Source: Myxococcota bacterium (lineage in GTDB: Bacteria > Myxococcota_A > Polyangia > HGW-17). From it: 44,491 nt of DNA. The stretch is taken from assembly GCA_018821305.1 (NCBI GenBank), contig JAHJMN010000207.1, forward strand, positions 1-44,491, given 5' to 3'. The position numbers were made by a program, and so were the translations under genes. Positions 1 through 44,491 of the stretch are shown here, one piece after another; the stretch's first letter is position 1; each line of letters starts with the position of its first letter. The notes beneath the pieces are model-generated. The model was not told the origin of the DNA and ran no database searches. It worked only from the letters and a program-made list of their open reading frames with translations.

Positions 1-36
1 CCAGGGGTGAGGGATGCAACGCATCTGAACCCCTGG
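1..36. repeat. Interrupted hairpin at the window edge
   Basis: The first 36 bases fold on themselves: CCAGGGGT (1-8) pairs with ACCCCTGG (29-36) and inside it GATGC (13-17) pairs with GCATC (21-25). No T-run follows, so a simple terminator is not obvious. The feature may continue out of the window. Its function is unknown. Confidence 0.5.
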
Positions 37-110
37 GTAAAATGCACCGAACCCACAAGCCATGTAATGGCGGCTCATTCAATCAATAAATTTAGCCTAA
101 CCTTCAAAGT

Positions 111-154
111 AAACGCCCTGCTGTCCCTGTTTTCCTGACTTCCTGTTTTTCTGT
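111..154 (+). repeat. Truncated fragment of the family A element core
   Basis: This stretch, with CCCTG, TTTCCTGACTTCCTG and TTCTGT blocks, matches by eye the central segment of the MITE-like element seen complete at 222-535 and 5897-6146. It has neither terminal repeat, so it looks like a decayed fragment. The same orientation and proximity to 222-535 suggest local duplication or nested insertion. The alignment is visual and short. Confidence 0.4.
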
Positions 155-221
155 AATTATTATACGATGTTGTATTTATTAATTATTTCTTTCCAAATTT
201 CACTAACCGAGCAGCATTGGA

Positions 222-535
222 ACTAGACCGCTTGCGGAGTAAAAGGATCGAGATCTAAAAAGTGAATATTTGCTTCCAGTCTTTTTAATTTTACATTGAT
301 ATTGGATGGTTAACCGCTGCTCTTGAACCTGTTTGCCTGACTACATGATTCCCTGTTAAAAAATTCAGGCAATCAGGAAAACAGTAGCAGCAACAGGGAG
401 GCAATTTTTGCTTTGCAAAAATGCAAGGGGACAATCAGGTAGGCAATTTCGCGCAGCGGAATGCTTTAGAGGGGCTTTCTCCTGAAGCATTTCTTTAAAA
501 CGACTCAAATCGTATTAGTCCGAAAGCGGTTTAGT
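222..535 (+). mobile_element. Family A MITE-like element, copy 1 (314 bp)
   Basis: The element begins ACTAGACCGCTTGCGGAG and ends with a sequence whose reverse complement begins ACTAAACCGCTTTCGGAC, giving imperfect terminal inverted repeats of about 27 bases. The centre holds a long hairpin: CTGTTTGCCTGA (329-340) against TCAGGAAAACAG (373-384), 11 of 12 paired. Smaller hairpins lie at 405-421 and 460-491. No coding potential is seen. A diverged copy lies inverted at 5897-6146. Size, terminal repeats and lack of ORF fit a non-autonomous mobile element. No clear target duplication and no transposase are visible. Confidence 0.7.
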
Positions 536-809
536 GTGAAAAATTGAGACACTGTGGGAAGCTGTTAACAGTTTGAAGGGGCATTAAGTTTTTTTATACT
601 ACCTGAGTTTTATGTGTAAGTTGTTGAAAATTAGGCAAAGTCAATAATTGGCACATTAAGTGCTTACAGAAGAGTCGCCGCTATGGGAAAATAGTTCAGG
701 GATTAACACAGTGGCAACTTATTATATTCTTAATTTTTTATCATAAAATAATACAGTCGGGAAAAAAGCAGGTTGTCCCATATTTTATACCTTGTGGAAA
801 GGATTGCCA
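536..809. other. AT-rich intergenic region upstream of the barrel gene
   Basis: No ORF or convincing RNA gene is seen here. Two short palindromes are present, CTGTTAACAG near 553 and GCACATTAAGTGC near 651. The segment presumably contains the promoter of the gene starting at 810, but I cannot pick one hexamer pair with confidence. Confidence 0.4.
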
Positions 810-1412
810 ATGAAACGCATTTATACCATCACTACAATCGTATCTCTTCTACTTTCAGGTGCTGCGATGGGTCAGGCTCGAGACAATGAAGAACCTCAGG
901 ACCACACTTATATAAGACCTCAGAACTCAAATGTAACAAAAGAAAAGCAAGTATATTCAATGAGTGCCGCTGCGGGAGTCAGAAACGGAACGGATGGTTT
1001 TACCTTCGGCCTTACAAGGCATTTTAAAAGTGGGACGGAGGTTGGTGGAATTTTCAATTATGGACGCGTCGGAATGTCCGGAGGCGTTACTCTCGCGAGA
1101 AACCTCCGATGGAAGTGGGTTTTTGTTGGTTTTACCGGGGGAGTAGATTTTGGTACTGCCGTTACGGGCACTGATGGACTTTTTTTTAAGGTTTCGACTT
1201 TCTGGGGATATAAATATTCTCTCATGTTAAATTATGGTTTTCATGCAGGTTTCGAACTCCCAATTGGTATTGGCATGCGCTTTCACGTGGGTGCTTCAAC
1301 TGTTGTAGCTCATTCAAAATACGAGAAACTTGTGGGTACTGATGATGGCGTACCTGCAAATCAAGACGGTTATTTACCTCACGTAGCTCTTGAAGCATTC
1401 ATTAAATTCTAA
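810..1412 (+). CDS. Small outer-membrane beta-barrel protein candidate
   Basis: The 200-residue product starts with a signal peptide (MKRIYTITTIVSLLLSGAAMG, residues 1-21) followed by a short polar segment. From about residue 50 it consists of alternating Gly/aromatic stretches and ends in Phe, which is typical of small outer-membrane barrels whose last strand carries a C-terminal aromatic residue. The ATG at 810 is chosen because GGAAAGGA precedes it and it opens directly on the signal peptide. An upstream TTG at 792 would add six residues. The last 11 bases overlap the convergent rsmE gene. I do not recognise a named family, so barrel topology is an inference. Confidence 0.65.
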   Translation: MKRIYTITTIVSLLLSGAAMGQARDNEEPQDHTYIRPQNSNVTKEKQVYSMSAAAGVRNGTDGFTFGLTRHFKSGTEVGGIFNYGRVGMSGGVTLARNLRWKWVFVGFTGGVDFGTAVTGTDGLFFKVSTFWGYKYSLMLNYGFHAGFELPIGIGMRFHVGASTVVAHSKYEKLVGTDDGVPANQDGYLPHVALEAFIKF

Positions 1413-2151
1413 TTTGCAGGTTTCGAAGTAAAGTAATGGCGGCGGCGGCAGCTGTATCAACGCGGAGGATGTTACTCTGGAAGAGCAGGGGAATAAAGTC
1501 AGCTGATTCAAGTGATGTAATTTCTTCAGGAGCGATGCCCCCTTCAGGACCAATGACCACAATAATATCAGAGTTCTGCTCTACTCGATTTTCCCCGTTT
1601 GCAAGAGTTTTAACCCAGGAAGAAAATACGGTATTGGCGTTTTCATAGAAAACAATGCGATGCGCATACTGGGTCATCAAAGCCAGATCACTGAAGTTGC
1701 AAACGGGCCCCAGTGTTGGTCTGAAAGGAGTGCGACACTGCTCGCAGGCGGAATTTAAGATCTTTTCAAATCGACTCCGCCTTGTCTCAAATATTTTTTC
1801 AGGCACCGTTGAATATTTGAAAATAACTGGAATTATAAAAGAAACACCAAGTTCCGTTGTTTGTCTCAGGAGATTTTCAAAAGCAGTATCCTTGGCAATG
1901 CCTACTGCAAGACAGATTGTCGGTGGTTTTTTGTGAATCACGATTGTTTCAGGATCTAAAACAACTGTCGCCGTCTTTTTAGAAATAGATAAAGTCCCCG
2001 TGCAGGTGACACCATTTCCGTTTGAAACGTGAATTACATCGCCACTATTAAGACGCATTACATGAATGAAATGATGAAACTGATCCTGATCGAGAGCAAG
2101 ATTGTCTTCATTTAAATTTGCATTTTCGAAAAGAATACCCGGTAAAACCAT
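1402..2151 (-). CDS. rsmE: 16S rRNA (uracil-1498-N3)-methyltransferase RsmE
   Basis: RsmE methylates N3 of U1498 in 16S rRNA using SAM and is a SPOUT-class (knotted) methyltransferase acting on the 30S subunit. The 249-residue length is normal. The N-terminal PUA-like part (residues 1-70) includes HHFIHVMRLNSGDVI. The C-terminal SPOUT part has the hallmark IGPEGGIAPEEI and the terminal ILRVDTAAAAAI knot motif. It lies 6 bases downstream of the Ser/Thr kinase gene on the same strand, so the two are probably cotranscribed. There is no clear Shine-Dalgarno before its ATG, which suggests coupling to the upstream gene. Its end overlaps the convergent gene by 11 bases. Confidence 0.95.
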   Translation of the reverse strand: MVLPGILFENANLNEDNLALDQDQFHHFIHVMRLNSGDVIHVSNGNGVTCTGTLSISKKTATVVLDPETIVIHKKPPTICLAVGIAKDTAFENLLRQTTELGVSFIIPVIFKYSTVPEKIFETRRSRFEKILNSACEQCRTPFRPTLGPVCNFSDLALMTQYAHRIVFYENANTVFSSWVKTLANGENRVEQNSDIIVVIGPEGGIAPEEITSLESADFIPLLFQSNILRVDTAAAAAITLLRNLQIRI

Positions 2152-2157
2152 TCGTTT

Positions 2158-3759
2158 TTAGTTTCTGAAACGGCGGGCTTCAGTATAGTAGATTTCAATG
2201 GTACCGATTTCCGTAAGAACCGGTGGTGGATAGAGGATCGATGCTTTTCCCGATATAATCTCATCAATTATTTCCCAGGTAATAAACCGGGCTTCTTCCT
2301 CTTTTTCTTGAATAAGGCGTTTTATTTCCTTCAGGTTTTCATTGAAGATATGTCTTTTTGTCGCAAAATTATCCGACGCATCAGCTATGCTTTTTTCTAA
2401 CGTTGTTATCTGAAAGTTATAATCGTCAAGTATGCTCCGAACATCGCAGCCCGTATCCATCTGACCCAGATGAGGAAATGCAAGGCTGAGTTCGTTCATA
2501 GTAATTGATGGATTATCTTTTATTTTCCGGGACAACGCTTCACGGTCATAGCTTAGATCCTGAACGGCAACGCGGAGTTGAGCAATGCGTTTTTGAAGAT
2601 TTGATTCTTTTTCTGCAAGATCATTTACAAGACTGTCCTCATCATCTCTGATTTGGGCAATTTCATCTTCCACTGCAAATAGTTTTGCCATTCCAACACT
2701 GTGGGTAGGGGATATGCACCGGTAGTTTCGCATGAGTTCAGAAAGACTTTTGAGTTTCTCTCTCAACCGCTTTTGAACCATATGCTGAATTTCACCCGCC
2801 GTAAGAGACGTGCCCGAATCAATGGACATATACTCACTTGTGGGGAGTTTGCGCTCGAATTTCATGTCCGCCGGCGCACCATAGCGGTTTCCTGTAAGTT
2901 TATCCTGAATACGACGCAGTTCCATGGCAAGTTGAGACCCGGAAATGTAGCGGTCTGCTGTGTTTTTTGCCAGGCATTTCATTATCATATCATCGACTTC
3001 CCGGGGAATGTTTCCTTCCGGGTAATTTTCCCTCAGGGTTTCGGGAATTGTGTTTTTATGCGCCAACATTATAGTTACTATATTTGGCGAATCAAAGGGC
3101 GGGGCTCCTGTGAGCATTTCGTACGCAATGATGCCAAAAGAATAGATATCCGTAGTAATGTCAAGTTCACCGCCAAGACATTGCTCGGGACTCATGTAAA
3201 CCGGGGTTCCGAATACTTCCCCGGTCATGGTGATTTTGTCTTGAGGGTTACTGCTTTCAACCATTTTTGCCAGACCGAAGTCAAGGATTTTAACGATTTC
3301 GCCTTCCCCGGACTCAATACTGATAATGTTTTCCGGTTTCAGATCCCGATGCATGATTCCAAGATTGTGGGCTGCAGCAAGACCATCAGCTATCTGGATC
3401 ATGAAGCGCAGGGCCCGTTCTGCAGGCATTACCTCGATATCATCCAGAATTTCAACTATTGTCCTGCCTTGAATGAACTCCATAACCAGATACAGGCGCC
3501 CGTCATCCAGTTGGCCGGAGTCAATAATACCGACGATATTTCGATGCTGAACATGACTGTTTGCACGGACTTCGCGTCGGAATCGGGCAAGCATTTTTTC
3601 ATTTTTAGAGTGTTCTGCTTTGAGTACTTTAACAGCGACAGGCGTGCCCATTGGATGATGTATTGCTTTGTAAACCACACCCATCCCGCCTTCGCCGACA
3701 AAGTCAATTATTTCAAAACGTCCGCCAATTGTTAATCCAGTAAGATCCTGTGTTGCCAT
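2158..3759 (-). CDS. Soluble Hanks-type Ser/Thr protein kinase with C-terminal coiled coil
   Basis: The 533-residue product has a complete kinase domain at about residues 15-285: glycine loop GEGGMGVVY (22-30), Lys44 in VAVKVL, catalytic HRDLKPEN (Asp139), DFG (Asp160), and SPEQ in place of APE. Residues from about 330 to 500 are rich in charged heptad-like sequence and look like a coiled coil. No membrane segment is seen, so unlike many PknB-type kinases it should be cytosolic. The ATG at 3759 begins MATQDLTGLTIGGRF just before the domain; a TTG at 3810 would add 17 residues. It leads a two-gene unit with rsmE. Substrates are unknown. Confidence 0.9.
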   Translation of the reverse strand: MATQDLTGLTIGGRFEIIDFVGEGGMGVVYKAIHHPMGTPVAVKVLKAEHSKNEKMLARFRREVRANSHVQHRNIVGIIDSGQLDDGRLYLVMEFIQGRTIVEILDDIEVMPAERALRFMIQIADGLAAAHNLGIMHRDLKPENIISIESGEGEIVKILDFGLAKMVESSNPQDKITMTGEVFGTPVYMSPEQCLGGELDITTDIYSFGIIAYEMLTGAPPFDSPNIVTIMLAHKNTIPETLRENYPEGNIPREVDDMIMKCLAKNTADRYISGSQLAMELRRIQDKLTGNRYGAPADMKFERKLPTSEYMSIDSGTSLTAGEIQHMVQKRLREKLKSLSELMRNYRCISPTHSVGMAKLFAVEDEIAQIRDDEDSLVNDLAEKESNLQKRIAQLRVAVQDLSYDREALSRKIKDNPSITMNELSLAFPHLGQMDTGCDVRSILDDYNFQITTLEKSIADASDNFATKRHIFNENLKEIKRLIQEKEEEARFITWEIIDEIISGKASILYPPPVLTEIGTIEIYYTEARRFRN

Positions 3760-3935
3760 GAGGGAACAATAAATCCTCAACACAGAATTTTCAAGGATAT
3801 TCTTTCCCAATCCCGGGAGGCATCAAATACAAAAGAGATCGTCAACTAAAAGCAAACCAGCCACACTATGCAAAAAGCCCTTTGATAGGCAAAATAATGA
3901 TTTTAAAAATAAATATTGGATATAGAATTTAGTTT

Positions 3936-5807
3936 ATGAAGTTGGTTTTAGTAATATTATTTTTTTTATTAATTAAAGAAGGGTGTAGTAAAGTTGGTGT
4001 TCAAATCGATGGATTTCAGTTCTATCCAAAAATAAAGCAAAAGATTAAGCTACCTGAATTTGAAAAGCTATTTCATTGTTATGATAATACAATTAAAGAT
4101 AAGAAACCAGTATGTGTTCTATCGGATATTTTCGCCAAAAATTCTGAAATTGAAAAAAAGAATATTTATCAGACTGAATTTGATTTAAATAGGCCTCAAA
4201 GATATATTGATGCTTGTAAAATGAGCAAACATGAATTCATAAAAAAAATTCAAGAGTATTCTCTTGATTCTCCTTCAATTCGTTTTTGTAATAATTATGA
4301 ATTGCTTGATGCACCTTATTTCAATAATAAACGAATACGTAATCTTCTTCTTTACGATAACGTTCCTTCAATAGAATTAGCTCTTAAACTTTCAAAATTC
4401 ATGAAAGGTAAAAGCTTCCAATTATTTTTAAGTGTAAAATTTAAAGAAAGAATTGAACTCGCTGAGTTTTTGGCATCAGGTAAACATATCAATAATTTTT
4501 TTGCATTACGTATTCAGACTGAAACCCGAGATGCTCACAAATTTGATATATCAGTAAATATACCGGAATTGAGGTATTTAAGTATTACTCTTTTCTCCGA
4601 TGGATCTGAAGTTGATGTCCTGGATACTAATTCCATATTTAAATTTTCCAGCAATAATAATGAATTAGTACGATTTGAACTAAAACATATTGGCGATTCT
4701 TATCAAAGGGCTTCTTTCATTTTCAGTAATCTCAAAACCCTGAAAAATCTTAAAAGTTTCACTCTCGACAATTTTGAAATTGTAAAGCAGGACATTGACA
4801 TTTTAAATGCCTTGAACTTGAAGGGGCTTGTAGAATGGAAAAGTGTGGATCTTTCAGAATTTAGAAACATTCTAAGCCCGGAAACTGAATTTTTGTATTT
4901 AGACAGCGATAAAGATGTGAAAAATATACTCAAGAGACTAAAAAAATTCCGAAAACTCAAATATTTACGATTTTTTTCAAAAAATAGAAATTCAGTGGGT
5001 AATAACTTATCAAAAGTTATTTCAGGAATGAAGAATTTAAGGACTCTTAATATTTCAATGAATTTAATTGAGAGACTGGATTTTAATAATATTTTCATGA
5101 ATTCTTTCCTTAATGAGATTCGTATTGATGCAGAAGGAGATCATGTTATAAATATAGGAGATACTGGAAAAGTCCGGACTTTTCACGTGAATTCTTCTCA
5201 ATCTTCACTAGACTCAGCAAAAATTACCCTTAATCTGAGCAAAAATGTTGTACTCAATAAATTACAATTGGAAAACAATAATAAATATAATTATTCTGAT
5301 TTGATAATATCAGGCGTGAGTAAAGTAAAAAGAATTGACAGGCTCTATTTTAAAAAGTTAATTGTAACAGTTTTTGATGAGCCCCTTAAGATTAACAATA
5401 TCGTTAAAAATGTATATTTTGAAGATTGCTCAATTCAAGACTTTTTTTATAAAGCATTACTTGAAAATCATCATCTTGAATATTTTACATTTATTAAAAC
5501 TGAAGAACGAGAAGATATTATATTCTCAAACAGTTTTAAATGTGGAAAAAATATTAGAAATTTTAAATTTTACAATTTTGGGGGAACGATTCCAGAATCT
5601 TTTTTTAAAAGTCTGTCGACGTGTGAGTCATTGGATAGTCTGTTAATTGCAGGTAGTTATAGTGTGAAATTCCTGAAGCATATAACAAAGCTTCAAAAAT
5701 TAAAAAAACTTATCCTTGGGCTTCGCGAAATTGAAAAAAGTGATGCCCTCGTGGACAAACTGAAAAGAGATTTTCCTGGAGTTGAATTAGAGTTTCAAAA
5801 CCCGTAA
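3936..5807 (+). CDS. AT-rich LRR-like lipoprotein, function unknown
   Basis: The 623-residue product starts with a hydrophobic signal ending in a possible lipobox (LLIKEGC, Cys17), suggesting a lipoprotein. From about residue 200 it has irregular leucine-rich units such as LKNLKSFTLDNFEIV, MKNLRTLNISMNLIERL and LQKLKKLILGLREIE, consistent with a degenerate LRR solenoid. The gene is visibly richer in A/T than its neighbours, Lys/Asn/Ile are abundant, and there is no recognisable ribosome-binding site before ATG, so recent acquisition or weak expression is possible. It resembles in style the proteins at 26340-27494 and the C-terminal half of 29364-31775. I infer a surface or periplasmic binding role only from the fold. 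Confidence 0.7.
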   Translation: MKLVLVILFFLLIKEGCSKVGVQIDGFQFYPKIKQKIKLPEFEKLFHCYDNTIKDKKPVCVLSDIFAKNSEIEKKNIYQTEFDLNRPQRYIDACKMSKHEFIKKIQEYSLDSPSIRFCNNYELLDAPYFNNKRIRNLLLYDNVPSIELALKLSKFMKGKSFQLFLSVKFKERIELAEFLASGKHINNFFALRIQTETRDAHKFDISVNIPELRYLSITLFSDGSEVDVLDTNSIFKFSSNNNELVRFELKHIGDSYQRASFIFSNLKTLKNLKSFTLDNFEIVKQDIDILNALNLKGLVEWKSVDLSEFRNILSPETEFLYLDSDKDVKNILKRLKKFRKLKYLRFFSKNRNSVGNNLSKVISGMKNLRTLNISMNLIERLDFNNIFMNSFLNEIRIDAEGDHVINIGDTGKVRTFHVNSSQSSLDSAKITLNLSKNVVLNKLQLENNNKYNYSDLIISGVSKVKRIDRLYFKKLIVTVFDEPLKINNIVKNVYFEDCSIQDFFYKALLENHHLEYFTFIKTEEREDIIFSNSFKCGKNIRNFKFYNFGGTIPESFFKSLSTCESLDSLLIAGSYSVKFLKHITKLQKLKKLILGLREIEKSDALVDKLKRDFPGVELEFQNP

Positions 5808-5841
5808 GTATTCCAAAACAAAGAAACAATCTTCAATATTT

Positions 5842-5900
5842 AGTTCCAGCACAGCAAGTATATTCTGAAGAAATTTATTAAAATTTCCAACAGGCCACTA
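5842..5900 (+). repeat. Half copy of family B repeat
   Basis: Bases 5872-5900 match 43866-43894 at 25 of 29 positions, including the block AACAGGCCACTA, and the preceding AGTTC...GAAG spacing also matches the start of the element at 43835. The copy stops where the family A element begins (5897), so it appears truncated at, or fused to, that element. Confidence 0.5.
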
Positions 5901-6146
5901 GACCGCTTGTGAGGTAATACGATAGTAAATTAATTTAATGAAATTCTTCAGGTGAAAGCACCCTGATTGTCCTGCAACTGCTACTGTTTGACTGGTTCCC
6001 TGATATTTTAAACAGGTAATCAGGAAGTCAGGGAAACAGGGTCAGGATCAGAGCGTAACCATTCAACATCAATGCATAATTACAAAAGAAAGTAATATTT
6101 CATTCACTTTGATCTCTCGATCATTTTATTCCGAAAACTGTCTAGT
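5897..6146 (-). mobile_element. Family A MITE-like element, copy 2 (250 bp)
   Basis: Left end ACTAGACCGCTTGTGAGG and the reverse complement of the right end, ACTAGACAGTTTTCGGAA, form imperfect inverted repeats of about 27 bases. Read on the minus strand, the sequence aligns along most of its length with 222-535, including the CATTGAT, GAATGGTTA, CCCTGTTTCCCTGACTTCCTG and AACAGTAGCAG blocks (separate blocks). The core again folds as a hairpin. It lacks part of the right-hand third found in copy 1. Its edge provides the TAG stop (6142-6144) of the adjacent minus-strand gene. Confidence 0.7.
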
Positions 6147-7062
6147 TCATGAGGGTTGTGCGGGCTATGAGGTTGTAGATAAAGTTAAAAAGCATGTAAT
6201 ATTTATCATTTTCGGTATTTGAATCCATTGCACAGCGGAAACCGAAATGATGGTATACCTTCTTATTTGTTGTAAAATGGGCCCGGCGATAGGAGCCATA
6301 ATTGTGTTCAGGTCCCCAGAACCAGGAGCCGCCACGAACTACTTTTTCTTTATGACCGCGACATTTGAAATCACCATTGCAAGGTCCCTTTGGATCAATG
6401 CCTGTGCAATAACTGCCGCACTTTTTATACGGAGTATACCAGTCGTTTACATATTCGTCGGCATTGCCAATAATATCATATAACCCGAACCGTCCTGCGG
6501 GGCGACTTTTTACGTTCTGAGTCACGCCTTTGTTTTTTACTACGCCGTCAATACCGCAGCCTTTTCCTTTTTTGATTTCAATTACAGCTTTATCGCAGTC
6601 AACCAGAGCAGTGCCCCAGGGAAACTGATCACCATCGTATCCGCGGGCTGCAAGTTCCCATTCAGCTTCCGTAGGTAAGCGTTTTCCCATAACACGGCAA
6701 TATTTGTCAGCGCTTGTCCAGCCTACACCAACTTTGGGTTGCTGGGGATTACTGAATCCCGGGTAACTGGTGCGCTGTTTGTCACATTTGCCATCCGCAA
6801 CACATTTTTCGTATTTCTCAACTGTAACTTCTGTTTCGTCCATGAAATAAGTGTCAACAAAGACTACATGAGCCGGGGATTGATCCCTGAGTTGACGGTT
6901 TGAACCCATTGTGAAATATCCGCCGGGGACGCATTTCATGCCCTGAGGTACTTTTCCGCAGGGTTTTTCAATTCTGAGAGTACTGACGGAGCAGTGGGAA
7001 ATTGTAAAGGAAGAGATAAACGCAAGAGCATAATAATGGAACGTCATGAATTTATACCTCAC
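6142..7062 (-). CDS. Formylglycine-generating-enzyme-like (SUMF1 family) lipoprotein
   Basis: The 306-residue product has a signal peptide with lipobox-like ISHC near residue 24. It then carries the SUMF1/FGE-sulfatase fold: CVPGGYFTMGS, MDETEVTVEKYEKCV, GKRLPTEAEWELAARG, FPWG, GLYDIIGNADEYVNDWY, VVRGGSWFW and HHFGFRCA. In true FGE these proteins oxidise sulfatase Cys to formylglycine, but many secreted members are non-enzymatic binding or kinase-linked domains, and no sulfatase is in this window, so activity is uncertain. The GTG at 7062 gives a charged N-terminus (MRYKF); an ATG at 7047 with GAGG upstream is an alternative. The last codons and stop lie at the edge of the family A element, so the tail after RCAMDS may be acquired. 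Confidence 0.85.
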   Translation of the reverse strand: MRYKFMTFHYYALAFISSFTISHCSVSTLRIEKPCGKVPQGMKCVPGGYFTMGSNRQLRDQSPAHVVFVDTYFMDETEVTVEKYEKCVADGKCDKQRTSYPGFSNPQQPKVGVGWTSADKYCRVMGKRLPTEAEWELAARGYDGDQFPWGTALVDCDKAVIEIKKGKGCGIDGVVKNKGVTQNVKSRPAGRFGLYDIIGNADEYVNDWYTPYKKCGSYCTGIDPKGPCNGDFKCRGHKEKVVRGGSWFWGPEHNYGSYRRAHFTTNKKVYHHFGFRCAMDSNTENDKYYMLFNFIYNLIARTTLMN

Positions 7063-7168
7063 GGGGTACTTTTAAAGATCGTACCCTCTATTACTACCGG
7101 CACATGTTTATCACAGCGCAAGGATAAGGACACGAAATTTTTCCTTCAATTATTCCGAAAAACTCATA

Positions 7169-7210
7169 ATCAAAAACGTGCTGTTTTTTGACATAATCAC
7201 GGTTTTTGAT
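7169..7210 (+). promoter_or_regulatory. Inverted repeat overlapping a promoter (operator candidate)
   Basis: ATCAAAAACGTG (7169-7180) and CACGGTTTTTGAT (7198-7210) are inverted copies with one extra base in the right arm. They bracket the TTGACA at 7188. The arrangement suits a dimeric repressor or activator site in the divergent interval between the FGE-like and ligase-like genes. No regulator gene is adjacent. Confidence 0.35.
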
Positions 7211-7217
7211 GTAATTT
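7188..7217 (+). promoter_or_regulatory. Sigma-70-type promoter candidate for the ligase/transglycosylase pair
   Basis: A perfect TTGACA (7188-7193) is followed after 18 bases by TAATTT (7212-7217), or after 16 bases by TGTAAT. The gene start is at 7239 with GGGAGGAA as ribosome-binding site, so the leader would be short. The assignment is by consensus only. Confidence 0.45.
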
Positions 7218-7238
7218 CTTCCCATCGGGAGGAATCTG

Positions 7239-8144
7239 ATGAACATATCCACAGTTGCCGTAGTTATTGAAAACGATGAACGCTATTCCGACGGAATTTC
7301 CGGCGCACTTAACTCATTGGCTCGATTTTTCGAAAAAAGCAATATAAACTATATCGTTGCCTTTCCAGATAGTGAATTGATTCCTACACTTTTAGAAGTG
7401 CCAGTTGATACGGTTTTTCTTTTACTTTCCGAAACCAACGCGGCATCTGGCAAAATTCAAGGACTGTTAGAGCTCATGGATATTCCATGCGCCGTTAAGC
7501 TTTCACCAAGTGCCCCATGGCTTGTTTCAAAATCTAATCTTAAAGATTTCCTTATGGTGAATAATATTGCCAGTCTTCCATCGGTTACGATTAATTATAA
7601 CGATGAAATTCCAAAGGAAATGGTGCCCTGTGCCGTAAAACCTGCCCGGGGGAGCATGGGTAAGGGTGTAAGTATTGTTACAGAAACATCCCAAATGGCT
7701 GTGGCCGTTGAAGAAGCTCTGCGATGGGATTCCAGCGTTGTTATCGAAAGATTTTCTTCTGGAATGAACATAACCTGTGCTGTCTATAACGGAGCTGTAC
7801 TCGGTTCAGCTCAGGTGAATGGAAATGACGAGACTACGGAGCATTTTATTCCTCCGGAGCTTTCCCGTAACAGAATTCGCTCCATGGAGAATACGGCGAA
7901 AAAGATCGCTCAGAAATGCATGCTGTCGGGACCAGTGACTGTCGATTTCATTGCATCGGATGACTCAAATGACTATGTAATTGATGTAAATCTTTATCCA
8001 TCTCTTGATCCTGCTGGTGTATTCTCGAGAATTTCACTTGCCAGCGGCATTCGTCATGATGATATGTTGCGGAGTGTTTTAACAAGCGGCAACAAAACTG
8101 AAACAAAAACCTTCCGAGACGAGCTTACTCAGATATCCTTCTGA
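7239..8144 (+). CDS. Divergent D-alanine--D-alanine ligase-like ATP-grasp protein
   Basis: The 301-residue length and layout fit the Ddl family, which joins two D-Ala for peptidoglycan precursors in the cytosol. GKIQGLLELMDIP followed by SAPWLVSKSNLKDFLMVNNI aligns with the substrate-lid and first ATP-grasp segment, CAVKPARGSMGKGVSIV with the nucleotide-binding strand, and DYVIDVNLYPSLDP with the metal-binding segment. The conserved HGxxGEDG motif is replaced by LLLSETNAASG and the ENTxPGMT motif by DVNLYPSLD, so key substrate and metal residues differ. It may use another substrate or have lost activity. The next gene, a peptidoglycan glycosyltransferase, starts one base after its stop, supporting a cell-wall role. 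Confidence 0.75.
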   Translation: MNISTVAVVIENDERYSDGISGALNSLARFFEKSNINYIVAFPDSELIPTLLEVPVDTVFLLLSETNAASGKIQGLLELMDIPCAVKLSPSAPWLVSKSNLKDFLMVNNIASLPSVTINYNDEIPKEMVPCAVKPARGSMGKGVSIVTETSQMAVAVEEALRWDSSVVIERFSSGMNITCAVYNGAVLGSAQVNGNDETTEHFIPPELSRNRIRSMENTAKKIAQKCMLSGPVTVDFIASDDSNDYVIDVNLYPSLDPAGVFSRISLASGIRHDDMLRSVLTSGNKTETKTFRDELTQISF

Positions 8145-8145
8145 A

Positions 8146-10122
8146 ATGATGAGACTTCTCATTGCCGGAACATGCATAATTCTCTCTTTCGCCGGATCAT
8201 TTCTGTTTAATCGCCATTTTGAGAAATATATTTCAAGGCAAATGAGCAGGGATCTGAGTTCGGGATTTTTCCATGGTCAGAAAATACCGTCTCCATCCAT
8301 CAGTTTCTACACAGGGTCCACAATTAAACTGAATGATATGAAAATCAAATTGGGGAAATTCGACGCTTTTGTTGATGAAGCGGTACTGAAACCCAACTGG
8401 TTAAATTTATTTTCGAAGGGGTCAATTATCAGTGCCGATTTATACAATCCGGAAATGAGGGTAGATCTGGCATATTTTGAGGGTCCATCTCTGGCGAGCA
8501 ACAAGAGTCGCAATGCACTGAAATATATGCTGAAAAAGATTTCTATAAATTATCATAACGGTAATCTCAGAATACGACAGGGAAGGCATCTGTTTCACTT
8601 CCTGGGCTTTAACGGAAAAAGTGATCTTAAGGGTAATCTTCATATAAATTCACCACTTATCAAATATTCAGGTAGTCGTGGTGTCTGGGCAGGGAAAAAT
8701 ATGAAAGCCCATATCCGGGGTACTTCCCTTGAGCAGATGCATATTAATTTCCTCACGGTTTATACCCCGGGTGGGGAAAACTATAATCTTTCCGGCAATC
8801 TTCAAAAAATAACTTCGGATGTATACACCGTTTCTATGGAGTGTTTCCGCGAATCCGAGTACTTTAAATTTCAAGGTACGGGAAGTATCTGGGACCGACA
8901 TTTTAAAATGAAAATAAAAGGATATACGGACATGAATCTTCTTGAGAAGTATTTCAGGAAGTTCTTTCCGGCATTTGATATTCCTCATTTTATGAGTGGA
9001 AAAGTACAAGGGGAGGCGAGCCTTAATTATAAAAACAAACTGGAAGAAATGACTGCCGATGTTACATTTCCGGGAGTTTCAACCATAGCCGGGCCCTTAA
9101 GTTCCGGGAGCCATATCTGGAAACCGGTGCTGGCAAAACTGAAGCTCGATAACCGGGTAAAAGAAAAGAAACTTGATGTTAAATTTTCCAGTGGAGGGAT
9201 TTCCGGCGATCTGAATGTCGTTAGAGAAAAGTCAGGCTTTATTGTTGGTAAATTCAATCTGCATGAAACCACATGCGATGAGCTCTATAAATGGTTTCCC
9301 GATGGTTTTTTAGGTTCACTAAGTGGTATGAGACTTTCGGGAGAAACTGGTTGGAGCTCTGCTTTTTCAATAAATCCGGCCAATCCGGCATCATTTAATG
9401 CAAATGGGCATGTCCACGGTAGTGGCTGCCGTATTGAGAAGTTTCCTGAAAAAGTAGACGTGCAGGAGCTTAAAAACCCGGTAAAAGTGATTCTTAAAGA
9501 TGATTTGGGAAGAAAAATCAGCCGAGTTCTAGGCCCGGAAAATCCTGATTTCATACCATTTGAAAAGATTCCGGCACACCTTTTTGGAGCCTTTGTGGCT
9601 CTGGAAGATCGCCGCTTTATGCACCACAACGGATTTGACTGGCCCCTGATTGTTAAAGCAATCGGGTTCAATCTTGAACGCCGTCAATTCCGAAAAGGTG
9701 CCAGCAGCATCAGTCAACAACTTGTTAAGAACCTGTACCTGTCCGGAGAAAGAACCATTGCAAGGAAAATAGAAGAGGGTGTAATTACCTGGATGATGGA
9801 AAAAACTCTGGATAAAAAGCGCATTTTCGAACTTTACATTAATATCATTGAAATGGGGCCCGGCCTCAGAGGTATAAATGATGGAGCAAGGACGTATTTC
9901 CAGCGTACCGCTGACAATCTTGCACCCAGGATGAGTATTCACCTGGCAAGTTTGACTCCTGCGCCTCGTTACTACTGGCAGATGTTTCGCAAAAAAGCCG
10001 TGCCTGACCGCTGGACTTCCATCATCCGGAAAAACCTGCAAAAACTGTATAGAATGGGAACAATTACGAGGGAAGAATTGAAGCAGGAACTTGAACTGGG
10101 CCTTGTGATTTCAGACTACTGA
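8146..10122 (+). CDS. AsmA-like domain fused to GT51 peptidoglycan glycosyltransferase
   Basis: The 658-residue product has an N-terminal membrane anchor (residues 3-20), then a long beta-rich region (about 50-440) beginning with the AsmA-type pattern of GSTIKLNDMKIKL and LKPNWLNLFSKGSI. The C-terminal third is a class GT51 transglycosylase that polymerises lipid II: ALEDRRFMHHNGFDW (motif 1 with catalytic Glu), GASSISQQLVKN (motif 2), and RKIEEGVITWMMEKTLDKKRI (motif 3, partial quotation of a continuous segment). No transpeptidase domain follows, so it is monofunctional. The ATG at 8146 follows the upstream TGA by one base and has no ribosome-binding site of its own, implying translational coupling. 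The AsmA-like label is from sequence style and needs a profile search. Confidence 0.85.
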   Translation: MMRLLIAGTCIILSFAGSFLFNRHFEKYISRQMSRDLSSGFFHGQKIPSPSISFYTGSTIKLNDMKIKLGKFDAFVDEAVLKPNWLNLFSKGSIISADLYNPEMRVDLAYFEGPSLASNKSRNALKYMLKKISINYHNGNLRIRQGRHLFHFLGFNGKSDLKGNLHINSPLIKYSGSRGVWAGKNMKAHIRGTSLEQMHINFLTVYTPGGENYNLSGNLQKITSDVYTVSMECFRESEYFKFQGTGSIWDRHFKMKIKGYTDMNLLEKYFRKFFPAFDIPHFMSGKVQGEASLNYKNKLEEMTADVTFPGVSTIAGPLSSGSHIWKPVLAKLKLDNRVKEKKLDVKFSSGGISGDLNVVREKSGFIVGKFNLHETTCDELYKWFPDGFLGSLSGMRLSGETGWSSAFSINPANPASFNANGHVHGSGCRIEKFPEKVDVQELKNPVKVILKDDLGRKISRVLGPENPDFIPFEKIPAHLFGAFVALEDRRFMHHNGFDWPLIVKAIGFNLERRQFRKGASSISQQLVKNLYLSGERTIARKIEEGVITWMMEKTLDKKRIFELYINIIEMGPGLRGINDGARTYFQRTADNLAPRMSIHLASLTPAPRYYWQMFRKKAVPDRWTSIIRKNLQKLYRMGTITREELKQELELGLVISDY

Positions 10123-10139
10123 TTATTTTTCCTGACTTC

Positions 10140-10805
10140 CTATTCAACGATGGCATCGAAAGTGACGAAAGTTTCCATAAGATTCTTGATAATTGCCTCG
10201 GAAGTGTAGGTTGCTCCGGAAACACCATCCACATCTCCAATAGCGTCGTAAAGTTCCTGGCAGCCGCCGGAGCACTCATATCCAGGCATCAGAGTCACGT
10301 TATCAATGGAAATGCCGTTAAACTGAGTGAAGAAATCTTCGTACATCATTCCCCACCAGCTTTCCCGCTCATCAATTGTTTCTACGGCCATAGTCACACC
10401 GTCCATTGAAAAGCAGGTCATTGTTTTCACAGTTCCATTAAAACCGTAGTTTGCTTTGCTTACGGCCAAACCTATCTGAGTTCCCTGATCATCAAAGACC
10501 CGGAAAAAAGTGTTGCCACCGGATGTTTCCGAGGAGTTTGTTGAGCCGGGCCAGGTCTGTAAAATTGCTTGAGCCTCTGTCTTTTTCTCATTTGGCGGAA
10601 TGTCAACTACCGTCACATTCGTATTATTAGTGTTATTCGTATTATTGGTGTTGTTGGAATTATTCGTATTATTGATATTATTTGAGTTATTTGTATTGTT
10701 GCTGTTATTTATATTATTGCTGTTATTATTATCATCCTGAGAATTATCGCAGGAGAAAAGAACCAATGAAAATAATAATATCGATAATCTAAACAATGAT
10801 TTCAT
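10140..10805 (-). CDS. FMN-binding-domain lipoprotein with Asn/Thr linker
   Basis: The 221-residue product has a lipoprotein signal (LVLFSC, Cys19), then about 40 residues of Asn, Thr, Ser and Ile repeats (roughly residues 25-65) acting as a spacer. The C-terminal domain matches the FMN_bind family of RnfG/NqrC type: it ends with GVSGATYTSEAI, where the Thr of the SGATxTS motif is the site that ApbE-type transferases link to FMN. This predicts an envelope-exposed flavoprotein electron carrier. No apbE or rnf gene is in the window. The ATG at 10805 has GGAG seven bases upstream. It is the last gene of the minus-strand run, 23 bases after the permease gene. Confidence 0.82.
   Translation of the reverse strand: MKSLFRLSILLFSLVLFSCDNSQDDNNNSNNINNSNNTNNSNNINNTNNSNNTNNTNNTNNTNVTVVDIPPNEKKTEAQAILQTWPGSTNSSETSGGNTFFRVFDDQGTQIGLAVSKANYGFNGTVKTMTCFSMDGVTMAVETIDERESWWGMMYEDFFTQFNGISIDNVTLMPGYECSGGCQELYDAIGDVDGVSGATYTSEAIIKNLMETFVTFDAIVE
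10619..10733 (-). repeat. Asn/Thr-codon microsatellite in the FMN-binding lipoprotein
   Basis: On the coding strand this is a run of AAY-AAY-ACN/AGC/ATA codons with a 9-base period. It encodes the flexible linker after the lipidated Cys. Similar runs occur in three other lipoprotein genes of the window. Gain or loss of 9-base units would preserve frame and change linker length. Confidence 0.7.
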
Positions 10806-10828
10806 AATGTTACTCCAACCATAAAAGG

Positions 10829-12508
10829 TCATTTATCGTCGTACAGGCCTTCAATGGGGCTTACTTTCATTGCCTTCCATGAGGGATAAACCGTTGCAAG
10901 AACTGTAAGAACAATTGATGTACAAGATATCATTAATATATCAAGGGCATTTACACTTACGGGAATTCTTGCAAAAAGGAAAATGTTTTCGCTCATACGG
11001 ATACCGACTTTTGCCAGATAACCGCAGATGCCAAGGCCCGCCGTAAGGCCCAGAATCAAACCAATCAAGCCGATAAAAACACCCTGCAGCATAAAAATAA
11101 AACTTATGCTGCGGTCGGTAGAACCAATGCTTTTCAGGATGCTGATTTCCTGCTGCTTATCCATGACGACCATAATAAGGTTAGCAGTAATTGAAAAAGC
11201 TGCCACAAGGATAATAACTATAAGGATCAGGAACATTACAAACTTTTCAAGTTTCATTGCATTGAACAGTGCTCTGTTTCTGGATTCCCACGTTCCAATA
11301 ACGAAGGAGTCAGGCAAGTTTTTCCTCAGGGATGCTGCTGCGGTATCGATTTTCTTAATGTTGTTAAGCCGGAGTTCCCAGCCGGAAACGGAATTCTTTT
11401 TCTGAGAAAAAAGGGCAGCGGAACCAATTGTGACAAATGCATATTTTAAATCGTATTTAAAATATTTTGTTGAATAAATTCCGGCAATTCGAAAGCGCAG
11501 AAGCTTTGGAATTGGTCCCGTGGGAGACATGGTACCCCGGGGCGAAATGATGTCGATCGCACTACCGAGGCTGACACCGAGAGTTCTAGCTTGTTCCGCA
11601 CTTATGATTATACCCGGTGTATCTGCTGGCCATGGAAGAACCGCTTGACCTGAAGATGTCATTATAATTGAGTAGATTACTCCACTATCCAGCCATTTAA
11701 CCCGGGAAGGAATAATAAGATTGGAAATCGTTCCACTTATCATATGCTTTTCGAGATTGAATGTGGGGTGCAGGGGGGAGATTCCCCGGAGCAAAACTCC
11801 CTGAGTCGCCTCAAATGTGGCGCTTTTCAGGAGTACTTCCTCTTCAAGATAGGGCGCTGCAATTCCTTTAATTGACGATGCCTTAAGGGAATCATCAATT
11901 ATTTTGGAATATTTTTCCCAGTTTTCAATGTGTTGCTGCTCATTTCCTTCAATAACAATGTGAGGGGAAAAACTGAGAATCTGAGACTTCTGCTCCCCTT
12001 CAAGGCCTCCAAGAACGCTCAGAACAACGACCATTGTTGTTGTTCCCAGAAATACTCCAAATATTGAGATAGTTGAGTAAACATTGAAGAAAAACAGAAT
12101 GAAACCAAAGATTAAAACAAGGGCACCTAAGGAAAATAATATTATTGAAGTATAGGAACTTATAAGATTTACAGCTTGAGGAGTAAATCCCGGAATTGAA
12201 AGCATCAATCTGAAGGCCACGGCACCAGCTCCTGCTGCGACACAGGAAATACTGAAAGCAACGATAAAAGCCGGGAGCTTTTTAAACACTCTGAGGGCTA
12301 GAAGCGCGAGGCCGGCAAGGATCAATCCACCACCCACAGGGTATATGAATCGGTTTAAAGAACTGGCAGGGTTATTGATTATTTTTCCCGAAAGAAATAC
12401 TCCAAGACCTCCGAGGAGAAGAACAAATGAGGCAAAAATCACATGGTAGCGAAGTTTGTCAGCCCGGAGATATCTGAAGGATACAAGACTTTCAAATGTA
12501 GTACTCAA
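10829..12508 (-). CDS. LolC/LolE-like ABC transporter permease with extra N-terminal helices
   Basis: The 559-residue protein contains the LolC/E-MacB layout: an inner-membrane helix with FGVFLGTTTMVVVLSVLGGL (about residues 150-170), a periplasmic domain starting PHIVIEG, and a C-terminal FtsX domain with three helices and the cytoplasmic KQQEISILKSIGSTDRSI motif. Family members of about 400 residues begin near the first of these helices; here roughly 145 additional residues contain about four hydrophobic segments. LolCDE extracts lipoproteins for outer-membrane sorting, but no LolD ATPase is adjacent, so the partner must be elsewhere. The start is a TTG two bases after the prfB stop with AGGA inside the end of prfB, implying coupling. 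Confidence 0.82.
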   Translation of the reverse strand: MSTTFESLVSFRYLRADKLRYHVIFASFVLLLGGLGVFLSGKIINNPASSLNRFIYPVGGGLILAGLALLALRVFKKLPAFIVAFSISCVAAGAGAVAFRLMLSIPGFTPQAVNLISSYTSIILFSLGALVLIFGFILFFFNVYSTISIFGVFLGTTTMVVVLSVLGGLEGEQKSQILSFSPHIVIEGNEQQHIENWEKYSKIIDDSLKASSIKGIAAPYLEEEVLLKSATFEATQGVLLRGISPLHPTFNLEKHMISGTISNLIIPSRVKWLDSGVIYSIIMTSSGQAVLPWPADTPGIIISAEQARTLGVSLGSAIDIISPRGTMSPTGPIPKLLRFRIAGIYSTKYFKYDLKYAFVTIGSAALFSQKKNSVSGWELRLNNIKKIDTAAASLRKNLPDSFVIGTWESRNRALFNAMKLEKFVMFLILIVIILVAAFSITANLIMVVMDKQQEISILKSIGSTDRSISFIFMLQGVFIGLIGLILGLTAGLGICGYLAKVGIRMSENIFLFARIPVSVNALDILMISCTSIVLTVLATVYPSWKAMKVSPIEGLYDDK

Positions 12509-12510
12509 AA

Positions 12511-13620
12511 TTAATTTTCCTGTCCTGTGCTTAGCAGGTATTCCCTGATGAAATTATCCAGATCTCCATCCAAAACAGCTTCAACATTGCCGAGTTTGAG
12601 ATCCGTGCGATGATCCGTTACCAGACGGTACGGTGCCAGAACATAAGAACGAATCTGGCTACCGAAATCAATTTTCTGCTTTACGCCAACAATGCCCTCC
12701 ATTTTCTTTTCCTGCTCCAGTTTTTTGAGGTGGTAAAGTTTTGCTTTGAGCATCCTCATTGCCATATTTTTATTCTGGAACTGGCTTCTTTCATTCTGGC
12801 ATGCTGCAACGAGACCCGTGGGGAGGTGAGTAAGTCTGACGGCACTTTCAGTTTTGTTAACGTGCTGCCCTCCGGCCCCGGAAGAACGATATACATCTAC
12901 CCGGAGATCCTCATCTCTGACTTCAATTTCAATTTCGTCATTCAGATCCGGGGTTATGAGAACGCTGGCGAAACTCGTGTGGCGTCGCGCATTTGCGTCA
13001 AATGGGCTGATTCGAACAAGTCGGTGTACTCCGCTTTCGCCGCGGAGAAGGCCGTAAACATAGGGGCCTTCTATGAGGATTGTGCATGAGGCTATTCCTG
13101 CTTCAGCTCCTTCAGTTACATCTAGAAGTGTTGCTTTAAAATTCTTGAATTGAGCCCATCGGAGATACATTCGCTGAAGCATTTCTGCCCAATCCATTGC
13201 TTCCACACCACCAGCTCCTGCATTGATAGCCACCAGCGCATTATTGCGGTCCATATCACCACAGAGCATCCGGGTCATCTCTTTTTTATCCACGGCCTCT
13301 GAAACGGTTACCAGTTCTGTATATCCTTCTTCCAGGGCGCCATCATCTTTTTCTTCCTGAGCCATGGAAACCAGAAGTTTTGCATCTTCAAACTGATTAT
13401 TGATTTTAGTCCAGAAATCCAGAGTATCGCGGATTTCAGAAGCTTTACGAAGAACTTCCTGGGCCTCGTTACGATTATCCCAGAAACCTTCTGATGCTGT
13501 CTGCTCATCAAGGGTTTTCAGTTCTTCAGTAATATGCTCGATGTCCAGATGCCTTTCCATGGCATCAAGCTTTTCTCTTATTGATTTAATGGTTTCTTTG
13601 ATAATATAAAGGTCAACCAT
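12511..13620 (-). CDS. prfB: Peptide chain release factor 2
   Basis: RF2 recognises UGA and UAA stop codons and triggers peptide release on the ribosome. The 369-residue protein has the N-terminal helical domain, the codon-recognition tripeptide in VRISPFDANARRH (SPF, diagnostic of RF2) and the catalytic GGQ in SSGAGGQHVNKTESAVRLTH. The reading frame is continuous through the region (after MERHLDIEH) where many bacteria use an autoregulatory +1 frameshift, and I see no in-frame UGA with a preceding CUU, so that control appears absent. It sits between the exchanger gene (27 bases upstream) and the permease gene (2 bases downstream). Confidence 0.96.
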   Translation of the reverse strand: MVDLYIIKETIKSIREKLDAMERHLDIEHITEELKTLDEQTASEGFWDNRNEAQEVLRKASEIRDTLDFWTKINNQFEDAKLLVSMAQEEKDDGALEEGYTELVTVSEAVDKKEMTRMLCGDMDRNNALVAINAGAGGVEAMDWAEMLQRMYLRWAQFKNFKATLLDVTEGAEAGIASCTILIEGPYVYGLLRGESGVHRLVRISPFDANARRHTSFASVLITPDLNDEIEIEVRDEDLRVDVYRSSGAGGQHVNKTESAVRLTHLPTGLVAACQNERSQFQNKNMAMRMLKAKLYHLKKLEQEKKMEGIVGVKQKIDFGSQIRSYVLAPYRLVTDHRTDLKLGNVEAVLDGDLDNFIREYLLSTGQEN

Positions 13621-13647
13621 GATGGCGAGTTCTCCGAGGGGTTTTTA

Positions 13648-14586
13648 TCATTTAATGACGAGCCAGGCAAGGTATCCTGAATATGCGGCGAGTAAAAACA
13701 AACCTTCAAGCCGCGATACCTTTCTCCCAGTGAGCATAATGGGGAACAAAATCAGTGTAAATGAGCTTAAGACAGCGAGATCAATAAAACTGAATGTTCC
13801 GGATTTTGCCGAAATAGGATGGATAACGGAAGTCAGGCCGATGACAAAAAGAATATTGAAAATGTTACTGCCAACTACATTTCCGATTGCAATTTCCGAT
13901 TGCTTTTTTATTGCGGCAACAACTGATGCTGCCAGTTCGGGAAGTGAAGTACCTATAGCAACAATTGTAAGGCCAATCACTTTCTCACTCATTCCTGCCC
14001 AGTCAGCAATTTTGACAGCTCCTTTGACTACAAGATGGCCTCCTGCAACCAGTAAAACGATGCCAAGAAGAATAAGTCCCATTGATAAAGCAGTGGACTT
14101 TTGTTTTTCAGGCTTCTCTTCGTCATTTTTTTCACTTCCGAAAAAGATGAGGAAAAGAGTATATGCGGCTCCTGAAATTAAAAGTATTGCACCTTCGATG
14201 CGTGAGATTTTACTGTCGCGGAGAAAAACAATAAATGCTGCAGTTGCCAAAAGCATGACAAAATAATCTCTGCGGAGAATTGAGCGTGCAACGGGAACTC
14301 CGGCAATCAAAGCTGTAAAACCGAGTATTAATCCGATATTTCCGATATTACTCCCAAGGACGTTTCCCAGGGCAAGTTCCGGTTTCCCCTGAATTGAAGA
14401 AGCGGTGCTGACAACCAGTTCTGGAAGACTGGTACCATAACTGACGATGGTAAGACCCACAACGGTCACCGAAATGCCCAGTCTTATTGCTATGGCACTT
14501 CCCCCGGAGATCAGAAAATCTGCACCGCCAATAAGACAGGCGATACCCCCGGCCAGCATCAGAAATATTATCAGGACATCAATCAT
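13648..14586 (-). CDS. Calcium/sodium antiporter of the CaCA (YrbG) family
   Basis: The 312-residue inner-membrane protein has about ten hydrophobic segments and the two inverted alpha repeats that define this exchanger family: GLTIVSYGTSLPEL with GNVLGSNIGNIGL in the first half and GLTIVAIGTSLPELAAS with GNVVGSNIFNIL in the second. The charged loop between the halves includes GSEKNDEEKPEKQKS. Conserved Glu in both GTSLPEL motifs is the ion-coordinating residue in the family. It belongs to the same minus-strand run as tatD and prfB. Direction and ions are inferred from family knowledge. Confidence 0.93.
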   Translation of the reverse strand: MIDVLIIFLMLAGGIACLIGGADFLISGGSAIAIRLGISVTVVGLTIVSYGTSLPELVVSTASSIQGKPELALGNVLGSNIGNIGLILGFTALIAGVPVARSILRRDYFVMLLATAAFIVFLRDSKISRIEGAILLISGAAYTLFLIFFGSEKNDEEKPEKQKSTALSMGLILLGIVLLVAGGHLVVKGAVKIADWAGMSEKVIGLTIVAIGTSLPELAASVVAAIKKQSEIAIGNVVGSNIFNILFVIGLTSVIHPISAKSGTFSFIDLAVLSSFTLILFPIMLTGRKVSRLEGLFLLAAYSGYLAWLVIK

Positions 14587-14666
14587 TTTAACCCTTTATA
14601 ACCATATGGACGGAGAAAATAGAATGCATCCGGAAAATCACTTCGGGAATAAAAAAAGCCTACCGA

Positions 14667-15431
14667 TCATAACCCGGAAATGCATTTTCGAGCGTTTATA
14701 GTAGTTATTTCAGCGGTTTTTTCAAGCGAAATAGCCAGAAAATTGGAGATAAATTCCGCTGTGTTTTTTACCATGGAAACTGTGCACAAACGACCACGGA
14801 AGGGAACGGGGGCAAGAAACGGAGCGTCTGTTTCAATAAGTATGCGTTCAAGAGGCATTAATGAAAGAGCGTCTCTCACGGATGAGGCGTTGGGAAATGT
14901 CACAATTCCACTGAAACTGATGTAAAAACCCAAATCCAGAAATTTCTTTGCTGTGGGTGCATCTGATGTGTAGCAATGAAGTACGCTGCCCTCTGAAGCT
15001 GGATGCTCAGATAGAATTTCAAGGGCATCATCATGGGCATCGCGAAGGTGAAGCATCACGGGGATCTTGTTTTCGCGAGCAATATCAAGCTGCAGGGCAA
15101 AAATCTCCTTCTGGATGTCCGGGGGGCTGAAATTATAATGATAATCAAGACCGATCTCGCCAAAAAGACTGATAGACGATTTATTTTCCAGGATGGCATT
15201 CGTGAAATTTTCGCTGTACTGAGATGCATTATGAGGATGTGTTCCTGCCGCAACAAAGATTTCTGAATCCGCTGCTGCTAAAGCAAGGGAAAGATCCAGT
15301 TCGTCGGAATTGAGGGCTACAGATGTTATATACCGTACATCGTTTTTTCGTGCGTCAGCAATTGTTTCTTCCGGGGACATCACTCCCTTTTTTTTCATGA
15401 AAAGATGTGCGTGTGTGTCAAAAAGTTCCAT
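14667..15431 (-). CDS. TatD-family metal-dependent hydrolase/deoxyribonuclease
   Basis: The 254-residue protein has the TatD/YcfH amidohydrolase-barrel motifs: DTHAHL (metal-binding His pair), AAGTHPHNA, GEIGLDYHY, PVMLHLRDAHDDALEIL, VLHCY, and ILIETDAPFLAP with the catalytic Asp. The usual RGKxNEP loop that follows is altered to RGRLCTVS, an unusual change. Members act as 3'-5' exonucleases or D-tyrosyl/formaldehyde-related hydrolases; the exact role here is not predictable. The ATG has AGGAAT upstream. tatD near holB and ricT is a recurrent bacterial neighbourhood. Confidence 0.92.
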   Translation of the reverse strand: MELFDTHAHLFMKKKGVMSPEETIADARKNDVRYITSVALNSDELDLSLALAAADSEIFVAAGTHPHNASQYSENFTNAILENKSSISLFGEIGLDYHYNFSPPDIQKEIFALQLDIARENKIPVMLHLRDAHDDALEILSEHPASEGSVLHCYTSDAPTAKKFLDLGFYISFSGIVTFPNASSVRDALSLMPLERILIETDAPFLAPVPFRGRLCTVSMVKNTAEFISNFLAISLEKTAEITTINARKCISGL

Positions 15432-15501
15432 TTTTTATTCCTGTGATGTCTGTAATCAGAAAAAAATTAACCATCCTATAACCTGATTCAATACAGCTAT
15501 A

Positions 15502-16599
15502 TTATGATACGAAATCGCTGATTTCCTTTATTGTTTCAGAATCCAGATTCTTATCTTTACTTAGTGTTGTCAAGTCCCCCGCAAGGGTAGTGATGTCATT
15601 TCCGTTGTTTTTTAAATCATGGCAAATATTGAGAACCGCACGGACAGAGGTTTCTTTTTCCGGCCTTTTCTTTTCTGTCAATTTACCGATGTAACTGACA
15701 AGAAACCTGGCAGCGTCATAACTCGATGTGTGACCAAGTTTGTCCAGAGCCTGCATTCTGGTTTGAAAAATAAAACTGGAAGTTCGTTGCTCAAGGTATT
15801 TGAGAGTACGGTTATCACCCAGTCGCACCATCAGTGAGGCAATGGAAATTCGTCTTTCCGTTGAGAGAAAAATCTTCCGGAAATTCTTTTGAAGGACCCG
15901 AAGAACATCTTTATTATCTTTAATTGAATTGGAAATAGCCTCCAAAGCATTTACGGCATTCTCTCCATAAACATCATGGGTGGTGTACCTGAGTAAAAAG
16001 TCCGAACAGGAAGTGTCGCCAAGTCTGGTAGCCGTAAAGGCCGCCTCAAATCTGATGATTTCATAAGGATGAGATTTGTGTAATTCCAATACTTTATTAA
16101 TTGCCTCGGTGTAACTTAAATCTCCGAGGGCAATCATCAGGTTTGTTTTAATTTCCTGATCTCCTTCCTCATCAAGTCTTTTTAAAATTTCATGAGCTGA
16201 GGATGAGTAATTCTTTTCAACCAGGGAAATCGGGGCTTGAAAACGCACTTCAGTATGAGGGCTTCTCAGAAGTTTTACGAGGAGTTGTTCAGTATCCCGA
16301 GTTGTTCTACCCATTGCCACCGTGGCTGCTTCCCTGACCATTGGGTAATCATCATCCAGCATCTGCTCAATCTGCTCGAAATGATCATCGACGCGGTTCA
16401 GTTCCATGATACTGGCAAGGGCACTGTGGCGAATAAGAGGTCGTCCATCTACAAGAAAAAAGCCTGCAAGCTCTGAGGCTCGATCTTTAACGGTGGTGTC
16501 TTTTCGACCGAGTTCACTAACAAGTGTGTGCAAGTCCCTGTCATTTCTGATTCGGAGGTCTCCCCAGAATTCATGTGCAAGCTCTTCTTTTCGATTCAT
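15502..16599 (-). CDS. HEAT-repeat protein
   Basis: The 365-residue product has repeated two-helix units, for example PLIRHSALASIMELNRV, PMVREAATVAMGR, TEVRFQAPISLVEK and EIIRFEAAFTATRLGD, typical of HEAT/PBS-lyase-like repeats that form protein-binding solenoids. There is no signal peptide or membrane segment, so it should be cytosolic. The ATG at 16599 follows GTGGAG with six bases between; a GTG at 16611 would add four residues. It lies between ricT and the tatD-family gene in a presumed operon. Its partner is unknown. Confidence 0.85.
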   Translation of the reverse strand: MNRKEELAHEFWGDLRIRNDRDLHTLVSELGRKDTTVKDRASELAGFFLVDGRPLIRHSALASIMELNRVDDHFEQIEQMLDDDYPMVREAATVAMGRTTRDTEQLLVKLLRSPHTEVRFQAPISLVEKNYSSSAHEILKRLDEEGDQEIKTNLMIALGDLSYTEAINKVLELHKSHPYEIIRFEAAFTATRLGDTSCSDFLLRYTTHDVYGENAVNALEAISNSIKDNKDVLRVLQKNFRKIFLSTERRISIASLMVRLGDNRTLKYLEQRTSSFIFQTRMQALDKLGHTSSYDAARFLVSYIGKLTEKKRPEKETSVRAVLNICHDLKNNGNDITTLAGDLTTLSKDKNLDSETIKEISDFVS

Positions 16600-16708
16600 A
16601 TATAACTCCACAACTGTCTTGATTTTTGCGTTTGTGTGATCATTAAAATTGGTCTGTACAAACAGCGGATCGTAATTTCACGACAGAAACTAATTTTCTT
16701 TTAAGGAT

Positions 16709-17887
16709 TTATTCGAGATTATCAAGGTCTGAGGATACATCATTATCTTCTTCAACGTCGTTTTCTGGGCCACCCAATTTTGAAACATCGCCACCTTCCC
16801 ACACTTTTATATTTCCCGGGCCATGTTCACACCTGACGACATTTTTAAGAACGTTCACGTCCAGAACTTTGGCAATTCCTTCCGGCGTTTTGACTTTTTT
16901 ACCAACTCTGGGCAATCCTTTACGCATTTCCTGATAAAACGGTTGCTCATATGCGAGGCAGCATTTAAGACGGGAGCATTGACCACTTACGTTCTGAGGA
17001 TTCAGTACCAGATTCTGATCTTTTGCCATGCGAATGGAAACGGGGACAAATTTATTTAGATGAGTGGAGCAACAAAGCTCTTTTCCGCATGGGCCAAGAC
17101 CTCCGAGTACTTTTGCATCGTCCCGGACTCCCATCTGACGCATTTCAATCCGCATGGAGTATCTTGCAGCAAGATCTCTCACCAGGCGTCGGAAATCAAC
17201 ACGGTTATCAGAAGTGAAATAAAACAGAATTTTATCTCCACTATGAAGAACTGAGACGTAAAACAGATCCATATCAAGTTCAAGTGCAGCGATACGGGTC
17301 TTAGCAAATTCCATTGCTTTTAACGCAAGTTCCTGATGGCGTGCTTCCGTTTCGATATCTTCCGGTGTGGCTATTCTAAGGATGTGTCGTGGGTTAGACT
17401 GATTTGTCTCTCTCCGTATAGAAGAATGAGAGACGACTTCGCCCAGAAACTGGCCCTTTTCCGTGTCAACAACAACTTGCTGGCCCTTTTGAAACCGTGT
17501 CTCACCACTTGAAAACCACGAAACCTTGCGAGGAACACCCCAGCGTGCAGGCGTAAAAGACTCAACCTGTCCATCTTTTTCAGGTATCCACTGACACTTC
17601 ATACAACAGTAGACATCATCTCCGAGTTCATCAGCTTGAGGAACAGGATCCACGCTTGAATATCGTAAAGATGCCTCCATTGGCTCGGATTTATCATCAA
17701 TTTCACCGTATTTCACTACTTTAAGTTCGTCCTCACCCACTGATTTTCGTCGGTTTGAACGATTTTCCAGATTGATATCCAGAGAATTATTCAAAGAAGA
17801 GTTTCTTCTTGATTGAGTTCTTGAGGAGTCGTTTTTATTACCACGGCCCTTGAAGGGGGGCCGTTTTTTCTTGTTATCAGGTTTCAT
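16709..17887 (-). CDS. ricT: RicT/PSP1-domain protein (YaaT family)
   Basis: The 392-residue product has a charged, disordered first 80 residues, then a PSP1 domain with KILFYFTSDNRVDFRRLV, RIEMRQMGVRDDAKVLGGL, GPCGKELCCS and NVSGQCSRLKCCLAYE. The Cys clusters correspond to the iron-sulfur ligands described for Bacillus RicT, part of the RicA-RicF-RicT complex affecting RNA processing and phosphorelay. Additional Cys pairs occur at CCMKCQW (about residue 93). Its ATG overlaps the holB TGA (ATGA), and the holB-ricT order is widely conserved. The C-terminus (EDNDVSSDLDN) is acidic. Confidence 0.92.
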   Translation of the reverse strand: MKPDNKKKRPPFKGRGNKNDSSRTQSRRNSSLNNSLDINLENRSNRRKSVGEDELKVVKYGEIDDKSEPMEASLRYSSVDPVPQADELGDDVYCCMKCQWIPEKDGQVESFTPARWGVPRKVSWFSSGETRFQKGQQVVVDTEKGQFLGEVVSHSSIRRETNQSNPRHILRIATPEDIETEARHQELALKAMEFAKTRIAALELDMDLFYVSVLHSGDKILFYFTSDNRVDFRRLVRDLAARYSMRIEMRQMGVRDDAKVLGGLGPCGKELCCSTHLNKFVPVSIRMAKDQNLVLNPQNVSGQCSRLKCCLAYEQPFYQEMRKGLPRVGKKVKTPEGIAKVLDVNVLKNVVRCEHGPGNIKVWEGGDVSKLGGPENDVEEDNDVSSDLDNLE

Positions 17888-18837
17888 GATCGTCTCAATG
17901 TCCAGAGCAGATGCTCAAAAAATAATCGTTTATTGACGTTTGTGTTTATTTCACCGGCGGATTTTTTTATTATCTTGAACCATTCGTTGAAATCCGGTAC
18001 CGGTTTTCGTCCGGAAATTCCATTCTGAATAATTTGACCAAGCCTCATCTCAAAAAGCCTGAATAATCGCTGAATACTCTGCGGATCTGATGAAGCAGCT
18101 TCGCTTAATTCCAGAATTGTTTGCATATTTCCGCCAATTATGCAGTTGACCATTTCCTGAGATAGAGTCAGAAGGCCCCCAAAATTTTCATCGGAAATAA
18201 AATCGTTCAAGGTGCCAATGGAACCACGGCTTAAACTGATGAGGTTTGCCCCGAGATCCTCACTGATGTCCGGATAATTATCCTGTAAATACTGCAAAAG
18301 TATGCTGTCATCAAGGGGGGCAAAGTTAATGAGATTGCATCGGGAACGGATTGTTGGAAGCACTGATTCCGCAGATGTTGCAAGGAGAATCAAAAAAGTC
18401 CCCGATGGCGGTTCTTCAAGTGTTTTAAGCAGGGCGTTCGATGACGCGGGCATCATCTTATCCATGCTGTCTATTATTACAACAAGATTAGGACTTTCGA
18501 AGGGACCTTTGATAACCCGGCTTTCAAGTTCACGGATAGCTTCGATCTTAATGTTCTGAGTTGGATTCTTTACAGCCCACTCAGTGTCCACCAGGATGAG
18601 ATCTTCCCATGTGTTGTTATTAATCCTGTTGGAAATTTTAACAGGGTTGGACGCTCCATTACAAAATATTGATTTAGCCAGAGCAACAGCAACGGATCTT
18701 TTGCCCGTTCCTTCCATTCCGCAGAAGAGCAGGGCATGATGAAGGCGGCCTCGCGAGACTGCAAACTCCAGAGAATCAATAATGTTCTGGTGACCGTAAA
18801 TATTTTCAAACGGATTTCGGAAACCTTCAGAATTCAT
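17884..18837 (-). CDS. holB: DNA polymerase III delta-prime subunit (clamp-loader)
   Basis: Delta-prime is a subunit of the clamp loader that loads the beta sliding clamp. The 317-residue protein shows NIYGHQNIIDSLEFAV, a Walker A-like GMEGTGKRSVA, VVIIDSMDKMMPASSNALLKTLEEP and the sensor segment SVLPTIRSRC, all typical of this AAA+ member. The zinc-binding Cys cluster usually following Walker A is reduced to a single Cys (IFCNGASNP). The ATG at 18837 places the family N-terminus normally; an ATG at 18876 would add 13 residues. It is the first gene of the long minus-strand run and overlaps ricT by four bases. Confidence 0.9.
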   Translation of the reverse strand: MNSEGFRNPFENIYGHQNIIDSLEFAVSRGRLHHALLFCGMEGTGKRSVAVALAKSIFCNGASNPVKISNRINNNTWEDLILVDTEWAVKNPTQNIKIEAIRELESRVIKGPFESPNLVVIIDSMDKMMPASSNALLKTLEEPPSGTFLILLATSAESVLPTIRSRCNLINFAPLDDSILLQYLQDNYPDISEDLGANLISLSRGSIGTLNDFISDENFGGLLTLSQEMVNCIIGGNMQTILELSEAASSDPQSIQRLFRLFEMRLGQIIQNGISGRKPVPDFNEWFKIIKKSAGEINTNVNKRLFFEHLLWTLRRS

Positions 18838-18914
18838 GCTTATAATCACAAAAACACCAGGGGTTGATCTTTTCATCCCGGAACGTTTCGGAAACTGAAG
18901 TAACAGGTTTAATC

Positions 18915-18956
18915 AAATTTGGCAACTAAAAGGCGATGTTTTTACTTGCCATATTT
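18915..18956. promoter_or_regulatory. Inverted repeat in the holB / TPR-operon divergent interval
   Basis: AAATTTGGCAA (18915-18925) and TTGCCATATTT (18946-18956) are inverted 11-base arms with one mismatch and 20 bases between them. The position between two divergent operons, 74 bases before the TPR start, suits a regulator-binding site. No promoter hexamers are unambiguous, though TTGCCC near 18974 followed by an AT-rich tract could serve the TPR operon. Confidence 0.35.
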
Positions 18957-19029
18957 GAAAGATCTATCTATAGTTGCCCGAACTGAGTTATACAAGTGTA
19001 TGTTCACTTTAGTTTTAAGGAGTTTAAGA

Positions 19030-20766
19030 ATGGTTACAACTCGGCATTTAAGCACAATTCTTTTCTCAATAACGGCGCTGACTTTCGCTCTTCCATCCTG
19101 GTCTCAGGGTAAGAAGGGAAAAGACAGTGAAGAGATGACCTTTGAGGCTGAAGACGTCAACAAAGTTAAAAGGTCAAAAAAGATGGATAAGGCGGAAGAC
19201 TTCTACAAAAAGGCCCTTTCCCCCACATCCGACAACCCTCTTGTGTACTTTCAGAGTGCAACCATGTATTTCAAAACTGTTATGGCCAAAGACAATATGG
19301 ACGACAGTATTGAAACCAAGCAGAAAGCGCAGTTTTATATGGGTAAAAGCCTCTATCATATGGGCTTTTACAGTGCATCCAAGAACTACTTCGAAAAAAT
19401 CGTAAATCTGGGTGAATCTCATCCGTTTTATAAACTTACCCTGAAGTGGCTTGTTTCTCTTCAGAAAAAGATGCCTGAAAGTGCAGGTATCCTTCCTCTC
19501 ATCGGTAAGTATAAAGAGGAATACCTTGATTCACCAGCTCTGAGACCATTTAGGGATCAGTTGCTGTACTATCTTGGACGATTCCATTACCTCGCTGGCA
19601 GACTTGCTAAAGCTCAGGAACTTTTCGGTATGGTAAAGCCGGGTACGCTTTATTACCTTAAAGCTAAAGTTTTTGAAGGTATTACCTATGTTAGAACCAA
19701 CAAACCGCAGGATGCATTAAAGCGTTTTAATGACATTCTTCGTTTTGCCAAGAAGAATCCAAAATTTAAAAATATTGGTGAATACATAGAGCTTGCACAC
19801 CTCTCACTGGCTCGCGTTTATTATCAGGCCGGTCGTGTTGGTATTGGTCTTTATGAGCAGAATAAAAAACAGGCACTTGCCAAGTTAGCTGAAAAGTACC
19901 TTAGATTTTCCATCACCTTCTATGAAAAAATCGATAAAACAAGTCCAAACTGGCCCCAGAGCCTTTTCGAAGAGTCCTGGGCATATTTCCTCCTTGATGC
20001 AATGCTGCGTCCCGTATTCAAAAAAGACTACGGCGGATACCAGAAAGCACTCGGAAACATTCATACATTGAATGCTCCCTTCTTTGAGAAATTCTTCTTC
20101 CCGGAATCTCTGATTCTTCGCGCGGTTATTTACTTCAATAACTGTCGTGTTCAGAGTGCAGAAGAAGCTCTTGCCGAGTTCGGTAAAGTGTATCCTGGTT
20201 TACAGAAAGGTGTTCGCTCTGTTTCTGATAAATATAAACAAGGCGATGACGAAGAAAACGACGCATTCTTTGAATATGTAAAGAAAATTCAGAAAGATAA
20301 TGCTGGTCTTGAGATGAAACTCGGTCGCCTTGTCAAATCAGTTCTCAAAGACAGAACTTTTGAAAGACGTGTAGAATTCATCGACGAGCTCACTCGCGAA
20401 CTCAAACTTCTCGAAAGAGCTGACAAATCCTGGAAAACCACGGATATCGCAAGGGAAATTCGTGAAGACCTTGAGTTCCAGAAGTCCTCTGCACAAGCGG
20501 CCGCTGGTAAACTCGCCCGCGAACGTATCCGTCGTCTTGATGATGAACTCACCCGACTTGTTCTTCAGTACGGTGACGTAAAAATCGAAATCGAAAACCT
20601 TAAACTCAAAAGAGTTACCGCTAAAACCGCTAGACAGACTCCCAAAGTTAATGTCATGGGCGTTACCGTTGACGACGAACACGTTATCTGGCCCTTCACC
20701 GGTGAATACTGGCAGGATGAACTCGGTTATTACAGGTTCGTTGTTCGCTCTAGCTGCGGCAAATAA
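19030..20766 (+). CDS. Periplasmic TPR protein, first of a three-gene TPR operon (GltC-like?)
   Basis: The 578-residue product starts with a signal peptide (MVTTRHLSTILFSITALTF, cleaving near PSWSQG). Helical TPR-like units follow, such as AQFYMGKSLYHMGFYSASKNYF and LLYYLGRFHYLAGRLAKAQELF (each quoted in part of a longer run). Residues 450-540 look coiled-coil, and the end VIWPFTGEYWQDELGYYRF plus a terminal Cys is distinctive. ATG 19030 has AAGGAG at 19017. The next gene begins 21 bases after its stop. By size and location it recalls periplasmic TPR gliding-motility proteins of Myxococcus; this is inference, not identification. Confidence 0.75.
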   Translation: MVTTRHLSTILFSITALTFALPSWSQGKKGKDSEEMTFEAEDVNKVKRSKKMDKAEDFYKKALSPTSDNPLVYFQSATMYFKTVMAKDNMDDSIETKQKAQFYMGKSLYHMGFYSASKNYFEKIVNLGESHPFYKLTLKWLVSLQKKMPESAGILPLIGKYKEEYLDSPALRPFRDQLLYYLGRFHYLAGRLAKAQELFGMVKPGTLYYLKAKVFEGITYVRTNKPQDALKRFNDILRFAKKNPKFKNIGEYIELAHLSLARVYYQAGRVGIGLYEQNKKQALAKLAEKYLRFSITFYEKIDKTSPNWPQSLFEESWAYFLLDAMLRPVFKKDYGGYQKALGNIHTLNAPFFEKFFFPESLILRAVIYFNNCRVQSAEEALAEFGKVYPGLQKGVRSVSDKYKQGDDEENDAFFEYVKKIQKDNAGLEMKLGRLVKSVLKDRTFERRVEFIDELTRELKLLERADKSWKTTDIAREIREDLEFQKSSAQAAAGKLARERIRRLDDELTRLVLQYGDVKIEIENLKLKRVTAKTARQTPKVNVMGVTVDDEHVIWPFTGEYWQDELGYYRFVVRSSCGK

Positions 20767-20787
20767 TATAATAAGGAAGGGAACAGC

Positions 20788-23700
20788 ATGTTGAAAAATA
20801 TCATCCGACTGGCATCTATATCTATTCTGGTGCTTGGTACTGCTGCATATGGGCAGGGTCGTCGCGGCAAGAAGGGCGGCAAAGGCTCAACGAGCAGTCC
20901 TCAGCACGAAAGTACAAGAAAAATTGACTATAAAGCTGACAAGGGACTTAATATAACTAAAGAAGAGGCCATTGCCAAAGCAAAAGTAGCCGCTGATAAG
21001 GGCAAAGTTCAGATTAAGTACGAAGATTTCATCCAGAGAGCAAAAAAAGCTCAGGATGCAAAAATCCCAATCCTTAGAGCGATTATTAAGGCAAACCTTC
21101 GGCAGCTCCAGATTATTCGTTCATCTGACAAAAGAGCCAGAGAGTATAAATTTCGAATTGCTGACGCTTTCATGCAGCTCGAGCAGATTTTCAAGTTCAA
21201 TAGTGGTGATCTCGTTGAAAAGATCTCTAATGCTCCGGCAAACAAAAAACGTGCTCTCGAGCTTAAAAGAGCTCAATATATCAAAAATCAAAAGTTTGCC
21301 ATTGAATCCGCTCTGAAACACCTTAATGATATTTCAACAAATCCTCAGTATGCCGACTGGCATCGCATGGATGAAGTTCTTTTCAAACTTGGTGATATTG
21401 CTCGCGAACTTGGCTACAATGATATTATGACTGATAAGTTCCAGAAACTTCTCAGCCGTTATCCAACATCTACTTATGTTCCCCATGTTTATCTCGCATT
21501 TGCTGAGTATTATTTCCGACAGGGTCGCAATGGTCTCTCCAAAGCCACAGCTTATTACAAAAAAGTTGTAGCTAATAAGAGCGCAAAGGGCACTGACATT
21601 TATTATTATGCTCGTCGTATGCTCGGATGGTGTTATTTCAACCTTCAGCGTTATGCTCTTGCTCAGAGTGAATTCCTCTTTGTTGCTCAGAACGCAAAAC
21701 GTAAAGCTCTTAAAGAGTCTGCTCGCCGCGAAATCGTAATGGCTTATGCATTCCAGGGAAAAAGAGAACTTGCATATAATTTCTTCCTTGGACAGCTCGG
21801 TAATCAGTATGCCCGTGGCATGTATCTTCAGCTTGCAAAAGAATACTTTGCTCAGGGTAATATGCCCAATATGGTATTCGTTTACGAAGACATGATCAAA
21901 AAATACCCCAAAGATCCCGATCGCTGCGAATGGATGAGAGAAATTTATCTTGGTTATAAACTTGATGCTGCCATTGAGAAAATGGCTGATACTCTTTCTA
22001 CCATCGTAAATACCATGGACAAACTTAAAGCTGAACTCGGCGAAAAGAAGATGCAGTATATGGTTTGCCGTGATTTCACAAAACGCGCTCTTATCGATCA
22101 GGCCAAACGCTGGTTTGTTCTTGTGGAAAAAGGAAAGGCTAAAGAAATTGATGAGCGTAAAAAACTCATGATTTCCGCTGCAAAACTTTACAAAGGATTC
22201 CTCGATAAGTTCCCCGATGATGATGACACTTACGAAATGCGTGGTGACTACGCATATCTGCTTTACAAACTTGCTCAACTTTATGAAGAGGAAACTCAGG
22301 GCAAAAACCCCAATGAACAGCGTGAACGTTACAAGTTTGCTGCAGAAGAATACACTAAACTTCTGAAATGGAGTAAAGTACCCAAGAACATGACCCAGAA
22401 GAAATTCGAAGACGCAAGAGAGCAGATCGGTAACGATACAGTTGCTTGCTGGATGAAGGTTCTTGCCGTAGACTTTGATAAAGAAGAAAAATCCAGAAAT
22501 AAAAAAGCTCAGGATTACATCGCTCGTCGTAACTGCTTAAAAGACAAAAAGAAATATGAAGATTCCGGACGCAAATTCACAAGGAAATGTCCTGAATTCC
22601 CCAAAAATCTTGAAATTCCTGCACAACTTAAGAGTGTTATCGAAGTTTTCGACCTTTACACCAAGTACATCAAGCAAGGTAAGTATCTCGCGACGATTAA
22701 ATACAACCGTGCTATGATCTACTACATTTTCCGTCACTTCAATAAAGCTATACCGCTTTTCAAAGATACAGCGGTTACCGCTTATAATACAAACCCGGAA
22801 ATGTCATATTGGTCAGTTAACTTCCTTATGATCGCATACGATGCTGAAGACCGTTTCGAAGACATGGTTGACACAATTACTGAACTCTTAAAACCTCAGT
22901 ATGCTTCCATGTTCAAAATCGATGATAAAGCCAGAAAACTTCGTATCCAGTTAGAGAAAGCCAAACTCGATAACTTGGAAAACGAAGTTGCAAAACGTGG
23001 TGAAGAAGGCCGTTATGTCGACGCCGGTGATCTTCTCATGGAAATGGCTAAAGATTATAAATCTGATCCTCAGCGCGTAATTCGCTACTATAATTCAGCT
23101 TATGTTGCATATGACAAAGCCGGTCAGATTGGCCGCGCTATCCGTGCACTGAAACAGATGCAGGCTGAATACGCTCGCAATTTCCCGAAAAACAAAATGA
23201 TCATCGACTCTGAACTCAACGTTGGTACTTTGTTCGAAAAGATCGCAATGTTTGAACTTGCCGCTGCATCTTATGAGAACTTCTTCAAATCATATCCCAC
23301 AGACCCCGATGCAGTTAAGGCAGCCCGTCGGGCAATCAAGCTTTACTGGTGGTCCGGAGATATCCGAAAAGCAGAAGCTAAAAACCGTGAGTTCATTACA
23401 AAGCTACATTCCCTCGGCGCTATGAAGTTCCGTGGTGATATGGCAAGTATGTACTTTATGCTGCATACTTTCCATGAAGGAAAACGAAAAGAAAAAGTTT
23501 CCGAATACCTCAACTTCTTTACCCAGAAAATGGCGAAGATGGGAACTGATGATCTTCTCATCCGCGCTTATGCAAAACTTGGCAAAATGATATGGGACAG
23601 CTCCTGCGATGTTAAACCGAAATACGGTGTCTGCATGAAGATCGTCTTCGTTGAGAAGAAATCAAAAACAGACAAGTGGAAAGAAGCAGTCGTTCAGTTT

Positions 23701-24423
23701 GTTCCCCGCAGTCGAGGTAAAGTAAATCAGGCTGTAAATCTTTTCAAAGAAGCAGTTAAGGTTTACACAAGATGGCAGGGTGGAAAGGCCACAAACGGTT
23801 CTGTTGATGCGTTTGATAGAAATCAACGAATTTCTGATGCCTTAAATGACGCTGCCATGGCAAAATTCCATCTTGCAGAAGCAAATTATGAGACGATCAT
23901 ATCCGCTGAAATGCCAATGTTCCGTGCTGCTAATCCTAAGGAACTTAAAAAGTCTCTTACAGAGATTAAAAACTGGATGAAAAAGCAGGCCACTTTGATG
24001 ACACAGGCCAAAAAACTTTATGAAGAAGTTGGTAAAATTCAACTTGGCAAGAAAAAGAAGAATCTCTGGTTTATTCCTGCTGCAGGCCGTTTCGGTGCAA
24101 TTTACAAGAACTTCTATACGAAGGTAAACTCTATCAAATTTGATAAGTCACTTGAAAAGAACATTGAAGCAAAACTTGAAATTAAAGATGCTCTTACTCA
24201 GGGTGTAGAACCTATGCTTGAGTTTGCTAAAAACGGTTTCTCCGCTTGCGTTAAAGAAGCCAAACGCAGTGGTCGGTACGATGAATGGTTCGAATTCTGC
24301 GAAGGAGAACTCGCAGCAATTAAGAGAACTTCCAGTCCCCTGTCCGATGAAATATGGGCAGAACCGATATATGAAGAACCCGAAATGTCCAAGGCAACAA
24401 TCATGCCTGTACCCACAAGGTAA
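20788..24423 (+). CDS. Large periplasmic TPR protein (1211 residues, AgmU/GltD-like?)
   Basis: A signal peptide (MLKNIIRLASISILVLGTAAYG) is followed by a basic linker (GRRGKKGGKG) and then many TPR-like helical pairs through most of the length, for example ADWHRMDEVLFKLGDIARE, YARRMLGWCYFNLQRYALA and AAASYENFFKSYPTDPDAV. Repeats with PDDDDT or PKDP turns resemble Sel1/BamD-type TPRs. No membrane segment is seen after the signal. It lies between two other TPR genes with 21- and 17-base gaps. The size is close to that of Myxococcus AgmU/GltD, a TPR gliding protein, but homology cannot be confirmed here. A scaffold role in the periplasm is inferred. Confidence 0.75.
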   Translation: MLKNIIRLASISILVLGTAAYGQGRRGKKGGKGSTSSPQHESTRKIDYKADKGLNITKEEAIAKAKVAADKGKVQIKYEDFIQRAKKAQDAKIPILRAIIKANLRQLQIIRSSDKRAREYKFRIADAFMQLEQIFKFNSGDLVEKISNAPANKKRALELKRAQYIKNQKFAIESALKHLNDISTNPQYADWHRMDEVLFKLGDIARELGYNDIMTDKFQKLLSRYPTSTYVPHVYLAFAEYYFRQGRNGLSKATAYYKKVVANKSAKGTDIYYYARRMLGWCYFNLQRYALAQSEFLFVAQNAKRKALKESARREIVMAYAFQGKRELAYNFFLGQLGNQYARGMYLQLAKEYFAQGNMPNMVFVYEDMIKKYPKDPDRCEWMREIYLGYKLDAAIEKMADTLSTIVNTMDKLKAELGEKKMQYMVCRDFTKRALIDQAKRWFVLVEKGKAKEIDERKKLMISAAKLYKGFLDKFPDDDDTYEMRGDYAYLLYKLAQLYEEETQGKNPNEQRERYKFAAEEYTKLLKWSKVPKNMTQKKFEDAREQIGNDTVACWMKVLAVDFDKEEKSRNKKAQDYIARRNCLKDKKKYEDSGRKFTRKCPEFPKNLEIPAQLKSVIEVFDLYTKYIKQGKYLATIKYNRAMIYYIFRHFNKAIPLFKDTAVTAYNTNPEMSYWSVNFLMIAYDAEDRFEDMVDTITELLKPQYASMFKIDDKARKLRIQLEKAKLDNLENEVAKRGEEGRYVDAGDLLMEMAKDYKSDPQRVIRYYNSAYVAYDKAGQIGRAIRALKQMQAEYARNFPKNKMIIDSELNVGTLFEKIAMFELAAASYENFFKSYPTDPDAVKAARRAIKLYWWSGDIRKAEAKNREFITKLHSLGAMKFRGDMASMYFMLHTFHEGKRKEKVSEYLNFFTQKMAKMGTDDLLIRAYAKLGKMIWDSSCDVKPKYGVCMKIVFVEKKSKTDKWKEAVVQFVPRSRGKVNQAVNLFKEAVKVYTRWQGGKATNGSVDAFDRNQRISDALNDAAMAKFHLAEANYETIISAEMPMFRAANPKELKKSLTEIKNWMKKQATLMTQAKKLYEEVGKIQLGKKKKNLWFIPAAGRFGAIYKNFYTKVNSIKFDKSLEKNIEAKLEIKDALTQGVEPMLEFAKNGFSACVKEAKRSGRYDEWFEFCEGELAAIKRTSSPLSDEIWAEPIYEEPEMSKATIMPVPTR

Positions 24424-24440
24424 GAAAGGTACGTTGAAAT

Positions 24441-26291
24441 ATGTTTCGTAGATATTTTACACTATTAATATTGGTTCTTGCTCTGGCAGGTTGCAAAGAC
24501 AAGAAGGGAGATGATACTACTCCCGACAAAAATGGTAAAACCGGTGATAATGGAAATACTGGCACTGGTGACCCAATAAAAAACATTACTGATGCAGGAA
24601 AACCCGGTGATCCTGGCGTTAAAAAGCCCGTTGCAGCAGCGGTTTCCAAAAGTCTTAACCGCAAATTCTCACAGATGATGAAGGAATTCTTTAAACTGGG
24701 AGAAAACGGCTGGGACAAGAGTGGATGTGCGAAGGTAGCAGGCGGCTTTATGGACCTGATGAAGGAAAAAGGTGGCGAGAAAGTTGCCACTTTTGCATAT
24801 AATGCTGGTGTTACCTGGTATCGCTGCGGAGAAAACGGAAAAGCAAAAGATGCTCTCAAAAAGGCAATATCAATGGCTGGTTCTTATCCTGCGGCACAGA
24901 TGACTCTTGCAGTTATTGAAGCAAAGGGCGATGTCAATTCTCTTCTGAGTATTGAAAGCAAAATTATGGAGGATTCTGAAGCTCTTTCTGATCCTGACAT
25001 CAACTACAATTATGCTCTTGCCTACTACAATCAGTATAAGAAATCCGGCAAGAAACAGGACATGAAAAAACTCGTTGAATACCTCAGAAGAGCTCTTGCA
25101 AGCATTGGTAAAATCGACAGAGAAACCCTTGAAGCAGTTAGAATTCGCAGTAGCGTTTATGCTGTTACTCTTCTTTTCTACCTTGAAGCTGATAGAAGAA
25201 AGCACGCCAATATCGACCTTGCAAACATATTTACCGCTCAGGCTCGTGAATTTGTTGCTAAAACCTGTGACGGCAAGGGCGCAATTAAAGATAACTGGGC
25301 CAAGATTGCTCTAGCCAATTATCACAACGCTTCAGGACTTCTTGCTATTTATGAAAAAAATATCGGCCGTGCATTTGAATCTTTCAGAAAGGCCATTGAA
25401 TGTGATCCCAGTGATTACAGTTCCAATCTCAACATTGGTATGATGGGCATCAGATTCAGACAGCCGGAACTTGCAATAAAAAGTCTTGAACTCGTAATTT
25501 CAAAATATCCTGGTAAACCGGGTGTTGCTGAAGCCGAACTGGCTGTTGGCGTTGCATATAAGGTTTATGGAAACATGCTTCAGGATATGGCAGACAACCA
25601 GTTCGAGAATAAAGAACGACTTGAAACTGCACTCAAAAACGTAAAAGAAATACACAAAGAGTACAAAAAGGGACTCGCTGTATGTGAGCAGGCTACAAAG
25701 GGTGGCGATATTCGTGCTCTTTTACCGAAACTTCAACCATATGTTGAAGAGGTTAAAAGAAGAGCCTGGAACGCAGCTATCATACGCAAGAAACTCGACA
25801 AAGGCGAAATCACTGTAAAAATGATCATGGACGACGTTGTTTCCACAAAAAACACTCTTGATGACGCTGTGAATACACGTATTCCCGCAAGAATCAAGAA
25901 AATGGAAACAGAACTCGCCAAACTTGCGGATGTTAGCAAACTCAAAAATGATGCAAAAGCCTATCTTTTGAAAGCTAAAGATGCATATGAGAAACATATG
26001 AGCAAACACTCAAATGATTACAGACCAGTATACAATCTGGCTGTTCTTCTCTATAAAAACGGCGACCTTCTCGGTGATGCAGAAGGTAATATGGGTAAAG
26101 CTAAAGATATGTTTGAAAAAGTAATTGGAATGAAGGGTGCTGATAAGACTTACAAAGCAAATGCACGCAAATTCGCAGCTGACATCAAAACAGACCTTGT
26201 AAGGCTTAGAGAATCAAAAGAAGCTCCCAAAGTAACTCCAAAAACAACTCCCAAAACTGCCCCAAAAGCTGCTCCTAAGAAAAGAAAATAA
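24441..26291 (+). CDS. TPR lipoprotein, last gene of the TPR operon (GltE-like?)
   Basis: The 616-residue product has a clean lipobox (LVLALAGC, Cys18) followed by a low-complexity Asp/Gly/Lys linker (residues 19-60). TPR units follow: ATFAYNAGVTWYRCGENGKA, YNYALAYYNQYKKSG, NASGLLAIYEKNIGRAFESF and YNLAVLLYKNGDLLGDAEG. The tail is a Pro/Ala/Lys repeat of KxTPKTAPKAAPKK type. It should be an outer-membrane lipoprotein facing the periplasm. The gene starts 17 bases after the previous stop. The TPR-lipoprotein identity is solid; the comparison to GltE/AglT of Myxococcus is inference from order, size and location. Confidence 0.78.
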   Translation: MFRRYFTLLILVLALAGCKDKKGDDTTPDKNGKTGDNGNTGTGDPIKNITDAGKPGDPGVKKPVAAAVSKSLNRKFSQMMKEFFKLGENGWDKSGCAKVAGGFMDLMKEKGGEKVATFAYNAGVTWYRCGENGKAKDALKKAISMAGSYPAAQMTLAVIEAKGDVNSLLSIESKIMEDSEALSDPDINYNYALAYYNQYKKSGKKQDMKKLVEYLRRALASIGKIDRETLEAVRIRSSVYAVTLLFYLEADRRKHANIDLANIFTAQAREFVAKTCDGKGAIKDNWAKIALANYHNASGLLAIYEKNIGRAFESFRKAIECDPSDYSSNLNIGMMGIRFRQPELAIKSLELVISKYPGKPGVAEAELAVGVAYKVYGNMLQDMADNQFENKERLETALKNVKEIHKEYKKGLAVCEQATKGGDIRALLPKLQPYVEEVKRRAWNAAIIRKKLDKGEITVKMIMDDVVSTKNTLDDAVNTRIPARIKKMETELAKLADVSKLKNDAKAYLLKAKDAYEKHMSKHSNDYRPVYNLAVLLYKNGDLLGDAEGNMGKAKDMFEKVIGMKGADKTYKANARKFAADIKTDLVRLRESKEAPKVTPKTTPKTAPKAAPKKRK

Positions 26292-26339
26292 CCACCCCCT
26301 CGAAAAGTCCCGTAACTCATGACGAAAAAAACTAAAATC

Positions 26340-27494
26340 ATGAGTAAACAAAAAAAAATAATAAATTTTTATGGGCCTTCACTTCAGAAATTCGGAACAA
26401 TAATTTTTCTTTTGACATACTTTTTGTCCTGCAGGGCAAAAGAAGTTGATAGCGAAACGATGCCAGTTCTGCCAGTTCAAGTAAAAGACGACGTGGGTAA
26501 TAAAAAGAAGACTGTTGACTCACACGACTTTACTTTTGCAACGCACGCGACAGAAAAATTTATTGTAAAAGAAGATTACTTCAGGATGATTGAATACAAG
26601 AATGAAGATTCCATGGATGAGGAGAAATATATCGTTCATTCAGGGAAAAAGGTTGGTTATGTAGTATCTGAAGAAGAATTATCAAATACAAAAATCCCTT
26701 CAGTAATAAAAAACTATCGTTCTATAATAATAAAAAGTTATTTGTGTGATAATTACGAAGGGGGCTGTGAGACTCCTGTTATTCGTAAGATTATCGAAAC
26801 CGCGTCGCGTCCACTTCATATTGGATTCGACAGTAGAGATGTGAAAATTAAAAAGCCTCAAGTAATTTTTAGGGATATACCTTTTTTCCTGAGTTTGGAA
26901 TACATTGATGTAATCAGCAATGAAATGGTCGAATTTATTACCAGTAGAGCAAATATCAGGGGGCTTGCTATTACAGGTGAAGGGTCAGAAGATATTTTAA
27001 AAAATATTCATAAAATAAAAACGATAAGCTCACTTTATCTCAACAGCGTAAATTTATCAGATGAAATGATAAAGAGCATCTCAACACTGAAAAATCTTGA
27101 ATTTCTATCCCTTACCGATTGTAAGATACAGGGTAAATTGTCTTCATTGGGAGCTTTATTCCAGCTTAAAATGCTTTCAATAGTGAATATCAGTATTGAT
27201 AACCATAAATTTATAAATCAATTATCAAGACTTAAATACTTAATCCTTCAGGAGAACAACATAAAAAAAGACATCTTCGATGAAATTGTTAGTATTCCTG
27301 GATTGGAGGTACTTGATTTAAGTGATACCGATGTGGAAGTCGACACCGAAAATGTAATTAAACTTAAAAATCTAAAAACATTCAGGATGCTTAATTCCTC
27401 GAATACCTGCTCGGATTTTAAAAAAATTAAGAATGTTAATGTGATTTTATCAGATAATCAGTGTGGATATTCTAAAAACGATTACGAGGAGTAA
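26340..27494 (+). CDS. LRR-like lipoprotein, function unknown
   Basis: The product has a hydrophobic N-terminal segment ending in LTYFLSC, a probable lipobox. The C-terminal half has LRR-type units such as ISSLYLNSVNLSDEMIKSI, LKNLEFLSLTDCKIQG, LSRLKYLILQENNI and IPGLEVLDLSDTDVEV. Before it lies IPFFLSLEYIDVISNE, which resembles RPFFISLESSGISDAYI in the LRR-linked kinase at 29364-31775, so the two probably share a common extracellular module. The start at 26340 gives 384 residues; an in-frame ATG at 26319 adds seven. No strong ribosome-binding site is seen. A/T content is higher than in the TPR operon just upstream. Confidence 0.72.
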   Translation: MSKQKKIINFYGPSLQKFGTIIFLLTYFLSCRAKEVDSETMPVLPVQVKDDVGNKKKTVDSHDFTFATHATEKFIVKEDYFRMIEYKNEDSMDEEKYIVHSGKKVGYVVSEEELSNTKIPSVIKNYRSIIIKSYLCDNYEGGCETPVIRKIIETASRPLHIGFDSRDVKIKKPQVIFRDIPFFLSLEYIDVISNEMVEFITSRANIRGLAITGEGSEDILKNIHKIKTISSLYLNSVNLSDEMIKSISTLKNLEFLSLTDCKIQGKLSSLGALFQLKMLSIVNISIDNHKFINQLSRLKYLILQENNIKKDIFDEIVSIPGLEVLDLSDTDVEVDTENVIKLKNLKTFRMLNSSNTCSDFKKIKNVNVILSDNQCGYSKNDYEE

Positions 27495-27515
27495 CGGAAA
27501 GCAGCGATGTTTAAT

Positions 27516-28520
27516 TTATTTTAAATATTTTGCCGTGGATTTAGTCGCCCACTTTTCAACATCTTTGCGGTCTACACTTTTGGAGCCTTCCATCTTTTTC
27601 TTGTCATAGGATACAAACATCGGGCATTTTCCATTGTTCTTTACGACTTCTTCGCCGAGTTTTTTCCCGGTTCTTCTTTCGTAAACGGTAATTTTTGCAT
27701 CTTTCATGGAGATACTTACAGTTTCTTTTGTAAATTTACATTTTTTAACAACTTTGCTTTCTTCGTCAGCTACTACTGCTATCACATCAACGTCCTCAAG
27801 AAGTTTGCCTTTGCCTGTTACAACAGGAGCAGAATATTTGAAAACAGTGATCATACTGTCTTTTTTTGCGGCATCTTTTCCTTCATTTGAAAATTCAATT
27901 TTTCCATCGACGATCTCATTGAAGTACTTGTTAATTCCACTGGAAGGATCAATCGCAGGTATCTTAAGATCAACAGGTTTATGACCGGGAAGGGTAACTT
28001 TCATGGTGACGTTGAAATCCCAGGGTTTCATCTTGTAGGAATACTTATTATAGACGCTATCCAGTTCAATCTTTGAAATTACGTCTTTAATGTTGTGATA
28101 GAACATCTGAAAACTGGATTTTTCTACTTTGAATTCGTTTTTACCAATCTGGAAAATTGTTCCTACGGGGAGTTTTCTTGTGGAAATACTGATATTCAGC
28201 GGGCCTTTTGTGGATATTCCAGAAATATGGAAATTTACAGTTGAACCAGCTATATCAGGAAACTTTAAAGTGCCTTTTTTATATCCTTCCCAACTTACTT
28301 TGGGCGCATCCTTAAGTTCAGTTGGTTTGACATCTTTTGCTTCAGGTTTCATTTCTCCGGGAGTTTTTTCCTCGGGCTTTTTGTCATCAGAGGGCTTTTC
28401 TGATTTTTTTTCGATTTTTTCTGATTTTTTCTCTGAACTGTCCTCTTTTTTGTCTCCACATGAAGTAAAGGACAGGGTTAATATTGCAATTGAAGAATAA
28501 AGAAACGACCTGACTAACAT
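27516..28520 (-). CDS. Lipoprotein with charged linker, function unknown
   Basis: The 334-residue product begins with a lipoprotein signal (LTLSFTSC, Cys21) and then about 60 residues of Lys/Glu/Asp/Ser (KKSEKIEKKSEKPSDDKK type) as a spacer. The remaining 250 residues look like beta-rich domains (FPDIAGSTVNFHISGI, PLNISISTRKLPVGTIFQIG) with two Cys that may pair (KKCKF and GKCPMF). The ATG at 28520 has a strong GGAG seven bases upstream. It is convergent with the LRR lipoprotein and divergent from the gene at 28709. I do not recognise the family. Confidence 0.7.
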   Translation of the reverse strand: MLVRSFLYSSIAILTLSFTSCGDKKEDSSEKKSEKIEKKSEKPSDDKKPEEKTPGEMKPEAKDVKPTELKDAPKVSWEGYKKGTLKFPDIAGSTVNFHISGISTKGPLNISISTRKLPVGTIFQIGKNEFKVEKSSFQMFYHNIKDVISKIELDSVYNKYSYKMKPWDFNVTMKVTLPGHKPVDLKIPAIDPSSGINKYFNEIVDGKIEFSNEGKDAAKKDSMITVFKYSAPVVTGKGKLLEDVDVIAVVADEESKVVKKCKFTKETVSISMKDAKITVYERRTGKKLGEEVVKNNGKCPMFVSYDKKKMEGSKSVDRKDVEKWATKSTAKYLK

Positions 28521-28708
28521 TTTTATCTCCTTTAAAATGGTTATATTCGGAAAAAAAATTCCGAATGGGAATAAAACTCTCAAAAAAAGAAAAAGCAAGG
28601 AAAAAACAACTAATTTTTGTTAATGTGATTTTTATTATTGACATTAAGGAACTTAAATGTGAAAAATATATCAGCTCAATAAGAGCAATGAAATTAACGG
28701 AGGAGACT

Positions 28709-29197
28709 ATGTCTAACAAATTAACAGTTTTATCAATTATTGTAGCAGGCTTTATTTTTGCCGTCATGATGCCCACTGAAGCTCAGGCAAAGAAAAAAGC
28801 TCCACTGATTACTTTCGGCGGTGAAAAAATAGTAAAAGTAAAAGACCTGCCGAATGATCCATTTTACAAACATCCAGCTTACGGCAAAGTTGACCTCGGA
28901 TACAAAATCAAACAGGTAAAAATATTATTCATTCCTGTTTGGAACTACGATGGTGAATATGTAGGTTATGTTGGTCGCGATGATCTCTTCATCAGACTTG
29001 ATTCCGCAGTAAAAGCTCGTATGGAAAAAGATGGCGTCAAACTTCCCGGAGTTCCATCACTTCCTTTCTGGGAAAAAATTGGTGGAAAACTCGTTTTTAT
29101 TCTTATTATCGGCGGTCTTATTGTTGCTGGTCTTTTCATGAACAAAAAAGAAAAGAAAGGCAAGAAAGATAAGAAATCCGACGAAGCTGCTGCCTGA
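28709..29197 (+). CDS. Signal-peptide protein with one C-terminal membrane helix
   Basis: The 162-residue product has a signal peptide (VLSIIVAGFIFAVMMPTEAQA), a compact extracytoplasmic part with LPNDPFYKHPAYGKVDLGYKI and FIPVWNYDGEYVGYVG, one membrane helix (FILIIGGLIVAGLFM, about residues 130-146), and a Lys-rich cytoplasmic tail. The ATG is fixed by GGAGGA seven bases upstream. It stands alone between divergent and same-strand neighbours. The family is not recognised; the topology suggests an envelope sensor or assembly factor, which is only an inference. Confidence 0.7.
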   Translation: MSNKLTVLSIIVAGFIFAVMMPTEAQAKKKAPLITFGGEKIVKVKDLPNDPFYKHPAYGKVDLGYKIKQVKILFIPVWNYDGEYVGYVGRDDLFIRLDSAVKARMEKDGVKLPGVPSLPFWEKIGGKLVFILIIGGLIVAGLFMNKKEKKGKKDKKSDEAAA

Positions 29198-29363
29198 TAT
29201 CCTCCTGATTACTACTTCCTCTCGCATTATCAAACAGTTCAATAACAAAACATTCTCTCTTGGATAGTTTAAAAATCGATGTAAACACATGAGTTATTCG
29301 ATTGATCGCAGTTAATGTGAAAACCTGTTGAATTTCTATGTAAATCTGGTTTAAATTACATCC

Positions 29364-31775
29364 ATGGAAAGCGTTGATTCCCTCATCGGGGGCTTTATAG
29401 GCTCTTATAAAATACTTGAAATCCTTGGAGATGGTTCATATGGAACCGTGTACAAGGGCCATCATCCTACTATTGAAAAGGATGTAGCAATCAAGGTTCT
29501 TTCGTCCGAGCTCTCACGAAACGCTTCCGTAGTACGCCGATTTAACGATGAGGCACGTGCAGTCAACCGCATAAAACATCCTAATATTATACAGATATTC
29601 GACTTCGGTCGCCTGAAAGATGGTCGATATTTCTATGTGATGGAATATATCGAAGGGGAAGAGTTGCGTGAAGTTATAGACCGGGAGGGGATGCTCGAAC
29701 TCAGTTACATTACTGAATCCATGCACCTGATTACCCGGGCTCTTGATGCAGTCCACCGGAAAAAGATAATTCACCGGGATCTTAAGCCTGGAAATATTAT
29801 TGTAAGTTATGTCGAAGGACGGTTTGATCTTAAAATACTGGATTTCGGCATAGCCAAACTATCGGAGGGGGATGAATCTGGTAATTCACAAACTTCACGT
29901 GGACTTGTTATGGGAACCCCATCCTATATGGCCCCGGAGCAGGCGATGGGCTCAGAGAGTCGAATTGGGCCTTGGACTGATGTCTACAGTCTTGGGGTCA
30001 TCCTCTATCAGATGCTTTCCGGAAGGCTTCCATATACCGGTGCGGATAATATTCAGCAGATTATTCACTCTATTATTAATGACCCACATCCACCCCTTGG
30101 AGACATAGTTTCGGGCTTGCCCGTTGGGATGAGCGATGTAATTGAAAAAGCACTGGATAAAGACCCCTCAAAAAGGTTTCAGTCTGCCGGGGAATTTTTC
30201 AATGAATTTTTAAACGTTTTAAATAATCCGATTACAACCTTTGCTCCTGAAACCGCCAATGTTACTCTTAAGCAGGAAAATAAAGACTGGCTAGAGACAT
30301 ATCAGGAAAATTTGAGCCTGCCATTCAAAAATGAGGTAGTACTTACCGGTAGTATGCGGAAAAGGCATTTCCTGAAAATGACCTCTATTGCCCTTGGTGC
30401 TGTACTCTTAACTATGCTCGTGTTTTTTTTCCTCCAAAAATCTATGCGGAAATCAACTGCATATATCCTCGACAGCTATGTTTCTTTTGATTCTCCCGTG
30501 CATAATGCGAAACCGGTGACGGTAATTCCTGATGTAGTGGATTACAGTCTCATTTATCTGCATGCTGGTGGCCGATACTGGCCGGTACTTACTGAGGACC
30601 AGTCAATTATTGCACCATCTGTTGTGTTTCCCGGAACATATGAATCAGGGATTGTTTACTACAATGGGAAACCGGTTTCTCTGAACTTAACCGCTTCAAA
30701 CATCACATCTGTAAGTCCTGCTCTCCTCGGGCGCATTTCCTCAATTTCGGATAATTCCAGTCTCATCTGCACTCCGGAGGGAAAGAAAATTCGGGAATCC
30801 ATAAAATTCCCTCTATTAGTTTCCGGGAAAAATTTGAAATCATTTCATTGTCTGAAGTCCTCCAAGTCCGGCCATTTTCATATCAAAGTATCTGAGCCAT
30901 TTGAGCCGGATGAACTGATGGAATTCCTTGAAAATCCCTGGTTTTCCGGAATATCCGGCAAAACATCCATGAATGAAGAGATTTCAACTAGAATAGGTAA
31001 ATTAAAGCGTCCATTTTTTATTTCTCTTGAATCAAGTGGCATTTCTGATGCTTATATTAAAAATCTGGCTGCAAACACTAAAATCCGTGCCCTCTATCTG
31101 CGTGGAAACCCTGTCACCGATATGGGGATTTCGGCTCTCTACAATCATAAAGAATTGAGGGTCTTGTCGCTGGATAAGACTTCAGTTACCAGCTCTTCTC
31201 TGGTTTATATCAGTGAAATGCCGTCGCTGCGTGAGCTGTATTTGATAGATACTAAGATAATTGGTCCTAATTTTAAATTAATATCAAAACTTAAAAAACT
31301 AAGAATTCTGAGTCTATCAAAAACTCCTTTTGATGATGGAAACTGTGTCCATCTTTCAAAATTGGATAATCTCGAAATGCTTTCTATCGGTATGACAAAG
31401 GCTACGGCATCATGCCTTGGAATTATAAGCCGCCTTTCTTCCCTCCGAATACTGTATTTCTACAGTGCAAATTTGAATGGTGTTCCTACTGATGAAATGA
31501 AATCTATGAAACTCACATTTTTCAGTGGAGACTATTCAAAATTATCTCCGCAGCTCGCTGGTTTGCTTATTAATCTTCCTTCAATGAAAAAAATAAGCAT
31601 AAACCGGGCAGGGTTGAATAATGAATTTCTGGAAGTAATTAAAAATTCTAATCCAACAAGAGATATTACTGTTTCAATAAGAAAAAATCGAATTGATTGT
31701 CGTAAATTAAGCAAAATTCTCAAAGATACGAAAAATCAGTGGAAGATAACCGCAGATTGCAGGCTTAAAAAGTGA
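29364..31775 (+). CDS. Transmembrane Ser/Thr kinase with extracytoplasmic LRR-like domain
   Basis: The 803-residue protein has an N-terminal Hanks kinase (about residues 15-290): GDGSYGTVY, Lys44 in VAIKVL, HRDLKPGN (Asp139), DFGIAK (Asp160) and MAPEQ. A juxtamembrane stretch leads to one helix (ALGAVLLTMLVFFFLQ, about 345-360). Residues after about 590 contain LRR units: IRALYLRGNPVTDMGISAL, LRVLSLDKTSVTSSSL, LRELYLIDTKIIG, LEMLSIGMTKATAS. This is the kinase-in, sensor-out topology of PknB, with an LRR instead of PASTA domains. A photolyase gene overlaps its end by four bases (GTGA). No ribosome-binding site is evident. The ligand and targets are unknown. Confidence 0.88.
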   Translation: MESVDSLIGGFIGSYKILEILGDGSYGTVYKGHHPTIEKDVAIKVLSSELSRNASVVRRFNDEARAVNRIKHPNIIQIFDFGRLKDGRYFYVMEYIEGEELREVIDREGMLELSYITESMHLITRALDAVHRKKIIHRDLKPGNIIVSYVEGRFDLKILDFGIAKLSEGDESGNSQTSRGLVMGTPSYMAPEQAMGSESRIGPWTDVYSLGVILYQMLSGRLPYTGADNIQQIIHSIINDPHPPLGDIVSGLPVGMSDVIEKALDKDPSKRFQSAGEFFNEFLNVLNNPITTFAPETANVTLKQENKDWLETYQENLSLPFKNEVVLTGSMRKRHFLKMTSIALGAVLLTMLVFFFLQKSMRKSTAYILDSYVSFDSPVHNAKPVTVIPDVVDYSLIYLHAGGRYWPVLTEDQSIIAPSVVFPGTYESGIVYYNGKPVSLNLTASNITSVSPALLGRISSISDNSSLICTPEGKKIRESIKFPLLVSGKNLKSFHCLKSSKSGHFHIKVSEPFEPDELMEFLENPWFSGISGKTSMNEEISTRIGKLKRPFFISLESSGISDAYIKNLAANTKIRALYLRGNPVTDMGISALYNHKELRVLSLDKTSVTSSSLVYISEMPSLRELYLIDTKIIGPNFKLISKLKKLRILSLSKTPFDDGNCVHLSKLDNLEMLSIGMTKATASCLGIISRLSSLRILYFYSANLNGVPTDEMKSMKLTFFSGDYSKLSPQLAGLLINLPSMKKISINRAGLNNEFLEVIKNSNPTRDITVSIRKNRIDCRKLSKILKDTKNQWKITADCRLKK

Positions 31776-33166
31776 AAATTAACCTGTTTATTTTCCACCG
31801 GGATTTGCGCATCTTTGAAAATAATGCCCTCGAAAGGGCAATAAACGATGATCTTCCCCTTTGTCCTTGCTTCTTTTTTGACAGAGCTCAACTTGAGAAT
31901 AACCGATTCTTCAGTTCCAGAGCTTTTTCATTCATGATTGAGAGTTTGAAGGATCTGGATAGGGACCTTGCACAGCATGGGGGGCGCCTCCACCTCTTTT
32001 ATGGTTCGCCAGGTGAGATCCTCGCCCAAATCCTTTCCTCAGGCCTTGTAAATACCGTATACTCCGGCTTTGATTACACTCCTTTTGCGAAAAACCGTGA
32101 TGCCACTCTCACGGAAATCTGCAAAACTCACGGCCTTGAGCATCAACAATTTCATAATCTCCTGATAAAACATCCCAATGCAGTTCTTAAAAAGGATGGT
32201 ACTCCGTATACTGTTTTTACACCGTATTTTAAAAAATGGCTACTGACTCCGATTGAGCTCCCACTTCAGGCTTCCCATCGCCAATTCAGTAAAATATGCC
32301 TTCCTGGAGAGTTGACATGGGAGCAAATTGAAAATCTGGACCCCGTAAGGATAAATTTTAAATCTTATAATTCAGGAGGCAGAAAAGCCGGGTTATCTTT
32401 ATTATCTCGACTTCAATCAATTTCTTCTGATTATGAAAATCTCAGAAATATTCCGGCACTGAATGCTACTTCTGGCCTCAGTCCGCATTTAAAGGCAGGC
32501 ACCGTTAGCCCCGTTGAAGCTTATCAAATACTGCTATCCTGCCCCGGTGGCGCTTCTCTTATCCGGGAACTTGCCTGGAGGGATTTTTTTTCGTCCATTG
32601 CATATCATTTTCCCAGGGTCTTTTCCGGCGCTTTCCGTGAAGAGTATAATCTAATTGAATGGCCTGATAGTGATGATCTATTTTCTGCCTGGTGCGAAGG
32701 TAAAACGGGTTTTCCTTTGATAGATGCGGCTATGCGTCAGTTAAATGATACTGGATGGATGCATGGACGTCTTCGAATGGTCGCTGCCTCTTTTCTCGTT
32801 AAAGATCTTCATGTTGACTGGCACCGTGGCGAGCAATATTTTGCATCAAAACTCGTTGATTATGATCCAGCCGTAAATAACGGAAACTGGCAGTGGTGTG
32901 CTTCTACGGGGTGTGATGCACAGCCTTGGTTCCGGATTTTCAATCCCTTGCTTCAGCAAAAAAAATATGATCCTGACTGCCGTTTTATTAAAAAATTTGT
33001 CCCTGAACTGAAACGGGTCGATTGCGCTACAATCCATTCATATGAAACCAAACGTATTTGTGCAGATTATCCAGCACCGATAGTTAGTCATTCCCAGGCT
33101 TCTGCGAAAATCAAGCAGATTTATAAAAGTTTGAAATATTCAAACAGCAGTATGCTTGAATTATAG
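31772..33166 (+). CDS. phrB: Deoxyribodipyrimidine photolyase (cryptochrome/photolyase family)
   Basis: Photolyase uses FADH- and light to split cyclobutane pyrimidine dimers. The 464-residue length is typical of class I. The N-terminal antenna domain begins MKINLFIFHRDLRIFENNAL. The FAD-binding half has ELAWRDFFSSIAYHFP, TGFPLIDAAMRQLNDTGWMH, RLRMVAASFLVKDLHVDW, NNGNWQWCASTGCDAQPWF and RIFNP. NNGNWQW replaces the common NNGGWQW and two Cys flank ASTG, a mild variation. The GTG start overlaps the kinase stop, so the two may be translated together. Its last 46 bases overlap the convergent CPBP protease gene. Confidence 0.93.
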   Translation: MKINLFIFHRDLRIFENNALERAINDDLPLCPCFFFDRAQLENNRFFSSRAFSFMIESLKDLDRDLAQHGGRLHLFYGSPGEILAQILSSGLVNTVYSGFDYTPFAKNRDATLTEICKTHGLEHQQFHNLLIKHPNAVLKKDGTPYTVFTPYFKKWLLTPIELPLQASHRQFSKICLPGELTWEQIENLDPVRINFKSYNSGGRKAGLSLLSRLQSISSDYENLRNIPALNATSGLSPHLKAGTVSPVEAYQILLSCPGGASLIRELAWRDFFSSIAYHFPRVFSGAFREEYNLIEWPDSDDLFSAWCEGKTGFPLIDAAMRQLNDTGWMHGRLRMVAASFLVKDLHVDWHRGEQYFASKLVDYDPAVNNGNWQWCASTGCDAQPWFRIFNPLLQQKKYDPDCRFIKKFVPELKRVDCATIHSYETKRICADYPAPIVSHSQASAKIKQIYKSLKYSNSSMLEL

Positions 33167-33870
33167 AAAAAATGCACCAGCATGGATGGAATCAGGGATT
33201 TATGATAGGTGGCGAGCCATCCCAGGGCAAGGCCTATCAAAAAATGGCTGATAAAAATAGCTGGTGACAAATGAACCACGGAAAAGAGTAATGCCTGAAG
33301 AATAATCGCTTCTTTCGGTGATCCAATGCTTAGAAGACTCTGGTAGATGACGCCTCTGAAAGCAATTTCCTCAAAAAATGCAGGCCATGCTGCAATTGCT
33401 ATAAATGCTATCCATACAGGAAGTCCGGCTTTTTTATATTCAGCAAGATATTTTACGTCCTCAACGGCTAAATGCTTTAGAAGAAAAATATAGCCAACCA
33501 TAAAAATCAGAATAGCCAGTGTGGTGGTGGGTACCGTTAAAAACATCCCTTTTATCGGAATCTTGGGGTTTATTGAGACGGTTTTTACCTGATAATAATT
33601 TACAATAATAATTATACCCAGAAGGCCTAGCCCAACAAACTCAGCTTTCAACAGGTGTGGCGGGGAAAATCGACCGATCAAAGCAATAAAAATATTGGCA
33701 ATAAAAAAGCACAGAATAATTTTAATTGCAGGCATTACCTTTTCTAAAAAAGGTGTTGATTGGTTTCGGTTGGAGCTTCGGACTGGATCTCCAGCTATTT
33801 GTTTCCCGCATTTGCCGCAGAATTTTGCATTTTCTTTTACAACATTGAGGCAAAAAGGACAGGTTCCCAT
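33121..33870 (-). CDS. CPBP-family intramembrane metalloprotease with N-terminal zinc ribbon
   Basis: The 249-residue product begins with a zinc ribbon (CPFC...CGKCG within the first 23 residues) and then about six to eight hydrophobic segments. The protease motifs are in the C-terminal half: FFEEIAFRG (EExxxR), FSVVH (FxxxH) and a later HFFYN. The family includes CAAX prenyl proteases and bacteriocin-processing enzymes, and the substrate here is unknown. The ATG at 33870 shares its A with the upstream TGA (TGATG), so translation is coupled to the zinc-ribbon gene. A GTG at 33873 would add one residue. The 3' end overlaps the photolyase gene. Confidence 0.88.
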   Translation of the reverse strand: MGTCPFCLNVVKENAKFCGKCGKQIAGDPVRSSNRNQSTPFLEKVMPAIKIILCFFIANIFIALIGRFSPPHLLKAEFVGLGLLGIIIIVNYYQVKTVSINPKIPIKGMFLTVPTTTLAILIFMVGYIFLLKHLAVEDVKYLAEYKKAGLPVWIAFIAIAAWPAFFEEIAFRGVIYQSLLSIGSPKEAIILQALLFSVVHLSPAIFISHFLIGLALGWLATYHKSLIPSMLVHFFYNSSILLFEYFKLL

Positions 33871-34658
33871 CACTTTTTATAGTCTTTCAGTAGACCTGAG
33901 AGTTCTCTTACTTTCAGGGCTTTGCTTATTCCATTTGCAAATATTCCAATAATAATAATTTTGATAATGAGCCCTTTATACAGGGTTGACGGGTCTATAA
34001 AGGCGTTGAAAATATTAACTGCAATATAAACTGCAAGGGCACTTACAATGGCAGGGAAAAGGTTTTTCCGGGCCCAGAACCATAATCCGAACATTACGGC
34101 AGAAAGAAAATAGTTCACAACAAATACTTGATAGTATTCAAAATTAATTTTTCTTCTCAGTTCCTTTACAGTATATGACTTTTCACCTATATCGACTTTC
34201 TGAGTCGGCTCCATGTGCTTTACAAGGTTCAGGGCGTCATCTGTAGTTTTTTTGTTGATAAACCCCATGATGGTGCCCGAAATTGCAAATAGAAATCCAA
34301 GAATTATTATTCCCCTTGCGGACTTGCGTGCTTCAGTACTGAGTTTGTCTATAAATTCCTGATTCTCTTTCAGTTTTTTTTCTTTTTCTTCAGAACTCAA
34401 GATTTTAGCACCACAGTGAGTACAGAACGGATCTTCTGAAGAAGTGAATTTCTTGCAACTTGAGCATTTTACTTCAGGTGGCTCTGATTTAATTGCCATT
34501 TCGGGTGAAGTATCGGAAACTCCTGGCTCAGAATCAATTGCTATTTCGGATGAAGGATCGGAAATTTCATTTGAGTTATCAGATACGTTATCCGCATTGC
34601 CAGCCATAATTGGCATATCAGTAGTTTTTGTTATGTCTTCAATATTATTTTTGTCCAT
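33870..34658 (-). CDS. Zinc-ribbon membrane protein paired with the CPBP protease
   Basis: The 262-residue product has a disordered acidic N-terminus (residues 1-65, Asp/Ser/Glu-rich with repeated ISDPSSEIAIDSEP-like units), a zinc ribbon (CSSCKKF...CTHCGAKI, about 66-85), a charged coil and four hydrophobic segments (GIIILGFLFAISGTIMGF, FVVNYFLSAVMFGLWFW, FPAIVSALAVYIAVNIF and LIIKIIIIGIFANGI). The ATG at 34658 follows GGAG; an upstream in-frame start would add 13 residues. The stop overlaps the protease start. Shared zinc ribbons suggest the two proteins act together. The family is not recognised. Confidence 0.75.
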   Translation of the reverse strand: MDKNNIEDITKTTDMPIMAGNADNVSDNSNEISDPSSEIAIDSEPGVSDTSPEMAIKSEPPEVKCSSCKKFTSSEDPFCTHCGAKILSSEEKEKKLKENQEFIDKLSTEARKSARGIIILGFLFAISGTIMGFINKKTTDDALNLVKHMEPTQKVDIGEKSYTVKELRRKINFEYYQVFVVNYFLSAVMFGLWFWARKNLFPAIVSALAVYIAVNIFNAFIDPSTLYKGLIIKIIIIGIFANGISKALKVRELSGLLKDYKK

Positions 34659-34751
34659 GAAATCTCCAGAGTAAGTCACTATAAATCTAAACTGCATTTA
34701 TAAATTTTCATAGAGCAAAAATACAAAATATTCGAAAAGTCGTTTGCCGGA

Positions 34752-34779
34752 TTGTTTAAATTAGTGATATCAGTATAAA
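34752..34779 (+). promoter_or_regulatory. Promoter candidate for the alkyltransferase gene
   Basis: TTGTTT (34752-34757) and TATAAA (34774-34779) are 16 bases apart and about 30 bases before the GGAGG ribosome-binding site of the gene at 34807. The assignment rests on consensus and position only. Confidence 0.35.
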
Positions 34780-34806
34780 ACAAAGTTGTAAATCTGTGGA
34801 GGTAAT

Positions 34807-35310
34807 ATGGCTGTATTTCGAACATTTGAAACGGAACTTGGTAAAATGACGGTTGAGATTATGGATGACGGTTCTCTTTCGGGGCTCTGGTTTGAAGGGC
34901 AGAGATATTTCCCACAACTAGACCACAAAAGTTCGGGAATCATGAGTCCGGAACAAAAAGATTCTTTTAAAAGTGTTGAAACCCAGATTTGTGAATATAT
35001 AGCTGGAAAACGGCGGAATTTCGAAATTAAGTTAAAAATCAGTGGGACCGCTTTTCAAATGCAGGTGTGGCAATTACTTCAACAAATACCGTGGGGTACA
35101 ACCGTGTCATACGGCGAACTGGCCCGGCGTCTGGCCGAAGATAGAAAGACCTCAAAAATGAGTGCCCGCGCCATTGGCGGTGCTGTGGGCAAAAACCCCA
35201 TTTCAATTATTATCCCCTGTCATCGAGTTATAGGATCAAATGGTTCCCTGACGGGATACGCCGGCGGTCTGGAACTGAAAAAAGCTCTCCTGACTCTGGA
35301 GAAAAAATAA
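34807..35310 (+). CDS. ogt: Methylated-DNA--protein-cysteine methyltransferase
   Basis: This suicide repair protein transfers O6-alkyl groups from guanine to its own Cys. The 167-residue length is usual. The active-site motif [12 protein letters not shown] (Cys138) and the DNA-binding segment [10 protein letters not shown] plus [12 protein letters not shown] are complete, as is [13 protein letters not shown] near the C-terminus. TGGAGG precedes the ATG. It is next to a photolyase-containing region, but no shared operon is evident. Confidence 0.95.
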
Positions 35311-35442
35311 TCAACTACCTGCTTTCGGAAATGTGTATTAGTACATTATATTTTTCCTTACTTCCCGAATAGCCTTGCTTTCATCAATACTTATTGTTTT
35401 TATTAACAATACAGCAATGGGTCTAATTTAGATTTTTTAATG

Positions 35443-36366
35443 TTAAAGGCTTGAGTTTGAGACTTTGGGGAAGGTGATGGATATGATTTTTGTGGAGAGA
35501 TTTTTGTGAATCTGCGTCCTGTTGCGGTTAAAAAGCCGACATTGTCTGAGGGTGTCATCCGGCGCAAAATCCAATTTAACTGTGTCCGTGCGTGATTTTT
35601 TTCTGATGAGTTGGGCGCATTTGTCATACACTTTATCCATGGAAATAGCCTCGGCGCCTTCTTTATGAGAATTCATATCGGAATAGGATTCAGTCCATGT
35701 TCTGAGAGTTCTGTAACTTATGGATTCAGCAGTTTTATTCTGTTTTAATTCCGCAAATGAGCGGTTTTCAACAAATCCTTTGTTAACTTTTATAGTTGTT
35801 TCTGTGCGATATCCTTTAGTTGATTTTCCTTCAACTTTATAAGTATATGTCTGGCCATTTTTAAAACTCAATCTTTTAAAAGCCAGTTGGCTTGCATGAA
35901 GCTTTTCTATATCCGTCACAGGTTTTTTCTCGCCAACAAAAATAAGTCTATTATTGCCAGTTTTGCTAATAAAAGCGCCAGCAAAAACGGTAAATTTTTT
36001 CGTTATTTTTGTCTTTGTGGCCTTGATTGTATAACTCAGTTCGATATCGAACAAATGCAGATTCTTTCCACTCTGAAGACTAATTTTGTCTTCATGGGTT
36101 TTATAGTTTTTGATTTTATATGTTTTGCCCTCGTATTTAACTTCAAGATTTTCTACTTTATTTTCATTAAATGTGGCGAGACACTCAATTCGCTTAGAAG
36201 ACCCTCCTCCTTTTCTTGTAAGCCACGAGGCAAATGTGGTTGTTATTCTCAAATCTACGTAATTATCTTTATACGCCCCATGATAGCTGTAAACAGCAGA
36301 CGCCGATACTGCTTGGGAAAACATTGATATGACAAGAAAAACAACACTTAATAGTAACTTATTCAT
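35443..36366 (-). CDS. Secreted protein with signal peptide, function unknown
   Basis: The 307-residue product starts with a signal peptide (MNKLLLSVVFLVISMFSQAVSASA). The first 170 residues appear beta-rich with YSYHGAYKDNYVDLRITTTF and VENLEVKYEGKTYKIKNY, followed by a KNGQTYTYKVEGKSTKGYRTETTI segment (quoted in part). The ATG at 36366 follows GGAGTGATT. The upstream region holds family B repeat copy B1. The C-terminal part (after DKVYDKC) reads less like a folded domain, and a frameshift near 35600 cannot be excluded, but no homologue is available for comparison. The family is not recognised. Confidence 0.65.
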   Translation of the reverse strand: MNKLLLSVVFLVISMFSQAVSASAVYSYHGAYKDNYVDLRITTTFASWLTRKGGGSSKRIECLATFNENKVENLEVKYEGKTYKIKNYKTHEDKISLQSGKNLHLFDIELSYTIKATKTKITKKFTVFAGAFISKTGNNRLIFVGEKKPVTDIEKLHASQLAFKRLSFKNGQTYTYKVEGKSTKGYRTETTIKVNKGFVENRSFAELKQNKTAESISYRTLRTWTESYSDMNSHKEGAEAISMDKVYDKCAQLIRKKSRTDTVKLDFAPDDTLRQCRLFNRNRTQIHKNLSTKIISITFPKVSNSSL

Positions 36367-36398
36367 AGTAATCACTCCCCGAAAGTTAGTTGTTAATT

Positions 36399-36543
36399 AG
36401 TTACTGTCCTGAAATACAATAAATCAAATTTTTCGCCGATTTTTTTGCTCAGGACAGTAACCGCAAGGTGTTGAAAATATTACTAGTGGTCGGATAGAAT
36501 TTTTATTAAAATTCTTCGCGAAGCGAATTTCCGGACACGAACT
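36399..36543 (-). repeat. Family B palindromic repeat, copy B1 (145 bp)
   Basis: The element is bounded by AGTTACTGTCCTGAAATAC and, inverted, AGTTCGTGTCCGGAAATTC. It contains an internal copy of the end motif (36449-36461), a hairpin AGAATTTTTATTAAAATTCT and TTCGCGAA. Read on the minus strand it matches 43835-44035 over AATTCGCTTCGCGAAG, TTTTCAACACCTTGCGGTTACTGTC in parts, and AAAATTTGATTT. It is 33 bases upstream of the minus-strand gene ending at 35443. Confidence 0.65.
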
Positions 36544-36698
36544 AATTTGTACTACAACAGGCTCTGAAAATATAGTCGTTTTAACGCTTGTAAATGTGAA
36601 TGTTTCAGAAAGAATATTTTTGACCCAATTGGAACAATTAAAAATAATATATAAATACAAGCAGTTAAGAAAAATATCATAAAAATGTTCGTGAGCGT

Positions 36699-36725
36699 TA
36701 AAGTTATCGGAAGGGACACCGATGA
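36699..36725 (+). promoter_or_regulatory. Sigma-28 (FliA)-type promoter for flagellin
   Basis: TAAAGTTA (36699-36706), an 11-base spacer and ACCGATGA (36718-36725) match the enterobacterial sigma-28 consensus TAAAGTTT-N11-GCCGATAA at 13 of 16 positions with exact spacing. Transcription would begin near 36732, leaving an unusually long leader of about 178 bases before the flagellin ATG. Confidence 0.65.
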
Positions 36726-36731
36726 TAAAGG

Positions 36732-36909
36732 ATGAGCCTGCACTGCAACATGGCAGGGCGACCCGAACTTCAGTAATTCAGACCCGGAAAACTGAAGTGT
36801 CCGCAGGGCGCAGGGCATGTCTCACCGGCCGGATGTGTTTAAAAAAAAGTGGAGTAAAAACAACAAGTGCTTCCATGTCGGAAGCCCCATCAATCCAAGG
36901 AGGATTACC
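36732..36909 (+). promoter_or_regulatory. Structured 5' leader of the flagellin mRNA
   Basis: Between the promoter and the start codon the RNA can form CCTGC/GCAGG (36737-36741 with 36753-36757) and ACTTCAGT/ACTGAAGT (36767-36774 with 36791-36798). GGACA (36714 region) with TGTCC could close them, although that arm lies at or before the expected start of transcription. I could not match a known riboswitch such as the c-di-GMP-I aptamer. Confidence 0.4.
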
Positions 36910-37746
36910 ATGTCTCTGTCCATTAAATCAAACATCCCTTCCCTCAGTGCACAGCGTTCCCTTAACAAAAGCCAGACAAGTCTTCAGTCTTCACTGTCGA
37001 AACTGTCTTCAGGGCTCAGAGTACGCTCTGCCGCCGACGACGCCGCGGGCCTTGCCATTTCACAGAAAATGGGAGCCCACATCAAATCCATTGGCCAGGC
37101 TGAAAGAAACGCAAACGATGGTATCAGTGCAATTCAGACCGCTGACGGCGCTTTAAACGAAGTTCACGGCATTATGGACCGTCTCAGAGAACTTTCCGTT
37201 CAGAGCTCCAACGGTACTTACACCAATGCAGACCGCAAATTCCTCAATGATGAATTCAGCGCTCTCAAAGGTGAAATCGACCGTATTGTCAAAGTAACTG
37301 AATTTAACGGTACCAAACTCCTGGACGGCAGCACCACCAATATGAGTTTTCAGGTGGGTATCAACAAGTCAACCAACGACACAATCAAAGTAAGTCTAGC
37401 TTCCATGGGAACTTCAAACCTTGGTGGCGCAACGAAAGTCAGTGCACTGAGTGTATCCACAGTGACTAAAGCTCAAAGTGCAATTGCCATGATTGATGAT
37501 GCAATTGGTGACATTTCCACCCAGCGCAGTAAACTTGGTGCTGTTTCCAACCGTCTGAATGTAGCTGTATCTAACCTTGGCTCCTACAGGGAAAACCTGT
37601 CCGCAGCAAACAGCCAGATTCGTGACGTTGACATCGCACAGGAGACCGCCAACATGACCCGCAACAACATACTGATGCAGGCCGGCGTAAGCGTTCTCGC
37701 TCAGGCAAACCAGATGCCCTCCATAGCACTGGGACTTATCGGGTAG
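36910..37746 (+). CDS. fliC: Flagellin
   Basis: The 278-residue protein polymerises into the flagellar filament. The N-terminal D0/D1 signature (ALxAQRSL-like SLSAQRSLNKSQTSL, LSSGLRVRSAADDAAGLAIS) and the C-terminal D0 (NLGSYRENLSAANSQIRDVD, ANMTRNNILMQAGVSVLAQA, ending LGLIG) are intact. D2/D3 are essentially absent, giving a minimal flagellin. The ATG at 36910 is chosen because AGGAGG precedes it; an upstream start would add 31 residues not seen in flagellins. It is followed by flaG and fliD. Confidence 0.95.
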   Translation: MSLSIKSNIPSLSAQRSLNKSQTSLQSSLSKLSSGLRVRSAADDAAGLAISQKMGAHIKSIGQAERNANDGISAIQTADGALNEVHGIMDRLRELSVQSSNGTYTNADRKFLNDEFSALKGEIDRIVKVTEFNGTKLLDGSTTNMSFQVGINKSTNDTIKVSLASMGTSNLGGATKVSALSVSTVTKAQSAIAMIDDAIGDISTQRSKLGAVSNRLNVAVSNLGSYRENLSAANSQIRDVDIAQETANMTRNNILMQAGVSVLAQANQMPSIALGLIG

Positions 37747-37773
37747 AGCAATTCGGCTTTAAAATGGATCCGG

Positions 37774-37799
37774 CGGAAGGGATCTCGAGGTCCCTTCCG
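37774..37799 (+). terminator. Hairpin between flagellin and flaG
   Basis: CGGAAGGGA (37774-37782) and TCCCTTCCG (37791-37799) are perfect inverted arms with an 8-base loop. No T-run follows, so it may be an attenuator or mRNA-stability element separating the abundant flagellin message from flaG rather than an efficient intrinsic terminator. Confidence 0.5.
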
Positions 37800-37822
37800 T
37801 ATCGGACGATGGAGATGATAAA

Positions 37823-38248
37823 ATGGGAAACTTTACAACCGGAGCATACGGATCAATCCCCATTGTCATCTCACCGCGCAGTGTAGACCATATCGTCATC
37901 AAAGAAACTTCCCCAACAATTAAATCTGATGCATCTGCTTCCGATGGCGAAAGTCGCGCCTGGAAGCGGTCCTATGCAGAAGAAAAAATGCGTGGGGAAA
38001 TTGACGGTAGCGCCAGAGAACTGACCCGTGAAGACATTGATGAAGCATACGATTCCCTTGAAAATGCCGCTTTGAGACAGGGTCGAACCCTGAAATTTGA
38101 AGAGGACCAGGAAAGTGGTATTAATATCATAAAGGTACTGGATGCAGATACGGGGGAAGTAATTCGTCAGATGCCACCGGACGAACTGGTGCAAATGGCA
38201 CGGAAGTTGAAAAACTTCGGTCGCGGATGGGTTGACCTTGTGGGTTAA
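37823..38248 (+). CDS. flaG: FlaG-family protein
   Basis: The 141-residue product has a variable N-terminal half and ends with the FlaG domain: VLDADTGEVIRQMPPDELVQMARKL (in part), the typical VxVxDxxTGEVIRQIPPE pattern. FlaG proteins are cytosolic and influence filament length, usually next to fliD, as here. The ATG has GGAG eight bases upstream. It is 76 bases downstream of flagellin. Confidence 0.85.
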   Translation: MGNFTTGAYGSIPIVISPRSVDHIVIKETSPTIKSDASASDGESRAWKRSYAEEKMRGEIDGSARELTREDIDEAYDSLENAALRQGRTLKFEEDQESGINIIKVLDADTGEVIRQMPPDELVQMARKLKNFGRGWVDLVG

Positions 38249-38368
38249 TACAACAATCATCCGTCAGCTAAGATGACTGTTTTCGGTAACATAGTTGATG
38301 TTGCCGAAGACGGTCTGATTCAGGAGAGCCTGAGTAATCTCCAGAATATTGCTGCATTTAAAAATCGG

Positions 38369-38390
38369 TCGCTGCTTTTTTTTGCAGCGA
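38369..38390 (+). terminator. Hairpin with T8 loop in front of fliD
   Basis: TCGCTGC (38369-38375) and GCAGCGA (38384-38390) pair across a loop of eight T. It lies 27 bases before the fliD ATG. The T-run is in the loop rather than after the stem, so it resembles a regulatory hairpin more than a terminator. Confidence 0.35.
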
Positions 38391-38416
38391 AGAGCCTCAG
38401 TGTATCGGGGGATAAC

Positions 38417-39769
38417 ATGACAGTAAACTTCACAAATCTCGGAGCATTCGACTACGGAACAATTGTGGACCAGTTAGTGGCCCTCAAACGCACGCAGATA
38501 ACCTCTATTCAGGAAAAACAGAAGGATCTCACAACAAAAGGAAAGCTGGTTGATCAACTTTCCACAAAATTGTCCACCTTCAAGGATTCAGCTGAAACCT
38601 TAATGAAATTTGATGATTTCATGGAGTACAGTGCTGTTTCTTCGGATGAATCCAAAATAAAAATTTCAAGTTCCGGGATAGCTCAGCCCGCAAGTTTTGA
38701 TGTTCAGGTTCAATCCCTCGCTCGTTCAACCAAAACTTATTCAACAGATCAGGCCGCAAAAGATTCCACAGGCCTGTATGGGGCGGGCACTATGGATATT
38801 TCCATTGGCGGAACCGTCGCAGGGACTGTCACTATTGATGGTTCGTCCACGATGGAAACCATTGTTGAAGATATTAATAAATTAAACATCGGGGTGCAGG
38901 CGAGTATTTTTTACGACGGCAGTCGGTATCGTATTCTGGCCGTAGGTAAGGAAACGGGCCTTGCAAATGATGTTGAATTCATTGAGAATGGCACTACCGT
39001 CGGTCTTTCAAATGCCACAGCTCCTTATCGTGATGCAGCTACAGATGCTCAGGTTCTCATCGACGGTACACACACTGTAACATCATCAACAAACAAGTTT
39101 TCCGGAGTAGTTTCCGGAATGACGTTTGAAGTCCTGGAAAAAACCGCTGTGGGTGAAAGCGTATCTCTGAGGGTTGACCCGGATACAAAAGCAACCGCAG
39201 ATAAAGTACAGGAATTCGTCAATGCTTATAACAGTGTAGCAAGCTTCTTGAATTATCAGTTGAGTTTCACAGGAACCGTAAAAGGAACTGATTCACTGTT
39301 CGGGGATTCTACGGCAAGGGGAATTCAGTCGCGTCTTTCGGGGCTTGTGACATCTCAGGTCGGCGGTTTGCCATCGGATCTAAGTGCCCTTTCAATGATT
39401 GGCATAAAAACTGAACGGGACGGAACACTTTCCTTCGATAAAACCAAATTCGAGGAGAAAATAGAAGCAGATCCACAGGGTGTTGCCCGATTGTTTGCAA
39501 CTGATGATGTGCTTGGAACAACGGGTATTGCAAAGACTTTTTACGACACAGCAGAAGGCTACATTAACTCTACAGACGGTGTCCTCACTGCGAAAAAGAA
39601 GGGAATCACCACAAGTGTCAAACGCATGGATGATACCATCGAAGCTATGGAGCGCCGGATCGAGCAATACGAATCCATGCTCTATAAGCAATTCGAAGCC
39701 ATGAACAGCGTAGTCAGCGATTTGCAGTATCAGGGCTCTTTCCTCGTGGGCCTCCAGAATAATAACTAG
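38417..39769 (+). CDS. fliD: Flagellar hook-associated protein 2 (filament cap)
   Basis: FliD forms the cap under which flagellin folds. The 450-residue product starts NFTNLGAFDYGTIVDQLVAL with the FliD N-terminal domain (heptad GKLVDQLSTKLSTFKDSAE), has the variable middle with FDVQVQSLARSTKTYST, and ends with the C-terminal helix pair (VKRMDDTIEAMERRIEQYES, MNSVVSDLQYQGSFL). The ATG at 38417 follows GGGGGAT and starts at the usual family position; a start at 38273 would add 48 atypical residues with no ribosome-binding site. Confidence 0.93.
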   Translation: MTVNFTNLGAFDYGTIVDQLVALKRTQITSIQEKQKDLTTKGKLVDQLSTKLSTFKDSAETLMKFDDFMEYSAVSSDESKIKISSSGIAQPASFDVQVQSLARSTKTYSTDQAAKDSTGLYGAGTMDISIGGTVAGTVTIDGSSTMETIVEDINKLNIGVQASIFYDGSRYRILAVGKETGLANDVEFIENGTTVGLSNATAPYRDAATDAQVLIDGTHTVTSSTNKFSGVVSGMTFEVLEKTAVGESVSLRVDPDTKATADKVQEFVNAYNSVASFLNYQLSFTGTVKGTDSLFGDSTARGIQSRLSGLVTSQVGGLPSDLSALSMIGIKTERDGTLSFDKTKFEEKIEADPQGVARLFATDDVLGTTGIAKTFYDTAEGYINSTDGVLTAKKKGITTSVKRMDDTIEAMERRIEQYESMLYKQFEAMNSVVSDLQYQGSFLVGLQNNN

Positions 39770-39798
39770 ATCCAGACAAACAACTAAAAAAATAAAGA

Positions 39799-39828
39799 TT
39801 GACGTATAGAAAATTTCCGGTATATAGT
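39799..39828 (+). promoter_or_regulatory. Sigma-70-type promoter candidate for the DUF4215-like gene
   Basis: TTGACG (39799-39804) and TATAGT (39823-39828) are 18 bases apart; TATATA at 39821 gives 16. The ribosome-binding site CCGGAGG at 39855 and ATG at 39868 follow at sensible distance. Confidence 0.5.
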
Positions 39829-39867
39829 GTTGCTAGTTGTAAAATTACATTTCACCGGAGGTTTTCC

Positions 39868-41154
39868 ATGCTTAAAAAATCATTAATTCTCGCTTTTGCC
39901 CTTGCTGCCATGATCGGTTGTGATGATGATGACAGTAATAACTCAAACAACACAAACAATAATAATACCAACGCAGTATGCGGTAATTCTATCGTAGATA
40001 CAGGCGAAGAATGCGATGACGGTACAGCTAATGCCGATGAACCTGACGCCTGCCGCACGGACTGCATGCTCCCCACATGTGGTGATGGCATTTTAGACAC
40101 TGATGAAGAATGCGACTATGGCGCAGCTAACAGCCTTGAACCCAATTCCGAATGTACGCCTGATTGCCTCTTGCCATCCTGCGGCGATGGAAATCTCAGT
40201 ACTTCAAACGGTGAAGAATGCGATGACGGTACAGGAAATGCCGATGAACCTGACGCCTGCCGCCTTGATTGCTCACTGCCTGCCTGTGGTGATGGCATTG
40301 TCGATATTCTAAGTGAAACGGGCCCGGAAAGCGGTCCCGAAGAATGCGACGATGGCGAAAACAATATAATTGGTCGGAATACCTGCCGCCCGGATTGTTC
40401 AATGCCTTATTGCGGTGACGGTATTGTCGACGATGATCCAGAATTCGGCGAAGAGTGTGACACTGGCGCTCTCGGTCTTGATGACGGCTGCGACGATAAC
40501 TGCCAGATTGTGATGGGCTGGAGTTGTTCCGAAGAAACTGAACTTTCACCATCCATCTGCAATCCCGGCTGTGGTAACGGTATTGTTTCCGGTATCGAGC
40601 TAACGGCAGGTCGCTGTGATGATGGTGATATGGTTACTGGTAACGGTTGCTCCGCCCAATGTTTTGTCGAACCGGGCTGGGTTTGTACATCAGAACCTGC
40701 AGGCTCAACTTCCGTTTGTCTTCCCATTTGCGGAGATGGTCTTTTAGTTCAGGGTGAAACTTGTGACCAGGGCGGTGGCAACGCAGTAAATGGTGATGGG
40801 TGCAATTCAACCTGTCACGTTGAAGTTGGCTGGAACTGCTCAGGTACCCCCTCAATTTGTAATCCAACTTGCGGAGATGGTCTTATATTGGGCGCCGAAA
40901 ACTGTGATCAGGGCAACGGCAACGTGTCAAATAATGACGGTTGCAGTTCAACCTGCCAGATAGAAAACGGTTGGATATGCACAGGTACCCCATCAATGTG
41001 TGTTCCAATTTGCGGCGATGGTATTATAGCTGGTGGCGAAAGTTGCGATCAGGGCAACGGCAACACGTCAAGTAATGACGGCTGCAGTGCAACCTGCCAG
41101 GTAGAAACGGGCTGGACCTGCACGGGCTCTCCATCCGTATGTACTGAAAATTGA
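39868..41154 (+). CDS. Cys-rich repeat (DUF4215-like) surface lipoprotein
   Basis: The 428-residue product has a lipobox (AAMIGC, Cys17), DDDD and a short Asn/Thr linker, then many CGDG/CGNG repeats. The first five are short units (CGDGI...EECDDG...ACRTDC). The last three are longer and nearly identical (CGDG...ENCDQGNGN...DGCSSTCQ...GWxCTGTPSxC). This is the Myxococcus Cys-rich repeat of family DUF4215; paired Cys predict a disulfide-rich rod outside the cell. The ATG at 39868 follows CCGGAGG. Its function is probably adhesion or scaffold, by analogy only. Confidence 0.85.
   Translation: MLKKSLILAFALAAMIGCDDDDSNNSNNTNNNNTNAVCGNSIVDTGEECDDGTANADEPDACRTDCMLPTCGDGILDTDEECDYGAANSLEPNSECTPDCLLPSCGDGNLSTSNGEECDDGTGNADEPDACRLDCSLPACGDGIVDILSETGPESGPEECDDGENNIIGRNTCRPDCSMPYCGDGIVDDDPEFGEECDTGALGLDDGCDDNCQIVMGWSCSEETELSPSICNPGCGNGIVSGIELTAGRCDDGDMVTGNGCSAQCFVEPGWVCTSEPAGSTSVCLPICGDGLLVQGETCDQGGGNAVNGDGCNSTCHVEVGWNCSGTPSICNPTCGDGLILGAENCDQGNGNVSNNDGCSSTCQIENGWICTGTPSMCVPICGDGIIAGGESCDQGNGNTSSNDGCSATCQVETGWTCTGSPSVCTEN
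40729..41151 (+). repeat. Three tandem 141-bp repeats within the Cys-rich gene
   Basis: TGCGG at 40729, 40870 and 41011 marks three units of exactly 141 bases (47 codons). Blocks such as GATCAGGGCAACGGCAAC and ATGACGG are shared between the second and third units. The match at DNA level indicates recent duplication. Confidence 0.7.
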
Positions 41155-41236
41155 TTGTTTTATAACTGTTTTTCAGTTCTTCTTTCTCACAACCTCATTG
41201 TTCTAACATTTCAAAAACATTTATAATTTGCTGGAA

Positions 41237-41290
41237 AGTTCGTGTCCTGAAATTCAATTTTGATAAAAATTGAATTTCAGGACACGAACT
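41237..41290. repeat. Perfect 25-bp palindrome, minimal family B element (B3)
   Basis: A 25-base arm beginning AGTTCGTGTCCTGAAATTC (41237-41261) is followed by loop GATA and its exact reverse complement (41266-41290). The arm equals the terminal repeat of the longer family B elements, so this may be an internally deleted copy. It lies after the Cys-rich gene and could also stop transcription, though no T-run follows. Confidence 0.75.
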
Positions 41291-41332
41291 AAATAAAGAA
41301 GAAAGTGTAAGCGTTTTTACGTGCTTTTTCCG

Positions 41333-41360
41333 TTGAAAACTCTCTGAACGGGGATATATT
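41333..41360 (+). promoter_or_regulatory. Sigma-70-type promoter candidate for the hydrolase gene
   Basis: TTGAAA (41333-41338) and TATATT (41355-41360) are 16 bases apart. GGAGG at 41384 and the ATG at 41395 follow. A closer ATG at 41390 opens only ATG-AAA-TGA and is too close to the ribosome-binding site to be used. Confidence 0.45.
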
Positions 41361-41394
41361 GCATTAAACCTTTTAAACTCTCCGGAGGCATGAA

Positions 41395-42507
41395 ATGAAG
41401 AAAGTACTTTTAAGTCTAGCGATGTTTCTTACAATGGTTTTCAGTGCCTGCGATGATGACACTGCCAGCAACAATTCAAACAATACAAATAATACGAACA
41501 CTAATAATATCAACAATACGAACAATACAAATACAAATACAAATAATACTAATAACACGAATACGAACAATACAAACAATACCAATACTAACAATATAAA
41601 TAATACCAATAATACCAACAATGACATCTATGTTTCGGATGCGTCCATCTGGGGGCCCGGTGGCCTTGAAGTCGAAGTAATGGGTTTTGACGCGGATACT
41701 TTCGGGTCAAACGTTGATTTTACTGTTTATGCTCCCGCTTTTGGTGGCCGCTACCCCGTAATCATATTTCAGCATGGATTCATGCTCGATGCCACATGGT
41801 TCAGTTCCATTCTCGGTACCATTGCTTCCCACGGTTTCGTGGTTGTCGCGCCGCAAATGTATGGTGCTGATAACAATCCCATCGGTAAGCCTACCGCCGC
41901 CGAAGAAGCGGAACAGGCATACAACTTTCTTCAGTGGGTTCACCTGAATCTTGAATCGGAACTTGATGTTACAATTTCCCTCGACCATGTGGGGTACCTC
42001 GGACACAGCCGTGGAGGCAAAGTCAGTTGGATTTTACTGGACTCGTGCAATGATTGTGCAATGGCAGTAGCAGGAATTGATCCCGTTGATGGGACAGGGG
42101 GCCCCATGGGGGGAGAAGCCCGCGTAATTGATGGCCCTTTCAACTTCTCATTTCCGTCATATGTGATGGGAACCGAATTCGGAACACAGTCAGCCAGCAT
42201 GTTTTCCGGTGCATGCGCTCCCGAAGGTGATAATTACGTCCAGTTTTACGAAGCCAGCGCCTCTCCAGCCTTTTTCAGTCTAGCCCTCGGTTATGGCCAT
42301 CTCGACTTCCTTGACGATCTCGAAAGTTGTATTATATGCAGCACTTGCGTGTCGGCAGAAGGTGAGCATGGCCCCTTCCGCGATTTCACAGCGGCCCAGA
42401 TGGTGGGTTTCTTCCGTGGTGCTCTCAGCGGCGATACTGCAAGTTACTCAGACCTTGAAGATTCCACCTCCAGCCCCATCGAATACGATTTCGAATCCCA
42501 CTTTTAG
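41395..42507 (+). CDS. Chlorophyllase-like alpha/beta-hydrolase lipoprotein
   Basis: The 370-residue product has a lipobox (MVFSAC, Cys19), DDD and an Asn/Thr linker of about 45 residues. The domain after residue 80 is an alpha/beta hydrolase: oxyanion segment YPVIIFQHGFM, nucleophile elbow VGYLGHSRGGK (Ser in GHSRGG), the chlorophyllase-type GIDPVDG carrying the likely acid Asp, and LGYGHLDFLDD with the likely His. Two Cys pairs (CNDC, CIICSTC) may form disulfides. The substrate is unknown, an ester by family. Its 3' end is 8 bases from the convergent cupredoxin gene. Confidence 0.85.
   Translation: MKKVLLSLAMFLTMVFSACDDDTASNNSNNTNNTNTNNINNTNNTNTNTNNTNNTNTNNTNNTNTNNINNTNNTNNDIYVSDASIWGPGGLEVEVMGFDADTFGSNVDFTVYAPAFGGRYPVIIFQHGFMLDATWFSSILGTIASHGFVVVAPQMYGADNNPIGKPTAAEEAEQAYNFLQWVHLNLESELDVTISLDHVGYLGHSRGGKVSWILLDSCNDCAMAVAGIDPVDGTGGPMGGEARVIDGPFNFSFPSYVMGTEFGTQSASMFSGACAPEGDNYVQFYEASASPAFFSLALGYGHLDFLDDLESCIICSTCVSAEGEHGPFRDFTAAQMVGFFRGALSGDTASYSDLEDSTSSPIEYDFESHF
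41470..41622 (+). repeat. Asn/Thr-codon microsatellite in the hydrolase gene
   Basis: A run of AAY and ACN codons of 9- and 15-base periods, for example AATACGAACAATACAAATAC, encodes the lipoprotein linker. It is the longest of four such runs in the window. Slippage in whole units would change linker length without loss of frame. Confidence 0.7.
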
Positions 42508-42515
42508 TGTGCTTA

Positions 42516-43385
42516 TTACTGAATTATAATCTGGCCTCGCATGGATGCAGTATGGACACCACAGCGATATCCAGTGAGTACGCTTTCAAGGCTTGGGGCT
42601 ATAGTGAATTGTAATGCTCCCGTTACCTCATCTTCCATCCACAGGATATCCTCATTTTCTTCTAATCCCCCAGGATCTTCCTGAGATAGTAAAACAGTGT
42701 CTTCAGCAGCAGTAGTTCCCATGGTAACCAGTTCATATGGGTGTGCTACAGGAGCAGAATTTACTATTTCATACCGCCATCCAGCATATAGAGTAAGAGT
42801 TTCATTGTTTTCCTCGGTACCAACAAGAGTCTCGAAAAATACAGGTTCCACTGAGGAGACAGTAAATGCTGCCATCCCCACATTTTCCACAAAAATACGC
42901 ACAGCAGGAGTAGTTGCAGGGACAGTTACTGTGAATTCTTCAATAACTGGTTCTGAATTGAGGGTTTGAGCAACATCATCTCCATCTGGTTCGAAGGTAC
43001 CAGCACTTCCTGCATCAGAAAGAAGGTGTGCTTCCAGAATTTCCGAATCCATGACTGGCCGCATAAGATCTACGTTCAGAAATTGATTTTCTCCATCAGC
43101 GACAGAAATATATCCAAGAATAGTACCGTCATGGGTTTCAGAGGCCTCCCGGATCGCGATCCATCCATTTCCGTTTGATGTTGCTCCTGTGACAGTGATG
43201 CGAGTTGAAAGTGACTCCAGAGTCTGCGACGCAACTGAAATGGCAGGGTCAAGAGGCAAATTATTGGTGTTATTAGTGTTATTGGTGTTTGTGTTGTTAG
43301 TGTTATTAGAGTTATTGTTCGAATTATCATCATCGCAACCAGTTGCAATTAACAAAATGGCAAGTAAGAAAAATAAGTGTTTCAT
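42516..43385 (-). CDS. Lipoprotein with cupredoxin (blue-copper) domain
   Basis: The 289-residue product has a lipobox (LLIATGC, Cys17), DDD and an Asn/Thr linker, then a beta-rich module SLSTRITVTGAT...VADGENQFLNVDLMRPV of DUF7282 style. The C-terminal 110 residues look like plastocyanin: first His in APVAHPYELV and the loop GYRCGVHTASMRGQIII supplying Cys, His and Met copper ligands (C-x2-H-x3-M). This predicts an extracytoplasmic one-electron carrier. The ATG has GGAT upstream. Loss of Cys or His would argue against, but all four ligands are present. Confidence 0.83.
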   Translation of the reverse strand: MKHLFFLLAILLIATGCDDDNSNNNSNNTNNTNTNNTNNTNNLPLDPAISVASQTLESLSTRITVTGATSNGNGWIAIREASETHDGTILGYISVADGENQFLNVDLMRPVMDSEILEAHLLSDAGSAGTFEPDGDDVAQTLNSEPVIEEFTVTVPATTPAVRIFVENVGMAAFTVSSVEPVFFETLVGTEENNETLTLYAGWRYEIVNSAPVAHPYELVTMGTTAAEDTVLLSQEDPGGLEENEDILWMEDEVTGALQFTIAPSLESVLTGYRCGVHTASMRGQIIIQ

Positions 43386-43608
43386 GTGCTAATCCTTTCG
43401 CAAAGTTAGATAAAATATGTTAGACGCCTCTAAAAGTTTACCATTTATTCTGGAATCGCAAGTCCCTTTTTCTACATTTTTCAATTTTAATGCTCTGAAA
43501 TATTTCAGTATCCTATGGCGCCCGTTCAGAGTGTTGAACATGCGAACTTGAATTAGATGACATTTTTAAAACAATTCCAGGTTTTCACTTTGCGAAACCG
43601 GGGTTAAA

Positions 43609-43836
43609 ATGATAGGATTGACATGGCCAAACTTATCAGGTGTTAACGTTATGATAAAACTGGATAAATACACTTCTTTATGTAGATTGTCCCCAGCGGA
43701 AATTAGAGACAACATTGAACTGTTCAGGCAACTGATTTCAGATGGTAAATATTATTGCCGGAAATGTGGAAGAGTTGCCCATCTTAAGAGTAATCTTTGC
43801 CAACCATCCCCAATCATCGAAGATGAAGGTAAATAG
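43609..43836 (+). CDS. Small zinc-ribbon protein
   Basis: The 75-residue product ends with YYCRKCGRVAHLKSNLCQP, which offers three Cys and a His for a small metal site; it resembles short CxxCGR...LCxP proteins of deltaproteobacteria. The ATG at 43609 follows GGGG; an ATG at 43651 (MIKLDKYTSL) would give 61 residues. The TAG stop shares AG with the start of family B copy B2, so the C-terminus may have been trimmed by it. Function is unknown. Confidence 0.6.
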   Translation: MIGLTWPNLSGVNVMIKLDKYTSLCRLSPAEIRDNIELFRQLISDGKYYCRKCGRVAHLKSNLCQPSPIIEDEGK

Positions 43837-44035
43837 TTCGTGTCCTGTAATTCGCTTCGCGAAGGATTTTATTAAAAATCCTAACAGGCCACTACAATAA
43901 ATTCAACACCTTGCGGTTACTGTCTAAAACGTATTTCCGAAGGAAATCGTCAAAGACGACAACTGTTTTCGCAGAAAACAGTGAGAGTCCTGTACAAAAA
44001 ATCGACGGAAAATTTGATTTCCGGTATTTCAGAAC
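43835..44035 (+). repeat. Family B palindromic repeat, copy B2 (201 bp)
   Basis: It starts AGTTCGTGTCCTGTAATTC, contains the hairpins GGATTTTATTAAAAATCC and ACTGTTTTCGCAGAAAACAG (GAAAACAGT arm), shares CAACACCTTGCGGTTACTGTC in parts with copy B1, and ends near TATTTCAGAAC. Compared with B1 it has about 75 extra bases after GTTACTGTC. No ORF is present. Confidence 0.65.
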
Positions 44036-44086
44036 GCCTTTATTTAGCCCGGAGTTTTAACTCCGGGATCGCAACGTAACGCGCCT

Positions 44087-44137
44087 CCTTCCCCTGTTTC
44101 ATGTGCCGCCTTTGGCGGCGCATGAAACAGGGGAAGG
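44087..44137. repeat. Strong 24-bp hairpin with TTT loop
   Basis: CCTTCCCCTGTTTCATG-T-GCCGCC (arm 44087-44110) pairs with 44114-44137; the only non-Watson-Crick pair is a U-G. A GGAGTTTTAACTCC palindrome lies just upstream (about 44050). No T-run follows. Confidence 0.7.
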
Positions 44138-44156
44138 GACCAAACGATAATTCAAA

Positions 44157-44382
44157 CCCGGCTCTTGCGAGCCGGGCTGGAAAGCTGTCGCCTGTGTGGT
44201 CACAGGCTCATGATCCGCGGATTCACCGTCGCATGGGGATTCAGGGGTGATGTCATTCAGGCTGATGTGATTACCCCGCCACCCACCAGGGATTTTCGAT
44301 ACCTCCGGTATCTTTAATCCCTTCGCTAATATGTGTGAGCCAGGCTTTGGCTCATTTTCCGATGTTTCTTTTTTGGGTGGGC
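44157..44382 (+). ncRNA. Candidate structured RNA block of unknown class
   Basis: Hairpins follow one another: CCCGGCTC/GAGCCGGG (44157-44176), GCCTGTG/CACAGGC (44190-44207), and then a three-way arrangement. GCCACCCA (44278-44285) can pair with TGGGTGG (44374-44380), enclosing AGGGATT-GATACC/GGTATC-AATCCCT (44288-44322) and GAGCCA/TGGCTC (44337-44353). There is no ORF. Which strand is expressed is not known. I match it to no named RNA family. Confidence 0.45.
44249..44276 (+). repeat. 28-base direct repeat, first copy
   Basis: GATGTCATTCAGGCTGATGT continues eight more bases to 44276 and recurs exactly at 44459-44486. The flanks GGGGT and ACCCC allow it to close as a hairpin loop. Two copies 210 bases apart bracket the structured block. 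Confidence 0.8.
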
Positions 44383-44458
44383 AGATCGAATTCCGAATCG
44401 CGTAATTCCGTGTTTTATGATCCGTTCATTTAAGATCGATGTTTAGATTCGGGGGGGA

Positions 44459-44486
44459 GATGTCATTCAGGCTGATGTGATTACCC
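44459..44486 (+). repeat. 28-base direct repeat, second copy
   Basis: This is an exact copy of 44249-44276, preceded by a run of G. It lies at the edge of the window, so more copies may follow. The interval 44383-44458 between it and the structured block shows no ORF or clear structure. Confidence 0.8.
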
Positions 44487-44491
44487 TCTTC

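Follow-up and report, generated by a model that had tools for sequence, protein, structure and literature searches.

Organization of the Locus

The window, by which we mean the whole 44,491-nucleotide stretch of a Myxococcota bacterium contig that was analysed, ends on its right in a block of densely folded DNA. A preliminary description had placed the block at 44050 to 44491, bracketed it by an exact 28-base repeat, and suggested that it was a novel ncRNA or the end of a larger element. The strong stems it reported are real: the fold of 44040-44491 reaches -200.9 kcal/mol on the plus strand (z -8.6) and -187.0 kcal/mol on the minus strand (z -9.1), with no shuffled sequence as stable on either strand. 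The minimum-energy fold likewise contains the multi-stem arrangement (about 44277-44382) that GCCACCCA/TGGGTGG closes. No open reading frame of at least 90 amino acids overlaps the block, and the GC content of the array to which it belongs is 0.51, versus a mean of 0.44 for this genome's array-bearing loci, in agreement with its description as non-coding and GC-rich. ARAGORN found neither tRNA nor tmRNA in the window, and Rfam gave no match there at the gathering threshold.

The borders required revision. Hairpins belonging to the block itself start at 44033-44048, directly after a distinct hairpin-rich element. The right border is merely the end of the contig: its final 141 nt match the end of contig C103 exactly, and there the array runs on for about 0.5 kb in the order E-D-D-A-B-C. 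The block is the start of a mosaic array of roughly 1 kb, cut off by the contig end. The 28-nt repeat, GATGTCATTCAGGCTGATGTGATTACCC, is indeed exact (44249-44276 and 44459-44486, nested in a 33-nt repeat at 97%), but it brackets module E in the second half and not the block as a whole. The features are as follows.

43833-44032, plus strand: hairpin element of a second, MITE-like family; left end TAGTTCGTGTCCTG, right terminal repeat cut off at the start of module A
44033-44067, plus strand: module A, truncated; outer-hairpin remnant AACGCC, TTAG foot at 44044-44047, main hairpin CCCGGAGTTTTAACTCCGGG at 44048-44067
44087-44137, no strand assigned: module B, long palindrome with 24-nt arms and a 3-nt loop, 23 of 24 positions paired
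44157-44207, plus strand: module C; main hairpin CCCGGCTCTTGCGAGCCGGG at 44157-44176, second hairpin GCCTGTGTGGTCACAGGC at 44190-44207
44208-44277, plus strand: module D (connector), first copy, containing the first 28-nt repeat
44277-44382, plus strand: module E, the multi-stem unit
44391-44491, plus strand: leading segment (F) and second copy of module D, containing the second 28-nt repeat; reaches the contig end and continues in C103

The MITE-like family has 53 matches in its own genome and is unrelated to the array that it adjoins; copies with both ends occur at loci L069 and L070, and the right end resembles CAGGACAGTAACTA elsewhere. Farther to the left, 39799-43385 encodes three adjacent putative lipoproteins with Asn/Thr-rich (NNTNNTN) stretches, whose domains include DUF4215 repeats, a chlorophyllase-like hydrolase, and DUF7282.

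A Dispersed Family of Modular Arrays

The 452-nt block has 123 matches in its own 5.2-Mb genome, many of them at contig ends. A DNA search of 38 relatives, from genus to class, returned no match, and the same-genus genome G001 contained no Y1_Tnp gene, no match to the Rfam family Acido-Lenti-1 (RF01687), and no match to the block. Searching about 350 kb of sequence with profiles defined the modules and gave 44 matches for A, 32 for B, 54 for C, 134 for D, and 44 for E; a pattern scan of genome contigs for the module C hairpin returned none. Over 32 loci the modules follow the order A-B-C-D-E-D..., with D as the connector and periods of about 129 nt (C-D) and 210 nt (E-D). The arrays are intergenic, often between convergent genes, and up to 1.8 kb long; many are internal to contigs with genes on both sides. 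Copy number, sequence, and unit order differ from site to site.

In E-value mode, RF01687 matched module A (minus strand, 20.7 bits) and module C (plus strand, 21.4 bits), both below the gathering score of 37, so that the Rfam check suggested earlier yields a resemblance and nothing at curated thresholds. The matches on opposite strands mark A and C as one kind of two-hairpin unit in opposite orientations, and A-B-C therefore as a REPIN-like pair around the palindrome B of about 25 bp. At E values up to 10 the genome contains 131 RF01687 matches, the best of which scores 33.9 bits against the same gathering score.

Copies of module E differ by the gain or loss of a whole hairpin, CACCGTTTTTCGCAGAAAAACGGTG (L048, about 10080-10106; L042, about 2905-2935; C103). 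The C103 copy next to the window end carries an extra hairpin that is missing from the window's E, as if such hairpins came and went as units.

Transposase Genes Flanked by Array Modules

Three Y1_Tnp genes were found in this genome, two of which are 86% identical and share the layout A-B-tnpA-B'-A', with A-B to the left and its inverted counterpart B'-A' to the right (L068 and L069). Both flanked proteins pass the NCBIfam IS200 model NF033573 (81.1 and 78.6 bits; cut-off, 55) and fail the model for REP-associated tyrosine transposases, NF047646 (23-25 bits; cut-off, 80). The TnpA motifs in this genome are DHIH, WQ, and YIEKQEIHH or YIEKQELHH, and the proteins sit on a long branch of the TnpA tree. 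Neither module D nor module E was found at any tnpA end. Beyond the left end of the L069 element and close to it, at about 1080-1320, another repeat, beginning CGCGATCGCCAGAACCGAGAACCGCCCACAACC, occurs three times in tandem.

One of the two tnpA elements, with its A-B ends, lies inside a CRISPR array of 36-nt repeats that adjoins a type I-G csb2 gene (L112, G000:C8, about 13461-14523). The insertion point is a spacer/repeat boundary between the leader-proximal repeat and the remaining array, and the A-B end is duplicated there.

Acido-Lenti-1 at the Ends of Related tnpA Genes

A scan of named genomes provided a survey set of 80 related tnpA loci, all of which were searched with RF01687; phylum names are those on the TnpA tree. 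There were 96 matches, 60 of them within 150 nt of tnpA, and 54 of these 60 were in the inverted-terminal arrangement, a count in which tandem copies at one locus enter separately (47 of 52 when only the nearest match per side is taken). Match density was 2.5 per kb near tnpA versus 0.18 farther out. At least one correctly placed match was present at 33 of the 80 loci, with both ends represented at 14; at the E value used, correctly placed matches were missing from 47. The nearest matches lay 34-88 nt upstream and 38-113 nt downstream of the gene. Correctly placed matches above the cut-off came from Acidobacteriota, Lentisphaerota, Planctomycetota, Verrucomicrobiota, Thermodesulfobacteriota, Myxococcota, and one Bacteroidota bin, and among the relatives above the cut-off are L200 (57.9 bits) and L190 (53.0 bits).

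Closer to the window's organism, other genomes of its class supplied 17 tnpA loci, and an adjacent RF01687 match was present at one alone, that of the closest relative (L075). The class's nearest TnpA relative (G027), whose TnpA is identical to that of a Deltaproteobacteria/Myxococcota bin (L178), has inverted matches on both sides, one of them above the cut-off; the identity makes a Myxococcota-related source the most likely one for the window. Within the same family of genomes, locus L076 (G004; tnpA at about 232-645) has other inverted hairpins, beginning CCCGGGGT and GAGCGTGC, that RF01687 does not match; the ends of these tnpA elements may differ between lineages. Some tnpA loci have tandem end units with periods of 66-72 nt. 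Genome G089 contains inverted RF01687 pairs, though its only detected Y1 gene is partial, and the unit-palindrome-unit plan recurs with unrelated sequence both there and in G057.

The TnpA tree did not support one common origin for the terminal unit; the label is scattered over it (23 changes, versus 27 in shuffles), perhaps because weak ends drop below detection. The main Bacteroidota clade of the tree was without RF01687 matches, and Cyanobacteria are not among the loci.

Conservation of the Helices and of the Foot

The two window hairpins were aligned without gaps to 39 RF01687 matches beside tnpA, giving 36 distinct sequences. Pairing in the main helix reaches 98.3%, double changes number 63, and a single G-U pair occurs in 288 cells; this signal is lost when the alignment is slid or shuffled. 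The window hairpins share the two-hairpin architecture of an 8-bp stem followed by CTA, with CTG for CTA in the window's module C. Watson-Crick pairs account for 744 of 761 in module B, over 24 different arms, and paralogous copies inflate this covariation. RNA helices usually contain more G-U pairs; that they are nearly absent here, and that both strands are used, indicates palindromes of DNA. Covariation, proposed as a check for an ncRNA, is present, but in hairpins at the ends of transposase genes.

At the hairpin base, on the strand reading into the element, 33 of the 39 units across phyla carry NTAG, 11 of them GTAG. The window genome has TTAG or ATAG at module A and TCAG or CCAG at module C, neither GTAG nor GTGG. 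REPs carry GTAG at the same hairpin-base position (PMC2817692; PMC3733652).

Two RNA candidates were rejected. A hammerhead ribozyme on the minus strand of module C has the core AUCAUGA where CUGANGA is required, its GAAA varies as GACA, GATA, and GCAA among copies, and no hammerhead model matched at E values up to 5. MicroRNA matches in the Rfam E-value mode are chance matches to long palindromes.

Origin of the Array

We read the block as the left portion of a mosaic array in the manner of REPs and BIMEs, made of non-autonomous hairpins that are moved as single-stranded DNA by an IS200-like Y1 (HUH) transposase, and put the probability of this reading at roughly 0.75. The observations on which it is built are the repeat family and its module grammar, the inverted units that flank tnpA in this genome and in further phyla, the compensated palindromes, and the tnpA element in the CRISPR array. 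Counting against it are the RF01687 scores of only about 21 bits for the window's modules, the 47 of 80 tnpA loci without a correctly placed match, the absence of modules D and E from the tnpA ends, and the long branch of this genome's TnpAs. The A-B-C section would go back to the ends of the A-B-tnpA-B'-A' element, as two inverted terminal units with a long palindrome between them. TnpA most likely recognises these terminal hairpins on single-stranded DNA, by an NTAG-type foot and 8-bp hairpin followed by the second hairpin. If it cuts and joins there, copies that lack tnpA would thereby spread between genes. The arrays may then lengthen by tandem duplication or by recombination via connector D, and modules D and E presumably travel with the same system. 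The earlier suggestion that the block was the end of a larger element was right, since it belongs to a dispersed hairpin array with transposase-linked parts.

Palindromic repeats might also spread by themselves, amplified by recombination or replication slippage, or mobilised by another enzyme, with tnpA merely inserted beside existing hairpins. Such an origin would suit modules D and E, which have no transposase link, as well as the tandem form of the arrays and the abundance of the second MITE family, and template switching can keep palindromes perfect. It is unlikely all the same: across many phyla, related tnpA genes have the same inverted unit on either side at fixed distances, which chance insertion would not produce.

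The idea that the block encodes a structured RNA, such as an sRNA, a 3'-end stabiliser, or an attenuator, with the repeats as copies of that RNA, is less probable still. Strong folding, covariation, the filing of the related Acido-Lenti-1 as RNA in Rfam, and the intergenic position of the arrays, often between convergent genes, all speak for it. Against it, both strands fold equally well, the units occur in both orientations and are inverted around tnpA, the Watson-Crick palindromes are almost free of G-U pairs, and the multi-copy units vary by site in number, sequence, and order and were not found in relatives; the novel ncRNA of the preliminary description is not supported. A collapsed or chimeric repeat produced by assembly, suggested by the many copies at contig ends and a genome in 216 contigs, is hardly credible given the many arrays inside contigs with genes on both sides and the exact 141-nt overlap that joins the window end to C103.

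The survey leads to a broader proposal, which we consider probable: Acido-Lenti-1 would be no RNA family; it would be the double hairpin terminating the elements of a widespread, subclass 1.2-like group of IS200-like transposases, whose ends multiply without the gene, as REPs do, in at least seven phyla, and form kilobase mosaic arrays in the present genome. If this is true, a predicted ncRNA family becomes a set of transposon ends and its annotations need correction; ends, and hence a candidate substrate, are supplied for a transposase subclass said to have no IS properties; REP-like elements acquire a further source besides RAYTs and class 3 proteins; and the arrays provide an extreme example of hairpins that break assemblies.

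Comparison with Known Systems

The closest kind of system is that of REPs, BIMEs, and REPINs with their RAYTs (TnpA_REP), organised as REPtrons. As in REPtrons, a Y1 gene has inverted flanking hairpins with a tetranucleotide foot, and there are many intergenic copies without tnpA, in inverted pairs and clusters of compensated palindromes; the genes at L068 and L069 are flanked by inverted palindromic units that are multi-copy in the genome (123 matches), as a REPtron is defined. Unlike in REPtrons, the transposase is IS200-like with a Y---Q--HH motif and is no RAYT, the end is a double hairpin with an NTAG/NCAG foot instead of GTAG, and there are a palindrome of about 25 bp, species-specific modules D and E, and arrays of up to 1.8 kb.

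With Acido-Lenti-1, modules A and C, its best counterparts here, share the 8-bp stem, 4-nt loop, CTA, linker, and second short hairpin. They differ in score (at most 33.9 bits in this genome versus 37) and in context, which is that of transposon ends and not of an RNA gene. The source paper and Rfam catalogue the family as RNA, and we found no publication linking it to this transposase group in a search that lay mostly outside the subscription literature.

The proteins resemble TnpA subclass 1.2 of the IS200/IS605 family (PMC6006769) in their DH[VI]H, WQ, and Y---Q--HH motifs, their length of about 142-150 aa, their single core domain, and their low copy number; Y---Q--HH is present in 79 of the 80 related TnpAs, the likeness being set by motifs and the IS200 model. 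According to Quentin et al. 2018 (PMC6006769), members of that subclass come mostly from Cyanobacteria and Bacteroidetes, generally lack terminal secondary structures, and have no IS properties, whereas the present analysis places double-hairpin ends in other phyla. The lack of RF01687 matches in the main Bacteroidota clade may be why the subclass was described as structure-less. Class 3 TnpA_Y1 (PMC6006769) and the TIRYTs with their TIRtrons (PMC3733652) offer a last parallel, in that they too combine a Y1 gene with atypical multi-copy flanking structures in overlapping phyla. Most TIRYTs, however, fall in subclass 2.1, and class 3 is distinguished from the present group by its NHVH, W[TA], and Y----Q motifs and its CnGA foot (PMC6006769).
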